Source of the DNA: a virus
Strand: one strand, 5' to 3'
DNA length: 51,631 bases
IMG/VR virus record: IMGVR_UViG_3300030107_001538
Coordinates: 1-51,631 of that record
Shown here: piece after piece, positions 1 to 51,631 of the stretch
Layout: each line of letters starts with the position of its first letter
Position numbering within the stretch: position 1 is the first letter of the stretch
Made by a program: the position numbers and the translations under genes
Notes under the pieces: model-generated
What the model saw: only the letters and a program-made list of their open reading frames with translations
What the model was told of the DNA's origin: nothing
The model's database searches: none

Positions 1-6
1 AAAATA

Positions 7-771
7 ATGGCTAATACGTATTTGGAACTAACTAATGAAATTTTACAGGAGTTAAATGAATTAACTTTAACTTCTGTAAATTTTGCTAATGCACAAGGTT
101 TTCAAAAGTTCGTAAAGGATGCAATTAATAAATCTATTTATGATATTGCTAATGAAGAACCGCAACTACCTTTTTTTTCAGCAGGGGTAAGTGGTGGTAC
201 AGACCCATTTTATGGGAACGTTACTGTTGCTACAGTTGCTGGACAACGTTGGTATACTTTAAAATCAGATAGTAGCAGTATTATAACTGACTATGCTTCT
301 GTTGACTGGGATGATTTTTACATTACCACAATTAATGTTAGTGGTGAATCTAGTCCATTTGTTTCAAAAGGATTAAGATTATTAAATCATGCTGATTGGC
401 GAAGGTATTATCGTGATAGTGAAAATACGGATGATGCAAACTCTATTAATGGTGAGCCTAATTTTGTTATTAAGTCACCAGATAACAGGAAGTTTGGTTT
501 AAGTCCAATACCAGATAAGGTCTATAATGTGCATTTTTATGCGTTTAATAGACCTACAGCATTAAGTGCTCATAGTGATGAAATAGTATTCCCAGAGCAA
601 TACAGCAATGTAATTACTGCAAGAGTACGTTACTATGTTTGGCAGTTTAAAGAAAGTCCACAACAAGCATCTTTTGCTTTAGATGATTACAAAAAAGGTT
701 TGAAGTATATGAAATCAAATCTTATGAATCCAACACCAAGACGAATGACAGATGACCGTACGTATTTTTAG
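7..771 (+). CDS. Head-to-tail adaptor candidate
   Basis: A 254-residue protein that I read as the adaptor sitting below the portal. This rests on its N-terminal pattern (MANTYLELTNEIL, then a helical stretch and NEEPQLPFF), which I recognise from marine podovirus-like contigs, and on its place after the capsid genes and before the fibres. It has no signal peptide or membrane segment and is aromatic-rich in the middle. The ATG shares its A with the TAA of the gene that crosses the window ends (TAATG), so it is probably translated by re-initiation. In function it would resemble T7 gp11 or P22 gp4, but I cannot show homology by eye. It could be another connector component. Confidence 0.55.
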   Translation: MANTYLELTNEILQELNELTLTSVNFANAQGFQKFVKDAINKSIYDIANEEPQLPFFSAGVSGGTDPFYGNVTVATVAGQRWYTLKSDSSSIITDYASVDWDDFYITTINVSGESSPFVSKGLRLLNHADWRRYYRDSENTDDANSINGEPNFVIKSPDNRKFGLSPIPDKVYNVHFYAFNRPTALSAHSDEIVFPEQYSNVITARVRYYVWQFKESPQQASFALDDYKKGLKYMKSNLMNPTPRRMTDDRTYF

Positions 772-780
772 GAGATTAAT

Positions 781-1812
781 ATGGCACTAACAAAAATTTC
801 AAGAAGTTTATTAGACACAGGAGTTTCTGATAGCTCTGATGCGACTGCTATAACTATTGATAGTTCTGAGAATGTTGGAATTGGAACTGCAAGTCCTGCA
901 AGAAATTTACATGTTCATAAAGCATCAAGTGGAGCTACTTCAACTTCAAATAGTGTTTTAGTTGTAGAAGATGATGATAATACTGAATTAAGTATTTTGG
1001 GTGGTAGTTCATCTCTACTAGCAATTAATTTTGGACATAGTGGTGATGCTGATGATGCCATTATTTCCTACGACACTACTTCTGGTAGCGAGAATATGGC
1101 ATTTACTGTAAACGCAGCAGAAAGAATGAGAATTGATTCTGCTGGTAATGTTGGGATTGGAACTTCAAATCCTGATTCTCATGTAACCATAGATGGTGGT
1201 TCTGATGTAAGAGCAGAACTCAATTTAAGGTCACAAAGTGTAGGTACTACATACAATGGAGGAACATTAAGATTTAAAGGCTATCATGCTAACCCTTCTG
1301 ATGGTTCAAGAATATGGTTTGAAATCCGGGGACTAAAAGAAAATAACGTTGGTGGCGATACAAAAGGTCGTATTGAAATGTATATCAATCCCGGAAATAA
1401 CAGTATGACCGAAGTTATGAAGATTGAATCTAATGGAGATATGTACACAAATGATGGAACAGTACATTCATTAGCTTCTGATAGTCGTGTCAAATCTGAT
1501 GTTGCAGATTTAACTGATGGATTAACCATCCTGAATCAACTAAGACCAGTCACTTACAAATACAATACTAAATCAGAATTTTATAATCCTATAGACGAAA
1601 CAACTACAAGGTATGGTTTTATAGCAGATGAAGTCAAAACTGTAGCACCTCAATATATAAAAGAAGGAAAGGGTAAAGTAGATGGTGTAGAAGTTGATGA
1701 CTTCAAAACTCTTTCACAGACAAAGATGATACCAATGTTAGTTAAAGCAATACAAGAATTAAAAGAAGAAAACGATAGTCTGAAATCAAGAATAGAAACT
1801 TTAGAGGGATAA
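781..1812 (+). CDS. Tail fibre/appendage protein with C-terminal S74 chaperone
   Basis: A 343-residue fibre-like protein. Residues 1-225 are Ser/Thr/Asn/Asp-rich with the beta-fibre motif ERMRIDSAGNVGIGT at about 114-128. Residues from about 231 form an intramolecular chaperone of the endosialidase type (peptidase S74), ending in a helical, coiled-coil-like tail. The self-cleavage dyad is visible as Ser233 and Lys238 in SDSRVK, with the same five-residue spacing as in K1F endosialidase. In that family the chaperone trimerises the fibre and then cuts itself off. It is the first of three S74 proteins here and shares its N-terminal segment with the next gene. GGAG lies just before the ATG. Confidence 0.85.
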   Translation: MALTKISRSLLDTGVSDSSDATAITIDSSENVGIGTASPARNLHVHKASSGATSTSNSVLVVEDDDNTELSILGGSSSLLAINFGHSGDADDAIISYDTTSGSENMAFTVNAAERMRIDSAGNVGIGTSNPDSHVTIDGGSDVRAELNLRSQSVGTTYNGGTLRFKGYHANPSDGSRIWFEIRGLKENNVGGDTKGRIEMYINPGNNSMTEVMKIESNGDMYTNDGTVHSLASDSRVKSDVADLTDGLTILNQLRPVTYKYNTKSEFYNPIDETTTRYGFIADEVKTVAPQYIKEGKGKVDGVEVDDFKTLSQTKMIPMLVKAIQELKEENDSLKSRIETLEG

Positions 1813-1816
1813 AGAT

Positions 1817-3022
1817 ATGACAACAAAGATACCAGTAGAACTCTCAAGCACTCCGGGAATATCTGATAGCTCTAATGCTACTGCTATAACTATTGATAGT
1901 TCTGAAAGAATTAGTATCGGTACATCTGGAGGAATATCATATGCTCATGCAAATGCAGATAATTTTGTAATTTATCAAGATGATGATGAAGCAGGAATGA
2001 CTATTGCATCTGCTACAGACCATTCCGGTAATATTTGGTTTTCTGATGGAACATCTGGTGCAGCACAATATGCAGGGTGGATGATATACAGTCATTCTGA
2101 GAACAGACTTAGTTTTGGTTCTAATGGTTCTGAAAGAATGCGTCTTGATTCTTCTGGAAACGTAGGCATAGGAACTTCAAGTCCTGCTACACAATTACAT
2201 GTAGCAAACACGGCTGGTATTGAATTAAGATTAGATGCTGATACAAACAATAGTGGTCAAGAAGATTGTTTTATTAAATTTCAAACTGATGGCGGTACTC
2301 AAGTTGGTATTGCAGGTATGGACAACAATAACAGCAGCACCTTATTTAGTGGCAACACCGAAAATGCAATGGTCTTTGGAACAGTCAGTAATCTTCCAAC
2401 TCTCTTTGCTACCAACAACACAGAAAGACTCAAAATTGATGCAGATGGAGCTCAATTTCAATTTATAAGTGGAACAGGTGCAGCTCAACTTACATTAAAA
2501 GATAGTGGTGGCAATGTAGATGGTTATGTTTATGCAGAAAATAGTGCTGTTGGTTTCTTAGATGCAGATGGGCATTTTGCTTTTAAAGCTGATACCGATA
2601 CAGATACTAGAATGTTTATTAATAATAGTACAAAGTTTATTTTAAATAGCTCTGGAAATCTAAGTATTACAGGAACACTTACAGAAAACTATTCCGATGA
2701 TAGATTAAAAGAAAATAAAGTTAATTTAACAGATGCATTAAATAAAGTGCAACAATTAAATGGATTTACATATAATCCAAATGAAGCAGCACAAGCTTTA
2801 GGTTTTTCAAATGAAACACAAGTTGGAGTTTCAGCACAGGAAGTAGAAGCAGTTTTACCAGAAGCAGTATGTTTAGCAGATGCAGTCAACGCTGACCATG
2901 AAACTGATTATAAAACAGTGCAATATGTAAAATTAGTACCATTATTAATAGAAGCAATAAAAGAACAACAAGAACAGATTGAAGCCTTACAATCTGAAAT
3001 TAACACTCTAAAAGGAGGATAA
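1817..3022 (+). CDS. Second S74 fibre protein, paralogue of the preceding gene
   Basis: A 401-residue fibre-like protein. The N-terminal segment at residues 15-30 (ISDSSNATAITIDSSE) is nearly identical to that of the preceding fibre, also at DNA level, so the two share a head-attachment segment or arose by tandem duplication. The middle is a beta-rich fibre with ERMRLDSSGNVGIGT at about 107-121. The C-terminal S74 chaperone carries Ser293 and Lys298 in SDDRLK and ends in a Gln/Glu-rich helix. The gene starts 4 bp after the preceding stop. The differing middle regions suggest different receptors or positions on the particle, but that is inference. Confidence 0.85.
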   Translation: MTTKIPVELSSTPGISDSSNATAITIDSSERISIGTSGGISYAHANADNFVIYQDDDEAGMTIASATDHSGNIWFSDGTSGAAQYAGWMIYSHSENRLSFGSNGSERMRLDSSGNVGIGTSSPATQLHVANTAGIELRLDADTNNSGQEDCFIKFQTDGGTQVGIAGMDNNNSSTLFSGNTENAMVFGTVSNLPTLFATNNTERLKIDADGAQFQFISGTGAAQLTLKDSGGNVDGYVYAENSAVGFLDADGHFAFKADTDTDTRMFINNSTKFILNSSGNLSITGTLTENYSDDRLKENKVNLTDALNKVQQLNGFTYNPNEAAQALGFSNETQVGVSAQEVEAVLPEAVCLADAVNADHETDYKTVQYVKLVPLLIEAIKEQQEQIEALQSEINTLKGG

Positions 3023-3023
3023 A

Positions 3024-3377
3024 ATGGCAATATCATATGAATGGGATGTAAGCACCGTTGACACTTACCCTACAAAGGATTCTAAGTCTGATGTAGTGTG
3101 GAACGTGCATTGGCGACTGAAAGCGACTGACGACACCAACAAAGAAACTATTGATGGAGTAGAAGTTAATATCACATCAGATGTTTACGGCAGTCAAGTG
3201 TTAGACACTTCAGACTTATCAAGCTTTACAGAATTTGCAGACTTAACTGCAAGTGATGTACAAGGTTGGGTTGAAGCAGCTTTAGGAGCTGATGAAGTTC
3301 AATCTAAAAAAGATGGTCTAGATGCTATAATAGCTGAAAAAGTTACACCAACATCTGTCCAAAAACTTATAGCTTAA
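3024..3377 (+). CDS. Small conserved marine-phage protein (DUF7936-like)
   Basis: 117 residues with a pattern I associate with a small family common in marine myo- and podoviruses next to fibre genes: a start like MAISYEWDV, a central beta-rich stretch, then a helix ending in a GWVEAALG-type motif at about residues 80-88. No catalytic motif, signal peptide or membrane segment. It sits between two fibre genes with 1-bp spacing on either side, which suggests a virion-associated or fibre-assembly role. The family name is from memory and the function is unknown. Confidence 0.5.
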   Translation: MAISYEWDVSTVDTYPTKDSKSDVVWNVHWRLKATDDTNKETIDGVEVNITSDVYGSQVLDTSDLSSFTEFADLTASDVQGWVEAALGADEVQSKKDGLDAIIAEKVTPTSVQKLIA

Positions 3378-3378
3378 T

Positions 3379-4989
3379 ATGGCTAGAAGTCAACCTTATA
3401 CCGTAGCAGTTAACGGAGGGTTAGTTAAGTCTTCAAATGTAATAGACTTACTTAAAACTCCGGGAGTTGCCAAGGATTTACGAAACTTTGAAGTTTCTAT
3501 TGAGGGAGGCTATAGACGTATTAATGGGTATCAAAAATTTGGTACAACAAGTGCAGTACAACCAACTGGTAGTACAACTAATATTTTAGGCACTATACCT
3601 TATGCAGATGGAGTTGTTGCTTGTGCAGGTACAAGTATTTACTTTAGTCAAACTGGTACATCTTGGACCGAAATAAACAGAAGCAGTGTTGCTAGTAGTG
3701 GGGATAATCATACCGCTTTTACAGGTCGTAGTGTTTTAACAAGAACTAGCCAAGGACAAAATAGTTTTGCTTTATTTGAAAGTGCTACTTCTAATTATGG
3801 TACATTAATTATTGCCGATGGAGTAAATAAACCTTACTTTTTTAGAATGGAAGGTACAGGTGCTAATATAAATACTAGAACATTTTTTGGTGGGGAAATA
3901 ACAGTTACTGGTACTAAAGGGGTAAAACATGTAACTGTTCATGATAAACATTTAATAGCTGCTGGAGTTGAAGATAATTTAAATACAATTTTTTATAGTG
4001 GTACTTTAGACCCAACAGATTTTACTAGCACTGGTTCAGGTTCAATAGTTTTAGAAGACCAGATAGAAGGTATTAAAAGTTTCCGTAATGAGTTATTTAT
4101 ATTTTGTACAAACAGTATATTTAAATTAATAAATATAAATGATTCAAGTAATATTGCAATTGTACCGGTTACTAAAAACGTAGGTTGTTTAAGTGGCTAC
4201 AGTATTCAAGAGATTGGTGGTGACTTAATATTTTTAGCCCCGGATGGATTAAGAACAGTAGCTGGTACAGCAAGAATTGGTGATGTTGAGTTAGGAACTA
4301 TTAGTCAAGCTATTCAACCAATTGTAACTTCTTTAGCTGAATCAATAGATAGTTTTGTTGTTTCAAGTGTTGTACTTAGAGAAAAATCACAATACCGATT
4401 ATTTTATACAAATACTGGAGCATCTAATTCAGCACAACGAGGCATTATAGGCACGTTAAGACCCGATGGTTTTCAATGGTCTGAAACAAGAGGCTTAGAA
4501 GTTACTGGTATTGGTTCAGGTTTTGATAATAATAATATTGAACAATACTATCATGGCGATACAAATGGTTTTGTTTATCAACATGACATAGGAAATAGTT
4601 TTGATGGCACTGATATTTTAGCAAGATTTGAAACACCTAATTATGATTATGGAGATTTAGGTACATTAAAAACTTTACACTATATAAGAGTTTCAGCAAG
4701 TTCAGAAGGTATTGTTGAACCGGATGTTCAAGTTCGATTTGATTATGGAAATACAGAAGTTCCACAGCCGGGAAGTTTATTTGATATTGGAATAATAAAT
4801 CCACCTTCAAAATTTGGAGATGCAGTTTTTAATACAAACGTATTTGGTGGAGGCGATAACCCACTAATTAGAGTTCCTTTACAAGGTAGCGGAACAAGTA
4901 ACAATTTTACTTTTTTAAGTGAAGACAGTAAAGCACCATATACTATAAATGGTTTTTATGTAGATTTTATACCTTCAGGTAGGAGATAA
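3379..4989 (+). CDS. Large beta-rich structural protein, possible tail hub or DNA-stabilisation protein
   Basis: 536 residues, mostly alternating short beta strands with Gly/Ser/Thr loops, which reads like a beta-propeller. The N-terminal part has a conserved-looking LRNFEVSIEGGYRRINGYQKFG stretch at about residues 33-54. Position (after the adaptor and two fibres, before the giant fibre) and fold impression suggest a tail hub comparable to P22 gp10 or T7 gp12. I see no enzymatic motif. It is tightly packed between neighbours and must belong to the same structural operon. The family assignment is uncertain. Confidence 0.45.
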   Translation: MARSQPYTVAVNGGLVKSSNVIDLLKTPGVAKDLRNFEVSIEGGYRRINGYQKFGTTSAVQPTGSTTNILGTIPYADGVVACAGTSIYFSQTGTSWTEINRSSVASSGDNHTAFTGRSVLTRTSQGQNSFALFESATSNYGTLIIADGVNKPYFFRMEGTGANINTRTFFGGEITVTGTKGVKHVTVHDKHLIAAGVEDNLNTIFYSGTLDPTDFTSTGSGSIVLEDQIEGIKSFRNELFIFCTNSIFKLININDSSNIAIVPVTKNVGCLSGYSIQEIGGDLIFLAPDGLRTVAGTARIGDVELGTISQAIQPIVTSLAESIDSFVVSSVVLREKSQYRLFYTNTGASNSAQRGIIGTLRPDGFQWSETRGLEVTGIGSGFDNNNIEQYYHGDTNGFVYQHDIGNSFDGTDILARFETPNYDYGDLGTLKTLHYIRVSASSEGIVEPDVQVRFDYGNTEVPQPGSLFDIGIINPPSKFGDAVFNTNVFGGGDNPLIRVPLQGSGTSNNFTFLSEDSKAPYTINGFYVDFIPSGRR

Positions 4990-4992
4990 TAA

Positions 4993-7900
4993 ATGGCACA
5001 AACATATACAAGACAAAGTTCTTTTATTGATGGTGATACTATCACCGCAGCATTATTTAATGATGAATACAATCAGTTAGTAAATGCATTTGCATATTCA
5101 TCTACAAGTGCTGCTAATACTGGACACAGACACGATGGTACTGCTGGGCAAGGTGGTAATATTCCACAAATTGGTGATTTAGATTTTTTAAACAAGATAG
5201 TTGTTGATAGTACAAACAATAGATGGGGATTTTATGTAGAAGTTTCTTCTGCAGCAGTAGAACAAATAAGAATACAAGATGGAGCTATTGTTCCTGTTAC
5301 AGACAACGATATAGATTTAGGAACAAGCTCATTAGAATTTAAAGATGCATTTTTTGATGGCACTTTAACTACAGATGCCTTAGTAGCTGATACTGCAGAC
5401 ATTAATGGTGGTACAGTTGATGGTGCAACTATCGGAGCTAACTCAGCTTCTACAGGTGCATTTACTTCTGTAACTACTACAGGTAATGTCGATGTTGGAG
5501 GTAATTTAACAGTCACAGGTACTACTACATTTAATGGTGGTACATTAACATTAGGTGATGCAGCAGACGATAATGTAGTTTTTGGTGCAGATGTCAACTC
5601 AAATATTATTCCTAATACAGACAATACATACGACTTAGGAAGTTCTTCTCAAGAGTGGAAAGATTTATACGTTGATGGTATAGCTTACCTAGATGGTATT
5701 AACTTTAATGGTACAGCAATTACATCAACTGCTGCTGAGTTAAATATTTTAGATGGTGTCACATCGACTACAGCCGAACTTAATATATTAGATGGAGTAA
5801 CTTCTACAACTGCAGAGCTTAATATTCTTGATGGCGTTACTTCAACTGCTGCTGAATTAAATATTCTAGATGGTGTTACAGCTACAGCAACTGAAATAAA
5901 TATTCTTGACGGAGTTACATCAAGCACGGCAGAATTAAATATTCTAGATGGAGTTACTGCTACAGCAACTGAAATAAATTTACTTGATGGTGTAACATCT
6001 ACAACTGCTGAATTAAATATTCTGGATGGTGTTACTAGTACTGCTACAGAATTAAATTTACTTGATGGTGTTACTGCAACTACAACTGAATTAAACTACG
6101 TTGATGTAGCTACAGCAGGAACTGTAGAAGCTTCTAAAGCTATTGTAGTAGATAGTAACAAAGACTTTACTGGTGCAAGAAACATTACTATTACAGGTGA
6201 ACTTGATGCTGCTACTTTAGATGTATCAGGCGATGTAGATATTGATGGTACATTAGAAGCCGATGCTATTACTGTAAATGGTACAACTTTAGCAGAAACT
6301 ATTTCTGATACTGTTGGAGCTATGGTAACTTCTAATACAGAAACAGGAGTTACAGTTACTTATGATGACAGTGATAATACACTAGACTTTGTAATTGGCA
6401 CACTTAATCAAGATACTACTGGTACAGCAGCACTAGCTACTCAAGTTACTATATCTGCTAACAATAGCACAGATGAAACTATATTTCCTGTATTCGTTGA
6501 CGGAGCTACTGGAAGTCAAGGTTTAGAAACAGACACAGGATTTACTTATAATCCATCTACCGGTTTATTAACTGCTACTGGATTTTCAGGAAACTTAACA
6601 GGTACACTACAAACTGCAGCACAAACTAATGTTACAAGTTTAGGAACATTATCAGCGTTAACTATTTCAGGTAATTTAATAGTAGATACATCTACTCTTA
6701 AAGTAGATAGTTCTAGTAATAGAGTTGGGATTGGAACTGCATCACCAAGTTCATTACTTACAGTAGAAGGAGATATACGACAAACCTCTGGTGATTTACT
6801 ATATGCTGGTGGTGGTAACTGGGATATTAAACATTTAGCTGATGACCAAAGCATAGTTTTTTATACGTCAGAAAGTGGTTCAGCAACAGAGAAAATGCGT
6901 ATCAAGGCAAATGGTGCGATTGGCATTGGCACTAGCTCACCTTCTGCAAGTCATAAACTTACTGTAGGTGGAGATACTAAGTTTACTGGTCAGCTATCCA
7001 TACTTGATAATCAATTAATTAAAATGGGAGATGGTGAGGATTTTGCTCTTTACCATGACACTACTGTTGGTAATGTAATAAAAAGTGCCACTTCTGATAT
7101 GGATATTTCAATACTCGGAAATGATGGTGGCTCTACGATTACAGCTCTTAAATTTGATATGTCTGCTGCAGGTCGTGCAGTATTTAATGCAGGAGCTAAT
7201 TTTTCTGACCATGTAAATTTTGATGACAATGCTAAAGCAGTGTTTGGTGGTGGAGATGATTTACAGATTTATCACAATGGAACTAATTCTTATATTGCTG
7301 ATGCCGGAACTGGTGATTTAAGAATATTAGCTACAGACTTTAGACTTTTAAACGCTGCAGAAGATGCAAATTTAATTAGAGCATTTAATGGTGCAGAGGT
7401 TGAGTTATATCATAATGGAACAGAAAGACTAGCTACCACTTCAAGCGGTGCAACTGTTACAGGTACTTTAGTATCTGATGGCTTAACAGTAGATACATCT
7501 ACTTTAGTTGTAGATGCTACTAATAATAGAGTAGGTATTGGTAATGCTTCTCCAGATGTAAGTTTAGATATAGGAAGCCTTACAGATGCTATTCATGTAC
7601 CAGTAGGTACTACAGCTCAAAGACCTACTGGAGCTGCAGGTTACTTTAGATATAATTCAGAAACCGGTAAATTTGAAGGTTTTACAAATGAATGGGGTGC
7701 TATAGCTGGTGGTGGTTCAGGTACAAACATGGATACCAACATCTTTGCAGGTGATGGTAGTGATACAACCTTTACACTAAGCACAGCACCAGATAGTGAA
7801 AATAACTTAATGGTATTTATTGATGGTGTATTTCAAGCTCAAAATGTTTACTCAGTATCAGGAACTACACTAACTTTTGCAACTGCTCCGGCTAATGGTA

Positions 7901-9075
7901 GAGTTATAACAGTCTATCACAGCACAACAACTGTTGGTGGTTCTAATAACTCAATAGCTACAATGACTGGTGATGGTAGTGATACAACACTAACATTATC
8001 TACTGCACCAGTACATGAGAACAACGTATCAGTATTCTTTGATGGTGTTTATCAAAGCAAATCAAACTACAGTATATCTGGTACAACTCTTACATTCTCT
8101 ACAGCACCTCCAAGTGGTGTAGCTGTAGAAGCTATTACTGCAACTAATACAAGTATTACAACTGCTACTCAGCTTTCTGATGCAGATGGCGATACACTCA
8201 TACAGACTGAAGAAAGCTCTGACGAAGATAAAATACGTTTTGATACTGGTGGTACTGAACGTATGATTATTGATGACTCTGGAAATGTAGGTATAGGAGA
8301 AACTTCACCTTTAGCTACCCTTCACATCAAACAAGGAGATAGTGGATTAAGCTCACTTAATGCAGCAGCACATCATTTATTTTTAGAAGATACTGGTGCT
8401 AATGGACCGGGAATTACTTTAGCATCTGGAACAACTTCTAACTGTAGTTTGGTTTTTGGTGATTCTGATTCTAATTATCAAGGCTTTATCCTTTATGATA
8501 ATTCAGCAGATGCCATGAAGTTTGGAACAAATGGTGGTTCAGAAAGAATGCGAATTCTATCTGGTGGAAATGTTTTATTAAATCAAACAGCTACAGCAGA
8601 CTCAGGTGTTGCCGATGGAAGATTGGAAATAACCAGAGGTAGTCAACATTGCATTAACTGTCATGTTACTGGTACAGGTAATTCTACTTTAGTTGCTTTT
8701 ATAAATGATAATGGTTTTGTCGGTGGTATAAACACTAATGGCTCTGCTACTGCTTTTAACACATCATCAGACGCTAGATTAAAAAATGTTTTAGGAGAGG
8801 CTAAAGGTCTTGAAATTGTAAATGCTTTGAATCCTGTAAACTTTGAATGGAAAAGTGACGGTAAGATACAAGATGGACTCATAGCACAAGAGGTAGAAAA
8901 AGTGTTTCCTGAAGCTGTTTCAGAACCAGAATTAGAGGGAGAGTGGTATTCAGTGGATTATTCTAAACTGGTAACACCTCTAATAAAAGCTATGCAAGAA
9001 CAACAAGAACTAATAGAAACTCAACAAACCACTATTAATGATTTAAAAACTAGAATAGAAACATTAGAAAGTTAA
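4993..9075 (+). CDS. Giant tail fibre with 13-residue repeats and S74 chaperone
   Basis: A 1360-residue protein, the largest gene here. In order: an N-terminal attachment region with a GHRHDGTAGQGG stretch (about 43-54); beta-rich fibre; ten tandem 13-residue units (246-375) of the AELNILDGVTS type; a long fibre shaft with several GIGT/ERM-type motifs; two VFIDGVFQ/VFFDGVYQ-like segments (about 935-1020); and a C-terminal S74 chaperone from about 1250 with Ser1259 and Lys1264 in SDARLK. It would be the main receptor-binding fibre. It ends in the same helical LKTRIETLES-like tail as the first fibre. The repeats make it a good candidate for length variation by recombination. Confidence 0.85.
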   Translation: MAQTYTRQSSFIDGDTITAALFNDEYNQLVNAFAYSSTSAANTGHRHDGTAGQGGNIPQIGDLDFLNKIVVDSTNNRWGFYVEVSSAAVEQIRIQDGAIVPVTDNDIDLGTSSLEFKDAFFDGTLTTDALVADTADINGGTVDGATIGANSASTGAFTSVTTTGNVDVGGNLTVTGTTTFNGGTLTLGDAADDNVVFGADVNSNIIPNTDNTYDLGSSSQEWKDLYVDGIAYLDGINFNGTAITSTAAELNILDGVTSTTAELNILDGVTSTTAELNILDGVTSTAAELNILDGVTATATEINILDGVTSSTAELNILDGVTATATEINLLDGVTSTTAELNILDGVTSTATELNLLDGVTATTTELNYVDVATAGTVEASKAIVVDSNKDFTGARNITITGELDAATLDVSGDVDIDGTLEADAITVNGTTLAETISDTVGAMVTSNTETGVTVTYDDSDNTLDFVIGTLNQDTTGTAALATQVTISANNSTDETIFPVFVDGATGSQGLETDTGFTYNPSTGLLTATGFSGNLTGTLQTAAQTNVTSLGTLSALTISGNLIVDTSTLKVDSSSNRVGIGTASPSSLLTVEGDIRQTSGDLLYAGGGNWDIKHLADDQSIVFYTSESGSATEKMRIKANGAIGIGTSSPSASHKLTVGGDTKFTGQLSILDNQLIKMGDGEDFALYHDTTVGNVIKSATSDMDISILGNDGGSTITALKFDMSAAGRAVFNAGANFSDHVNFDDNAKAVFGGGDDLQIYHNGTNSYIADAGTGDLRILATDFRLLNAAEDANLIRAFNGAEVELYHNGTERLATTSSGATVTGTLVSDGLTVDTSTLVVDATNNRVGIGNASPDVSLDIGSLTDAIHVPVGTTAQRPTGAAGYFRYNSETGKFEGFTNEWGAIAGGGSGTNMDTNIFAGDGSDTTFTLSTAPDSENNLMVFIDGVFQAQNVYSVSGTTLTFATAPANGRVITVYHSTTTVGGSNNSIATMTGDGSDTTLTLSTAPVHENNVSVFFDGVYQSKSNYSISGTTLTFSTAPPSGVAVEAITATNTSITTATQLSDADGDTLIQTEESSDEDKIRFDTGGTERMIIDDSGNVGIGETSPLATLHIKQGDSGLSSLNAAAHHLFLEDTGANGPGITLASGTTSNCSLVFGDSDSNYQGFILYDNSADAMKFGTNGGSERMRILSGGNVLLNQTATADSGVADGRLEITRGSQHCINCHVTGTGNSTLVAFINDNGFVGGINTNGSATAFNTSSDARLKNVLGEAKGLEIVNALNPVNFEWKSDGKIQDGLIAQEVEKVFPEAVSEPELEGEWYSVDYSKLVTPLIKAMQEQQELIETQQTTINDLKTRIETLES
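5728..6117 (+). repeat. Ten tandem 39-bp units coding a 13-residue fibre repeat
   Basis: Ten consecutive 39-bp units, each coding a version of T-x-x-E-L/I-N-I/L-L-D-G-V-T-S/A. The tenth is degenerate (TELNYVDVATA). The amino acids are far better conserved than third codon positions, so the array is under protein-level selection and is not a very recent DNA duplication. In the fibre it probably forms a regular shaft. Confidence 0.9.
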
Positions 9076-9076
9076 T

Positions 9077-9319
9077 ATGGAAATATCTACATATTTATTA
9101 TGGAATGCTTTTATAACTTTAATATTAGCTCCAATACTTTATAACATTAGACAGAACACTCAAGAAAATAAACGTATTGATATTTTATTAAATAAAACTA
9201 GGGAGGAAATTGCAAGGGAATATGTAACAAAAGCTGAGTTAAAAGATGACATGGATAATCTTATGGATAGGCTTGAAAAGTTAGACGAAAAACTTGACAG
9301 ACTTATAGAAAATAGGTAA
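9077..9319 (+). CDS. Small membrane protein with coiled coil
   Basis: 80 residues: one N-terminal membrane helix (about residues 5-24, LLWNAFITLILAPILYNI) followed by a long charged helix with heptad spacing to the C-terminus (MDNLMDRLEKLDEKLDRLIE). This layout fits a spanin-like or holin-associated protein, or a membrane anchor for virion assembly. It sits between the giant fibre and the internal virion proteins rather than in the lysis cassette at 19-23 kb, so a lysis role is not assured. No lipobox seen. Confidence 0.5.
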   Translation: MEISTYLLWNAFITLILAPILYNIRQNTQENKRIDILLNKTREEIAREYVTKAELKDDMDNLMDRLEKLDEKLDRLIENR

Positions 9320-9324
9320 ACTAT

Positions 9325-11385
9325 ATGACTAAGAAGAAAAATAAAAGAGCAGGTATTAGCTCTATACGTCAAGACTATCGTTCTGGTGGTCTAGTATCCA
9401 AAGAAGGCAATAGACTTAAAGCATTTCAAGGTTATGCTGAACCATATTTTGATATTGGAGATTTTAACTTTGGAATTGGTACTCCCGGTTTACCTATACC
9501 CGGTTTACCCGGAAATATAACTATACCTACACCTACCCCTACCGCCGAGGAAGCTATGGAAGAAGAAATGAAAGAAAATGTAGAAAAAACTAGAAAAAAA
9601 TTAGAAGAACAAGCAGCCGGTGAAGGTGTTCAAATTTCTCCTATGGAAGTTCAAAAGTTAAAAGAAAAAACTTCTGAAGGTATTCTTGATGAAAATGTAG
9701 GAAAAATTTCTCAAGCAGATACAGCAAAAGTACAAGGTACATTAATTGAGCCAGTTAGAAAAGAAGATGTACAAACAGTTACAGATACAGCTCAAGTAAC
9801 TACTCCAACAGATGTTCCCATTGCTACTATTGATGAAGCTGATATTGCAAAAGCAACGACAACTCCAACACAAGCACAAATAGGAACGGTTAGTGATAAA
9901 GCATTAGTAGAAAAAGTTGATGTTCAAACTGTTCCAACCATTACTGGGGTTGATGTAGAAATTGAAGAAGGAGCAATTGTTGACAGAGTAGTTGCAACCA
10001 TGAGTCCTGAAGCTATTGCTGAAGCTGCAACTATTAATGGTTTAGATTTAAGAAAAGTTACTAGAGCAAAAGAAGAATTAAGAAATGCCGGAATTGATGA
10101 ATTAACTATTTCTGAATTAGGAAATGACCCTAAAGCTCTTGAAGAAGCTTTAATGGATTTAACTGATAAAGAAAGAGGTTTAGTCGCTGGATTACCTCAA
10201 GAAGCTTTAGTTAGTAATCAAATGAATACATTAATAGAAGGTATTCAAGAAGGTCAAATTCCTGCTTGGGCAAAACCAGCAGTAGCTCAAGTTGATGCTT
10301 TATTGGCTAGAAGAGGATTAAATGCTTCTACAGTTGGTAGAGATGCTTTGTTAAATACAATTATACAAAGTGCTTTACCTATAGCTCAATCTAATGCTCA
10401 AGCTATTCAAGCAGCTATAGCTCAAGAAAGAACTATTGAAGCCCAAGTATCTATTAAAGAAGCAGAATTTACACAACAAACAGCTTTACAAAATGCAACT
10501 AATGTTTTTAAATTAAATTTAGCTCAATTTAGTGCAGACCAACAAAGAGAAATAACTAATAGTAAATTTTTTCAAACTGTTAGTTTAACAAATGCAAATA
10601 ATGACCAACAAGCAGTTATACAAAATGCAGTTTTATTATCTCAAGCAAATTTAGCTCAAGCTAGTATTGACCAACAAAGACAAATAAATAATGCTAAAGC
10701 ATTTTTAACTATAGACATGGCTAATTTAAGTAATAGACAACAAGTAGCTGTTTTAGATGCACAAAATATACAACAAGCAATGTTAAGTAATCAAGCTGCT
10801 ATAAATGCTACAAAACAATTTAATGCTACAACTACAAATCAAGCGAATCAGTATATGGCATCTTTAGCTGTCGATGTTGAAAAATATAATGCAACTCAAA
10901 TAAATGCAACCAAGCAATTTAATATTCAACAAAAAAATGCTGCTGAAGCAAGAAATGTACAAAGAGAATTAGACGTAGCTAAAGCTAATGCTGCAACAAA
11001 AAATCAAATAGAACAATACAATGCAACAGTTGAAAATAATAGAGTTGAATATAATTCTAAAAATAGTTTAGTTATAGCTCAATCTAATGCTCAATGGAGA
11101 AGACAAATAGCTACTGCTGATACTGCAGCAGTTAATGCAGCAGCCGAACAAGCAGCAAAACAAAATTTTGAATTAACTGCTCAAGCTCAACAAGCATTAT
11201 GGCAAGATTTAAGAGACCAAGGACATAATATTTTTTCTGCAGCTAGAGCTGACAAAGATATTGTTGCTCAATTAACTGCTGAATTTTTGTCTGGTTCATA
11301 TGCTAATGAAACATCAATGAATGCTAATTTTGATATTTTAAAAAATATTATTCAACAATTAACTGGAACAATTATCAATAGATAG
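9325..11385 (+). CDS. Gln/Ala/Asn-rich internal virion protein candidate
   Basis: 686 residues. A short basic N-terminus with GGLVSKEGNRL is followed by a Pro/Gly segment with GLPIPGLPG (about 55-65), a Val/Thr/Gln-rich middle, and from about 340 a very long Ala/Gln/Asn-rich helical region with repeating QQ-A-N patterns. Its size, composition and place at the head of three other large unassigned proteins fit a podovirus internal core or ejection protein set (T7 gp14-16 in role). No enzymatic motif. No homology claim can be made by eye. Confidence 0.45.
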   Translation: MTKKKNKRAGISSIRQDYRSGGLVSKEGNRLKAFQGYAEPYFDIGDFNFGIGTPGLPIPGLPGNITIPTPTPTAEEAMEEEMKENVEKTRKKLEEQAAGEGVQISPMEVQKLKEKTSEGILDENVGKISQADTAKVQGTLIEPVRKEDVQTVTDTAQVTTPTDVPIATIDEADIAKATTTPTQAQIGTVSDKALVEKVDVQTVPTITGVDVEIEEGAIVDRVVATMSPEAIAEAATINGLDLRKVTRAKEELRNAGIDELTISELGNDPKALEEALMDLTDKERGLVAGLPQEALVSNQMNTLIEGIQEGQIPAWAKPAVAQVDALLARRGLNASTVGRDALLNTIIQSALPIAQSNAQAIQAAIAQERTIEAQVSIKEAEFTQQTALQNATNVFKLNLAQFSADQQREITNSKFFQTVSLTNANNDQQAVIQNAVLLSQANLAQASIDQQRQINNAKAFLTIDMANLSNRQQVAVLDAQNIQQAMLSNQAAINATKQFNATTTNQANQYMASLAVDVEKYNATQINATKQFNIQQKNAAEARNVQRELDVAKANAATKNQIEQYNATVENNRVEYNSKNSLVIAQSNAQWRRQIATADTAAVNAAAEQAAKQNFELTAQAQQALWQDLRDQGHNIFSAARADKDIVAQLTAEFLSGSYANETSMNANFDILKNIIQQLTGTIINR

Positions 11386-11386
11386 T

Positions 11387-11392
11387 AGGAGG
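11387..11392 (+). promoter_or_regulatory. Strong ribosome binding site deciding an ATA start
   Basis: A perfect AGGAGG lies 9 nt before an ATA codon at 11402. The frame has no ATG, GTG or TTG between its upstream stop (11360) and an internal ATG at 11678, so this site marks ATA as the likely initiation codon. Confidence 0.75.
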
Positions 11393-11401
11393 TGCGACTT
11401 C

Positions 11402-12268
11402 ATAAAGAAATTATTTAAAAGTGTTGGAAAAGCTGTTAAGAAAGTTGTTAAAGGTGTTGGCAAAGTTGTTAAAGGTGTTGCCAAAGGTGTTAAAAAAGTT
11501 GTTAAAGGTGTTGGCAAACTTGCAAAAAAAGCTTGGAAAAATAAATATATTCGGGCTGCTTTAATTATAGGAGCAATAGCTACTGGAGTAGGTGCTTTTG
11601 CTGCTGCTGGAGCTGCTGGAACTACTTTTGGAACTGCACTTACTGCTGGATTTTCTAGTCCTAGTGCTTTTGGTGCTATGTTAAAAGCTGGATTTGTAGG
11701 ATTTGCTCCCGGAGCTGCGGGAACATTAGGTACAGGTAGCACAGCCGGAGCTTTAGGGGCTAGTTTAGTTGGACCTACTGCAGGTACTACAGGTCTTGTC
11801 GGTGCTTCAGGTAGTATTAGTTTAGGCAGTTCATTAATAAATCCATTGAAAAGTAATCCCTTAGTTGGAAGTGCAAAAAGTGCAGGGGCAAGTGCTGGAA
11901 AAGGAAATATTTTTAGTACTATTGGTGGTTATGTAAAAGATGGAGTAGTTGCTGGAGTTAAATCTACAGTGGCTACAGCTACTGGAAATTTATTAATGTA
12001 TGGGGATGTTAGAGGTGATGTAGAAGGTCCAGACCCACTTTATCGTAGAGGAGATGGTTCAGCTTTTAGAAGTATTTCTTCTTATTCTTTACCAGAAGCA
12101 ACAGAATATACTCCTCTTTATTCTAGTGCTAGTACAGATACAGTTGGTAATACTTATGTAGCAATGTTGCAAAATTTAGGATATGGCAATGGTTCATATG
12201 ATTATGCTGTAAATAATAATATAGCATTAATGCAAGGTATAACTATACCACAAATACAATATGGTTAA
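11402..12268 (+). CDS. Amphipathic, membrane-active-looking virion protein (ATA start)
   Basis: 288 residues if started at ATA. The N-terminus is KKLFKSVGKAVKK followed by several VVKGVGK-type basic/hydrophobic repeats (residues 2-42), then a hydrophobic segment (about 50-75, LIIGAIATGVGAFAAAG) and a Gly/Ala/Ser-rich remainder. The repeats and membrane segment are unambiguously coding, and ATG 11678 would discard them. The ATA could be a genuine rare start, an ATG-to-ATA change in this isolate, or a base error. The amphipathic repeats suggest membrane contact during DNA ejection, which is inference. Confidence 0.65.
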   Translation: MKKLFKSVGKAVKKVVKGVGKVVKGVAKGVKKVVKGVGKLAKKAWKNKYIRAALIIGAIATGVGAFAAAGAAGTTFGTALTAGFSSPSAFGAMLKAGFVGFAPGAAGTLGTGSTAGALGASLVGPTAGTTGLVGASGSISLGSSLINPLKSNPLVGSAKSAGASAGKGNIFSTIGGYVKDGVVAGVKSTVATATGNLLMYGDVRGDVEGPDPLYRRGDGSAFRSISSYSLPEATEYTPLYSSASTDTVGNTYVAMLQNLGYGNGSYDYAVNNNIALMQGITIPQIQYG

Positions 12269-12270
12269 TT

Positions 12271-13068
12271 ATGTTAAACAAAGATAAAAAAATAAAAAAA
12301 ATAGTTGAGCAAACTCCTAGTAAAGCTTCGTTAGCTTTAATTGATGAACTAGAAGCAAAAGGAGTTTCTTTAGAAGAATTTTCAGGCGGTGATTTTTTTG
12401 AAAGAAATCAAGGAAAAAGATTACCTTTAATGAAAAATAGGGATGCTATAGTTGAATCTAAAAACTTAGAATATATTACAAATCATATAAGTGAAAGACA
12501 AGATGTTCCGGGAGCTTCATTAACAAGCGACCCCGATAAACCTTATCCTTGGGAACAACCGCCTAAGTTTGCTAATCCAAGAGAAGCTCAAGATGATATG
12601 TATTTATTATTATCAGAACCTGAAGTAGCTGCTGGTGTAGTAACTGCTTTAAGTAATGGCTTGTCTGTTATGGATTTAACAAGTTTATTTATCTTTAGTG
12701 GATTTATAAGTGGTAGATTTACTCCCGATGTTGGTTTATTACTAGGAGAAGCTACAGCTTATTTTATTATGGGATTAGGAGAACTAGCTAATATTGAATA
12801 TCAAATTGAAGATGATGATACTGATTTAGATGAATTTATTGAAGGTGATATAGCTGAACAAATTATGCAAGTAAATGGTATGCAAAGACTTAAAGAATTA
12901 AGTTCTAAAAAAGATGTAACTACAAAAGATATACCACCAGAAATTTTAACAGAAATTAAAACTAGAGTTGAACCAAGTTTATTAATTCCAAAAACAACAG
13001 AACCAACTTTAGAGACAGAACCAGAACAACAAGATGAACAACAAACTTTATTAGGTAGGACAGAATAA
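12271..13068 (+). CDS. Unassigned virion protein candidate
   Basis: 265 residues, function not recognised. Basic and charged ends flank a more hydrophobic helix-rich centre (about 110-175), including LSVMDLTSLFIFSGFISG, which could be a buried or membrane-associated hairpin. It lies 2 bp after the preceding gene and shares one base with the next (TAATG), inside the block of large virion proteins, so it is probably structural or an ejection component. No signal peptide. Confidence 0.4.
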   Translation: MLNKDKKIKKIVEQTPSKASLALIDELEAKGVSLEEFSGGDFFERNQGKRLPLMKNRDAIVESKNLEYITNHISERQDVPGASLTSDPDKPYPWEQPPKFANPREAQDDMYLLLSEPEVAAGVVTALSNGLSVMDLTSLFIFSGFISGRFTPDVGLLLGEATAYFIMGLGELANIEYQIEDDDTDLDEFIEGDIAEQIMQVNGMQRLKELSSKKDVTTKDIPPEILTEIKTRVEPSLLIPKTTEPTLETEPEQQDEQQTLLGRTE

Positions 13069-15293
13069 TGGCGGATTTAGATTTTTCAGGAATATTTGAT
13101 GCAAAATCAAGAGCTATAGAGGCAGAAGAAAAGTATCTTAGAGATTTACGTAAACAAGCAGGAGAAGACCAATTAAAAGCAACTTTTGTTGACAAGTTTG
13201 TTAATGAAGCTATGTTTGATGGTCCTGAACGAAAAAGAAAAGAATTAATACAATTAAATTTAACTTCAGCCGAGTTAGATAAGAAACTAAGAGATACAAG
13301 AATTGCTCAAAATGAAAAAATTGTAAATCAAATTCAAGCAAATCAAAATAAAATTTTTAATCATAAAGATGGTGAAGAAGCTGGAGCTAAAGAACTTGCG
13401 ATTACTTTATTTAATAATTCTGATATAGGTAAACTTATTAGTGACCAAGATTTTTTAACTAAAATAGAGTATTTACCACAATATGAAAAAGATAAATTAA
13501 CTACTTTAAGAGAAGAAGTTATAAATGATACTGCAACAAATATTTTAAATTTAGCTAATGAAACTAAAAATGCTACATTTACTGATGAGAATGGACAAGT
13601 TACTAAGTTACCGCCTTTGGAAGAATATTTAGAAAATGCTTATAAATTAAGTAATGATTTGTATACAAATATGGCTGCTGGTATATCTTTAGATGCAGAT
13701 AAAGTTGACCCTTTTAAAGTAGGTATTGATAAAATTACTGGTAATAGTATAGATAGTAATTTAGGTATAATTAGAGGGGTTCAACAAAAATTACAAAATG
13801 AATATAATGCAATCAATAATAATATTAAAAATTATGCTAATAAATATACTAATACTTTAAATACAACTAATTTTACTACTGAAGTAAATACTATTTTAAA
13901 TTTAGATTTAACATCTTTAAAAACAACTAATTCTAACATTTCTAAATTTATGTCAGGAGGAAGAACTGAAGATGTAGGTTTTAGAAGTGCTGCATTTATT
14001 TTAGAGCCCGGTGTTATTAAAGATGTAAATGGAAACGTAAGCACTCAAACTACAAGTTTATTTGGTAAAGTAGAAGGAAGTGGATTGTTTAGTAGCGATG
14101 TAGAAATACCTAAAGAAAATATTACAATAAAAGAAAGATTTATAAATGAAAATAATCAACTTGACGAAAGAATAATAAATAATGCAGTTCCTGAAGAAGT
14201 GTTGCAAGGTATGATTACTCCAATTGTTCAAGTTTTACAATATGAAGATAAAAGAAACCCACAAACTTTTGGAACAAAAGGACCAGTAGAATTAACCAAT
14301 AATGCTTATCGATTGTTAGCTGAATCTGGCTTAATAAAACTTGTAGATTCTAATGATGCTTCTAAAGGAATAATTATAACTAGACCTTTAAATTTAAATT
14401 CTGTTATTGATTCTGTTATGACTTTATCTGAAACAGACCGCAGTTTGTTAAATGTTGATAGAATTTATACTATTGGAAATAATTCAATTATGTCTGCAGC
14501 AAAAAATGATGGTGGTGGTGATGAAACAGATTTAATTAATAATGAAGCTGCTTTAACAGAAAATAAAATTGAAAATGAATTAGATACTGTAACAGATTCA
14601 GATACTAGAGATAATTTAATAAGTGAATTAGATAATTTAAATAATTTAAATACAGATGCTAATGCACAAAGAATTTTTGTTGCAGATAAATTAATAAATC
14701 CTTCTGAAGAAAATGTAGGAAAAATGTATGTTATAAATTATGGTGACGGTCCAAAAACATATGAATCTGGAAACTTATCTTATTTTCAAGCTATGGAAAT
14801 TTATAATGCTACTATTACTTTAAATGAAACAAATGAAAATAAAAAGTTATTAAGTTTAATTGAAGATAAATATTTAAGTGGAATGACTTCAAGAGAAAAA
14901 GTTACATTTAATAGATTAACTACATTACGAGAAAAAACTCTTAAGTTCTTAGCAGACGAAGATTATTTAGACAGTGCAACTCAAGCAAACATTCAAAGTA
15001 AAAGAGATAGACTTCAAAGAACTGAACAACAAATGAATCAGTTAATTGAAACTAAAGGCACACTAAAAACTATTGAGCAACAAGTAGGTGAATTAATTGA
15101 ACCAGTAATTACACCTGTAGTAGAATTTAGTAGAACAATTGATACAAGAAAACGTATAGGTAATTTAGAACAATCAATTAAAATGATTAAATTTAATTTA
15201 ACTAAAGATATTTCTAATAAAAAACGTAGAGATTTAGAAAAACAATTAAATGAAGAAGAAAGAGAACTTAGTTTGCTCTTGAATGAGGAGTAA
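13068..15293 (+). CDS. Large helical internal virion protein candidate
   Basis: 741 residues, highly charged (Lys/Glu/Asn/Asp), dominated by long helices and coiled-coil stretches near both ends (about 15-120 and 610-741). No enzymatic motif or membrane segment seen. Its size and place, second to last of the large-protein block before the lysis genes, match T7 gp15-like internal core proteins, but only by analogy. The start overlaps the preceding stop as TAATG. Confidence 0.45.
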   Translation: MADLDFSGIFDAKSRAIEAEEKYLRDLRKQAGEDQLKATFVDKFVNEAMFDGPERKRKELIQLNLTSAELDKKLRDTRIAQNEKIVNQIQANQNKIFNHKDGEEAGAKELAITLFNNSDIGKLISDQDFLTKIEYLPQYEKDKLTTLREEVINDTATNILNLANETKNATFTDENGQVTKLPPLEEYLENAYKLSNDLYTNMAAGISLDADKVDPFKVGIDKITGNSIDSNLGIIRGVQQKLQNEYNAINNNIKNYANKYTNTLNTTNFTTEVNTILNLDLTSLKTTNSNISKFMSGGRTEDVGFRSAAFILEPGVIKDVNGNVSTQTTSLFGKVEGSGLFSSDVEIPKENITIKERFINENNQLDERIINNAVPEEVLQGMITPIVQVLQYEDKRNPQTFGTKGPVELTNNAYRLLAESGLIKLVDSNDASKGIIITRPLNLNSVIDSVMTLSETDRSLLNVDRIYTIGNNSIMSAAKNDGGGDETDLINNEAALTENKIENELDTVTDSDTRDNLISELDNLNNLNTDANAQRIFVADKLINPSEENVGKMYVINYGDGPKTYESGNLSYFQAMEIYNATITLNETNENKKLLSLIEDKYLSGMTSREKVTFNRLTTLREKTLKFLADEDYLDSATQANIQSKRDRLQRTEQQMNQLIETKGTLKTIEQQVGELIEPVITPVVEFSRTIDTRKRIGNLEQSIKMIKFNLTKDISNKKRRDLEKQLNEEERELSLLLNEE

Positions 15294-15295
15294 TT

Positions 15296-18200
15296 ATGAG
15301 TTTATTTGAGTCTTATAATTTAACAAATAGAAAAATAAAAAATGAAAATACAGAAGAAAAAAAATCTTCTACTTATAAAACATTAGACGAATTTATAGTT
15401 AATCCCCCAGTTGAAAAAATTGATAATTCTAATTTATTTAATTCTTATAATTCAAATAATAGAAGCATCAAATCAAAACAAGTTGAAAAAACTGTAGCTA
15501 AAAAAGATATTTATAATCCTCCAGCTTATAAAACTTTAGGAGATAACTATAGTGTTACTGACTTTGAACAAAATCCAGAAGTTATTAACGATGCTAATAA
15601 AGTTTTAACTTCGTTTGGTACAAATGATAATTTAGTTGAATGGTTAAGAGATTCTAATATTAGTGCTAGTAGTGCAGTTATGAGAGCTTTTGAAGCTAAT
15701 AATGTTTCTGATGATGTTAAACAAGCTTATGCTAGACTACAAAGTAATTTTTCAAAAGCTAAATTAAAAAAACCTAGTGAGTATATGGGTTTAATTAAAG
15801 ATGGTTCTATAGATATTTTTGCTGACCCTTTAACTATAATTTCTCTTCTTGCAGCTCCTTGGACAGGAGGAGCTTCTGCTGTTGCTTTAAAAGCAGTAGA
15901 CCAAGCAGTAAAACAAGGAGTTAAAAAATATGCGGTTTCACAAATGGTTAAAACCGGAGCAAGACCAGCTATCTTTACAGGAGCAGAAGGAGCTGCTTGG
16001 ACTGGTTTGCATAATTATTATAATCAAGATTTAGATGTAAACATTGGTGTTAGAAATAATATTGATATGAAAGAACTGTTAACAACTTCAACTGTTGGTG
16101 GAGCTTTAGGATTAGGATTAGGTTTTACTACTGGTGCATTAAGTGGAGCACAATATTTTAAACGAAGATATAAATATCATAATCCAGATGAGCAGATGAA
16201 ACATGCCGATAGTGTTAATAGAAAAGATATTGTTAAAGAAGAAGAATTATTTGATGTAGAATTAAAATCTCCTTACAGTTTTGAAAGAATTAAAGATAAA
16301 TTTATTGGCAATACTTTTGGAAAAGCTACAACTCCATTGGCATCAATTGCAAAATCTTCCAAAACTTTAGATGCATTTTTAAAACATTTACGTTACGACT
16401 ACAATAGAACACTTTTTGGTTCAGAAAAAAATTCACCTGTAGACCCTTCTTATTTTGAAGGTATTAATTTAGGATTTGGAAAAAGACATTTTAAAATGGA
16501 ACAAATTTTTAATGACTTAGGCAGGACTACTTCTTTTAAAAAATTTTTACAGCCAAGAATTACAAGAGAAGATAACGATGCTTTAGGAGCATTATTAAGA
16601 AGTGGTGGAAAAGCTACAAAATTTAAATCTGGCAAACGTAACAATATAGATATACCAGAAGATGTAAGAAATGCTTATGAAGAATTAAGAGTAATTTTAG
16701 AAGAAACTTTTGACGAAGGACAATCAGTTGGAATATTTCAAGCTTTTCAAAAAGTTTCAAATTATTTTCCAAGAATATTTAATTATGGAAAATTAGATAA
16801 AGGTAGACAAAAGTTTGAAGAGTTATTAATTGATAAAGGTTATGCTAATACGTCAAACAATGTTAGTGGTAAAAAATTTCAAAAGTATGTTGATGCTAAA
16901 GCTGTAAAAGAAGGCAAAAAAGTTTCAGATTTAGAAATAGAATTAGGTGTACCTGCCGATGCAAAAACTATCGACCAAGAGGCTTTTAATTTACAAGAAC
17001 GTTTTGGAGTTGAGTCTTTTGAAGATTTAGCTTTACAAAAAAATCCTAATTTAGCTGCTGACCAAGTTATTGATGAAGCTAGAAAATTAAAAGCTCGAAC
17101 CATTGTTGATGATATGTTAAGACTTAGACATACTCCTTTTGAATTTAGAATGACAGGAGGAGTTGGGTCAGGTAAAGGTTTTATGCAACATAGAAAATTT
17201 ACTAAAATTGATGACGAAGAACTGGCTTTTGTTTTAGAAGATGATGTTACAGAGGTCTTAACAGATTATTTTACTAATGTAACTTCAGCTATTGAACGTA
17301 CTAAAAGATTTGGTTTAACTGTAGGAGATTTTGAAAAAAACTTTGTTAGTAAGATTGAAGAAGAATTAATTGCAAATTCACCCGGAGGTTCTTTTAATAG
17401 AGATGATATAACTAATATTTTAGAAAATGTTAGAAAATTACATCGTAGGTCTACTGGACTAATAGTAGATGACCAAGCTAGTAATTTATTTAGTAAAGGT
17501 ACACAAGGATTTTTTAAAACTGCTTCTGAGTGGGGTAGACTAAGTCAACAAATGGCTCATCTTCCTTTAGCTGTAGTTTCAAGTATTACTGAACCTATTA
17601 TTATGTTGTCTCGAGTAGGTATATCTGATAGTCCAGAAGCTGCTGGAGAAATTGCTAAATCTATGGTCAAAGGAGTACAAAAAATATTTGACCGAACTAC
17701 TAAAAATTTATACTCTGTTACAACAGGTAAAAAAGTTAGCTTTAAAGATTTAGATGATGAGTATTGGAAAGAATTGTATGAAGTAGGTTTAGCTTTAGAA
17801 TCTGCAACTCTTGATGGTTTTGATAGACTTGCAAGTGGCGATGCATTAACAGGCACAATTGCAAAAGGAGTTCAAAATGCATTTTTTAAAGTTAATTTTT
17901 TAACACAGTGGACTCAAGCAGTTCAAGCTGCTTCTTTTGTAACAGGACAAAAATTAATTAGAAGAAATGCTCAAAAATTATATGAAGATTCTATAGGAGC
18001 AAGAACATTAAGCACCGGAAATTTTAGAAACTCCGGAGTAAATCAAAAAGAATATTTAACAGGACAATTAAATGAATTAGGTATTAGTTCAGATGATGCC
18101 ATTAAATGGTATCGAGAATCTTTAGATGAAGATAAATTTTTTAGCACTGCAAAATCAGAAGAATTAGATTTTTATAATAAAAAATATTTACCTGCAGCCG

Positions 18201-19024
18201 GAAGATTTGTTAATGAAGTAATTTTAAATCCCTCTGTAGCAGCAGCTAATAAACCATTATTATTTAGTAGTGGACCGGGTAAACTATTATTTCAATTTGC
18301 TGGGTATCCTACTGCTTTTAATAATATTGTTTTAAAAAAATTTATAAATGATAGTAAACGTTATCCATTATCAGCATCACCAAAAGTTTTAGCTGCTTCA
18401 TTAATGATGACTTCTGTTGCTATGATAGGAAATTACATTCGTAGTGAAGGAAGACAATTTGAAGAATATCGTAGAGGAGAAAAAACTGAAGGAGAAATTA
18501 TTGGTGATTCTGTTGCTAGATGGGGTGGTTTTGGACCTTTAGATTATGGGAGAAGAATTAGACAAAATGCAAAATATGGTTCAGGTATGATTGGTTCAAC
18601 TATTAAAGGAGTTACAGGACCTTTACCGGCTGATTTAGTAGATAATCTTTTATATCGCAAAGGTATTTTTTCAACTGCTGCAACAAATGTTCCCGGTTAT
18701 GGGTTTATTCTTAGTCCAGAAATAAAAAAAGAATGGAGAAGTTTTAATAGAGATTTAGATAAAGCTTTATATAGAATTATTGCTGGAGAAGAAAGCAACG
18801 ATGATGGGCAAAGTGTTTTAGCAAGATATGCCAAAAGAACAGGAGGCGAAATAACCGTACCTAATGCTCCAAATAAAGCAGAGCAAAGAGTAAATAAATT
18901 AACAGGTATGCCTTATGATATAGAAGCTGGACCAACAGCTCAAAGAGAAAAAGAAAGAGTAGGTTATAGTGAAGAAGGTAAGTTGTTGGCAACTATGCAA
19001 CGTAGAAAAGAAAAGAATGTATAA
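15296..19024 (+). CDS. Very large internal virion/ejection protein candidate
   Basis: 1242 residues. The N-terminal 70 residues are Asn/Lys-rich with a repeated LFxSYNxxNRxIK-like pattern (about 3-14 and 47-58), which may be a docking motif. A hydrophobic Gly/Ala-rich stretch (about 185-235 and 262-285) suggests membrane insertion. Position and size parallel T7 gp16, the last ejectosome protein. I do not see the lysozyme-like transglycosylase motif of T7 gp16. The 3' end overlaps the M15 peptidase by 8 bp. Confidence 0.45.
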   Translation: MSLFESYNLTNRKIKNENTEEKKSSTYKTLDEFIVNPPVEKIDNSNLFNSYNSNNRSIKSKQVEKTVAKKDIYNPPAYKTLGDNYSVTDFEQNPEVINDANKVLTSFGTNDNLVEWLRDSNISASSAVMRAFEANNVSDDVKQAYARLQSNFSKAKLKKPSEYMGLIKDGSIDIFADPLTIISLLAAPWTGGASAVALKAVDQAVKQGVKKYAVSQMVKTGARPAIFTGAEGAAWTGLHNYYNQDLDVNIGVRNNIDMKELLTTSTVGGALGLGLGFTTGALSGAQYFKRRYKYHNPDEQMKHADSVNRKDIVKEEELFDVELKSPYSFERIKDKFIGNTFGKATTPLASIAKSSKTLDAFLKHLRYDYNRTLFGSEKNSPVDPSYFEGINLGFGKRHFKMEQIFNDLGRTTSFKKFLQPRITREDNDALGALLRSGGKATKFKSGKRNNIDIPEDVRNAYEELRVILEETFDEGQSVGIFQAFQKVSNYFPRIFNYGKLDKGRQKFEELLIDKGYANTSNNVSGKKFQKYVDAKAVKEGKKVSDLEIELGVPADAKTIDQEAFNLQERFGVESFEDLALQKNPNLAADQVIDEARKLKARTIVDDMLRLRHTPFEFRMTGGVGSGKGFMQHRKFTKIDDEELAFVLEDDVTEVLTDYFTNVTSAIERTKRFGLTVGDFEKNFVSKIEEELIANSPGGSFNRDDITNILENVRKLHRRSTGLIVDDQASNLFSKGTQGFFKTASEWGRLSQQMAHLPLAVVSSITEPIIMLSRVGISDSPEAAGEIAKSMVKGVQKIFDRTTKNLYSVTTGKKVSFKDLDDEYWKELYEVGLALESATLDGFDRLASGDALTGTIAKGVQNAFFKVNFLTQWTQAVQAASFVTGQKLIRRNAQKLYEDSIGARTLSTGNFRNSGVNQKEYLTGQLNELGISSDDAIKWYRESLDEDKFFSTAKSEELDFYNKKYLPAAGRFVNEVILNPSVAAANKPLLFSSGPGKLLFQFAGYPTAFNNIVLKKFINDSKRYPLSASPKVLAASLMMTSVAMIGNYIRSEGRQFEEYRRGEKTEGEIIGDSVARWGGFGPLDYGRRIRQNAKYGSGMIGSTIKGVTGPLPADLVDNLLYRKGIFSTAATNVPGYGFILSPEIKKEWRSFNRDLDKALYRIIAGEESNDDGQSVLARYAKRTGGEITVPNAPNKAEQRVNKLTGMPYDIEAGPTAQREKERVGYSEEGKLLATMQRRKEKNV

Positions 19025-19382
19025 ATATTTTACAGAAGACGAACTTAAATGTAGGCACACAGGCGAGTGTAAAATGGATGATGAGTTTATGCAAGTCTTA
19101 GATAATATTAGAGAAGAATGTGGTTTTCCGTTTGTAATTACCAGTGCTTATCGTTCTCCTGAACATCCAATAGAAGCTAAAAAGTCAAGACCCGGAGCAC
19201 ACAGTTCAGGAAAAGCTGTAGATGTTCTTGTCCACATGGAACAAGCTTATAAACTTGTAGAAGTTGCTATACGTTTTGGTATTCCAAGAATAGGTGTTTC
19301 ACAAAAAGGACATGTTGGAGCTAGATTTATACATTTAGACATGGACACTACTCGAGCACAACCTCGTATCTGGAGTTATTAA
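19017..19382 (+). CDS. M15-family D-Ala-D-Ala peptidase, endolysin
   Basis: 121 residues from the ATG at 19017. An alternative upstream start at 18969 would overlap the previous gene by 56 bp. The zinc peptidase pattern of the Peptidase_M15 family is visible: SAYRSPEH (43-50), His62 and Asp69 in HSSGKAVD, and His106-x-Asp108 in HLD, ending in RIWSY. Such enzymes cut D-Ala-containing peptidoglycan cross-links and serve as endolysins. A 3-TM holin follows two genes later, which fits a lysis cassette. No signal peptide, so release would depend on the holin. Confidence 0.85.
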   Translation: MYKYFTEDELKCRHTGECKMDDEFMQVLDNIREECGFPFVITSAYRSPEHPIEAKKSRPGAHSSGKAVDVLVHMEQAYKLVEVAIRFGIPRIGVSQKGHVGARFIHLDMDTTRAQPRIWSY

Positions 19383-19624
19383 TGTTGTTATACACAGAAA
19401 AACAATTAGATAGAGCTTACAGAATAGACTGTAAAGCTAGAACTCGTAATAATACTCCTTGGATAAAACGAGAAAAATTTAGAGATTTATATGAAGATTT
19501 AATGGAAATGTATATGGTGCAATTTGACGAAACTCAATTGTTAGACCCAGATGCTCCAGAATTTGTTTTAGATACTTTAAATGAAATTATAGATAAAAGT
19601 TTACATTTTGAACCGGAGGAATAA
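19382..19624 (+). CDS. Small acidic protein between endolysin and holin
   Basis: 80 residues, function not recognised. Basic helical N-terminal half and acidic C-terminal half (about 45-80, many Asp/Glu). No signal peptide or membrane segment. Both ends join their neighbours as TAATG, so it is translationally coupled to the endolysin and holin. A lysis-regulating role is possible from position alone. Confidence 0.5.
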   Translation: MLLYTEKQLDRAYRIDCKARTRNNTPWIKREKFRDLYEDLMEMYMVQFDETQLLDPDAPEFVLDTLNEIIDKSLHFEPEE

Positions 19625-20022
19625 TGGCTGACCCAATAACAAAATCAATTGTAGGAGTAGCTGGTAAGGTACTTAATAAATTTGTGGTTGATAAAGATTT
19701 GAAGGCTAAATTAGACCATGAGCTTAAAACAGCATTTCATGCAGCTAATTTAGCACAGATAGATTTAAACAAACAAGAAGCAGCTCATAAAAGTTTATTT
19801 GTTGCAGGATGGAGACCTTTTGTTGGTTGGACTTGTGGTATTGCTTTAGCGTATCATTTTGTTGTCTCTCCATTATTAGCTTTTATTTTAGTTTTAGCTG
19901 GAGTCGATACACCTATGCCTGAGTTTGAGTTTTCTCAACTTAGCACTATTCTTATGGGTATGCTCGGTCTTGGAGGTTTAAGGTCGTATGAAAAAATGAA
20001 GGGAGTTCACAGAGAAAAATAA
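19624..20022 (+). CDS. Holin of the 3-TM (GTA-type) family
   Basis: 132 residues. The pattern MADPITKSIVGVAGKVL, an amphipathic helix, then GWRPFVGWTCGIALAYHF, a second hydrophobic segment (about 82-95) and a third (about 107-121, ILMGMLGLGGLRSYEK), matches the 3-TM holin family known from gene transfer agents and many marine phages. It would form inner-membrane holes that let the M15 endolysin reach the wall. The 11-bp gap to the next gene holds AAAGGAG. Confidence 0.8.
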   Translation: MADPITKSIVGVAGKVLNKFVVDKDLKAKLDHELKTAFHAANLAQIDLNKQEAAHKSLFVAGWRPFVGWTCGIALAYHFVVSPLLAFILVLAGVDTPMPEFEFSQLSTILMGMLGLGGLRSYEKMKGVHREK

Positions 20023-20033
20023 AAGGAGTAAAA

Positions 20034-21056
20034 ATGAAAAGAGGGCTAATTCTTGGAACATTATTATTATTTGCATTAGGTATTCAAGCAGACCAAACGG
20101 GAGATTGTACTGCTGGTACTCAGTATTGTGAACAAAATAGTTTAAATACTACAAATACTACTACTACTAATAACACCAATACAAATACTAATACCAATAA
20201 TAATACTAATACTAACACTAATACCAATACTAATACGAATAATAATACTAATAATAATACTAACGTAAATACAAATACTTCTACAAATACAAATGTAAAT
20301 ACAAATACATCAACAAATACTAATAATAATAATAATGTAAATACAAATAATAATACATCAACATCTAATTCAACTGTAAACTCTACAGTTAATCAAAATG
20401 TTAGTAATACCAATACTAGCACTGCTACAAATAATAATAATAATACGAATACAAATAATACTACATCTGATAACACTAATAAAAATTATAATGAATCTAA
20501 TTCTAATTCTAATGTAAACACCAGTAATACCAATACAAATAATTCAACTGCTAATAATACTAATAAAAATTACAACGAATCTAATTCTACTCAAACTATT
20601 AATCAAAACATAAATCAAAAAGCTCCTCCTGCTTCTGCTATTGCCCCCAGTATAATGTCTTACTCACAAGACCTCTGTACCACTGGAGTATCGGGAGCTT
20701 TTCAAGGTCAACTATTTGGTTTTTCTGGTGGTAAAGCAGTACGAGACGAGAATTGTGAAAGATTAAAATTATCTAAATATTTATATGATACTGGTATGAA
20801 AGTAGCAGCAGTATCTATTCTTTGCCAAGACCCTAGAGTATTTAAAGCTATGGGTAATGCTGGAACTCCTTGTCCATACAAAGGTAAAATAGGAGAGGAA
20901 GCTAAAGTTGCTTGGGAAAAAAATGTTGAAGATACTCCGACATACAAAGAAGATTTAAAAGATTATATTTCTAAGTGTAAAAAAACTACAAATCCAAAAG
21001 GTATAAGAAAATCTGGTAGCACGTGCCGAAAAGAATTTCATTCTACAATTAGCTAG
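20034..21056 (+). CDS. Exported Asn/Thr-repeat protein with conserved Cys-containing C-terminal domain
   Basis: 340 residues. A clear signal peptide (MKRGLILGTLLLFALGIQA, cleavage about 19) is followed by two Cys, then about 150 residues almost entirely Asn and Thr with some Ser/Val (about 38-190). The C-terminal 135 residues are a normal-composition domain with six Cys and a conserved-looking ERLKLSKYLYDTGMKVAAVS stretch (242-261). I recall relatives of this C-terminal domain near holins in other marine phages; their function is unknown. Export and paired Cys suggest a periplasmic or surface role. It shares one base with the next gene (TAGTG). Confidence 0.7.
   Translation: MKRGLILGTLLLFALGIQADQTGDCTAGTQYCEQNSLNTTNTTTTNNTNTNTNTNNNTNTNTNTNTNTNNNTNNNTNVNTNTSTNTNVNTNTSTNTNNNNNVNTNNNTSTSNSTVNSTVNQNVSNTNTSTATNNNNNTNTNNTTSDNTNKNYNESNSNSNVNTSNTNTNNSTANNTNKNYNESNSTQTINQNINQKAPPASAIAPSIMSYSQDLCTTGVSGAFQGQLFGFSGGKAVRDENCERLKLSKYLYDTGMKVAAVSILCQDPRVFKAMGNAGTPCPYKGKIGEEAKVAWEKNVEDTPTYKEDLKDYISKCKKTTNPKGIRKSGSTCRKEFHSTIS
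20148..20603 (+). repeat. Low-complexity AAT/ACT codon tract (Asn/Thr)
   Basis: Roughly 450 bp built from mixed AAT, AAC, ACT, ACA and ACC codons giving alternating Asn-Thr. Units such as AATACT and AATACA recur many times. Codon choice is mixed, so the protein repeat is kept while the DNA has drifted. The tract is open to slippage and length change. Confidence 0.85.
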
Positions 21057-23218
21057 TGAAAATAGTAAGTTTAATTTGTTTACTATTACTCAGTGCAAAT
21101 ATAACTGCTCAATATATTTACGAATCTAATCAAGCTTTATTTGATTTAACTAATCAATCTGATACAACAAGTTTAAATAGTGGTGATGACCAACTATCGG
21201 CTGCTTTTAATTTAGATTTTACGTTTCAGTTGTATGATAATTCTTACACATCTGCACGTATGGCAACTAATGGTTGTTTACATTTTGGTTTAGGTACAGG
21301 CAATATAAACTTTAATAATTATTGTGGTGATTATACACCTGACCCATTACCTCAATACACTAATACACTATTTCCTTTTTGGACTGACTTAATACGAGAT
21401 AGTAATTCACAAATGTTAGCTAAAAATTTTAGCGACAAATCTGTGTTTGGTTGGTATGACCTAAGAGAATATAATCGAAGTGGTTCAGACAACAGCTTTG
21501 AAGTTGTTTTATGGACTAACAATACTTTTGAGTTTCGCTACGGTGCATTAGATATTATAAATCATGATGTCTTAATAGGACAACAAGGTAGTTCATCGCA
21601 AACTTATATGTACCTTTTTCATGATGAATGCTCTACAGGTACAACAAATGTTGCAGGTACATGTGTTAATACAAACTGGAACAATACACTTGCTAATAGC
21701 TTGTTAGAAAATGGTGGCTCTTTATATGGGGCTGGGTCTGGAAATAATATTGATTGTAGTAATCCATTAAATGATTCTACCTGTCCGGGCTACTGGGAAG
21801 CTTTTGATGATTTACAATGTAATTTAGACCCACAGTATGCACCTTTTTGTCCGGGCTACAGGTTTGAAAATGATATTGGTTATTTTGTTCTAGAAGAAGA
21901 TTTTGGTTATACCGAAGAATATGAACAAAGTCAGTTAGGTTATGACGAAGATTATGAAATAGAACAGTTTGGTTATTCTGAAGATTGGTTTGAAGATGAT
22001 AGGCAAACGTTTGGACAAGAACCTATTGAAGAATGGTTTGAACCTGAAATTATATTTAATGACGAAGGTTTTGTAGTACTAGAAGAATATGATAGTATTA
22101 GTGAAGAAGTTTATATAGACTTTGATATACAGTCTTTTGATGAAGAACCTATGCTTATAGCTTTACCATCAATTGAGTATGACCCCATACAACGTTTAGA
22201 TATTTTTGATTCTAGAGAATTAATAGATTTGTATGAGTTTGAAACAATAATTAGAGAAGAAATAATACATGAAGAAGAAATTAATGAAGTGGTATTTGAA
22301 GACTTCGAGGACCTTGAAGAATGGTTTGAAGAAGAAATGGAAGCAATTTCACAAGATGATGAAGTCATCGAGATTGCACAAAATAGTGAACAACTTGTAT
22401 CCGAAATTGGAGAACAACAAGAAGTCATAGAAGAGCTAGTCGAAGCCGACCCTATTATGAGAGAGGAAGGAGGTCGAAGTAACATGGATATGAATGTTGC
22501 TATGTCTGTTGTGTCTAATACTATTACAACTGCTGTTAATAGTGTGAGTGGAACTACTGCCGGAAACTCTATTCACGCTTCTGGAAATACAGTAAATGCA
22601 GGAAGTATTAGTAGTGCTATCAATGGTGGTACTAATTCAGACTTTAGCTCTGGAAGTATCTCAAATTCTTTTGCTAACTCTTCTATGCAAACTCAACAGG
22701 TTCTAAGTAGTTCTGTTGATACTGGCAGTATAACTACAAACACTACCGAAACAACTGTAAGCTCTGTCGAGTCTGGTTCAAGTGTTAGTGTTTCTACTAC
22801 TGTTGCTTCTAATAGCGGAGGTAACACAACTACTGAAACTACTACTACTACAGATTCTCTTTCAACTATGACAACAAGTTCAGAGGCAGATACAGTTACA
22901 GAAAATGTTGTTGCTCAAAATTTAAAAGAACAACAAGAAGAACTAAAAGAACAACAAGAGTCTGGTGAGTATGGGGAGGAAGCTGGATTAGTAGCAGTGA
23001 TGGGATTTAATCCTGACTTTGTTGGATACTATGACCGGATGTTACCAGATAACAATTCGTGGTATGAATCTAAAAGTATCTATACATCAGTTCAATTAAA
23101 TGATAATATACAAGGTTTCTATGCTATGGCAGGACAAAGTTTTAATGTTATGTCACAGTTAATAAATTCTCAACCAAATTTAAGTGGAGGAAGGTACAAT
23201 GAATTGGTTTCAAACTAA
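21056..23218 (+). CDS. Large exported protein, nidogen-like N-domain and acidic/Ser-Thr stalk
   Basis: 720 residues from a GTG start (21056). The signal peptide (MKIVSLICLLLLSANITAQ) is intact from there, and no closer ATG preserves it. Residues about 45-200 resemble a nidogen-like (NIDO) domain: NGCLHFG, TLFPFWTDL, FEVVLWTNNTFEFRYG, LIGQQGS. Then come Cys-rich loops (about 200-270), a strongly acidic repeat region with GYxEDxxxEQ units (275-480), a Ser/Thr-rich stretch (490-625), and a short conserved-looking C-terminus with YYDRMLPDNNSWYE. It looks like a surface adhesin or envelope protein made just before lysis. Confident as exported, uncertain in function. Confidence 0.65.
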   Translation: MKIVSLICLLLLSANITAQYIYESNQALFDLTNQSDTTSLNSGDDQLSAAFNLDFTFQLYDNSYTSARMATNGCLHFGLGTGNINFNNYCGDYTPDPLPQYTNTLFPFWTDLIRDSNSQMLAKNFSDKSVFGWYDLREYNRSGSDNSFEVVLWTNNTFEFRYGALDIINHDVLIGQQGSSSQTYMYLFHDECSTGTTNVAGTCVNTNWNNTLANSLLENGGSLYGAGSGNNIDCSNPLNDSTCPGYWEAFDDLQCNLDPQYAPFCPGYRFENDIGYFVLEEDFGYTEEYEQSQLGYDEDYEIEQFGYSEDWFEDDRQTFGQEPIEEWFEPEIIFNDEGFVVLEEYDSISEEVYIDFDIQSFDEEPMLIALPSIEYDPIQRLDIFDSRELIDLYEFETIIREEIIHEEEINEVVFEDFEDLEEWFEEEMEAISQDDEVIEIAQNSEQLVSEIGEQQEVIEELVEADPIMREEGGRSNMDMNVAMSVVSNTITTAVNSVSGTTAGNSIHASGNTVNAGSISSAINGGTNSDFSSGSISNSFANSSMQTQQVLSSSVDTGSITTNTTETTVSSVESGSSVSVSTTVASNSGGNTTTETTTTTDSLSTMTTSSEADTVTENVVAQNLKEQQEELKEQQESGEYGEEAGLVAVMGFNPDFVGYYDRMLPDNNSWYESKSIYTSVQLNDNIQGFYAMAGQSFNVMSQLINSQPNLSGGRYNELVSN

Positions 23219-23567
23219 AACAACACAGTTAATAGCTTTGGTTTCTATCGTGGGAACTTTAGCAGGATTTGGATATACTGGAGCTACTTATATAAATAGA
23301 TTAGAAAATTTAGAATCAAAGATAGGTGGGATTAGTTCTACTAAAAATGCCCAGCAAGATATTGAAACAAGATTTGAATCAGTCGAAAGTACACTAATGT
23401 ACATTGAAAAAACTATTGATGATTCGTTATTAATTAGAACAGATTTTAATGAAAAAGATATTGTTGAATTGAAAACTTCAATGGCAACAATTAAAACAGA
23501 GGTAAAATCTCTGGAGGGAAAGGTTCAAGAGCTAGTCGATAGTTCTAAGAATCCTTTAGCACAATAA
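23199..23567 (+). CDS. Small membrane-anchored coiled-coil protein, spanin- or holin-like
   Basis: 122 residues from the ATG at 23199, preceded by GGAGGAAGG at good distance. A start at 23184 lacks that support. One N-terminal membrane helix (about 8-30, LIALVSIVGTLAGFGYTGATYI) is followed by a charged coiled coil (about 33-115). The architecture is that of an inner-membrane spanin subunit, and the gene lies at the end of the lysis cassette. I found no clear lipoprotein partner, so spanin is a guess. Overlaps the preceding gene by 20 bp. Confidence 0.55.
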   Translation: MNWFQTKTTQLIALVSIVGTLAGFGYTGATYINRLENLESKIGGISSTKNAQQDIETRFESVESTLMYIEKTIDDSLLIRTDFNEKDIVELKTSMATIKTEVKSLEGKVQELVDSSKNPLAQ

Positions 23568-23591
23568 CCATTTCACATATGGAGGTAAAAC

Positions 23592-23675
23592 GTGAATCGA
23601 GAAGAATTATGCATTATGTGCTTCTTCTTTTGGATAACAGTTTCGATGTTTGTCGCAGCTTTTAATATAGTTTAA
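23592..23675 (+). CDS. 27-residue membrane peptide
   Basis: A short open frame from GTG 23592 with an excellent GGAGG site 6 nt upstream. It encodes MNREELCIMCFFFWITVSMF and a few more residues: a short charged head and one hydrophobic helix. It is the last rightward gene before the convergent junction and could be a lysis-associated micro-protein. Support comes from the ribosome site and composition only. Confidence 0.5.
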   Translation: MNREELCIMCFFFWITVSMFVAAFNIV

Positions 23676-23680
23676 ACTAT
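23667..23680. other. 14-bp perfect palindrome at the convergent junction
   Basis: ATAGTTTAAACTAT is a perfect palindrome exactly where the rightward and leftward gene arms meet: the stop codons of the two arms are at 23673-23675 and 23680-23682. It has no loop or T-run, so it is not a normal intrinsic terminator. It may be chance in AT-rich DNA or a protein site. Confidence 0.45.
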
Positions 23681-23913
23681 TATTTAGAGTTCATAACTCT
23701 GGCATTTAGACATGCTTCAATATGATTATGAATCTCATCCATTTTTTGACTTGCTTCTCTTATCACAACCTTTAGAGTTTCATACTCTTCAAGGGTCATG
23801 AACTTCTGCAACTTTGTAATGTCCACCTTGCTACGTTCTGTAACAAGATTTCCACTTTTATCATATAATAATTTGTAAGCAAGTAATTGTGCTTCACTTC
23901 GTTTCGTCTTCAT
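23680..23913 (-). CDS. Small charged protein downstream of nrdB
   Basis: 77 residues, function not recognised. Basic N-terminus, then helical with LEEYETLKVVIREASQKMDEIHNHIEA at about 41-67. Last gene of the leftward arm, overlapping the 3' end of nrdB by 20 bp, so it is co-transcribed with the nucleotide-reduction genes. No membrane segment or catalytic motif. Confidence 0.5.
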   Translation of the reverse strand: MKTKRSEAQLLAYKLLYDKSGNLVTERSKVDITKLQKFMTLEEYETLKVVIREASQKMDEIHNHIEACLNARVMNSK

Positions 23914-24886
23914 TGTTTAGTCCTGCAAAGGTCAATTGTCCGTAATCACCTCTAAGCCCTGCCTTTTGATATGAAGTAGCTCTGCCTTCAAAAAAGTTTT
24001 GATGCTCTACTCCTAACACATCATCAAGCCACGTCAACGGATTATCCTTTTGCTTGTAGTTTGGTTTTAATCCCAATTGTAATAGCCTTCTATCTGCAAT
24101 GTATTTATTGTAAGCATACATTTCTTCTTTAGTTAAACCTTCTAAGTTACCCATTTCAAATACTAAATCTAAAAACTTTTCTTCTAGTTTAACCATTTCT
24201 CTACATATCTGATAGATTTCTTTTTTAAAATCATCTGTCCAAATATCTAAATTCTCTTTTATAAATTCTCTAAATAACTTAGTCATTGCTTCAACATGTA
24301 AGCTTTCATCTTTAATAGAGTAAGCTACTATTTGACACATACCTTTCATCTTACCAAACCTTTGAAAGTTCATTAAGATTGCAAAGCTACTAAATAATTG
24401 TAACCCTTCGGTAAATGCTGAATAGACTGCTAGAGTTTTAGCAATAGTTCTCTTATCTGATTTAAGAGGTTTAAAGTTACCCACATAATCATGCTTGTCT
24501 GCCATTTCTTCATACTCAGCAAAAGCTTTATATTCTAATTCAGGCATACCTACTGTATCTAATAATAAACTGTAAGCATGTTGATGTATTGCTTCCATAT
24601 TAGCAAACGAAGACATCATCATTCTGGCTTCTGGTTTTTTAAAGATAGGCATATATTTATCTATATACCCCCCGGCAACATCTACATCTGACTGAGTGAA
24701 CAATCTAAAAATTTGGATTAATAAATTCTTTTCGTTCTCAGTTAATTTTTCATTCCAATCTTTAACATCAGTATGTAAAGGTACAGACATTGGATGCCAG
24801 TGCATTCTGTTCTGTAAGTCATAGTATTCAAACATCCATGCATAATCGAATGGTTTGTAATGTTCTCTGGTTGCTAGTAATGTCAT
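23894..24886 (-). CDS. nrdB: Ribonucleotide reductase class Ia small subunit
   Basis: 330 residues. Supplies the tyrosyl radical used by NrdA to make deoxyribonucleotides. The di-iron ligands are all visible with E. coli-like spacing: Asp67, Glu98, His101 (EAIH), Glu160, Glu194 and His197 (DESLH). The radical Tyr is Tyr105, seven residues after Glu98, as E. coli Tyr122 is after Glu115. It is thus a conventional Tyr-radical enzyme and not a radical-lacking variant. It follows the 69-residue gene with a TAATG overlap, and nrdA lies just upstream. Feeds replication by recycling host ribonucleotides. Confidence 0.93.
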   Translation of the reverse strand: MTLLATREHYKPFDYAWMFEYYDLQNRMHWHPMSVPLHTDVKDWNEKLTENEKNLLIQIFRLFTQSDVDVAGGYIDKYMPIFKKPEARMMMSSFANMEAIHQHAYSLLLDTVGMPELEYKAFAEYEEMADKHDYVGNFKPLKSDKRTIAKTLAVYSAFTEGLQLFSSFAILMNFQRFGKMKGMCQIVAYSIKDESLHVEAMTKLFREFIKENLDIWTDDFKKEIYQICREMVKLEEKFLDLVFEMGNLEGLTKEEMYAYNKYIADRRLLQLGLKPNYKQKDNPLTWLDDVLGVEHQNFFEGRATSYQKAGLRGDYGQLTFAGLNNEDETK

Positions 24887-25095
24887 TAAAATTTCTCCTT
24901 TAATATTCTTAATTTTTCATCAGCATTAGCGTACTGTTCCATAAGTTTATCCATTGATTCCACAACGTTAGGATGTTCTGCAACTCCTACTTTGTTTTGA
25001 AAATATATTTCTAGATTAGCTTTAGCTTCGGCTTTCTCAGCTTTGTATTTTGTTTCTAGAGCTTTATACAATAATGCTCCTGCATATTTAGTCAT
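24886..25095 (-). CDS. Small helical protein between nrdA and nrdB
   Basis: 69 residues from the ATG at 25095, one base after the nrdA stop. GAGGG in the end of nrdA provides the ribosome site. Entirely helical and charged (TKYKAEKAEAKANLEI at about 16-31). Function not recognised. Its position between the two reductase subunits suggests a linked role, or a small insertion in the operon. Confidence 0.55.
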   Translation of the reverse strand: MTKYAGALLYKALETKYKAEKAEAKANLEIYFQNKVGVAEHPNVVESMDKLMEQYANADEKLRILKEKF

Positions 25096-25096
25096 A

Positions 25097-26989
25097 TTAT
25101 CCCTCACAAGCTATACAGTCCACTTCGTCTAATTTAATTCGTGGAACTTTAATGTTTACATTCTCTGCTGCCTTGGCTGCATCAGACCTAAAATAGTACA
25201 GCGACTTTAATTTATTTGCACCATACCAATGTACATCACTTACATACTGCAAATACTCATCATGTTTTTCTTGGTCTTGAGCAGAGTCCGGTAAAATAAA
25301 AAATAAATTTACACTTTGACTTTGACATACAAACTCTTGTCTTTTGTATGCATGTTCTATTACCCACACTTGATTTATTTCATCTGCAGTTTTAAATAAT
25401 TCTTTTTCTTCTTTAGTAAATATTCTTATGTTCTGAATAGAACCTCTGTTATCACTAATTTGTTGCCAGAGTTTTTTTCGTTTGTTTGTTTCTGGAACTT
25501 TTTTATTAATTAATCTTTCTAAATTTTTATTTTTAACTTTGTAGCTACCGGATAAAGTTTTGTGCGTATAGACGTTAGCACGGTATGGCTCAATACTAGG
25601 GGAAGTACCACCACATATAATACTGCTACTGGCATTAGGAGCAATAGCCAGAAGATGAGAGTTACGAAAACCACTGCCATGTACATCAGGAGCTTCACCA
25701 CGTTCTTCAGCAAGTACTTTAGTAGCTTCAACAGCTTTGCTTTTAATGTGTTTGAAAGCTTTATAATTAAATCCTGTTGCAAAAATGCCTTCAAACGGAA
25801 TTTGATTTGATTGTAAATAGGCATGAAAACCCATCGCACCCAAACCAACGGAACGTTCTCTGTAAGCCGAGTAAGCAGCTTTTGTGAAGCCTTCTTTGCC
25901 TTCTTTAATATGTTTTTTAAATCTTTCATAGTTTGCATTGTAACCTCCTAGTGCATCCATGTTTACTGCATTCTCAATAAAATGCTCTAATACATTGTCA
26001 AGCATTCTAATTAAATCTGATATAAATTGTTTATCTTTAGACCAAATATCAAAATATTCTAGGTTTACACTAGACAAACAACAGACAGCAGTTCTCTCTT
26101 CATTGGTTGGTAGAGTAATCTCTGAACATAAATTACTTTGTTTAACTTCTAGTCCTAAATCTTTTTGTCCTTGTGGTAAAGCATCATTACAATTATCTAA
26201 ATTAATTATATAAGGTTCGCCAGTCTCTGCTCGAGCATCTAATATCTTGGACCACAACTCTCTAGCTTTTATAATCTTAACTGCTTCTTTAGTCTTCGGG
26301 TCTATTAATCGCCAATCATCATCTGTTTCCACAGCTTTTAAAAAAGCATTATTAATATTGATACCATTGTGTAGGTTTAAACATTTTCTATTTACATCCC
26401 CACCTGATTCTTTTCTCATTACCATAAACTCTTCAATCTCTGGATGACTAATATCAGTATAAGCAGCGTAGCTACCACGTCTAGTTACTCCCTGATTAAA
26501 AGCTAACATTTCTGAATCAACAACTTTCATAAAAGGTATTGAGCCAGTAGATTTACTACCACTGCTCGTTGCAGTTCCGTCACTTCTAACATCACCCCAG
26601 TACCCACCAATACCTCCCCCGGCACTTGCAAGTTTAGCATTTTCTTTAAAGTGGTCTGTTAGTTCATCAATAGAATCTCCTACGTAATTTAGAAAACAAC
26701 TGATAGGAAGACCTCTGGTTGTACCACCATTAGAAAGAATAGGAGTAGAAAACATAAACCACAAATCAGAGACATAGTTGTATAGTCTTTGAGCCATTGG
26801 ATAATTTGTTTCATCTTTATAAGTACTGGCAAAAACTGCAGCTCTCGCAAAAGCTTCTTGAGGTGAGGTTTCTTCTTGCCATAAATATCTGTCTCGTAAT
26901 GTATCTAAACTAAACTTATCTAACTTTTTATCTTTATCATAATTAATTATTATTCCTAAGTAGGGTTGCTCCCCTTTGTATTCCACCAT
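25097..26989 (-). CDS. nrdA: Ribonucleotide reductase class Ia large subunit
   Basis: 630 residues, the catalytic subunit that reduces ribonucleoside diphosphates. Visible: Cys98 in LPISCFL (redox cysteine), Asn286, Cys288 and Glu290 in NLCSE (radical-site residues), a Cys pair at 303-304, and the C-terminal Cys625-x-x-Cys628 for re-reduction. It lacks the roughly 100-residue N-terminal ATP-cone of bacterial NrdA, so dATP feedback inhibition is probably lost, which would suit a phage. Runs ahead of nrdB in the same operon. Confidence 0.92.
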   Translation of the reverse strand: MVEYKGEQPYLGIIINYDKDKKLDKFSLDTLRDRYLWQEETSPQEAFARAAVFASTYKDETNYPMAQRLYNYVSDLWFMFSTPILSNGGTTRGLPISCFLNYVGDSIDELTDHFKENAKLASAGGGIGGYWGDVRSDGTATSSGSKSTGSIPFMKVVDSEMLAFNQGVTRRGSYAAYTDISHPEIEEFMVMRKESGGDVNRKCLNLHNGININNAFLKAVETDDDWRLIDPKTKEAVKIIKARELWSKILDARAETGEPYIINLDNCNDALPQGQKDLGLEVKQSNLCSEITLPTNEERTAVCCLSSVNLEYFDIWSKDKQFISDLIRMLDNVLEHFIENAVNMDALGGYNANYERFKKHIKEGKEGFTKAAYSAYRERSVGLGAMGFHAYLQSNQIPFEGIFATGFNYKAFKHIKSKAVEATKVLAEERGEAPDVHGSGFRNSHLLAIAPNASSSIICGGTSPSIEPYRANVYTHKTLSGSYKVKNKNLERLINKKVPETNKRKKLWQQISDNRGSIQNIRIFTKEEKELFKTADEINQVWVIEHAYKRQEFVCQSQSVNLFFILPDSAQDQEKHDEYLQYVSDVHWYGANKLKSLYYFRSDAAKAAENVNIKVPRIKLDEVDCIACEG

Positions 26990-26990
26990 A

Positions 26991-27209
26991 TCATTTCCTG
27001 TCTAATGTTTTTAATAATTTTTTCTCGTACCATTCAGCTTTACGTAAATCCTCTATCCCATTCTTGTAACGAAATCGCCATCTATATTTTAAAGAATTAC
27101 CTCGTAAGTACCCAATAAATTCTTCGTCTGTTAGCATAGCTCGTATTGCATCAATACATTCTATATCGCCCTGATTATAATGGTCAGGGTTATTAACCAT
27201 GTCTGTCAT
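26991..27209 (-). CDS. DUF3310 phage protein
   Basis: 72 residues from the ATG at 27209, which overlaps the endonuclease I stop as ATGA. An ATG at 27218 is possible but sits too close to the GGAGG. The DUF3310 pattern is clear: NPDHY near the start, ECIDAI, then YLRGNSLKYRWRFRYKNG and EDLRKAEWY. This family is widespread in T7-like and other phages, usually among replication genes; its biochemical role is not settled. Confidence 0.85.
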   Translation of the reverse strand: MTDMVNNPDHYNQGDIECIDAIRAMLTDEEFIGYLRGNSLKYRWRFRYKNGIEDLRKAEWYEKKLLKTLDRK

Positions 27210-27640
27210 TCTTTCCATTCCTCCGGTAAGGTAAGTTCATCAAACCATCTAAAATTATTTTTTTCTGCCCACTCAGCATGAGTTCTTTTAGTTTTATCTC
27301 TTCTTACTTTAGCTCCGGGCATAGGGGCAAAAGGTTTTTGAAAAAAGAAAACTAACTCAATGTGTTTGGGTAAAGCTTTTTTGATGTGTATATATTTACT
27401 ATACTCAGCAAAATCCCAGAATCTGCCTTTTGCTTCTATTAGTATAACACGACCATCATCAAACTTACGAACAAAGTCTGGTTCATAAGTATGAGCAATA
27501 ACATAATCAATGTTCTCCCAATGATGTCTCCATTCAGGAAACAGTCGTTGATGAATATCATATTCCCAATGACTATCGTAGCCTCTAGGAATGTGTAATT
27601 CTTTTTTAGGTCTACGTTTTCTTGGTCTTCTTCGAGGCAT
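27206..27640 (-). CDS. T7-type endonuclease I (Holliday junction resolvase)
   Basis: 144 residues, close to T7 gp3 (149). A very basic N-terminus (RRRPRKRRPKK) precedes the catalytic core: Glu26, Asp55 in YEPDF, and Glu69-x-Lys71 in IEAKG, matching T7 Glu20, Asp55, Glu65 and Lys67. The C-terminal FRWFDELTLPEEW resembles the T7 end. It resolves branched replication and recombination intermediates and can degrade host DNA. Part of a nuclease block with the next two upstream genes. Confidence 0.9.
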   Translation of the reverse strand: MPRRRPRKRRPKKELHIPRGYDSHWEYDIHQRLFPEWRHHWENIDYVIAHTYEPDFVRKFDDGRVILIEAKGRFWDFAEYSKYIHIKKALPKHIELVFFFQKPFAPMPGAKVRRDKTKRTHAEWAEKNNFRWFDELTLPEEWKE

Positions 27641-28451
27641 TGTCTACTGCTGAATTATAATTTTTACAAAGTTTCCAATACTCTAGAATATTATTAAACA
27701 TTGCTAAATGTTTTTGATGTGATTCTTTTTCCCAAACATGATACAGAATAATCTTTGTATTTTTTCTATCTACAAATATAGATATTCTTTCTACGTCATC
27801 AAAGCCACAACCTTGAGCATAAGCTGACAGTTGCATACCATGTTCATCATAAACTAATTTAGCAGGGTCTTTGTCTTCTAAGTTATCTTTAGTTTTAAAG
27901 TCTATGAAGATACCTGATTTAGAATATAAATCTATCTTACCACCATAGCCTGAATCAGCACAGAAAGAATCTTCTGCTATCCATTCTTCTCCCGGATAAT
28001 TATCATCAAGCCATTTCTGTATATCTTTATATATTTTATTTTTAGATTTACCTAAAAAACCTTTTTCAATCTGAGCATGAATCTTTGTACCTTCTTTAGC
28101 TGCATTTATACTAATTTGTTTTGAGTCTATCTTACATCTATAAGTAAAAGATTCAGTAGATTCATCTTCATATCTTTCCAGAGATAAAGCAGAATTTAAA
28201 GCTTGATTTATTTTCCAGTTTTCTAAGGATGGTTTAGCTATCATCCCTATAATTGTAGTAACAGAAGGTACTAAACCTAAAGATTTAGCATCCCTCAGTG
28301 TGGTATTTCGTTCTTTTCCATTAGCACCAATGATAGTATACATTGGTTTTCCGTCTTGAGCATACCAGTGACCGGATTCAGACGTGAACTTATTATAATT
28401 GTCTATTTGTTTTTTGTCAAGTAAATCTTCTTCTTTATTTGCAATCATCAT
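27612..28451 (-). CDS. PD-(D/E)XK exonuclease
   Basis: 279 residues. The RecB/Cas4-like nuclease pattern is visible: VPSVTTI (about 61-67), a His in GTKIHAQIEKG (about 120-130), Asp in GGKIDLYS, the Asp-x-Lys of FIDFKTKD, and QLSAYA as the final motif. In marine T7-like phages this kind of exonuclease occupies the place of T7 gp6, processing ends during recombination and replication. It overlaps both neighbours slightly. A consensus sigma70 promoter lies inside its first codons. Confidence 0.8.
   Translation of the reverse strand: MMIANKEEDLLDKKQIDNYNKFTSESGHWYAQDGKPMYTIIGANGKERNTTLRDAKSLGLVPSVTTIIGMIAKPSLENWKINQALNSALSLERYEDESTESFTYRCKIDSKQISINAAKEGTKIHAQIEKGFLGKSKNKIYKDIQKWLDDNYPGEEWIAEDSFCADSGYGGKIDLYSKSGIFIDFKTKDNLEDKDPAKLVYDEHGMQLSAYAQGCGFDDVERISIFVDRKNTKIILYHVWEKESHQKHLAMFNNILEYWKLCKNYNSAVDNASKKTKKT
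28392..28420 (-). promoter_or_regulatory. Consensus sigma70 promoter inside the exonuclease gene
   Basis: Leftward TTGACA (28420-28415), 17-bp spacer, TATAAT (28397-28392), six of six at both boxes. It lies about 10-20 codons into the exonuclease gene and could boost the downstream endonuclease I and nrd genes. AT-rich coding DNA makes chance matches likelier, and there is no transcript evidence. Confidence 0.5.
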
Positions 28452-28854
28452 CTAACTCCTTAAAAGCTTTAATAACATCACTAGAAAATAATTTTTGTAG
28501 ATTAACCAAAAACATTTTACTAGCATTGTGGTCTCCACCACTTACAGTTTTAAAAGTATCTAATTGGTCCACTATTTTTTTCAGAACCTCAGTTTTAAAT
28601 ACTAACGTACAATATTCTTCATTACCAATGCAAAGATTATGAAACCAATAATCAGATTCAGTGGCTCTAATACCAGATGGTTTTCTGTATGATTCATATT
28701 CAATACAAATGTTACCAGTATCTTGCCAAATATCTCGTTCTGATTTGACTTCTATTTTTTTATTAGTAAGCATATCTGCTATCTTTTCTTCTCGTATTGA
28801 CCCGTATGTTAAATCAAGGTCAAACTTTTTTCTATCTTTCTTAGTGGGTTTCAC
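28435..28854 (-). CDS. Small PD-(D/E)XK-like nuclease candidate
   Basis: 139 residues. Early in the protein a FDLDLTYGSIREEKIADML stretch is followed by IEVKSERD and later CIEYE, the spacing of Asp/Glu, Glu-x-Lys and a further Glu expected of a compact restriction-endonuclease-like fold. The rest is helical. It is the third nuclease-like gene in a row after the polymerase. A substrate cannot be inferred; host DNA breakdown or recombination are options. It could also be an inactive DNA-binding relative. Confidence 0.55.
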   Translation of the reverse strand: MKPTKKDRKKFDLDLTYGSIREEKIADMLTNKKIEVKSERDIWQDTGNICIEYESYRKPSGIRATESDYWFHNLCIGNEEYCTLVFKTEVLKKIVDQLDTFKTVSGGDHNASKMFLVNLQKLFSSDVIKAFKELDDDCK

Positions 28855-30571
28855 TCCAGTTTTCTCCTACTTTGTATTCTCCAGTTAATGGACAACGTAA
28901 GTTAAAATGCTTACCAGCTTTCTCTATCGCTTCTACTCCAGTAAGACCTGTAAATTCAGCAATGCTTTCTTTCACTTGCATCTGCCATTCATCATGAATG
29001 TTAGCAACAAACTTAGCATCTAATGTATTTAATTGTATATGAGTATGAAGAATACACATAGCTTTTTTCATAGCTATTGCACCTCCACCTTGTAATAAAG
29101 TATTTAAGGCAGCGTGTTCGTGCCTAACAAATATTTTTCTACCATCTAGACCTTTTAAGAATCCTCTTCTCGAAGCTTCTCGTACTCTTGTCGTAAGGTT
29201 TTCAAGTGCAGGGAGGTTGGTAAGAAAACGCTTTCTAAGGACTGTACCTGCTTCTCTGTTTTCACCAACCACTTTTCCAAGTTTTTCGTCTCCTGCTCCG
29301 TATATAAGTGCATAGATAAAAGTCTTTGCCTTATCTCTTGATTCAAGTCCTGCAAGTTCTTGATTAGTCGTGTGTATGTCTCCATTAATAATCTCGTCTA
29401 TGTAATTTGAATCATCCATGTAATGAGCTAATAATCTTAATTCTAAACCACTAGCATCAATACCTAATAATTTATAACCCTCTGGTACTGTCCAACAAGC
29501 TCTGCAATCTTCACCATAAGGACTATACACTCCCGGAACTTGTGCTAAGTTAGGATTTCTGTGAGTCATTCTGCCAGTGATAGTGCCATTAGGTATTACT
29601 CGACCATGCACTCGTTCACCTTGTAGTTCATCTATCCATGAAGATATTTGAGCAATACGTTTCTGTAATAATAAAAACTCGGCAATGAGCCGAGCTTCGT
29701 TTATGTGAGTTATCTTCTTTAATGTACCTTCATCAACTATTGGTTGACCAGTCGGAGTAAATCGTTCTGGTTTCCAACCAAAGTCTATTAAATATTCCCC
29801 GATTTGTTTTCGAGAACCTAAATTAAATTCTTGTAACTCTTGTCGCATAAATGGTTTTATGTCTTGAGTTTCTTGTAATCGTTCATACTCTTCTGAAGTT
29901 AGTCCTGATTTAGATAATGTTCCATCTTTCTTTAATTTCGGAGTTACCTCTTTCACATCAACAAGTTTTGGTTTAAATGTTATCTGTACTTCATCCTCTA
30001 CTTCAGTCATTCTAGCTTTTAATTTTGCTAATAGCTTCATAGCTTTTTCAACATCAAATAAAAAACCAGTCTGTTCTTGCTCAAGCATAATTCTGGCAAC
30101 TTCAGTTTCTAATTCTAAACTCTCAGGGTCAAAGTTCTTACCTTCATTTATTAAAGCAAAATAAACTTTTTCATTTAACAATACATCTTGAGTACAATAC
30201 TCCAACATTTCTGGAGTGTACTCATCAAAATCATCTGGTTGTTCTTGTTTGTGAAAGTTAACTCGATAGCCCCAAGTTTTTAAACTGTGTCCGTTCTCTC
30301 GAACTGGTTGATATAATCTAGACATAACTAGAGTATCAATGACCTCTGAAGTAAAGGTAGCTCCATGAAGTTTTTCTAGAACTGGCATATCATAACCTAA
30401 GATATTATGTCCTATTAGAACATCAGCTTCTTCTAACAATTTAATTCCTGCTGCTAGTTTATCAGGACCAAATTGATATACCTTCTGCTGTTCAATATCT
30501 TTAGCTACAATACACCAGACTTTACTAGGAGTTAAACCATCTGCTTCAATATCAAAAATCAAGTTCTTCAT
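28841..30571 (-). CDS. Family A DNA polymerase with 3'-5' exonuclease
   Basis: 576 residues from the ATG at 30571, preceded by GAGGAG; a TTG two codons earlier lacks support. Proofreading domain: Asp7/Glu9 in FDIEADGL (ExoI), GHNILGYD (ExoII), and YCTQD (ExoIII). Polymerase domain: motif A Asp372 in GIDASGLELR, motif B Arg412, Lys416, Tyr420 and Tyr424 in the RDKAKTFIYALIYG helix, motif C His526-Asp527-Glu528. Residue 420 (E. coli Pol I 762) is Tyr as in T7. T7-like in size and layout. Lies directly downstream of the primase-helicase. Confidence 0.95.
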   Translation of the reverse strand: MKNLIFDIEADGLTPSKVWCIVAKDIEQQKVYQFGPDKLAAGIKLLEEADVLIGHNILGYDMPVLEKLHGATFTSEVIDTLVMSRLYQPVRENGHSLKTWGYRVNFHKQEQPDDFDEYTPEMLEYCTQDVLLNEKVYFALINEGKNFDPESLELETEVARIMLEQEQTGFLFDVEKAMKLLAKLKARMTEVEDEVQITFKPKLVDVKEVTPKLKKDGTLSKSGLTSEEYERLQETQDIKPFMRQELQEFNLGSRKQIGEYLIDFGWKPERFTPTGQPIVDEGTLKKITHINEARLIAEFLLLQKRIAQISSWIDELQGERVHGRVIPNGTITGRMTHRNPNLAQVPGVYSPYGEDCRACWTVPEGYKLLGIDASGLELRLLAHYMDDSNYIDEIINGDIHTTNQELAGLESRDKAKTFIYALIYGAGDEKLGKVVGENREAGTVLRKRFLTNLPALENLTTRVREASRRGFLKGLDGRKIFVRHEHAALNTLLQGGGAIAMKKAMCILHTHIQLNTLDAKFVANIHDEWQMQVKESIAEFTGLTGVEAIEKAGKHFNLRCPLTGEYKVGENWSETH

Positions 30572-32216
30572 TATCAAATGTCTCCTCGTTATTTACTTCA
30601 AATAGTCTACCAGTTTCTGGATTGTATTGTAAAGAACAAGCTAATCCGGTATCACCAGTATATCTTGATTTCAATACTCTAACTTTAGTTGTGTTTGCTT
30701 CTGTCGGGTCAGTCGCTTGTTGATTTCTTTCCAATGCTATTACACAGTCAGAAAGCTGTGCTATGCCCTGCGAACCTTTTAGATGACTCAGGGAGACAGT
30801 CACACCTTTTTCGTGTCCTCTGTCGCCTGTAGCACGTCTTAAATGGGATACTAAGATAAGTCCTACATTCGTTTCTTCAACAAGGCTACGAAGTCTGTTC
30901 ATTAAAGTATCAATGCCACGTCTTTCATCGCCTTCTGTTAAGACATTGACAAGCATATGTAAGTGGTCAACCACGACCCATTTACATTCACAACCTACAA
31001 TCATATAACGTAGCTTTGCAAATATCTCATCAATGTCCGTTGCACCGAGGTGTGAATGAATAAAAACTCTATTCTTTTCAATTACTTTGTCAAACAAAGC
31101 ATTCAAATCTTCTTCAGTATAACTTTCTCGTTTCTCATTTAAATATAACCGGTCATTGGCTTCAATAGATATTAAACCATCAGCAGTTCTTAACCAGTTT
31201 TCTTCAAGAGCAATGATACCAACATTATCTTTGGTTGTCTTGATAAGCCAATGCTCTAGCTCTCTAGTCACAGAAGACTTACCAAGACCCGTACCACCGG
31301 TTAATGTTACTAACTCGCCTTGTCTCAATCCATATAATTTCTTATTCAATCCTTCCCAAGGATAAGCAATACTTTCTTTTACTTCTCGGTTTAACCAATT
31401 ATCTTTTTGTCCAGACAATTCCATAATACCAGATGGAGTATAAGTCTTAGCTTCCCACCATGCTTTAGTAAATGCTTGGAATTGTTTTTGATTTAACATA
31501 TCGTTGGCATCTTTATAACCATTAGGGAAACTCATTATCCTAACCTTCCCGGGTTTTAAAAGACGAGCAACTTGTCTTGATGCTTCTCGACCTGCCTTAT
31601 CATTATCAAAACATAAAACTATATTTTCAAATGATTCAACAAACTCAATGCTTTCTCGTATATCTTTAACAGCTCCAGATGCTCCACGTTTAAGTGAGAC
31701 TACTGCCCACTTACCTTGAAACAATTCATCAACTGCCATTGCATCACATTCACCTTCGGTAATAGTTAAATATTTACCACCGGTATTGCGATAGAGCTGT
31801 TCACCAAATAACCCAGTACCTTCAAATGTACCTTTGGTCATAAAGTTTTTATCAGCTACAAATCTTGTTTTAGTTATTGCTATTTCATTACCATTAAAGT
31901 AAGGATAAATATGTTGAGTGATACTACCATTTGCATCTTTTACTATTCTAACTCCAAACTTCTTTGCAGTATCTTGAGTGATACCTCTATCAGTTAGTTC
32001 GCCAAAGATTCCAGTATAAGAATCTAAAAATGTATTTGTTGCTTTCGGTGTCGTTTCCACAATCTTGCCCTCACTTGCAGTTTCATAATCGGTAAAAAAA
32101 GTAGAGCAACTGAAACAATAAGCTGACTTATCAGCGTTCATTGAAACAGCATCAGAGCTACCACATTTTGGACAGGGTAATCTGTGCTTTACAAATTTAC
32201 TTTTTTCTTGTTGCAT
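30552..32216 (-). CDS. T7-type primase-helicase
   Basis: 554 residues, T7 gp4 organisation. Zinc ribbon with Cys15, Cys18, Cys34 and Cys37; TOPRIM primase centre with Glu154 in ITEGECDA and Asp204/Asp206 in CFDNDKAG; then a DnaB/RecA-like helicase with Walker A at about 306-315 (TGGTGLGKSS), Walker B in WVVVDHLHM, and a SHLRR arginine segment. It unwinds DNA and makes primers for the polymerase next to it. GGAGATAG precedes the ATG, just after an intrinsic terminator. Confidence 0.95.
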   Translation of the reverse strand: MQQEKSKFVKHRLPCPKCGSSDAVSMNADKSAYCFSCSTFFTDYETASEGKIVETTPKATNTFLDSYTGIFGELTDRGITQDTAKKFGVRIVKDANGSITQHIYPYFNGNEIAITKTRFVADKNFMTKGTFEGTGLFGEQLYRNTGGKYLTITEGECDAMAVDELFQGKWAVVSLKRGASGAVKDIRESIEFVESFENIVLCFDNDKAGREASRQVARLLKPGKVRIMSFPNGYKDANDMLNQKQFQAFTKAWWEAKTYTPSGIMELSGQKDNWLNREVKESIAYPWEGLNKKLYGLRQGELVTLTGGTGLGKSSVTRELEHWLIKTTKDNVGIIALEENWLRTADGLISIEANDRLYLNEKRESYTEEDLNALFDKVIEKNRVFIHSHLGATDIDEIFAKLRYMIVGCECKWVVVDHLHMLVNVLTEGDERRGIDTLMNRLRSLVEETNVGLILVSHLRRATGDRGHEKGVTVSLSHLKGSQGIAQLSDCVIALERNQQATDPTEANTTKVRVLKSRYTGDTGLACSLQYNPETGRLFEVNNEETFDNEELDF

Positions 32217-32225
32217 TCTATCTCC

Positions 32226-32282
32226 AAAAAAAAAGCTAGGTCAGGAATAAAAATTAGGAGAGTAAAAAAACCTAACCCAGCT
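32226..32282 (-). terminator. Leftward intrinsic terminator between SSB unit and primase
   Basis: Arms at 32271-32282 and 32234-32245 pair over 12 bp with two mismatches. In the leftward direction they are followed at once by nine T (32234-32226). The 25-nt loop is long. It would partly separate the early and SSB genes from the replication enzymes and could act as an attenuator. Confidence 0.6.
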
Positions 32283-32294
32283 CCGTGTTCTTAA

Positions 32295-32573
32295 TTAATC
32301 AGATTCTTTATCGACCTCCTCATCGACAATTGTTTTAGTTTCTGATTCCAATAAAGTCGTACCAGACTTATCGCTATTAACTATCTCTACAATTTTATTT
32401 GAAAAGAAATTAATAGCTGCTTGAGTTTCCTCAAGGTCTAAAGTCTGATTGACTTTCTTTTGATTAAGTCGTTGTAATCTACCAAAGACTCCTTGCCCTT
32501 CTTCGGGTAAGTCTTCAACTTGAATATCAACTCCATCAATCGTGACATAGGGTTTTTGTTCTACAGTTTCCAT
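32295..32573 (-). CDS. Small acidic protein coupled to the SSB gene
   Basis: 92 residues, function not recognised. It begins METVEQKPYVTIDGVDIQVEDL, with a helical Gln/Asn-rich middle (RLQRLNQKKVNQTLDLEET at about 32-50), and ends very acidic. It shares one base with the upstream SSB gene (TAATG) and is followed by a terminator, so the two form a small unit. An SSB-interacting or replication accessory role is possible. Confidence 0.5.
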   Translation of the reverse strand: METVEQKPYVTIDGVDIQVEDLPEEGQGVFGRLQRLNQKKVNQTLDLEETQAAINFFSNKIVEIVNSDKSGTTLLESETKTIVDEEVDKESD

Positions 32574-32989
32574 TAGAACTCTTCCCCGTCTGATAGTAAT
32601 TCATCACCATCAGCACCTTTGTACTCTACTAACTCAGTTACTTGCACTGCTTGAAGGTCAAGTCCAATATATGGACCGAACTTTCCTTCACCACTGTACT
32701 CATTGTACTGAACTCTTACTTTAGAGCCATTACCTACAGCAACATTTATTTCTTGCTTGTCGCTATCAAGTAATCTAGGAGCAGACCTAACCATTCCGTT
32801 AGGACCATTTACTTTTCTTTTGATAACTAAAGCAGGACCTTCGTCATGTTGCTTTACCTTGTGACCCCTTGATGCAAAGTCATTTGCTATGTCTTCCTCA
32901 ACAATTAAGTCGAGTGTATACACAGGTTCAAACCTTGTATTAGGGGTTGTGATACTTGCCCATTTGGCAACACCATTTAATATAGCCAT
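32573..32989 (-). CDS. Single-stranded DNA binding protein candidate
   Basis: 138 residues. Beta-rich with an OB-fold-like run of alternating strands (YTLDLIVEED, ALVIKRKV, SKVRVQYNEY, GPYIGLDLQAVQV) and a strongly acidic C-terminal tail ending GDELLSDGEEF. A protein of this length with an acidic tail next to the primase-helicase is the T7 gp2.5 arrangement, where the tail contacts polymerase and helicase. AAGGAGG precedes the start, and the 5' region carries a promoter candidate. Confidence 0.75.
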   Translation of the reverse strand: MAILNGVAKWASITTPNTRFEPVYTLDLIVEEDIANDFASRGHKVKQHDEGPALVIKRKVNGPNGMVRSAPRLLDSDKQEINVAVGNGSKVRVQYNEYSGEGKFGPYIGLDLQAVQVTELVEYKGADGDELLSDGEEF

Positions 32990-33020
32990 AATTTACCTCC
33001 TTATTAGCTTTATTAATATT

Positions 33021-33056
33021 AAAAAATCAGTGAGAGTTTTTGAGCCAACTACTCTC
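33021..33056 (-). terminator. Weak hairpin with T-run in the SSB leader
   Basis: Leftward GAGAGT (33056-33051) pairs with ACTCTC (33037-33032), 6 bp with a 13-nt loop, and ACTGATTTTTT follows (to 33021). It lies between the SSB promoter candidate and the SSB start, so it would act as an attenuator rather than an operon end. Marginal stability. Confidence 0.3.
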
Positions 33057-33146
33057 GAAGTTCTAACCACAGAAGCAGTAAAACCAAACCAGTCTAATTG
33101 GAGATAGAGGGCTTGTAGGGTCTGATTACTCATGTTCATTTGAAAG

Positions 33147-33175
33147 ATTATACCACAGGTAATTTTTTTTATCTA
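33147..33175 (-). promoter_or_regulatory. Extended -10 promoter for the SSB unit
   Basis: Leftward TGGTATAAT gives a perfect -10 (33152-33147) with the extended TGn element. A TAGATA -35 (four of six) stands 17 bp upstream at 33175-33170. It lies about 160 bp before the SSB start in the longest gap of this stretch (32990-33168), which otherwise holds no gene. Confidence 0.55.
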
Positions 33176-33324
33176 CCCTGTCCTCTATATTTTTTATAGC
33201 TTCTTTTACGATGCTTGTTCATATGCTTCATTGAAACTTTTATCCTTCTACTTCTACCACCTGTACCCTGTGAGGTACTTTTTTTAGTGCGGTTTATTGT
33301 TAGTACTGTTTTCTTGACTGCCAT
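33169..33324 (-). CDS. Small, very basic protein
   Basis: 51 residues from ATG 33324, with about 20 Lys/Arg. It ends KHRKRSYKKYRGQGR, a tail type I recall in small marine-phage proteins. It overlaps the upstream gene by 41 bp, which is long, and internal ATGs (residues 32 and 35) could be the true start. A nucleic-acid-binding role is suggested by charge only. Confidence 0.45.
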   Translation of the reverse strand: MAVKKTVLTINRTKKSTSQGTGGRSRRIKVSMKHMNKHRKRSYKKYRGQGR

Positions 33325-33562
33325 TTAATAATGTCTCATATATTAGTTGTTCGTTGTCTATCTTACCTCTCATTTCCCGGAGTAATCTAAAGTCTCCCAT
33401 GAATGGGAAGTTATCATTAGTATCAACTCTAGTTAAGTGAACAATATCTTCTACTGCCTCCATACTAACTAGATTATCTATTGCCTCAATAATTGAAAAA
33501 GCAAAAGTTTTAATTGTTTCGGGTTCGTTATCTATAATAACTTCACAATTGTATTCATACAT
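33284..33562 (-). CDS. Small acidic early protein
   Basis: 92 residues, not recognised. It begins MYEYNCEVIIDNEPETIKTF and looks like a compact alpha/beta fold for the first 60 residues, then a polar Asn-rich tail. It overlaps the upstream gene by 8 bp. Typical of small early phage proteins that act on host targets, but no specific clue is visible. Confidence 0.5.
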   Translation of the reverse strand: MYEYNCEVIIDNEPETIKTFAFSIIEAIDNLVSMEAVEDIVHLTRVDTNDNFPFMGDFRLLREMRGKIDNEQLIYETLLNGSQENSTNNKPH

Positions 33563-33815
33563 TTAATTTTTCCTGTAATTGTTTATAAGTTTTAATGTCT
33601 GGATGTTTTTTTAATTTTTTAAGAAGCCATTTATCTGACATGTGTAAAAGAGTAATGCCTTTAATTCCCTCCATATATTTTTCATCTGGTAATAAAGAAT
33701 TTATAGTTTCTATTGAAACTTTTTTAGCTTCTTCAGGAGGTAATAAACTTTGCATCCATTCAACCTGCATTGGTTTAATTCTTTTTTTTAATTCTCTAAC
33801 TTTTTTCTGGTTCAA
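33555..33815 (-). CDS. Small basic helical early protein
   Basis: 86 residues, rich in Lys and Leu, helical throughout, with LKKRIKPMQVEWMQSLLPPEEAKK (about 9-32) and LLKKLKKHPDIKTYKQL (64-80). The middle (KVSIETINSLLPDEKYM) could be a helix-turn-helix-like unit. Overlaps both neighbours. A DNA-binding role is possible, not shown. Confidence 0.5.
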   Translation of the reverse strand: MNQKKVRELKKRIKPMQVEWMQSLLPPEEAKKVSIETINSLLPDEKYMEGIKGITLLHMSDKWLLKKLKKHPDIKTYKQLQEKLNV

Positions 33816-33951
33816 TTTCTATAACTCCTTCATCTAATAAATCTTTCAAAAATGTTTTAGCGTTATCAATTAGTATTGCCTCAACCTCCTCAAGACTACT
33901 TGCCTCAACAATTATTGCCTCCATGTTCCCTAAATAAATTTTAAATTTCAT
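33796..33951 (-). CDS. 51-residue acidic early peptide
   Basis: Begins MKFKIYLGNMEAIIVEASSL and continues acidic and helical. It fills the gap between two neighbours, overlapping the upstream gene by 4 bp and the downstream one by 20 bp. Glu/Ile-rich with no membrane segment. Good codon structure, function unknown. Confidence 0.5.
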   Translation of the reverse strand: MKFKIYLGNMEAIIVEASSLEEVEAILIDNAKTFLKDLLDEGVIEIEPEKS

Positions 33952-34196
33952 TTTCTAACTTTATAGATTCCTGAAAGTTTTTCTTTTTTAGTATGTTCAC
34001 TTTGCATAATCTCATTGTATAATTGTTGTTGAATTATTTTATATTCGGTCTTGTCCTCCACATTTAACAGTTTAACATTTTCCAATTTAGGTTTCCAAGT
34101 TTTCCACCAAATTTTTTTTAAAGGTCTGACATTCCATTGCCATTCTATATGTCTGCCTTCATAGTCATAGCCAAAAATAGGATTATGTTCAAACAC
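33948..34196 (-). CDS. Small basic early protein
   Basis: 82 residues, not recognised. Aromatic-rich N-terminal half (FEHNPIFGYDYEGRHIEWQW; several Trp) and a basic C-terminal half ending GIYKVRK. Trp/Tyr/Lys richness is compatible with nucleic acid or protein binding. Overlaps the upstream gene by 8 bp. Confidence 0.5.
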   Translation of the reverse strand: MFEHNPIFGYDYEGRHIEWQWNVRPLKKIWWKTWKPKLENVKLLNVEDKTEYKIIQQQLYNEIMQSEHTKKEKLSGIYKVRK

Positions 34197-34422
34197 TATA
34201 CTGCCTCGACATATGTTCTAAGTCTTGACTAGAAACAGCATTAGCACAATGAGTTGATAGAAAAGCAATTACTAAATTAACAATAGTATTTTCTTCATAG
34301 TGTTCCCAAATGTAATCACAACAATCAGCTTCTAAATCTGGTCTTGCTGGTAAACACCATAACTCTGCTACCTCTTCGCCTATTTTATCTTTTATTATAT
34401 CATTAGCTTCGTTGCTCATCAT
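34189..34422 (-). CDS. Small acidic early protein with Cys/His
   Basis: 77 residues, not recognised. Acidic helical start (MSNEANDIIKDKIGEEVAEL), then WCLPARPDLEADCCDYIWEHYEEN with four Cys in total, which might form a metal or disulfide centre though no classical motif is complete. Overlaps both neighbouring frames by 8-20 bp. Confidence 0.5.
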   Translation of the reverse strand: MMSNEANDIIKDKIGEEVAELWCLPARPDLEADCCDYIWEHYEENTIVNLVIAFLSTHCANAVSSQDLEHMSRQYSV

Positions 34423-34618
34423 TACCTCCTAACATTTCCTCAAAAGTATAATCAGAATGATTGGTCACAAAAAATTTATCGCCATGATAAAAGACTTCAT
34501 GCCCCCATTTGTTAGTATAAAATTCTTCATAGTGATTATCTATAAAATCATTAAACTTTTTATACTCTGCTTTTGTTAGTATTTTAGTATTATCATCATA
34601 GAAATTAAACATTGCCAT
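34403..34618 (-). CDS. Small aromatic-rich early protein
   Basis: 71 residues starting at 34618, with AGGAGT four nt upstream. Very rich in Phe, Tyr, Asp and Asn (FNFYDDN; FNDFIDNHYEEFYTNKWGHEVFYHG). The acidic, aromatic surface recalls DNA-mimic or host-inhibitor proteins, but this is only an impression. Function unknown. Confidence 0.5.
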   Translation of the reverse strand: MAMFNFYDDNTKILTKAEYKKFNDFIDNHYEEFYTNKWGHEVFYHGDKFFVTNHSDYTFEEMLGGNDEQRS

Positions 34619-34620
34619 AA

Positions 34621-34866
34621 TTACTCCTGACTTTCCAATTTATTTTTAAGCTCTTCAAGTTCCGATTTTAGTTCTTCATAATCAGAATACTTTACTGTGT
34701 CTTCAACATTATATTCAATATTATCTACTGTCGATTGACAATCATCAAAGTCGGCTCTAAGTCCTTCTAGTTCTTGTTTATCATCATAAGTTCTATCATC
34801 TATTATCTTTAATAATCTATCCAGAATAATATAAGTGATAAGATTTGCTAACCATTTTTTAAACAT
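34621..34866 (-). CDS. Small membrane-associated coiled-coil protein
   Basis: 81 residues. The N-terminal 20 residues (FKKWLANLITYIILDRLLKII) form one hydrophobic amphipathic or membrane helix, and residues about 27-81 are a charged coiled coil ending ELEELKNKLESQE. The layout is like the small membrane coiled-coil proteins at 9077 and 23199 but encoded in the early arm, so a host-takeover or replication-anchoring role is more likely than lysis. Confidence 0.5.
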   Translation of the reverse strand: MFKKWLANLITYIILDRLLKIIDDRTYDDKQELEGLRADFDDCQSTVDNIEYNVEDTVKYSDYEELKSELEELKNKLESQE

Positions 34867-34878
34867 AGGTACTCCTAT

Positions 34879-35589
34879 TTAATTTATTGAAATTACAAAA
34901 CCTGATGTATCCTTCTTAGCTTTACCTTTAGCAGTCAAGCCAACAACAACATTGGGTTCATCTAAAAATCGCATATCATATTTATCGCCATCAATAACCT
35001 TACGACCTTTATACCATAAGGGTAGGGCATGATTAAATACAACTGCAATATTATAACTCAACTTGTCAAACCATGAAGCATATTTTTTATTAGCTTCTGA
35101 GTACGACCAAGTCAAATGATAATTCTCTATCTGACTAACTTTCCTAGTAGGTATTTTAGTATAGTCATAAAACTGTATGTCGGGAAAAGTATCAAAGACA
35201 TTAACACCTTGCAACTCTTGATACTCCCATTGAATATCAGATGTACCATTTAATCTGACACAAGGTTTTTTATCTAAGCGTTTTGCCTTTTGCTCAAACT
35301 TATATATCTCATCATAAAGTTTTTCAAGAAATAACTCTGGAGTATCTAAAAACATTTTAGTTCTACGCTTACGAGCTTCTTGAATCACATTAGTAGTCTC
35401 GCCTTTTTTAAATATACCGCCACGACCAGCAGTATTTAAACAAGCATCTTTGCATTTAGCAATATCTTGATAAGGACATATCTTAGTGCTGTTGGGGTGT
35501 AAGTGCATAATAGCACTTGTCCATTGGTCATGTAGCTTATCGCCTTTAATTAATTTGGGATTACCCTGTATTGTTAATAGTGTTGTCAT
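34879..35589 (-). CDS. Conserved phage protein of unknown function (gp88-like)
   Basis: 236 residues. Pattern: an N-terminal LLTIQGNPKLIKGDK, a Cys cluster CPYQDIAKCKDACLNTAGRGG (Cys at about 38, 45 and 49), then RKRRTKMFLDTPELFLEKL, VRLNGTSDIQWE, FPDIQFYDYTK and YHLTWSYSE. I recognise this overall layout from a widespread family in cyanophages and mycobacteriophages (gene product 88-like). The three spaced Cys suggest metal or Fe-S binding. Enzymatic function unknown. The largest protein in this early block. Confidence 0.65.
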   Translation of the reverse strand: MTTLLTIQGNPKLIKGDKLHDQWTSAIMHLHPNSTKICPYQDIAKCKDACLNTAGRGGIFKKGETTNVIQEARKRRTKMFLDTPELFLEKLYDEIYKFEQKAKRLDKKPCVRLNGTSDIQWEYQELQGVNVFDTFPDIQFYDYTKIPTRKVSQIENYHLTWSYSEANKKYASWFDKLSYNIAVVFNHALPLWYKGRKVIDGDKYDMRFLDEPNVVVGLTAKGKAKKDTSGFVISIN

Positions 35590-35692
35590 GTTTTGCCCTC
35601 TTGACTGTTGGTTTAACTTTTTCTGGAAAAGGTTCTTTACCTCTTCTAATTCTATTCATCATTTCCATGTGGTCTTTCATTGTCATACTCAT
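35561..35692 (-). CDS. 43-residue basic early peptide
   Basis: Begins MSMTMKDHMEMMNRIRRGKE and ends basic. It overlaps the next gene by 29 bp. GAGGTAAATT precedes the ATG. Met-rich at the N-terminus. Function unknown. Confidence 0.45.
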   Translation of the reverse strand: MSMTMKDHMEMMNRIRRGKEPFPEKVKPTVKRAKHDNTINNTG

Positions 35693-35695
35693 AAT

Positions 35696-35833
35696 TTACC
35701 TCGTATTATTTTTAATTATGTGCCAAGCTTTTTGAATATCATCAGTCGGCTCGTCTGCCCATTCTATTTCTCTAGTAATAACATCATCAATAATTTTAAT
35801 TGCATCAGCTACACTTCGTATTTCATCATTCAT
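35696..35833 (-). CDS. 45-residue acidic early peptide
   Basis: Begins MNDEIRSVADAIKIIDDVIT, then EWADEPTDDIQKAWHIIK. Acidic, helical. The start follows directly after the TGA of the upstream gene (stop 35834-35836). No known family recognised. Confidence 0.5.
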   Translation of the reverse strand: MNDEIRSVADAIKIIDDVITREIEWADEPTDDIQKAWHIIKNNTR

Positions 35834-36106
35834 TCAACCACCTCGTCTGTATTTCGTCAATAAGTCTTTATTAGTAAGTTTCTTACCAATTATATATCTC
35901 TTTTGAGTTTTATGTACTAACCTTTCAACTCGACCATCATTGAAAGTTGTATCAGTCACATAGCCCTCTCTAGTTGTGTTAGGATAATCATATCCCATAG
36001 TCGTAGTATCAGAATCAAAAGTATGTATATGAGCAATACCTTTTGCCCATTCTTCTGCTTCTAAAATTAGTTCTTGTTCTGCTACTTGTGTTTTATATTC
36101 AGTCAT
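35834..36106 (-). CDS. Small early protein
   Basis: 90 residues, not recognised. Acidic helical N-terminus (TEYKTQVAEQELILEAEEWAK), a beta-like middle with His, Thr and Tyr, and a basic C-terminus. Preceded by a structured leader (36132-36216) that begins just upstream of its start. Confidence 0.5.
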   Translation of the reverse strand: MTEYKTQVAEQELILEAEEWAKGIAHIHTFDSDTTTMGYDYPNTTREGYVTDTTFNDGRVERLVHKTQKRYIIGKKLTNKDLLTKYRRGG

Positions 36107-36131
36107 GCTTCTTCCTTTTCTAATTCATGTC

Positions 36132-36216
36132 GTAAAGGCGTTGTTCATATGATTGTCGGAAGCAATCATGCAGGATTTATACTTTAATAGCTATCCTCTT
36201 TTCCGCTAACCTTTAC
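36132..36216 (-). other. Structured leader with two nested hairpins
   Basis: GTAAAGG (36132-36138) pairs perfectly with CCTTTAC (36210-36216). Inside is a second 7-bp hairpin, ATGATTG (36149-36155) with CAATCAT (36163-36169), loop TCGGAAG. The element fills the 111-bp gap between two early genes and carries no open frame. A regulatory or processing leader is plausible. Confidence 0.45.
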
Positions 36217-36217
36217 T

Positions 36218-36355
36218 TTAATAATCATTGTCGTTATATTTTACCATACCTTGTTTATCAAACTTCTTAGGTTCGTGAGGTTTAACAAAAAACAAAGTTG
36301 CCATAGCACTTGTGAATACTATAATACAAAACATTAACAAATAACCATTATCCAT
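36218..36355 (-). CDS. 45-residue membrane protein
   Basis: Begins MDNGYLLMFCIIVFTSAMAT, one membrane helix (about 4-24), then a polar tail with KPHEPKKFDKQGMVKYND. It lies in a gap between larger early genes and starts 3 bp after the upstream stop. Possible inner-membrane host-takeover or exclusion peptide. Function unknown. Confidence 0.55.
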   Translation of the reverse strand: MDNGYLLMFCIIVFTSAMATLFFVKPHEPKKFDKQGMVKYNDNDY

Positions 36356-36357
36356 AA

Positions 36358-36612
36358 TCACACCTTATAAAAATATACATCCCACCTTACCGCATGTTCT
36401 AATGGGCAAAAGGGAATTGTTCTCTGATTGTAGTTAGGATTTTTTCTACCCCACCTACCTTGACACTTAACATAATGGTTAGTAATTCCTAACTTATTAG
36501 TGTAAGATATTGTTTTTCTTAGCTTTTTTAATTCATCTAATCCTTTTGATTTATCTTTATCATTAGGATTAAATACAGTAAAAGCATAACTGCTTGTTCG
36601 AGATTTACTCAT
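36358..36612 (-). CDS. Small basic early protein
   Basis: 84 residues, basic, with Tyr, Trp and Pro in the C-terminal half (VKCQGRWGRKNPNYNQRTIPF). GGAGGTAGC stands before the ATG. Not recognised. The RW/RK/NY composition would suit nucleic acid contact. Confidence 0.5.
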   Translation of the reverse strand: MSKSRTSSYAFTVFNPNDKDKSKGLDELKKLRKTISYTNKLGITNHYVKCQGRWGRKNPNYNQRTIPFCPLEHAVRWDVYFYKV

Positions 36613-36621
36613 GCTACCTCC

Positions 36622-36828
36622 TTAATCTTCGTAATAAAAATCTGCACATTCTAATAAACATTCAACACCATATAATTGATGTAGTTCACTTTTGAATTGT
36701 TTTTTCATATCTTTATCATCTTTGTTTGATTTAATGCAATTTTTAGAATCATTGATTAAACAGCGAACAACTGCTAAAGCTGTTTCTAGTTCTTTGCTTT
36801 TTCTTTTATATGTAAGTTCAATACTCAT
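36622..36828 (-). CDS. Small Cys-containing helical protein
   Basis: 68 residues, three Cys (AVVRCLINDSKNCIKSN and LLECADFYYED) and a Lys-rich middle. Overlaps the upstream gene by 4 bp (ATGA). Not recognised. Co-transcribed with the surrounding early block. Confidence 0.5.
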   Translation of the reverse strand: MSIELTYKRKSKELETALAVVRCLINDSKNCIKSNKDDKDMKKQFKSELHQLYGVECLLECADFYYED

Positions 36829-37076
36829 GCTTCCTCCTTATTTTCTGCTCGTTGCCTTGCATATTCTAAACTCTGCCATTTGTCAGCATCGCCTAATATT
36901 GCAACTGCAAGACCATTTACTAAGTCTTCCAAAGTATAACCTTCTCTGAGTTTTACTTTAGCTTCTGAGTAATCATACTCACACATATCATAGATAACAT
37001 CTTCCATGCCACTTAATAATCGCATAGCATCTGCCCCTTTTTGTATATCATCTGAATCAAAACTTATATAGCTCAT
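36825..37076 (-). CDS. Small acidic early protein
   Basis: 83 residues, acidic, helical (SFDSDDIQKGADAMRLLSGM near the start; LEDLVNGLAVAILGDADKW about 50-68). TAATG overlap with the upstream gene. Not recognised. Confidence 0.5.
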   Translation of the reverse strand: MSYISFDSDDIQKGADAMRLLSGMEDVIYDMCEYDYSEAKVKLREGYTLEDLVNGLAVAILGDADKWQSLEYARQRAENKEEA

Positions 37077-37264
37077 TATTCCACCTCAATCTTACAAGTA
37101 TTTAAATTTTCTTCTGGTATCAAACAAGATATTTCAAACTCTTGCCCACCACTATGAACAATAATAATATCTTTGCTACCAAAAGTCTTACCAGAACTTT
37201 CGTGTTCTCTAGTTCTTAAAACTATTCGTTCTACATTATGCAAACTAATCTCTTTCAATGCCAT
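37076..37264 (-). CDS. 62-residue beta-rich early protein
   Basis: Short alternating strands (SLHNVERIVLRTREHE; KDIIIVHSGGQEFEISCLI) suggest a small beta-barrel. It overlaps the upstream gene by 20 bp and the downstream one by 1 bp. Function unknown. Confidence 0.5.
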   Translation of the reverse strand: MALKEISLHNVERIVLRTREHESSGKTFGSKDIIIVHSGGQEFEISCLIPEENLNTCKIEVE

Positions 37265-37505
37265 CTTGTGCCTCCATTTCTTCTATAAAATCTTTAATCT
37301 TTTGTATATTTTTATCATGATATCGTTCTAGTTCTAATTTACTTTCAAGATTTAAAGCACGAACTACATGAACTAAATCCATGTCAAGTATATTTACCCA
37401 ATCGCCTTTACTTCTTGACCAGTATTTAAACTCATCTGTCATATCACAAGGTATTTTACTCTCTTCAATAACAGATTGTATTTCTAATAATTTTTTAACT
37501 TTCAT
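37245..37505 (-). CDS. Small charged early protein
   Basis: 86 residues from ATG 37505, chosen because GAGGAAGAAG precedes it. An upstream start at 37550 would read through the preceding 41-residue gene in another frame. Helical, with ESKIPCDMTDEFKYWSRSKGDW in the first half and an acidic end. Not recognised. Confidence 0.5.
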   Translation of the reverse strand: MKVKKLLEIQSVIEESKIPCDMTDEFKYWSRSKGDWVNILDMDLVHVVRALNLESKLELERYHDKNIQKIKDFIEEMEAQDGIERD

Positions 37506-37620
37506 CTTCTTCCTCTTTGTACATAACAATTTTAATTTTTTCATTAACAAAATCTTTACCGAAAGTATCTTCTAGTTTTTTTGTTAAATCATTTTTAAAT
37601 TTTTGTTTATCAGTTTTCAT
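37495..37620 (-). CDS. 41-residue charged early peptide
   Basis: Begins MKTDKQKFKNDLTKKLEDTF and ends KEEEDES. Helical and strongly charged at both ends with opposite signs. The start shares a base with the upstream stop (TAATG). The end overlaps the next gene by 11 bp and supplies its ribosome site. Confidence 0.5.
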   Translation of the reverse strand: MKTDKQKFKNDLTKKLEDTFGKDFVNEKIKIVMYKEEEDES

Positions 37621-37826
37621 TACACTACCCTCACTATATCTTCAACATAAATACTGCCCATTTCATCAAAGAAACCAACTTCACTAGCTTTCATATCAAC
37701 AAGTAAAGTAGTTTTAAAACCTCTGCCTTGTTTAATAGATTCCAGAGCATAAGCATTACACTCGCCTAGTCCATTATTAACTCTTAACAGAGTACCTTTT
37801 TTGATTGTTTCTAATTTATCTATCAT
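37620..37826 (-). CDS. Small beta-rich early protein
   Basis: 68 residues with a compact beta pattern (KGTLLRVNNGLGECNAYALES; FKTTLLVDMKASEVGFF; SIYVEDIVRVV), like a small SH3- or OB-type barrel. Lies 1 bp after the upstream gene. Function unknown. Confidence 0.5.
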   Translation of the reverse strand: MIDKLETIKKGTLLRVNNGLGECNAYALESIKQGRGFKTTLLVDMKASEVGFFDEMGSIYVEDIVRVV

Positions 37827-37827
37827 C

Positions 37828-38238
37828 TTAACTTAACTCCTTTGTAATTTGATTGATTATATCATGTAATTTTTCCTGCCAATCAGGGTCTATTAAAGCT
37901 ATTGCTAATTTTCTTTCAATATCACTTTGCAAATCCCAAGTGCTTTCATTCCAATAAGCATTGTCGTTATAACTATCCCAATTCAACTTACTGTTTTTAT
38001 GAGTATTATTAAAATTTTCTACTGTTTTATTTAATTTAGTACGAAGCACTCTTCGTTTATTTTCTAACTTAGTAATAGCTTTTTGAATATCTATCAAGTC
38101 TTTTTGTACCTTTTTAATAGGTTTGAACTCGTTAGATTTTTCTGCTTTTTTCTGAGTAATTTTTCTACTAGCTACAATATTATTTAATATCTCTCTAGCT
38201 ATAGCGTTTTGCTCAAACTTTCTGATTTGTTTTGTCAT
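37828..38238 (-). CDS. Basic helical early protein
   Basis: 136 residues, preceded by a good TTGGAGGTATATT ribosome site. Lys/Asn/Ile-rich, helical, with a coiled-coil stretch IDIQKAITKLENKRRVLRTKL (51-71) and several Trp in SKLNWDSYNDNAYWNESTWDL. First gene after the 500-bp structured non-coding block, so its messenger may carry that RNA as a leader. Not recognised. Confidence 0.5.
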   Translation of the reverse strand: MTKQIRKFEQNAIAREILNNIVASRKITQKKAEKSNEFKPIKKVQKDLIDIQKAITKLENKRRVLRTKLNKTVENFNNTHKNSKLNWDSYNDNAYWNESTWDLQSDIERKLAIALIDPDWQEKLHDIINQITKELS

Positions 38239-38279
38239 AATATACCTCCAATAAATGTATATAGTTTGTTAAATGCGAA

Positions 38280-38629
38280 ACCTAATAAAGTAAAATTAAG
38301 TATGAGGTCACACTCTTCGGCTCTTCATTAGGTCTCGACTTCTATGTGTATAACAGCCGAAATTCTTAAAATTTAGTGATGATGATAGAAGTGTAGGTGG
38401 CTACTTCTCCTACGTTCTTCTGCAGTACCAATCTTTCTACTATCACCAATTACTATTGTTGCAAGTCGAGGTTTTTGTTTTATCAAGTATCGCTAAATAC
38501 TCAAGAAGAATAATGTTATGTGTACTTCTTCCAAGCCGATTTTTTGTACACAACCTCTGTCTTTGCAAATGTTCTTTATTCTCTCAGTAGTTAGACAAAG
38601 AAAACTAAACAGAAACTTTATCTAACTAC
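38280..38629 (-). ncRNA. Candidate pseudoknotted non-coding RNA or long leader
   Basis: The gap 38239-38749 holds no open frame with a ribosome site but many long inverted repeats. Perfect pairs: 38280-38286 with 38327-38333 (7 bp); 38316-38322 with 38355-38361 (7 bp, crossing the first, so an H-type pseudoknot); 38334-38341 with 38463-38470 (8 bp); 38519-38525 with 38546-38552 (7 bp); 38587-38600 with 38616-38629 (14 bp, one U-G in the leftward RNA). The loop of the fourth repeats AAGCCGA, complementary to 38317-38322. Leftward orientation is assumed from the neighbouring genes. Confidence 0.45.
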
Positions 38630-38729
38630 CTTCTAGGAGAAATACTTTTTATTTTTTATCGTGCTTTTCAATTTTTTTTATTTGCACTAGCCCTTCCAAG
38701 CCCTCAAACTTTCTCACAAGCCGAGCAGA

Positions 38730-38747
38730 CCTGTCAAGTCTACAATA
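38730..38747. repeat. Copy 1 of an 18-bp motif
   Basis: CCTGTCAAGTCTACAATA, matching 17 of 18 bases with 39520-39537. Read leftward it contains TTGACA preceded by TATTGTA, but no good -10 follows. It lies just past the stop of the 38750 gene. Operator or unused promoter half. Confidence 0.45.
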
Positions 38748-38749
38748 CT

Positions 38750-38953
38750 TTAAGACCAAATAGATATGTTCCATACTACTCCCATGTCCATATTATTTTT
38801 ACTAAGATAACCGAAGTTAGAAGTTAATAATAACTTTTGCCTACCTTTACCGTATATTTTAAACTTTTCATTTTTATAATTAATACTCTCTCGATAAGAA
38901 TATTTAAGTTTTTTTAAATATATTTTTGCTTTTTCTTCACTTGTAAATTGCAC
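38750..38953 (-). CDS. Small basic early protein
   Basis: 67 residues. Lys/Tyr-rich start (FTSEEKAKIYLKKLKYSYRE) then KIYGKGRQKLLLTSNFGYL. Resembles a compact alpha-beta nucleic-acid-binding fold but no family is recognised. Follows the 38954 gene with no gap. Confidence 0.5.
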   Translation of the reverse strand: MQFTSEEKAKIYLKKLKYSYRESINYKNEKFKIYGKGRQKLLLTSNFGYLSKNNMDMGVVWNISIWS

Positions 38954-39139
38954 TTAGACCTCCTGATTTTCAGCAACGACTTTAAAAGTATAACCATGTT
39001 GTTTTAATTTATTAATAGTAAATTCTGTTAAAGTTTTATGTCCAGATATATCTGTAATCATTTTAGAAAATTTACAATTAGGATAAACAAAATCAGTACC
39101 ATAATTAGTTTTTTTATATACTATAAGTTCCTTAGTCAT
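38954..39139 (-). CDS. Small basic early protein
   Basis: 61 residues (LIVYKKTNYGTDFVYPNCKF; LTEFTINKLKQHGYTFKVVAE). Short alpha/beta pattern, basic. Overlaps the upstream gene by 8 bp. Not recognised. Confidence 0.5.
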   Translation of the reverse strand: MTKELIVYKKTNYGTDFVYPNCKFSKMITDISGHKTLTEFTINKLKQHGYTFKVVAENQEV

Positions 39140-39449
39140 TGTGTTTTATCTCTTTAACTGTTTCAGTTAAGTGATGAAAAGAATAAGTACCATCACCATA
39201 AACATCATTATAAAACTTAGCTAATGTAAATAATTCTGGTAAAAGTTTTTTGCATAAGTTTAAGTTATTACAATCTAAAGGACTTACAGCTTTGAAGCAC
39301 ATATTAATAGCTTCTGCTATTACAGTAGCTCTAGTATCTGCCATGCCATTATCTATTAAGTACATAGCTATTAAACTATGCGTATTTCCTCTATCGACAT
39401 GATAATCATCATAATCTTCTAGTGGTTTGTATTGTTTATTTATAGTCAT
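39132..39449 (-). CDS. Early protein, first gene after the iteron region
   Basis: 105 residues from ATG 39449, preceded by GGAGATAAAT; an ATG four codons upstream lies within that site. Helical with YDDYHVDRGNTHSLIAMYLI and a Cys-containing middle (MCFKAVSPLDCNNLNLCKKLL). Not recognised. It begins the second leftward early unit, after the terminator at 39788 and the repeat-rich gap 39462-39843. Confidence 0.5.
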   Translation of the reverse strand: MTINKQYKPLEDYDDYHVDRGNTHSLIAMYLIDNGMADTRATVIAEAINMCFKAVSPLDCNNLNLCKKLLPELFTLAKFYNDVYGDGTYSFHHLTETVKEIKHND

Positions 39450-39519
39450 ATTTATCTCCATTTAGTTAATATTTGTTTGCCCTCTTGAGCTTTTAAAATT
39501 TTGGCACGACCTCTTTTCG

Positions 39520-39537
39520 CCTGTCAAGTTTACAATA
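39520..39537. repeat. Copy 2 of an 18-bp motif
   Basis: CCTGTCAAGTTTACAATA, 17 of 18 with 38730-38747, followed by TTG so that ACAATATTGT forms a 10-bp palindrome (39532-39541). Located about 70 bp before the start of the 39449 gene, where a promoter or operator would be expected. Confidence 0.45.
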
Positions 39538-39584
39538 TTGTATTTCACATAATTGTCACATATTTGTCACACAATTATTTCAAA

Positions 39585-39662
39585 AGGTACATAAAAAAGG
39601 TACAAAGGTACAGAGTAAAAAAGGTACAAATAACTAACAGGTACAATAATTTAGCTGTACCT
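39585..39662. repeat. AGGTACA iteron cluster
   Basis: Five direct copies of AGGTACA (starting 39585, 39598, 39606, 39622, 39639) and one inverted copy (TGTACCT, 39656-39662) in 78 bp. Just before it are two TTGTCACA repeats (39553-39575 region). The pattern resembles replication-origin iterons or a multi-site operator. A longer match, AAAAGGTACAGCT, recurs at 40836-40848. Confidence 0.65.
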
Positions 39663-39673
39663 TTTTAGTTTTT

Positions 39674-39713
39674 GCCCTCAATAAATCGCCCGACTTCGCC
39701 CTCAATAAATCGC
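39674..39713. repeat. 16-bp direct repeat
   Basis: GCCCTCAATAAATCGC occurs at 39674-39689 and again at 39698-39713, separated by 8 bp. CGACTTCG between the copies is complementary to the following AGAAGTCG. The unit begins GCCCTC, which also starts the 39480 stretch. Part of the same repeat-rich gap as the iterons. Confidence 0.7.
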
Positions 39714-39787
39714 AAGAAGTCGCTTTCCCAAAAGATTTATAATTACATTAAATCCTTACTAATAGTCTGGGTGGTCTACCACGACAT

Positions 39788-39825
39788 AAAAAAAACTCTA
39801 GAGAGCTTTTACACTCTCTAGAGTT
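39788..39825 (-). terminator. Strong leftward intrinsic terminator
   Basis: A perfect 12-bp stem, AACTCTAGAGAG (39794-39805) with CTCTCTAGAGTT (39814-39825), 8-nt loop. In the leftward direction a run of eight T follows (39795-39788). It ends the first early unit just after the 39844 gene. On the other strand there is no T-run. Confidence 0.88.
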
Positions 39826-39843
39826 CAGGAAAGTTAGGAGAGA

Positions 39844-40215
39844 TTAACTTTCACTAGATGGTTTAACATAAGAATTTTTACTCTTGAGAAAAGAGTTAAT
39901 AAAAGTCTTGTTAAACTTTCCTGAGATTGCATCTGAAATAAGTTTAGATACTTCATTCTTCATATACTTTTTACCATTTTGCGGTATGAAAGTATCAAAG
40001 AGATGCAATGTCCAAGTACCAGATAGCCCACCAAATCGTTTACGAAAGTTTAGATAATCATTTTCAATATCTAGATTATCATGTTTATCGGTAACCGATT
40101 TCAGCAATGCATCTCTATATAAACTCATTAGATAGTTGCATTGATTAACAGTCGCTGGACTATTAGCTTTTTCGATTATACTCTCATGAGTATTTTTTGT
40201 AGTTGCTTGGGTCAT
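39844..40215 (-). CDS. First-unit early protein
   Basis: 123 residues with AGGAGGCATATT before the start. Helical, mixed charge. NSPATVNQCNYLMSLYRDALL (18-38) and FRKRFGGLSGTWTLHLFDTF stand out. The last 50 residues are basic (SDAISGKFNKTFINSFLKSKN). Followed directly by a strong terminator. One of only two proteins in the first leftward unit, so probably made earliest and perhaps abundantly. Family not recognised. Confidence 0.55.
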   Translation of the reverse strand: MTQATTKNTHESIIEKANSPATVNQCNYLMSLYRDALLKSVTDKHDNLDIENDYLNFRKRFGGLSGTWTLHLFDTFIPQNGKKYMKNEVSKLISDAISGKFNKTFINSFLKSKNSYVKPSSES

Positions 40216-40225
40216 AATATGCCTC

Positions 40226-40414
40226 CTAGACAGATTTATTTAAATTTATAATGTACATTTCCAAGCGGGAATACACATCATCCTTTTTTCCAGAATACTT
40301 GAAACCAAGTATCCTAAAACCTTTTGCAATATATTGTTTAGCAACTTCTAGAGCTGTAGAGACATTAGTTGTTCTAACAGTATCTTGATTGCTAAATGTT
40401 ATATCTATTATCAT
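40226..40414 (-). CDS. First gene of the early arm
   Basis: 62 residues, preceded by AAAGGAGGTAGATT. Beta-alpha-beta pattern (MIIDITFSNQDTVRTTNVST; EVAKQYIAKGFRILGFKYSG). Its ribosome site is the outer strand of the long hairpin 40422-40544 and would be masked in the folded messenger. Function unknown. A structured leader of nearly 700 nt separates it from the leftward promoter at 41114-41142. Confidence 0.6.
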   Translation of the reverse strand: MIIDITFSNQDTVRTTNVSTALEVAKQYIAKGFRILGFKYSGKKDDVYSRLEMYIINLNKSV

Positions 40415-40421
40415 AATCTAC

Positions 40422-40544
40422 CTCCTTTGATAATACTATGAGGTTACCATCGGACTTTATGCATACAAGGGTTGCTTTAGCAACTTGCGAAGCCCTTGTA
40501 GGTAAATAAAGGACTATGGTGCTCTCTTATAGTATTCAAAGGAG
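40422..40544. ncRNA. Long multi-segment hairpin that masks ribosome sites
   Basis: Paired segments from outside in: 40422-40429 with 40537-40544 (8 bp), 40432-40439 with 40529-40536 (8), 40446-40450 with 40516-40520 (5), 40455-40460 with 40506-40511 (6), 40464-40471 with 40493-40500 (8), and inner GTTGC-TTTA-GCAAC (40471-40484). About 40 pairs with small internal loops. Leftward, the outer arm is the AAAGGAGG of the 40414 gene; rightward, it is the AAAGGAG of a short frame at 40554. The most likely transcript is leftward. Riboswitch-like, but it matches no class I know. Confidence 0.6.
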
Positions 40545-40553
40545 TAAGTAGAT

Positions 40554-40738
40554 ATGGGAATAGCATATACTAGATTTAGCAATACTGTTAGAACACTTCT
40601 TGAAAGCTCTAAGAAATTGCTAAACTTGCAGAGGTACTTGGTAAGTATTCTGAAGTGATGTGTATAGTTGGGAATAAACTAGGAGGAGACCCAAGCACTA
40701 CAAAGTTGAGATATATAGTTAGGGCTAGGGTGGTCTAA
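40554..40738 (+). pseudogene. Possible frameshifted small gene
   Basis: From ATG 40554 (AAAGGAG nine nt upstream) 34 codons run to a TGA at 40656-40658. In the -1 frame a coherent continuation starts near 40612: EIAKLAEVLGKYSEVMCIVG, ending at TAA 40736-40738. Joined around AGCTCTAAGAAATT they give about 61 residues with plausible composition. It could be a decayed gene, programmed -1 shifting, a base error, or chance. It is the only rightward frame of note in 40415-41135. Confidence 0.3.
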
Positions 40739-40928
40739 TTATTTGGTAGCAAGTTTAGACTTGAAAATCCTTTAAACTTTGTAAACTAGATAACTGGCTA
40801 CTAGAACTTGCCAAGTCTTGGGTGTGTTTTGTAGAAAAGGTACAGCTCTTGCAAGTCTGAGAAGTCTGCAGAGTTCTGCTGAGAGCTGTTTAGACTTGGC
40901 AGTTCTAGGGGGAGGCAGGAGACCACCC
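40728..40928. ncRNA. 200-bp nested inverted-repeat structure
   Basis: Outer 9-bp perfect pair 40728-40736 / 40920-40928. Inside, a small hairpin CAAGT-TTAG-ACTTG (40750-40763), then an 18/17-nt arm pair 40801-40818 / 40892-40908 with one unpaired base, and within it an 8-bp perfect pair 40842-40849 / 40882-40889. The DNA is more GC-rich than its surroundings and has no convincing gene. It lies in the leader of the leftward early transcript, or could act as DNA (origin, cruciform). Confidence 0.5.
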
Positions 40929-41047
40929 CACCCCACCTATATATCTATAGCATACTCATACAAAATTACAGAAACCGGGCATTAACCAGTTAGGCTTATC
41001 TGGTTTACAAATAAACCCCGAACCCGATGGATTCTTTTAACTTACTT

Positions 41048-41103
41048 GGGAGTTTTTGGGAGGGTTGGTTTGGGCTACATCTACTATGGTAGACCCGGGG
41101 GGG
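41048..41103 (+). other. G-rich tract, G-quadruplex candidate, plus G7
   Basis: Four GGG runs (41048, 41058, 41062, 41072) with loops of 7, 1 and 7 meet the G3 quadruplex pattern. A hairpin TCTAC-TATG-GTAGA (41080-41093) and a run of seven G (41097-41103) follow. Unusual in such AT-rich DNA. It is the template side at the very start of the leftward early transcript. Confidence 0.5.
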
Positions 41104-41113
41104 CACTAAAGTT

Positions 41114-41142
41114 ATTATAGCTTCTAAATTCTATTTTGTCAA
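41114..41142 (-). promoter_or_regulatory. Leftward early promoter, perfect sigma70 consensus
   Basis: TTGACA (41142-41137), 17-bp spacer, TATAAT (41119-41114), six of six at both boxes. The start point would be near 41107, leading into the structured region 41.1-40.4 kb and the early arm. Its -35 is one half of the inverted repeat shared with the rightward promoter. Confidence 0.85.
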
Positions 41143-41154
41143 GAGGGTTGACAA
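41136..41154. promoter_or_regulatory. Shared inverted repeat across both -35 boxes (operator candidate)
   Basis: TTGTCAA-GAGGG-TTGACAA: 7-bp perfect arms with a 5-bp centre. Each arm contains the -35 of one of the divergent promoters. A dimeric protein bound here would block both, or polymerase at one promoter would exclude the other. It is the natural point for an early/late switch. Confidence 0.6.
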
Positions 41155-41176
41155 GTTTATTTTTCGACTGTATACT
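41148..41176 (+). promoter_or_regulatory. Rightward promoter for the terminase/structural arm
   Basis: TTGACA (41148-41153), 17-bp spacer, TATACT (41171-41176, five of six). The expected start point falls at about 41182-41185, on the ATG of the next gene (41184), so the messenger would be leaderless or nearly so. Confidence 0.85.
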
Positions 41177-41183
41177 AAGTAAC

Positions 41184-41618
41184 ATGGCAATACTTCCGAG
41201 TGTAACAAACGATAACAAAAGACAATTAACCGAAAAGCAGCAATCTTTTTTGAACCACCTAGTTGAAACCCAAGGAGATGCTAAAAAGGCTGCTGAGTTA
41301 GCTGGATATACCAGTCATTATCATCATGTGGTAAAGACTTTAAAGAATGAAATCCTTGAATTAACTCAAGAGGTCTTGGCAAACTCTGCACCCAAAGCAG
41401 CTTTTAAGTTAGTTGAGATTATGGAGTCTAATCGACCTATAGTTCAAGCTAACAATAAGTTGGCTGCAGCTCAAACTCTCTTAGATAGAGTAGGAGTAAG
41501 CAAAGTAGATAAGCTAGATGTAAATCATAACGTGAGCAATGGTATCTTTTTAATGCCCGATAAAGCTCCAATTAATTTAGACAAGGAAGATTATGAAGAT
41601 ATTTCTGACGGAAATTGA
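41184..41618 (+). CDS. Small terminase subunit candidate
   Basis: 144 residues from ATG 41184. An upstream TTG frame to 41136 overlaps the promoter and is rejected. The N-terminal half has the Terminase_2-like pattern LTEKQQSFLNHLVETQGDAKKAAELAGY, a helix-turn-helix that would recognise packaging sites, then a helical oligomerisation region with APKAAFKLVEIME and NKLAAAQTLLDRVGV. The C-terminus is acidic. The large subunit is about 2.6 kb downstream, separated by an accessory cluster. No ribosome site precedes the start, consistent with a leaderless transcript. Confidence 0.7.
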   Translation: MAILPSVTNDNKRQLTEKQQSFLNHLVETQGDAKKAAELAGYTSHYHHVVKTLKNEILELTQEVLANSAPKAAFKLVEIMESNRPIVQANNKLAAAQTLLDRVGVSKVDKLDVNHNVSNGIFLMPDKAPINLDKEDYEDISDGN

Positions 41619-41793
41619 AAAAGAAGGTAGAAGATATGCAGGTCCTAATATACTTGCCGAGACTTGGGAGTTAGCTCAAGAGGCTGCTCAGTTTAATAAT
41701 TTGATATTAGTTGGCGAATTTGTGGAAATAATTGCAGATGGCGATTCAATGCACTATTTAGAAAAGCATACAAAACCAAAGACTTTACATTAA
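41593..41793 (+). CDS. Small acidic protein ahead of iscU
   Basis: 66 residues, alpha/beta (KIFLTEIEKEGRRYAGPNIL; NNLILVGEFVEIIADGDSMH). It overlaps the terminase gene by 26 bp and shares one base with iscU (TAATG), so it is translated with it. Function unknown. Confidence 0.5.
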   Translation: MKIFLTEIEKEGRRYAGPNILAETWELAQEAAQFNNLILVGEFVEIIADGDSMHYLEKHTKPKTLH

Positions 41794-42242
41794 TGGCATA
41801 TTCTAGACAAGTAGTAGATAGGTTTGAAAGTGTTTTAAATAACCCGGACAAACATGCAGTCGGTAGGTTTGACCCTAACGACCCTAATGTGGCTACCGGT
41901 TTAACCGGAGCACCTGCTTGTGGCGATGTTATGAAGTTGCAATTAAAGTTAGCTGGTGATATTATCGAAGATGTAAAGTTTAAAACTTATGGTTGTGGTT
42001 CGGCAATAGCTTCTAGCACTATGTTTGTTGATATGTTAAAAGGTAAAACTATTACCGAAGCTAAACAAATAAAAGATGCAGATATAGCTAAAGCTCTAGA
42101 TTTACCTCCAATAAAACTACACTGTAGTGTTTTAGCCGAAGAAAGTATTACCAAAGCAATAGCAAATTGGGAAGCAAAAGTAAAACATAGACAACATAAT
42201 CAATATGGCAGCAAAGAAGAAAAAGAAAAGTACAGTAAATAA
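41793..42242 (+). CDS. iscU: IscU-type Fe-S cluster scaffold protein
   Basis: 149 residues. Very close to bacterial IscU over residues 1-128: Cys43 and Asp45 in PACGDVMKLQ, Cys68 in TYGCGSAIASS, and Cys111 in KLHCSVLAEES after the LPPIK motif (104-108) that the chaperone HscA binds. His110 matches the conserved ligand. All scaffold residues are present, so it should assemble 2Fe-2S clusters with host IscS. The last 20 residues are a basic tail coded in the overlap with the next gene. A host-derived auxiliary metabolic gene; no other isc gene is nearby. Phage Fe-S demand, or host NrdA/redox support during infection, are possible reasons. Confidence 0.92.
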   Translation: MAYSRQVVDRFESVLNNPDKHAVGRFDPNDPNVATGLTGAPACGDVMKLQLKLAGDIIEDVKFKTYGCGSAIASSTMFVDMLKGKTITEAKQIKDADIAKALDLPPIKLHCSVLAEESITKAIANWEAKVKHRQHNQYGSKEEKEKYSK

Positions 42243-42393
42243 AGCTGGTAACTATACTAAACCTACCATGCGAAAAAATCTTTTTAATAAGATTAAAGCT
42301 GGTAGCAAAGGTGGAAAGCCGGGTCAATGGTCAGCTCGTAAGGCTCAAATGTTAGCTAAACAATACAAAGCTAGAGGTGGCGGTTATAAGTAA
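42205..42393 (+). CDS. Lysine-rich small protein (DUF5872-like)
   Basis: 62 residues, about one third Lys/Arg. Begins MAAKKKKKSTVNKAGNYTKP and contains GSKGGKPGQWSARKAQMLA, a pattern I associate with small basic proteins of marine phages and some giant viruses. It overlaps iscU by 38 bp. Likely nucleic-acid binding. The first of a run of basic proteins. Confidence 0.6.
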   Translation: MAAKKKKKSTVNKAGNYTKPTMRKNLFNKIKAGSKGGKPGQWSARKAQMLAKQYKARGGGYK

Positions 42394-42402
42394 TTATAAA
42401 TC

Positions 42403-42582
42403 ATGACAGATTTTATTTTACTAACAACTCTAGCTCTCTGTATTGTTGCCATGATAGGTGAAAATTCAAACCCTAGAGGTATGAATATTTTTTGGTATAA
42501 AGTTAATGTTAAAAGAAGAGCTTACTGGAAAGCTTTAACAGAATACGATTCTGGTAATAACAAAGGTAACGGACCAAGATAA
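42403..42582 (+). CDS. Small single-span membrane protein
   Basis: 59 residues from ATG 42403. One membrane helix near the N-terminus (FILLTTLALCIVAMIG, 4-19), then a basic aromatic segment with MNIFWYKVNVKRRAYWKAL and a polar Asn/Gly tail. It lies between two lysine-rich genes. Function unknown. Confidence 0.55.
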   Translation: MTDFILLTTLALCIVAMIGENSNPRGMNIFWYKVNVKRRAYWKALTEYDSGNNKGNGPR

Positions 42583-42583
42583 A

Positions 42584-42883
42584 ATGGCTGACCCTAAAAA
42601 AGGTACAGGTAAAAAACCAAAAGGTTCAGGCAGACGTTTATATACTGACGAGAATCCTAGAGATACTGTTAGTATTAAATATAAAACACCAGCAGATGCT
42701 CGAGCAACTGTAGCAAAAATAAAAAGAATTAAAAAACCTTTTGCTCGTAAGATACAAATCTTAACAGTTTTAGAACAACGTGCTAAAGTAGCTGGTAAAA
42801 ATGAACAAGCTAGAATAGCTAAAAAAGGTAAAGAAGCAATTAGAAAAAAACATGGCACTCAAAAAAAGTCAAAGAAGTCTTAG
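42584..42883 (+). CDS. Lysine-rich protein of the accessory cluster
   Basis: 99 residues, strongly basic, with KKGTGKKPKGSGRRLYTDEN at the start and a helical core (DARATVAKIKRIKKPFARKI; VLEQRAKVAGKNEQARIAKK). The low-complexity basic ends and helical middle resemble nucleoid-associated or DNA-condensing proteins. It overlaps the next gene by 32 bp. Family not certain. Confidence 0.55.
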   Translation: MADPKKGTGKKPKGSGRRLYTDENPRDTVSIKYKTPADARATVAKIKRIKKPFARKIQILTVLEQRAKVAGKNEQARIAKKGKEAIRKKHGTQKKSKKS

Positions 42884-43106
42884 AAAATGGACTAAACAAA
42901 AATGGCGAACTCCTAGCGGTAAAAAGTCTTCGGAGACTGGTGAGGTTTATGCTCCCGAAGCTAAAATTAAAAAACTTAAATCAACTGCTAAAGGTCGTAG
43001 TAAACTTGCAGCAGCAAATAAAAAGAAACGAGAAGCTACAGCTCAAGGTAAACAACATGCTCAACATGGTTTACATCGTAAAAAGAAAAAGAAAAAGAAG
43101 AAGTAA
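42852..43106 (+). CDS. DUF5872 lysine-rich protein
   Basis: 84 residues. The DUF5872 core is clear from memory of the family: KSQRSLRKWTKQKWRTPSGK, SSETGEVYAPEAKIKKLKST, then a helix and a poly-Lys tail of eight. The family occurs in phages, giant viruses and some bacteria, with unknown function. A DNA or RNA contact is likely from charge. It shares one base with the next gene (TAATG). Confidence 0.75.
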   Translation: MALKKSQRSLRKWTKQKWRTPSGKKSSETGEVYAPEAKIKKLKSTAKGRSKLAAANKKKREATAQGKQHAQHGLHRKKKKKKKK

Positions 43107-43399
43107 TGGCACACGAAAATAGAAAAAAAGCTTTACTTAAAAAGCATGGTTTAAAAGGAGTAAATAAACCTAAACGTACTCCCGGACATAAAACTAAATC
43201 ACATATGGTGTTGGCTCAAGATGGACATAATTTAAAGTTAATTCGTTTTGGTCAACAAGGAGTTCGAGGAGCAGGTAAAAATCCAAAGACTGCTAAAGAC
43301 AAAGCTCGTAAAAAAAGTTATTATGCAAGACATAATGCTCAAGATGCTAAGCCTAGTAAAATGAGTGCTAGGTATTGGTCACATAAAGTAAAATGGTAA
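43106..43399 (+). CDS. DUF6321-like basic protein
   Basis: 97 residues with a conserved-looking core GHKTKSHMVLAQDGHNLKLI, RFGQQGVRGAGKNPKTAKDK, then SYYARHNAQDAKPSKMSARY and a final WSHKVKW. I recognise this layout as a small conserved family in aquatic phages, often beside DUF5872. Basic and Gly-rich. No known activity. Confidence 0.7.
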   Translation: MAHENRKKALLKKHGLKGVNKPKRTPGHKTKSHMVLAQDGHNLKLIRFGQQGVRGAGKNPKTAKDKARKKSYYARHNAQDAKPSKMSARYWSHKVKW

Positions 43400-43402
43400 A
43401 AT

Positions 43403-43498
43403 ATGGCTCAACCACTACAGAATCAACCACAACTGCTAACCGCAGAAGAATTGAAAGAATTGATTAGACAACAATCATTAGCTTGTCATAATCAGTAA
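43403..43498 (+). CDS. 31-residue peptide before the riboswitch
   Basis: Begins MAQPLQNQPQLLTAEELKEL and ends in a short polar tail. Starts 3 bp after the preceding stop and ends just before the riboswitch stem. Gln-rich, helical. May be a real small gene or a spacer; coding evidence is limited to frame and spacing. Confidence 0.4.
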   Translation: MAQPLQNQPQLLTAEELKELIRQQSLACHNQ

Positions 43499-43612
43499 AT
43501 CGTTCAGCTCGTAAGAGCCGGAAGTAGATTAGAAAAGAAAACCTCCCTAGTAATAGGGGTAAGCTAAGTACTAGCAATAGGAACAGAGACCGACATCTAT
43601 CGAAGGAACGCA
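43499..43612 (+). promoter_or_regulatory. Candidate glutamine riboswitch (glnA / downstream-peptide type)
   Basis: Conserved parts of the glutamine riboswitch are visible in order. CGTTCA (43501-43506) opens P1. Hairpin GCTC-GTAA-GAGC (43507-43518) is followed by CGGAAGTAG (43519-43527). GAAGGAACGC (43602-43611) closes P1, with GAACG pairing to CGTTC. Between them are hairpin CCCTA-GTAA-TAGGG (43545-43558) and GCTA-AGTAC-TAGC (43563-43575). The next gene is a short conserved peptide, as in the downstream-peptide variant of cyanobacteria and marine phages. It would sense glutamine, i.e. cell nitrogen status. Confidence 0.8.
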
Positions 43613-43618
43613 ATGGGT

Positions 43619-43637
43619 GATGTACGAAAGTACATTT
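43619..43637 (+). promoter_or_regulatory. GAAA-tetraloop hairpin, possible expression platform
   Basis: ATGTAC (43620-43625), loop GAAA, GTACAT (43630-43635), extendable by a G-U pair, followed by TTTAATTTAATT. It stands between the riboswitch and the ribosome site (CTGGAG) of the 43664 gene. It may be a weak terminator or a switchable stem controlling translation. Confidence 0.45.
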
Positions 43638-43663
43638 AATTTAATTGCAAACTGGAGATTAAT

Positions 43664-43780
43664 ATGTATTGCTATAGAGGTATTAGATATAATGCAAAAG
43701 ACCTTAAGAAGCAAGTCAAGAAATCTAAGAAAAGTGACACTGTTACTTATCGTGGAATAACTGGCAAACTTGCTGCTTAA
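43664..43780 (+). CDS. Riboswitch-controlled YRG peptide (DUF4278-like)
   Basis: 38 residues with two YRG motifs: CYRGIRYN at 3-10 and TYRGITG at 28-34, with a Lys-rich linker. DUF4278 proteins of cyanobacteria and cyanophages have the same YRGxxY units. Downstream-peptide genes under glutamine riboswitches are short peptides like this. GGAG precedes the ATG. The function is not known; binding to a host nitrogen-metabolism target is a possibility, as small inhibitor peptides do in cyanobacteria. Confidence 0.75.
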   Translation: MYCYRGIRYNAKDLKKQVKKSKKSDTVTYRGITGKLAA

Positions 43781-43820
43781 ACAAATTTCCTGAGTAAGAA
43801 GTTAAACTGCTCAATTTATT

Positions 43821-43973
43821 ATGCCACATGCAGGAACATTTAAAGTAAAATCAGCTCAAGTTCGTAATCGCATGGCTCGTAACAAAGCCAGAGCAAAAGC
43901 GAAAGGAGTTAGTGAACAACAATTTGCTGATAATTGGGATAAAGTTTTTGGTAAAAAAGATACAAAAAAATAA
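43821..43973 (+). CDS. 50-residue basic protein
   Basis: Begins MPHAGTFKVKSAQVRNRMAR, then NKARAKAKGVSEQQFADNWDKVF. Basic helix followed by a short acidic-aromatic helix. Lies directly before the gene at 43976. Possibly DNA-binding; no family recognised. Confidence 0.5.
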   Translation: MPHAGTFKVKSAQVRNRMARNKARAKAKGVSEQQFADNWDKVFGKKDTKK

Positions 43974-43975
43974 TT

Positions 43976-44248
43976 ATGAAGATGTTACCTGATGGTTATC
44001 GTAGACGTTCTTCGTCAACTATTCCTTTTGGTTACGAAGAAGATGAGTTAGTTGAAGGTTATTTAAAACCTATTGAACATGAATTAGATATTTTACGAGA
44101 AGTATCAGAAGCTATTTTTCATAAAGAAATTAGTTTAGGTATTGGAGTAGATTGGTTAGAAGCTGAAACTGGGAAAAAAATATCAAGACCGGGATTAAAA
44201 AAACACGTAGATAAAGTATATGGAAGATTGGGAAAAAAATCCACATAA
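43976..44248 (+). CDS. HTH-like DNA-binding protein ahead of TerL
   Basis: 90 residues. A basic start (LPDGYRRRSSSTIPFGYEED) with LKPIEHELDILREVSEAIF, then GIGVDWLEAETGKKISRPGLKKHVDKVY, which reads as a helix-turn-helix of the type seen in resolvase-like and small terminase proteins. It overlaps the large terminase gene by 29 bp. It could be the true small terminase, in which case the 41184 protein has another role, or a packaging regulator. Confidence 0.55.
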   Translation: MKMLPDGYRRRSSSTIPFGYEEDELVEGYLKPIEHELDILREVSEAIFHKEISLGIGVDWLEAETGKKISRPGLKKHVDKVYGRLGKKST

Positions 44249-45866
44249 GTACTTGACAAACTCTCAAGGAGAGTATATACTAAACAAAGATGGTACACCT
44301 CGTAAAAAAGGTGGTAGACCTAAAAATTCTGAATTATCTGATATTCAATTAGCTTTAAGAGCTAAAAAGAAATTAGATAAAAAGAATAATAAAGTAAAAA
44401 AACTAACAAGAAGTTTAGCTAAAGTACAAAAAGAAGCTAAAGCAGAAGAAAAAGCTTTAACTTCAAATGTTCTAACTCAAGAAGACACTAAAGTTCTTCC
44501 AGATGAAATACAAGAACATTTAGATACAACTGGGTCTCATGTGGCATTTATGCCTAATGAAGGACCACAGACAGATTTTTTAGCTGCATCAGAAAAAGAT
44601 GTTCTTTATGGAGGTGCAGCCGGTGGAGGAAAAAGCTTTGCAATGCTTATCGACCCACTAAGGTATTGTCATAAGTCAGCTCATCGAGCTTTAATACTTA
44701 GAAGGTCAATGCCAGAGCTTAGAGAACTTATAGATAAATCTAGGGAATTGTATCCAAAAGCTTTTCCCGGAGCTAAGTTTAAAGAAGTAGAAAAGTTATG
44801 GAGCTTTCCTTCTGGAGCTAAAATAGAATTTGGATTTTTGGAACGAGATGCAGATGTGTATCGTTATCAAGGACAAGCCTATAGTTGGATTGGTTTTGAT
44901 GAAATAACACATTTACCAACAGAGTTTGGTTGGAACTATCTAGCATCTAGGTTAAGAACAACTGACCCAGAGCTACCAACGTATTTACGTTGTACAGCTA
45001 ACCCGGGAGGGGTAGGTGCTCAATGGGTTAAAAAAAGATACGTTGAACCTGATGAACATAATAAAAGTTTTATTGGTCATGATGGTTTAACTAGGAAGTT
45101 TATCCCAGCTCGATTGCAGGATAATCCTTTCCTAGCCGAAGACGGTGAGTATGAACGAATGTTACTTTCGTTACCTGCTGTACAAAGAAAGCAGTTATTA
45201 GAAGGTAATTGGGATATTAGTGAAGGTGCTGCTTTTGCTGAGTTTGACCCAAGTATGCATGTAATTACTCCTTTTGAAATACCGACTTGGTGGGAAAGAA
45301 TAAAAGCAGTAGACTATGGATATGCTTCAGAGAGTTGTTGCCTTTGGGCTGCAGTAGACCCTGAAGATAAGACCATCATTATATATAGAGAATTATACGA
45401 AAAAGGTCTTACAGGGGAAGCTCTAGGTAACAAGATGACAGATTTAGAAAGTAGTGAAGTTAAGTCAATAACAGGTGTATTAGATACTGCTGCTTGGTCA
45501 AGGACAGGTTATACTGGTCCTACTATTGGTGAAACCTTAATTAAACAAGGTCACAAATTAAGACGAGCTGATAAGAATCGAATAGCAGGTAAGATTCAAA
45601 TACATGAACATTTGCGACAAGACAGGAATACCGGCAGACCTAGATTGCAAATATTAAGTACATGTACGAATTTAATAAAAGAATTACAAAGTTTGCCTTT
45701 ATCACGTTCTAATTCTGAGGATGTAGATACACATTCGGCTGACCATGCATATGATGCTTTACGTTATATGATTATGAGTAGACCAAAAATGGACCATCCT
45801 TATGATAGAATGTTGAAAATTAAAACAGATATATATGAGCCATCAGATGGCACATTTGGATACTAA
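44220..45866 (+). CDS. terL: Terminase large subunit
   Basis: 548 residues. ATPase: Walker A GGAAGGGKS (131-139), Walker B SWIGFDE (222-228, Glu228 catalytic), coupling motif CTANPGG (258-264). Nuclease: Asp365 in AVDYGYAS, Asp422 in VLDTAAW, and the C-terminal acidic pair in DHAYDALRYM. It pumps DNA into the prohead and cuts it. A Lys-rich N-terminal extension (about 26-80) may bind DNA or the small subunit. A consensus promoter lies within the first 25 codons. It joins the portal gene as TAATG. Confidence 0.95.
   Translation: MEDWEKNPHKYLTNSQGEYILNKDGTPRKKGGRPKNSELSDIQLALRAKKKLDKKNNKVKKLTRSLAKVQKEAKAEEKALTSNVLTQEDTKVLPDEIQEHLDTTGSHVAFMPNEGPQTDFLAASEKDVLYGGAAGGGKSFAMLIDPLRYCHKSAHRALILRRSMPELRELIDKSRELYPKAFPGAKFKEVEKLWSFPSGAKIEFGFLERDADVYRYQGQAYSWIGFDEITHLPTEFGWNYLASRLRTTDPELPTYLRCTANPGGVGAQWVKKRYVEPDEHNKSFIGHDGLTRKFIPARLQDNPFLAEDGEYERMLLSLPAVQRKQLLEGNWDISEGAAFAEFDPSMHVITPFEIPTWWERIKAVDYGYASESCCLWAAVDPEDKTIIIYRELYEKGLTGEALGNKMTDLESSEVKSITGVLDTAAWSRTGYTGPTIGETLIKQGHKLRRADKNRIAGKIQIHEHLRQDRNTGRPRLQILSTCTNLIKELQSLPLSRSNSEDVDTHSADHAYDALRYMIMSRPKMDHPYDRMLKIKTDIYEPSDGTFGY
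44253..44281 (+). promoter_or_regulatory. Sigma70 promoter inside the start of terL
   Basis: TTGACA (44253-44258), 17-bp spacer, TATACT (44276-44281), the same boxes as the promoter at 41148. The spacer contains an inverted repeat CTCTC-AAG-GAGAG (44261-44273) that could be an operator. It would make a second, perhaps late, rightward transcript for portal and head genes. Confidence 0.5.
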
Positions 45867-48079
45867 TGGCAGAAAACGATAATACATTTTTAAATGCAAA
45901 TAACATCTACGAAGACGTAGAGGGTGAAGCTGGTAAAAGTATAGTACTTGAAGAAGACCAAAGAATTAATTTAGTTGGTATTATTCAAGGTCGTTTTGCT
46001 CAAGCAGAAACAGCTAGAGAAAGTGATGAAGCACGTTGGTTAAAAGCTTATGAAAACTATCGTGGTTTATATGCTAAAAATATTAAATTTAGAGAATCAG
46101 AAAAATCTAGAATATTTGTTAAAATAACTAAAACAAAAGTACTAGCAGCTTTTGGACAATTAGTAGATGTTATTTTTGGCACGGGTAAATTTCCAATAGG
46201 AATTTCAGAAACTAAATTACCTGAAGGTGATAAAGAAGATGCCTTTTTAGATATTAATAATCCTAATCCAAGTTTAGAATCAGGTGAAATACCAGATAAT
46301 ATTGGTAATAGATTAGAAGACCCAATGCAAGAAAATGTTTATGCATACGGTTATCAAGGCGATGGTCAAGTTTTAAAACCCGGTGCAACAATTGGTACGG
46401 GCATGTTTGAAAAAAGTATTGAAGAACAAGCCGATGAAGCAGGAATGCTTAAAGAAGGTTTAACTGCAGACCCTAAGATTATGGAAATTTCTCCAGCCCA
46501 AAGAGCTGCGAGAAGAATGGAAAAATTAGTACATGACCAAATTGAAGAATCAAATGGTTCTTCTGAAATTAGAAATGCATTATTAGAATCAGCATTGTTA
46601 GGTACAGGAATTGTTAAAGGACCATTTAATTTTAATAAACAATTAAATAAATGGAACTATAATGAAGATGGTGATAGAGAATATAATCCATTAGAAGTTA
46701 GAGTACCAAGAATAGAGTTTGTAAGTTGTTGGGATTTTTATCCAGACCCTGCAGCTACTAATATAGATGAATGTGAATATGTTGTACATAGACACAAAAT
46801 GAATAAAAGTCAATTAAGGCAACTACGTAATATGCCTTATTTTGATAAAAATATTATTCGTGAATGTTTGCAAGAAGGTGCAAACTATACTGAAAAAGAT
46901 TTTGAATCACAATTAAAAGATGATAATAAAAATGATTATGATTCATCAGTTAATTTTGAAGTGCTTGAATACTGGGGTATTATGGATGCTGAGTATGCAA
47001 GAGAAGTTGGAATTGATTTACCTAAATCTGTAGATGATTTAGATGAAGTACAAATTAATGCATGGGTATGCGGTGATAAATTACTTAGAGCAGTAATTAA
47101 TCCATTTACACCTTATCGTATTCCTTATAATGCATTTCCTTATGAAAGAAATCCCTATAACTTTTTTGGTATAGGTGTTGCTGAGAATATGGATGACTCG
47201 CAACAAATTATGAATGGTCATGCAAGAATGGCTATTGATAATTTAGCAATGGCAGGTTCATTAGTATTTGATGTTGATGAATCAGCTTTAGTCGGTGGTC
47301 AGAATATGGAAATCTACCCCGGAAAAATATTTAGGAGACAAGCTGGGATGCCCGGACAATCCATCTATGGATTAAAATTCCCCAACACTGCACCTGAAAA
47401 CATGATGATGTTTGATAGGTTCAGGCAACTTGCTGACGAGCAAACTGGGCTTCCCAGCTACTCTCATGGACAAACTGGAGTGCAAAGTATGACAAGAACT
47501 GCTTCTGGTATGTCAATGTTATTAGGGGCTGCTAGTTTAAATATTAAAACAGTCATTAAAAATCTTGATGACTTTTTATTAAAACCTTTAGGAGAAGCAT
47601 ACTTTCAATGGAATATGCAATTTTTTGAAGGTGAAATAGATGTAATAGGTGATTTAGAAGTAAAAGCAACTGGTACAAATAGTTTGATGCAAAAAGAAGT
47701 TAGAAGTCAAAGACTTACAATGTTCTTACAAACTGCACAAAATCCAAGTATTGCACCTTTTGTTAAAGTTTCTAAATTAGTTAGTGAACTTGCTTATAGC
47801 TTAGACTTAGACCCTGATGAAATATTAAATGACCCAGAAGAAGCAGCTATGATGGCACAAATTATAGGAATGCAAAATGTTGGACAAAACACAGGCGAGG
47901 AAACTCAACCCGATAGTGAACAATCTGGAAATATGGGAGGTGCTAGTGGAGTACCTCAAGAACCGCAAGATGTTGGAGTTACAGGCACTGGCGGTGGCAA
48001 CATCGGAACAGGAAATGTACCGGTTGCAGGGGAAGATAACTTCTCTGGTACACTTAGAGGAGCTGCCCCAGAAGGTTAA
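45866..48079 (+). CDS. Portal protein
   Basis: 737 residues, in the usual place after the large terminase. An acidic N-terminus, then helical RWLKAYENYRGLYAKNIKFR, and long wing/stem regions with EFVSCWDFYPDPAATNIDEC, RIPYNAFPYERNPYNFFG and MTRTASGMSMLLGAASLNIK; the Gly/Asn/Gln-rich C-terminus is probably disordered. This pattern matches portals of P22- and T7-like marine phages. It forms the dodecameric DNA channel at one vertex. The start shares a base with the terL stop. Confidence 0.85.
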   Translation: MAENDNTFLNANNIYEDVEGEAGKSIVLEEDQRINLVGIIQGRFAQAETARESDEARWLKAYENYRGLYAKNIKFRESEKSRIFVKITKTKVLAAFGQLVDVIFGTGKFPIGISETKLPEGDKEDAFLDINNPNPSLESGEIPDNIGNRLEDPMQENVYAYGYQGDGQVLKPGATIGTGMFEKSIEEQADEAGMLKEGLTADPKIMEISPAQRAARRMEKLVHDQIEESNGSSEIRNALLESALLGTGIVKGPFNFNKQLNKWNYNEDGDREYNPLEVRVPRIEFVSCWDFYPDPAATNIDECEYVVHRHKMNKSQLRQLRNMPYFDKNIIRECLQEGANYTEKDFESQLKDDNKNDYDSSVNFEVLEYWGIMDAEYAREVGIDLPKSVDDLDEVQINAWVCGDKLLRAVINPFTPYRIPYNAFPYERNPYNFFGIGVAENMDDSQQIMNGHARMAIDNLAMAGSLVFDVDESALVGGQNMEIYPGKIFRRQAGMPGQSIYGLKFPNTAPENMMMFDRFRQLADEQTGLPSYSHGQTGVQSMTRTASGMSMLLGAASLNIKTVIKNLDDFLLKPLGEAYFQWNMQFFEGEIDVIGDLEVKATGTNSLMQKEVRSQRLTMFLQTAQNPSIAPFVKVSKLVSELAYSLDLDPDEILNDPEEAAMMAQIIGMQNVGQNTGEETQPDSEQSGNMGGASGVPQEPQDVGVTGTGGGNIGTGNVPVAGEDNFSGTLRGAAPEG

Positions 48080-48108
48080 AGAAGCTTTAACACGAATTGA
48101 GGAATAAT

Positions 48109-49170
48109 ATGTTAGAAAAAGATAAAGAACGATTAAAGTATAAAGATGGTACAGATGAAATGTCTGTATTAGATAAAAGAATAAATGCTTTAATAGGTGA
48201 AGATGTAAAATATTTAAAAGAATACGGAGATGAATATTTTAAAGCTGGAACAGGATTATTTGGTCGATTAGGTAGAAGTTTGGGTGATAGTGGAGAAGGT
48301 CGTAGAGTTTTTAATGAAATTAGAAAAGTTAATAATCAAATGGGTGATGTTTATACGAACAAAGAATTACTTGATAAAATAAATGAAACATATAAAAAAG
48401 AAAATTTAAAATTTCAAGTGTCCTCAGATATATTACCTAAAGACAAAAGAACACAAAAAGCTGCTGGAGGTTTAGAAAATCCAGAAAAAGCTGATTTAGA
48501 TAAAGATGGTGAAATATCTTCTTATGAAAAAACTAGAGGAGAAGCTATCGAAGAATCTATGCGAGAACAAAAACAAGAAGGTGGTCCAATGTCTATGGAT
48601 GACCAAATGAAAATGGCTATGGATATAACTGATGAACCTGAAATGGATTCTGATGATGAAATGGAAGATAGTTATTTAGATTTTATAATAAATGAAGCAT
48701 TATCGGATGAAGAAGAAGAAATGCTTATGACCGAATTACAAAGCAACCCACAACTAAGTATCTTGTTTGATAAAGTTTTGGATGTTGCAATGGAATTTTC
48801 AGGCTCTGGTCCTGTTGAAGGACCGGGCTCGGAAGTCTCTGATTCGATACCTGCAAGGTTATCGGATGGAGAATTTGTCTTTACTGCTAAAGCAGTGGAT
48901 GTTATCGGAGCTGACAATTTAATGTCAATGATGAAACAAGCTGAAGCTGCAGCAGATATAAGACAACCAGCTCAAGAAGGTGGAGCTATAAGGGAAGAAA
49001 TGCAACAACAAGCTGGAGTTTCAATGCCTCAAGAAACTACTCAGAATATTAGAGTAACAAAAGAGACTGTTGACCCTAGTGCGATGGTGCAAGAAGAAAG
49101 TGATTTGACAGGAGACGAAATTCGTTCTCAGATGATGCTTGACCCTTATCAGCGACACGTCAGGAGCTAA
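48109..49170 (+). CDS. Head-associated protein with an EF-hand loop
   Basis: 353 residues from ATG 48109 (GAGGA upstream; a TTG four codons earlier is rejected). A perfect 12-residue calcium-binding loop, DLDKDGEISSYE, lies at 129-140. Residues about 155-205 are very acidic and Met-rich, and DSIPARLSDGEFVFTAKAVD (about 244-263) is a motif I recall in phage head and tape-measure-like proteins. Placed between portal and scaffold, it is probably a head or scaffold-associated protein. Calcium binding is inferred from the loop alone. Confidence 0.6.
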   Translation: MLEKDKERLKYKDGTDEMSVLDKRINALIGEDVKYLKEYGDEYFKAGTGLFGRLGRSLGDSGEGRRVFNEIRKVNNQMGDVYTNKELLDKINETYKKENLKFQVSSDILPKDKRTQKAAGGLENPEKADLDKDGEISSYEKTRGEAIEESMREQKQEGGPMSMDDQMKMAMDITDEPEMDSDDEMEDSYLDFIINEALSDEEEEMLMTELQSNPQLSILFDKVLDVAMEFSGSGPVEGPGSEVSDSIPARLSDGEFVFTAKAVDVIGADNLMSMMKQAEAAADIRQPAQEGGAIREEMQQQAGVSMPQETTQNIRVTKETVDPSAMVQEESDLTGDEIRSQMMLDPYQRHVRS

Positions 49171-49179
49171 TAGGAATAA

Positions 49180-49275
49180 AGCCACCCAAGGAAACTTGGC
49201 ACTTTATAAATTACAACCGAAAGGCTACCTTTACAAGACAAGCCCTGCAAGTGCACATCGCAGCTACCTTGTTAA
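49180..49275 (+). ncRNA. Structured leader of the scaffold/capsid genes
   Basis: The 130-nt gap before the scaffold gene contains a GNRA hairpin CCAAG-GAAA-CTTGG (49186-49199) and a second extended hairpin: ACAAG (49233-49237) with CTTGT (49268-49272) enclosing CTGC (49245-49248) with GCAG (49260-49263). GCTACCTT is repeated at 49224 and 49263. No open frame. It could be an RNase processing site or a translational control element for the most highly expressed genes. Confidence 0.5.
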
Positions 49276-49300
49276 ACGAAGCCCCGAATAGGAGTAGAAA

Positions 49301-50185
49301 ATGACTAAACAAGTCCAAAAAGAGGAAACTGCCAATCCTTATAATTTAAAAAAATCTTGGCATACTGGTGAAGATGAACCTTTTAAATCAGCAGACCAGC
49401 TTTACTTTGAAGACCCATCTGAAAAGAATAAATTATTCAAATCAAATGATGTTAATGAAGCAGAGCAGGTTGGTAATGTTGAAACTGATAATTTAGAGGC
49501 ATCGAAAGATGAACCTTATAAAAAACCAGATTATAAAAAACGTTATGATGATTTAAAAAAACATTATGATACTAAACTAAATGAGTTTAGAAGCAGAGAA
49601 GAAGAGTTATTAAAACAGGCAATTCCTGAATATAAAGCTCCAAAAACTGAAGAAGAACTCGAAAAGTTTAAACAAGAGTATCCAGATGTGTTTGAAGTTG
49701 TAGAAACTGTTGCTCACATGCAAAGCGAATCTAAGGCAAAAGTTCTAGAAGAACGTCTTAGTAAACTCCAAGAACGTGAAGCAGAAATGATACAACAACA
49801 AGCTGAACAAAGGTTATATGATAGACATCCAGATTTTGATGATATTCGAAACAGTGATGACTTTCATGAATGGGCAAAAGAACAGCCTGAGTCTATCCAG
49901 CAATGGATATACAATAATGCTGACGATGCTGATTTAGCTGGTAGAGCTATTGATTTATTTAAAAAAGATAAAGGTATTGACCTTCCTAAAAAGGAAAATA
50001 AGTCATCTTCTAAGAAGACTAAACAATCTGCTGCCGATATGGTTTCAACTAAAACAACTGCGGTTGAACCAGTCCAAGAGAAAGTTTGGTCTGAAAGGGA
50101 GATTGCTGCAATGAGCATGGATGAGTTTGATAAGTATGAAAACGAAATCAGCGAAGCTATGCAACAAGGCAGAATCGTTAAATAA
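49301..50185 (+). CDS. Capsid scaffolding protein
   Basis: 294 residues, directly before the capsid gene. Highly charged and helical, with a Lys-rich segment DEPYKKPDYKKRYDDLKKHY (about 70-89), a coiled coil (about 125-170, EERLSKLQEREAEMIQQQAE) and a final helix MSMDEFDKYENEISEAMQQG. Lack of hydrophobic or beta regions, and position, identify it as the scaffold that guides prohead assembly. GGAGTAGAAA precedes the ATG. Confidence 0.8.
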   Translation: MTKQVQKEETANPYNLKKSWHTGEDEPFKSADQLYFEDPSEKNKLFKSNDVNEAEQVGNVETDNLEASKDEPYKKPDYKKRYDDLKKHYDTKLNEFRSREEELLKQAIPEYKAPKTEEELEKFKQEYPDVFEVVETVAHMQSESKAKVLEERLSKLQEREAEMIQQQAEQRLYDRHPDFDDIRNSDDFHEWAKEQPESIQQWIYNNADDADLAGRAIDLFKKDKGIDLPKKENKSSSKKTKQSAADMVSTKTTAVEPVQEKVWSEREIAAMSMDEFDKYENEISEAMQQGRIVK

Positions 50186-50210
50186 ACTATAAACACAAAG
50201 GAGTATTATC

Positions 50211-51194
50211 ATGGCTCAATTTTTTGAACCGTCAACTGATACTGATGCTAACTTTGCAAACTCCGTTAGTGGACAAACTAATAGTTTTTTCCTACCTAAA
50301 GTTTATTCGAAAAAGGTTTTAAACTTCTTTAGAAAAGCCTCGGTAGTTGAAGCTATTACTAACACTGACTATGCTGGTGAAATATCCGCTTTCGGAGACT
50401 CTGTTAGGATTATTAAAGAACCTGTGATTTCAGTTTCTGATTACACAAGAGGTTCTGACACTACTCAAACAAAGTTAACTGACCAAGAGATAACTTTGGT
50501 TGTAGATAGTGCAAAGGCTTTCAAATTCATCGTAGATGATATTGAAACTAATATGTCACATGTAAACTTCAAAGAAGTTGCTACATCATCTGCTGCATAT
50601 GCATTGAGAGATTCATATGATGCTGCTGTTATAGCTTCTATGTTCTCTGGAGTTTCTACATCTTCACCTGACCACGTGCTAGGTGCGGATGCTTCTGCTG
50701 CTACTCAAACTATGGGTCAGCATCAAGGTGGCTCTAACGCTATAGACTTAACTGGTTCTGATGGAACAGGAACTGACCCTCTAGATGTAATGTCATTTAT
50801 GGCTAAACTTCTAGATGAGCAAAGTGTTCCAGAAGAAGGAAGATGGTTCGTTGCACCACCTTCATTCTACAATGAACTAGCTCAATCTGGTTCTAAGTTA
50901 CTGTCTGTAGACTTTAACGCAGGTCAAGGCTCTATAAGAAATGGTCTTGTATCTAGTGGTAAACTAAGAGGATTTGACATGTACAAATCTAACAACGTTG
51001 CTGCTGCTAGTACAGCTACTGGTAAAATACTTGCCGGTCACATTTCTTCGACTGCAACTGCTCAAACTATCATCTCAACTGAGGTTCTAAGAGACCCTAG
51101 TTCTTTCGGTGATATCGTAAGAGGATTGCACGTTTACGGAGCAAAAGTGTTAAGACCTGAAGCATTAGTTTCAGCTTTTTACACAGTTGATTAA
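50211..51194 (+). CDS. Major capsid protein
   Basis: 327 residues. Start MAQFFEPSTDTDANFANSVS, then FFLPKVYSKKVLNFFRKASV, a P-domain-like DSVRIIKEPVISVSDYTRGS, and WFVAPPSFYNELAQSG. The layout is that of the HK97-fold coat proteins of marine podovirus-like phages. Codon use is less AT-biased than its neighbours in places (more C in third positions), as expected for a very highly expressed gene. A strong terminator follows at once. Confidence 0.88.
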   Translation: MAQFFEPSTDTDANFANSVSGQTNSFFLPKVYSKKVLNFFRKASVVEAITNTDYAGEISAFGDSVRIIKEPVISVSDYTRGSDTTQTKLTDQEITLVVDSAKAFKFIVDDIETNMSHVNFKEVATSSAAYALRDSYDAAVIASMFSGVSTSSPDHVLGADASAATQTMGQHQGGSNAIDLTGSDGTGTDPLDVMSFMAKLLDEQSVPEEGRWFVAPPSFYNELAQSGSKLLSVDFNAGQGSIRNGLVSSGKLRGFDMYKSNNVAAASTATGKILAGHISSTATAQTIISTEVLRDPSSFGDIVRGLHVYGAKVLRPEALVSAFYTVD

Positions 51195-51201
51195 TAAAAT
51201 T

Positions 51202-51230
51202 GGGGGAGTCTTCGGACTCCTCCTTTTTTT
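51202..51230 (+). terminator. Strong intrinsic terminator after the capsid gene
   Basis: Nine-bp GC-rich stem (51202-51210 with 51215-51223, one G-U pair), TTCG tetraloop (51211-51214), then seven T (51224-51230). A textbook Rho-independent terminator that would set the high capsid transcript apart from the downstream genes. Confidence 0.93.
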
Positions 51231-51241
51231 AAGGAGATATA

Positions 51242-51358
51242 ATGGAAAAACAAATTAGTTACTACGAAACAATTCATGAAAAAGAAGAAAAGTGTTCAGA
51301 AATGGTAGGTCACAATACTATGAGATTTGAATACGAAAATGACAAGGGAGAAAAGTAA
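51242..51358 (+). CDS. 38-residue charged peptide
   Basis: Begins MEKQISYYETIHEKEEKCSE and ends ENDKGEK. AAGGAGATATA gives it a good ribosome site right after the terminator. Charged, helical, one Cys. Joins the next gene as TAATG. Function unknown. Confidence 0.55.
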   Translation: MEKQISYYETIHEKEEKCSEMVGHNTMRFEYENDKGEK

Positions 51359-51537
51359 TGATGTATGGAATGGACAAAAAGAAAAAAAAGAAAATGATGT
51401 ATGGTGGCATGGCTCGTAAGAAAAAAATGTACGGTGGCATGGCTCGTAAAAACATGAAACATGGTGGACCACACAATAACATGGATAGAATTGGCATGGC
51501 TATGGGCGGTGCTATGGATGTTCAAGACCCTAATTAA
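51358..51537 (+). CDS. Met/Lys/Gly-rich repeat protein
   Basis: 59 residues with 13 Met, a run of six Lys, and two copies of an MYGGMARK unit, ending in MDRIGMAMGGAMDVQDPN. The composition is far from normal globular proteins. Such Gly/Met/Lys proteins occur in marine phages near head genes, probably as virion decoration or disordered head proteins, but I know of no assigned role. ATG at 51358 or 51361. Confidence 0.6.
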   Translation: MMYGMDKKKKKKMMYGGMARKKKMYGGMARKNMKHGGPHNNMDRIGMAMGGAMDVQDPN

Positions 51538-51539
51538 TT

Positions 51540-51631
51540 ATGAAGGTCAAAGCCCCTAAAGGCTACCATTGGATGAAACAAAAAAATGGTAGTTTTAAAT
51601 TAATGAAACACAAAGGTAAGTTTGTTCCTCA
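51540..51631 (+). CDS. Small basic protein, cut by the window end
   Basis: Starts MKVKAPKGYHWMKQKNGSFK and runs off the window after 30 codons plus two bases. Joining to base 1 gives CAA, AAA and TAA, a 32-residue protein ending VPQK, with the TAA sharing its last A with the ATG of the adaptor at 7. I recall short MKVKAPKGYHWM proteins in marine phage contigs. Basic, probably nucleic-acid or virion associated. Confidence 0.7.
   Translation, partial: MKVKAPKGYHWMKQKNGSFKLMKHKGKFVP

Follow-up and report, generated by a model that had tools for sequence, protein, structure and literature searches.

The 51,631-nucleotide stretch of viral DNA analysed here (the window) carries two predicted near-consensus promoters of the host sigma70 type, placed back to back, and by its sequence this pair is conserved across the pelagiphage-like branches of the HMO-2011-type phage group. 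In the reading that we consider best, and somewhat probable, these are ordinary divergent promoters for the host sigma70 polymerase that have an unusual, conserved helical phasing. The phasing was found in the clade of the window only, where the distance between the two -35 boxes changed mostly by whole turns of the helix and the rotational register looks to be under selection.

The leftward promoter, P_L, consists of the exact -35 consensus TTGACA (41137..41142, minus strand) and a -10 box TATAAT (41114..41119, minus strand), with a predicted transcription start at about 41107. The rightward promoter, P_R, has TTGACA at 41148..41153 and TATACT at 41171..41176 (both on the plus strand), and its start is predicted at 41183/41184. 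P_L matched the consensus at 12/12 positions and P_R at 11/12, each with a 17-bp spacing, inside the 16-18 bp of sigma70-type promoters. The coordinates, matches and 17-bp spacers of the divergent TTGACA-17-TATAAT and TTGACA-17-TATACT elements described in the sequence-only reading were confirmed, as was its observation that the -35 boxes lie 5 bp apart and form the inverted repeat TTGTCAA-N5-TTGACAA. Positions 41136..41154 read TTGTCAAGAGGGTTGACAA, that is TTGTCAA-GAGGG-TTGACAA, and the exact TTGTCAA-N5-TTGACAA motif occurred once in the whole record. The two promoters share neither a -10 nor a -35 element, and about 76 bp lie between their predicted starts. Only 1 of 400 simulated sequences with the dinucleotide make-up of the window contained a divergent pair with at least 11/12 matches in each promoter, and a chance origin is untenable because the pair is conserved in relatives.

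The best TerL and TerS hits and the gene content placed the window among HMO-2011-type phages, in the pelagiphage branch. The closest cultured phages were the Pelagibacter phages HTVC115P, HTVC103P and HTVC104P (TerL 65-66% and TerS 53-55% identical), followed by HTVC033P (TerL 50%, TerS 43%); phages 103P, 104P, 115P and 033P have been grouped with HMO-2011-type phages (PMC9038755). Megablast of the window against cultured phages gave no match. The G+C content of 33.4% is inside the range given for SAR11-type subgroups (PMC9038755), and we infer a SAR11 host. Leftward genes run from 40414 to 23894 and comprise a 62-aa protein of unknown function, small early genes, primase/helicase, a family A DNA polymerase, exonuclease, endonuclease and ribonucleotide reductase. 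Rightward from 41184 follow terS, a NifU-like protein, terL, portal and capsid, and the tail, fibre and lysis genes at the beginning of the window are rightward as well. The promoter pair is the sole divergence point of this gene map, as had been claimed for the leftward early genes on one side and the packaging and structural genes on the other; early and late timing is assigned here from gene content only. Family scans found no phage RNA polymerase among the larger proteins, which agrees with the description of a phage without its own polymerase; a PF00940 search of the window was empty, yet its control likewise gave no match.

Several other features were seen along this map. The NifU-like Fe-S scaffold gene (41793-42242, plus strand; PF01592, 1.7e-37) lies within the packaging block. 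A glutamine riboswitch (RF01739, 49.4 bits) was detected at 43499-43614 of the window (plus strand), between terS and terL, and the ORF downstream of it (43664-43777) encodes a 38-aa DUF4278-like peptide; riboswitches of this class have been described from a marine OM43 phage and from phages related to it (PMC9004378). A second exact TTGACA-17-TATAAT occurs at 28420-28392 (minus strand) inside an exonuclease-like gene (27612-28451). Strong hairpins with T-runs that resemble intrinsic terminators were present in the early region (39793-39826, minus strand) and after the capsid gene (51202-51223, plus strand).

Both promoters were present in all of the best 80 IMG/VR relatives, with the -35 box of P_L kept in 80/80 and both boxes of P_R conserved. 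Each search covered the 80-120 best relatives, and gap counts refer to the matches listed. A divergent pair with at least 10/12 matches in each promoter was found upstream of terS in 314 of the 406 listed loci with a TerS relative, among them those of the cultured phages HTVC103P, HTVC115P and HTVC033P. No pair was found upstream of terS in HMO-2011 and the Roseobacter CRP phages.

The same comparison bears on the proposal of the sequence-only reading that the 5-bp interlock is a minimal, mutually exclusive switch, in which only one polymerase fits and the pair alone decides between early and late transcription. In the window and its close kin (24 loci), 5 bp separate the two -35 boxes. By established promoter geometry two holoenzymes should clash at this distance, so that geometry would lead one to expect polymerase competition in the window, where it would be a local side effect rather than the conserved purpose. 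Such competition has been documented at E. coli bidirectional promoters, although separate divergent promoters were unaffected by these clashes (PMC12825309). A sterically exclusive pair should have a spacing that is both short and conserved, whereas most other relatives, close and distant, including sister lineages with the same downstream gene, carry the same pair with gaps of 14-59 bp. Since the gap ranges from 5 to 59 bp among relatives, steric mutual exclusion is not the conserved function, and a conserved 5-bp interlock was ruled out; when related phages were searched, as had been suggested, both boxes held up (best 80/80) and the 5-bp centre did not. Neither promoter need block the other, and in most relatives they would lie far enough apart for joint occupancy. 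The sequence moreover gives no directionality in time, and the structural genes have another predicted promoter. The designation as a master mutually exclusive switch is therefore not supported, and we consider an exclusive switch very improbable.

The gaps were not distributed evenly within the window clade, which we defined as loci whose TerS is at least 75% identical to that of the window or of locus L078 and which contained 79 distinct spacers. They fell at 5, 14-17, 25-27, 36-37, 46 and 56 bp, corresponding to distances of about 11, 21, 32, 42, 52 and 62 bp between the centres of the -35 boxes, with a lone exception of 8 bp (L481). Parsimony on the terS tree of this clade gave 11 changes of gap class. 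The phasing was noticed before being tested; in the test, ten independent pairs, defined as non-overlapping paths on the tree, differed by 10, 10, 10, 10, 10, 11, 11, 12, 18 and 29 bp (p = 0.0003 against uniform differences). It is these whole-turn changes that make the rotational register look selected in the window clade. A helical phasing common to the entire TerS family was ruled out, since 20 pairs from the other TerS clades showed no phase (p = 0.63). Spacers of at least 14 bp were 71-80% A+T, with A/T-rich blocks adjoining both -35 boxes. These blocks have the position expected of UP elements, to which the C-terminal domains of the polymerase alpha subunits bind in E. coli; a 5-bp spacer leaves no room for such a UP-like element. 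In the sabA promoter of H. pylori, the helical phase of UP-like DNA relative to the core promoter sets the level of expression (PMC4081817).

We also examined back-to-back promoters with exact consensus boxes at loci that have no TerS relative, taken from viral contigs and from bacterial genomes, the latter mostly Clostridia. Among the pairs listed with gaps of 0-30 bp, those from unrelated viruses had a phase of 4.3 (n = 82, p = 0.006) and those from bacterial genomes a phase of 6.4 (n = 110, p = 0.009), both against a smooth null. This weak preference for a similar phase is a lead and not proof. The unrelated phage pairs listed with gaps of 31-61 bp had no phase preference (n = 70, p = 0.8), and a phasing rule for unrelated pairs beyond 30 bp was ruled out. 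The literature searched offered nothing direct on the phasing of divergent promoters. Only tentatively, as a possibility somewhat short of even, do we propose a selected register for back-to-back sigma70 promoters: their distance would change in evolution by whole turns, up to about five, and the two promoters, or the polymerases bound to them, would work as a single unit on the same face of the helix.

Two other accounts of the spacing have to be weighed against selection on the promoters themselves. The -35 boxes could at the same time be the two half-sites of an operator. A regulator from the host or the phage would then bind them cooperatively and switch the direction of transcription, and cooperative or looped binding on one face would demand whole-turn spacing. 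The TTGTCAA/TTGACAA repeat is inverted, a seventh A is conserved on most of the -35 boxes (TTGACAA), and a gene of HTVC103P is annotated as a LexA-like repressor. However, the motif is merely the -35 consensus, and other clades have a degenerate or direct version of the repeat (TTGTCA for the 103 clade and TAGACA for the 033 clade); family scans recognised no repressor or regulator domain in the window, where most early genes are without recognised function. We regard this account as unlikely. The whole-turn steps could also be a mutational artefact, produced by slippage of A/T-rich repeats of 10-11 bp at promoters that are indifferent to their spacing. One locus, L049, has a gap of 37 bp against 26 bp in its close kin, as if an 11-bp unit had been duplicated in tandem, and other clades tolerate changes of 4-9 bp. 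Against slippage, reading further class changes (5/15, 26/14 and 36/46) revealed no evident duplicated unit, and across the 79 distinct spacers the length within a class was steady to 1-2 bp despite the ease of single-base slips in A-runs. An artefact of this kind seems to us equally doubtful.

If the pair consists of phased but otherwise ordinary sigma70 promoters, as we prefer, both -35 boxes would stay on the same helix face throughout the window clade. The most likely reason for the register would be a shared upstream platform that works only when in register, used either by both polymerases or by alpha C-terminal domains on the A/T-rich, UP-like DNA between the promoters. Such a sigma70/alpha account and a protein that binds TTGTCAA/TTGACAA both fit the register, and the two are not distinguished. 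Host RNA polymerase starting leftward at about 41107 would transcribe a long untranslated stretch ahead of the first early gene, and starting rightward on, or next to, the A of the ATG of terS it would produce a leaderless terS mRNA, with a separate promoter inside terL supplementing the supply of late genes.

The predicted leftward transcript begins with a noncoding leader of 693 nt (40415..41107, minus strand). A GC-rich inverted repeat, roughly CCNCCNGGG, which may act as an RNA hairpin or an operator, lies just past the start (41093..41104, minus strand) and was found after the predicted leftward start in every clade, with the weakest hairpin in the 115 clade. In most relatives, the nearest leftward gene that has a ribosome-binding site began about 500-1100 nt further on. 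The fold z-score of the leader in the window was -9.2 over its full length, and those of the first 500 nt in relatives ranged from above 0 to -6, a scatter that ruled out strong folding as a feature of the family. A block of about 105 bp within the leader was conserved (40904..41010, minus strand); it contains an AACYAG..CTGGTTAA inverted repeat with a variable loop, a well-kept stretch similar to TGTATGAGTATGCTATAGATATA, a strand-uniform G- or C-rich tract, and TGGTCTCCTGCC. This block is possibly a replication origin, a packaging site or the site of a regulator. RNAalifold gave no consensus RNA structure for it, and the leader had no match in Rfam. In four pairs of near-identical relatives (L188/L190, L191/L192, L194/L195 and L049/L064) a leader tract of 15-20 bp was G-rich in one partner and C-rich in the other; the flanks were nearly unchanged, and the tract appears to have been replaced or inverted. 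Long-range RNA pairing of the tract was rejected, as no compensatory flips were seen by eye in the first three of these pairs. The leader ends at the first leftward gene (40226..40414, minus strand), which encodes the 62-aa protein and is preceded by the Shine-Dalgarno sequence AAAGGAGG.

On the rightward side, terS (41184..41618, plus strand) encodes a small terminase subunit of 144 aa (phrog_51, 9e-6; phrog_2538, 6.5e-5). Its ATG lies 7 nt past the -10 box and has no Shine-Dalgarno sequence. Of 203 distinct contexts of promoter and terS, 134 had a distance of 6-7 nt, as did every listed locus of the window clade, the exceptions being a group with 3 nt, genes that seemingly start further downstream, and leaders of about 155 nt in the 033 clade. 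Given the usual start site of sigma70-type promoters, 6-8 nt past the -10 box, the terS mRNA would be leaderless, judged from this geometry only; leaderless transcripts occur in alphaproteobacteria (PMC3616915). A second rightward promoter, TTGACA-17-TATACT, lies in the coding sequence of terL (44253..44281, plus strand) and was kept in 49/50 loci at 11/12 matching, which is the unbiased figure. In 48 distinct contexts, which had been collected by the exact pattern, the codons TTG and ACA were invariant; the usual leucine codon in terL is TTA (28 TTA versus 8 TTG). The encoded residues varied across the -10 box, which read TATACT or TATAAT throughout. In HTVC103P and HTVC115P a similar promoter stands directly before the portal gene. 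With these promoters, the earlier claim that all rightward structural genes start from the divergent pair is not supported, and, given the conserved terL promoter, late transcription would not depend on the pair alone.

Together these features predict that, in one of the most abundant groups of marine phages, terS is leaderless, the early transcript has a long untranslated leader and a promoter lies inside terL. We found no description of the transcription programme of the HMO-2011-type group in the literature searched; a transcriptome study of pelagiphages covers HTVC022P and HTVC027P and has HMO-2011 in its reference list only (PMC12753301). Should the register prove functional, these phages would provide a natural series in which one promoter pair is spaced by one to six helical turns, ready for direct tests of the mutual influence of divergent RNA polymerases.

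Among cultured relatives, HTVC103P, 115P and 033P resemble the window in the divergent pair upstream of terS, although HTVC033P differs in its terS leader of roughly 155 nt; HMO-2011 and the Roseobacter CRP phages have genes of the same direction upstream of terS instead of the pair. The PR/PRM region of phage lambda likewise has back-to-back promoters for host sigma70 with divergent starts about 80 bp apart, and there too one transcript is leaderless, namely cI from PRM, compared with the predicted terS here. Unlike lambda, the pair described here has no recognised tandem operators or flanking repressor or cro genes; it is flanked by terS and the unknown 62-aa gene, no repressor domain was recognised among early genes that mostly have no recognised function, the leaderless gene is terS, and the spacing between the promoters varies among relatives. 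E. coli bidirectional promoters are similar in that divergent transcription arises from a short region and nearby polymerases may compete, but they have shared or overlapping -10 elements and starts that are commonly 10-23 bp apart (Warman, Grainger and colleagues; PMC12825309), whereas the pair here has no element in common and its predicted starts (41107 and 41183/41184) are far more distant. The H. pylori sabA promoter is a precedent for an A/T tract upstream of a -35 box whose effect depends on helical phase, expression peaking at intervals of about 10 bp; it is a single promoter with a phase-variable tract, whereas the register described here lies between two divergent promoters and was kept over evolution (PMC4081817).

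Follow-up and report, generated by a model that had tools for sequence, protein, structure and literature searches.

The window analyzed here is the whole of an IMG/VR virus record, a stretch of 51,631 bases with 33% G+C. Its terminase (44220-45866) shares 65-66% identity with those of Pelagibacter phages HTVC115P, 103P, and 104P and about 48-50% with those of HMO-2011 and the Roseobacter CRP phages, and the families to which the portal, major head protein, DNA polymerase, and primase-helicase belong are consistent with a podovirus. These similarities place the window phage among the HMO-2011-like podoviruses; the nearest relatives in culture are phages of SAR11. A cyanophage origin was rejected because the terminase groups the genome with the HMO-2011-like pelagiphages. 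A lytic lifestyle is plausible; no integrase was noticed. The window also encodes a tail-type protein in which TAELNILDGVTST is repeated in tandem (4993-9075), a 340-amino-acid protein with long Asn/Thr repeats (20034-21056), and a NifU/IscU-type Fe-S scaffold protein (41793-42242; Pfam NifU_N, E = 1.7e-37; PHROG class host takeover) that is 78% identical to its homologue from a contig that looks phage-like but was binned as Synechococcus (L314). The scaffold protein does not decide the host, being about equally close to IscU of SAR86 (65%) and of the best-matching alphaproteobacterium (62%).

When the whole window was searched with cmscan, the glutamine riboswitch family RF01739 (type 1, glnA) was the sole Rfam family to exceed its gathering score, matching positions 43499-43614 on the forward strand with 49.4 bits (E = 6.8e-8; gathering score, 35). 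The initial annotation had proposed a glutamine riboswitch to be checked with both the glnA and the Downstream-peptide models. The first gave this match, and the second (RF01704, type 2) had none even at E values up to 10. The three conserved elements quoted in that annotation are CGTTCA at 43501-43506, CGGAAGTAG at 43519-43527, and GAAGGAACGC at 43602-43611, and its two GTAA-loop hairpins are P2 (43507-43518) and a hairpin inserted in P3 (CCCTA-GTAA-TAGGG, 43545-43558). The RF01739 layout is complete. The P1 strands CGUUC (43501-43505; invariant in 38/38 long-P3 sequences) and GAACG (43606-43610; also invariant) enclose P2 (GCUC-GUAA-GAGC), P3, and the CGGAAGUA and GAAGG junctions, the former being the invariant J2/3 core at 43519-43526, which lies within the Rfam consensus. 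The aptamer starts directly 3' of the stop codon of a 31-amino-acid open reading frame (ORF) at 43403-43498. Its thermodynamic stability (z = -0.64) is insufficient by itself to identify an aptamer; the evidence is the covariance model together with comparative data.

P3 with its nested insert occupies 43527-43601 and reads GAAAACCU-hairpin (43545-43558)-G..AGCUAAGUA-hairpin (43571-43580)-GAACAGAGACCGA. The Rfam model simply spans across this branched insert of about 65 nt. For covariation, 38 distinct long-P3 sequences taken from phages and SAR86-group genomes were compared; the P1, J2/3, and J3/1 core was invariant among them. All four P2 pairs covaried, with 100% of cells paired, as did 4/6 pairs of the first insert hairpin and 2/2 of the second, and 98% of cells were paired over P2 and both insert helices. 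The covariation score of 0.34 compares with 0.12 +/- 0.01 for shuffled alignments (0/500 shuffles reached it), and slid structures scored no more than 0.10. The nucleotides flanking the insert helices are invariant or nearly so, those between them including GAAAACCU, AGC(U)AAGUA, and GAAC(A)GAGACCGA; this conservation outside the helices suggests that the insert is a folded module and not a mere stem extension. Its AGUA..GAA elements repeat the pattern seen at the CGGAAGUA/GAAGG junction of the aptamer itself, and we take them to form another, putative motif of the bulged-G (loop E) type. The conserved module might serve as an additional sensing domain within the glutamine aptamer. It was also considered as a member of another Rfam family, but eight SAR86-group loci gave no other credible match. 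The suggestion that the extra P3 hairpins are part of a phage-specific expression platform did not hold, because SAR86-group chromosomes carry the same insert.

The aptamer is followed at 43610-43648 by a putative expression platform, helix P4 (GCAAU/AUUGC) with the inner hairpin AUGUAC-GAAA-GUACAU (z = -2.26), which ends just before the Shine-Dalgarno (SD) region. RNAalifold found zero consensus pairs in an alignment of the 3' leaders, and P4 was therefore tested sequence by sequence against shuffles. In most of 19 leaders the outer stem was kept through changed pairs (GCAAU/AUUGC, CAUAGG/CCUAUG, AAUAGG/CCUAUU, CGUU/AACG). The mean stem was 4.6 bp compared with 3.1 bp in shuffled sequences (shuffle maximum, 4.4; 0/500 reached 4.6), and in nearly all leaders P4 ended 4 to 6 nt 5' of the SD region. 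The GAAA hairpin (43620-43635) had also been suggested to be phage specific, which is true of its helix sequence, particular to the window phage clade, but not of its placement, which is common to most SAR86-group and other phage leaders. Between aptamer and SD, SAR86-group leaders (e.g., L469, 1632-1690) have another conserved element, GUUGAGAAGGGUGUA-hairpin-UGUACGAAAUCGAAACG, which the window clade lacks.

The SD sequence GGAG (43654-43657) lies six nucleotides before the ATG, within a CUGGAG conserved in nearly all relatives. Between 43100 and 44300, no terminator-like site was found on the forward strand, and promoter-like sites were not commoner than in shuffles. The lack of an intrinsic terminator in the stretch from aptamer to ORF makes translational control most likely, and in the simplest layout such a switch would be part of a longer transcript. 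Partition-function folding with P1 formed or open revealed no consistent change in SD accessibility, the "apo" constraint leaving the P1 strands free to pair elsewhere.

The next gene (43664-43780, forward strand) encodes, as initially annotated, a 38-residue peptide with two YRG motifs, MYCYRGIRYNAKDLKKQVKKSKKSDTVTYRGITGKLAA, and has its own SD. The peptide is a marginal match to PF14105 (DUF4278; residues 3-33, E = 6.2e-5), scoring 23.7 bits against a cutoff of 25.3, which is passed by the peptides of a phage relative (L236; 28.6) and a SAR86 locus (L422; 26.4). Under the strict rule of two or more YRG motifs, at least 110 distinct YRG proteins of 35 to 67 amino acids, with two or three motifs, were found 3' of glutamine aptamers. 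Among the matches listed, the median pN/pS was 0.083 over 606 pairs of similar-length YRG ORFs (the pairs are not independent), and thus the YRG ORFs are under strong codon-level purifying selection. The AlphaFold model of the window peptide (pLDDT, 72.6; pTM, 0.24) is too weak for a structure search, although it suggests a pair of hairpins that have RG at their turns; no relatives of the peptide were found in the PDB. The initial annotation of a phage glutamine aptamer 5' of a YRG micropeptide gene is thus borne out, and DUF4278 makes the proposed link to nitrogen control plausible.

Aptamer, leader, ORF, and a 3' hairpin form a portable cassette at 43499-43813 (forward strand). The hairpin (UGAGUA-loop-UGCUCA, 43791-43813) closes the cassette and, as UGAG(U/C)A-loop-UGCUCA, lies right 3' of the YRG stop codon in the window, L018, L234-L236, and L254-L261. 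The gene after it differs between these relatives and is without an obvious SD. In a phage whose terminase is 94% identical (L238), the stop codon of the 31-amino-acid ORF runs straight to TTATTATGCC, and about 315 nt, including the 3' hairpin, are precisely missing. Clean presence or absence of this kind was found among phages with terminases 94-98% identical. The cassette lies 5' of the terminase in 11 of 80 terminase relatives. Another 51 relatives, each with 1,750 nt or more of sequence upstream, lack it, and none of them has a YRG ORF without the riboswitch; the homologous regions of six cultured relatives (L001-L006) lack the aptamer. Among the phage relatives, P3 is of the ordinary short type in L254-L261 and window-like in others, and the ORFs have two or three YRG motifs.

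The wider census relied on sequence patterns because an RF01739 genome scan had missed the window's own match. Pattern scans of viral contigs found at least 120 long-P3 and at least 120 short-P3 stretches. A YRG-type ORF followed 93/112 long-P3 aptamers (tandem 5' members and contig-edge cases left out) and 19/99 short-P3 aptamers among the matches listed, under a loose count for which a single YRG or YKG sufficed and in which a few false positives remain. The viral group with MSKVVYRGVEYDT consists of cyanophages (98% identical to Synechococcus phage DSL-LC02 and 51% to P-SSM2). Cyanophage-type contigs (L008, L009, L012, and similar) have another P3 arrangement, CGGAAGTAAGCCGAC.CGGAACG-GAT-CGTTCA-hairpin-ACGCAAACGCCGACTGAAGGAACG, which resembles two interleaved or nested aptamers with a modified J2/3 and is generally 5' of a YRG ORF. 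In DSL-LC02 and P-SSM2 (L505 and L504, about 1300-1470), the aptamer itself contains an ORF of about 50 codons, 5' of the YRG gene; this ORF starts just 3' of CGTTCATCT, and its stop codon in DSL-LC02 overlaps GACTGAAGGAACG.

The cassette also occurs in bacterial chromosomes. The SAR86 group comprised 101 genomes of the order of one SAR86 seed genome, through which they were assigned. The aptamer pattern was present in 45 of these genomes (reversed-pattern control, 0) and in 5/385 alphaproteobacteria, and DUF4278 was detected in 12/101 SAR86-order genomes. The long-P3 pattern was found in 50/101; reading of the matched sequences revealed the same nested insert in 30 and tandem short aptamers in the rest. 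A YRG ORF followed all 24 SAR86-group long-P3 loci examined, for example MSTYRGIKVTENNLHVENKNTQPGVYRGVKHDAIESDKSEKLQNGVYRGVKHSA, which is close to MATYRGIKVTPENTHVEKAKAQPGIYRGIKHDAEPSKSTKVKHGIYRGTKWTN of phage L236. One such cassette lies between suhB and secF at a distance of about 2 kb from amt and PII (L497), and another in the order lepA-lepB-rnc-era-cassette-recO-acpS-adk (L498); these genes were named from their translations, P-II alone being confirmed by Pfam. Both contexts are housekeeping chromosome, not prophage. Aptamers, often in tandem, also lie 5' of glutamine synthetase, glutamate synthase, and Gcw_chp protein genes in the SAR86 group (L394-L408, L427-L466) and 5' of genes for ammonium transporters and circularly permuted ATP-grasp proteins in alphaproteobacteria (L409-L420). 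No aptamer was found adjacent to five alphaproteobacterial DUF4278 loci. Three-YRG DUF4278 proteins (e.g., MSEKEIYRGTEVKKGNKDVDAHHEYKEGEKVNYRGSSYK) occur without a glutamine aptamer in larger alphaproteobacterial genomes (L499, L501-L503), and a small alphaproteobacterial genome has two adjacent three-YRG micro-ORFs with no such aptamer nearby (L500, about 1240-1600).

The reading that we favor, with a probability of about two-thirds, is that the cassette is a host-type, translational, glutamine-ON riboswitch whose product is a DUF4278 microprotein acting in nitrogen control. L-Glutamine would bind the type 1 aptamer with the extra module nested in its P3, binding would stabilize P1, and the adjacent helix P4 would make the SD usable. 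The 38-amino-acid microprotein would then be translated when cell glutamine is high and would bind, and dampen or retune, a nitrogen-assimilation protein during infection. Host glnA, gltBD, and amt are upregulated during pelagiphage infection (PMC12753301), which would give a phage grounds for intervening in nitrogen assimilation. The interference with host nitrogen regulation suggested initially is one reading only, because the unit looks host derived; the nearest cellular cassette is that of SAR86, while the nearest cultured phage relatives infect SAR11.

The ON direction is presumed by analogy with cyanobacterial gifB, where glutamine activates IF17 translation (PMC6316151; PMC11288750). 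The same riboswitch and peptide might instead form an OFF switch, with glutamine repressing a peptide needed under nitrogen scarcity. Energy-based folding predicts that the SD is mostly paired in several leaders when P1 is forced, as an OFF switch would have it. However, cyanobacterial glutamine riboswitches lie mostly 5' of DUF4278 genes whose expression increases with glutamine or nitrogen excess, as with gifB and PMM1846 (PMC6316151; PMC11288750), and we consider an OFF switch unlikely.

A direct action on glutamine synthetase (GS), with the peptide as an analogue of GS-inactivating factors, appears similarly unlikely. IF17 has DUF4278 as its N-terminal part, and a role in GS regulation has been proposed for small DUF4278 proteins of picocyanobacteria (PMC6316151); GS under the control of a glutamine riboswitch also occurs in the SAR86 group. 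However, the window peptide corresponds to the DUF4278 portion only, which is reported to be dispensable for GS inactivation in Synechocystis IF17 (PMC6316151), and lacks the region beyond it that inactivates GS in IF17 (GifB).

Another candidate for what the peptide does comes from PII, in which the modified T-loop tyrosine presumably sits in a YRG context. The SAR86 PII encoded near the cassette reads SETYRGASYEVDT, with the T-loop ETYRGASY, and the micropeptide motif [VIT]YRG[VI]K[YHFW] can be compared with YRGxxY at the apex of the PII T-loop, whose modified residue is Tyr51 (PMC4285133). Y, F, W, or H is found at Tyr+5, as in PII, in 73/105 YRG copies compared with a 5% background, although the copies, from 41 peptide clusters, are not independent. 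We treat the T-loop likeness as hypothetical because residues +3 and +4 differ (V/I-K in the micropeptides compared with A/S-E/S in PII). That the micropeptides might be free-standing T-loop mimics, glutamine-induced decoys that block or retune receptors such as Amt or GlnD, is rather improbable on this resemblance.

It is quite improbable that the ORF encodes no functional protein and serves instead as a leader or regulatory element of the packaging genes that follow. It is merely 38 codons long, sits among small genes just 5' of the terminase, and is directly followed by the conserved hairpin. However, the gene after the cassette varies between relatives, most SAR86-group and several other phage cassettes end in a G+C-rich hairpin and T-run of the intrinsic-terminator type in place of the window clade's UGAGUA/UGCUCA hairpin, and the purifying selection at the codon level is strong. 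A decayed, nonresponsive riboswitch retained in the phage by chance is very unlikely: one conserved insert position departs from the closest relatives (AAAAG for AAAGG before AAAACC), but all aptamer core positions are intact, a changed P2 pair is compensatory (G-C for U-A), and neighboring phages keep the same structure.

The aptamer family and its ligand, the cyanobacterial DUF4278 link (PMC6316151), and glutamine riboswitches in phages were already known; the accessible literature treats these riboswitches and DUF4278 as mainly cyanobacterial. We found no report of the SAR86 and heterotroph-phage form, the nested P3 module, or the likeness of YRG to the PII T-loop, which is weak evidence because coverage of subscription journals was limited. 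In the accessible literature on SAR86 and riboswitches, no title or abstract concerns a SAR86 glutamine riboswitch. For glutamine riboswitches and SAR11, the similarly limited coverage yielded the Melnitz paper only (PMC9004378). A Riboswitch Scanner search of pelagimyophages reported no glutamine riboswitch (PMC7029224). Phages and SAR86 thus appear, from sequence comparison, to share a portable nitrogen-status switch, a compact transferable unit common to SAR86-group chromosomes and podoviruses related to SAR11 and SAR116 phages, which are among the commonest organisms of the sea. Both the RNA, whose conserved P3 module is undescribed, and the peptide family are defined and offer a handle on nitrogen sensing in streamlined bacteria and their phages; they also supply testable targets for the orphan domain DUF4278.

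Methanosarcina sP36, a 61-amino-acid inhibitor of ammonium transport that acts with AmtB1/GlnK1 (PMC10714827), is a functional precedent for a small protein tuning PII/Amt control; it has no riboswitch, and no homology is claimed. Glutamine riboswitches are known in cyanophages and in other phages of streamlined marine bacteria, namely, methylophage Melnitz, Pelagibacter phage Mosig, and Prochlorococcus phage AG-345-P14, where they were reported with tmRNA and without mention of DUF4278 (PMC9004378). Cyanobacterial gifB/IF17 and the picocyanobacterial DUF4278 genes likewise combine a glutamine aptamer with a YRG/DUF4278 protein (PMC6316151), whereas the proteins described here are only 35 to 67 amino acids long, with two or three YRG repeats. 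Also among the closest known systems is the type 1 glutamine riboswitch itself, the glnA motif (RF01739; PMC2864571, PMC6316151), with the same consensus core, P1-P3 layout, and small DUF4278-type ORF directly 3'. The window form differs in its conserved P3 module, which the 53-position Rfam model lacks, and in its distribution, being found not in cyanobacteria but in the SAR86 group and in phages of heterotrophs.
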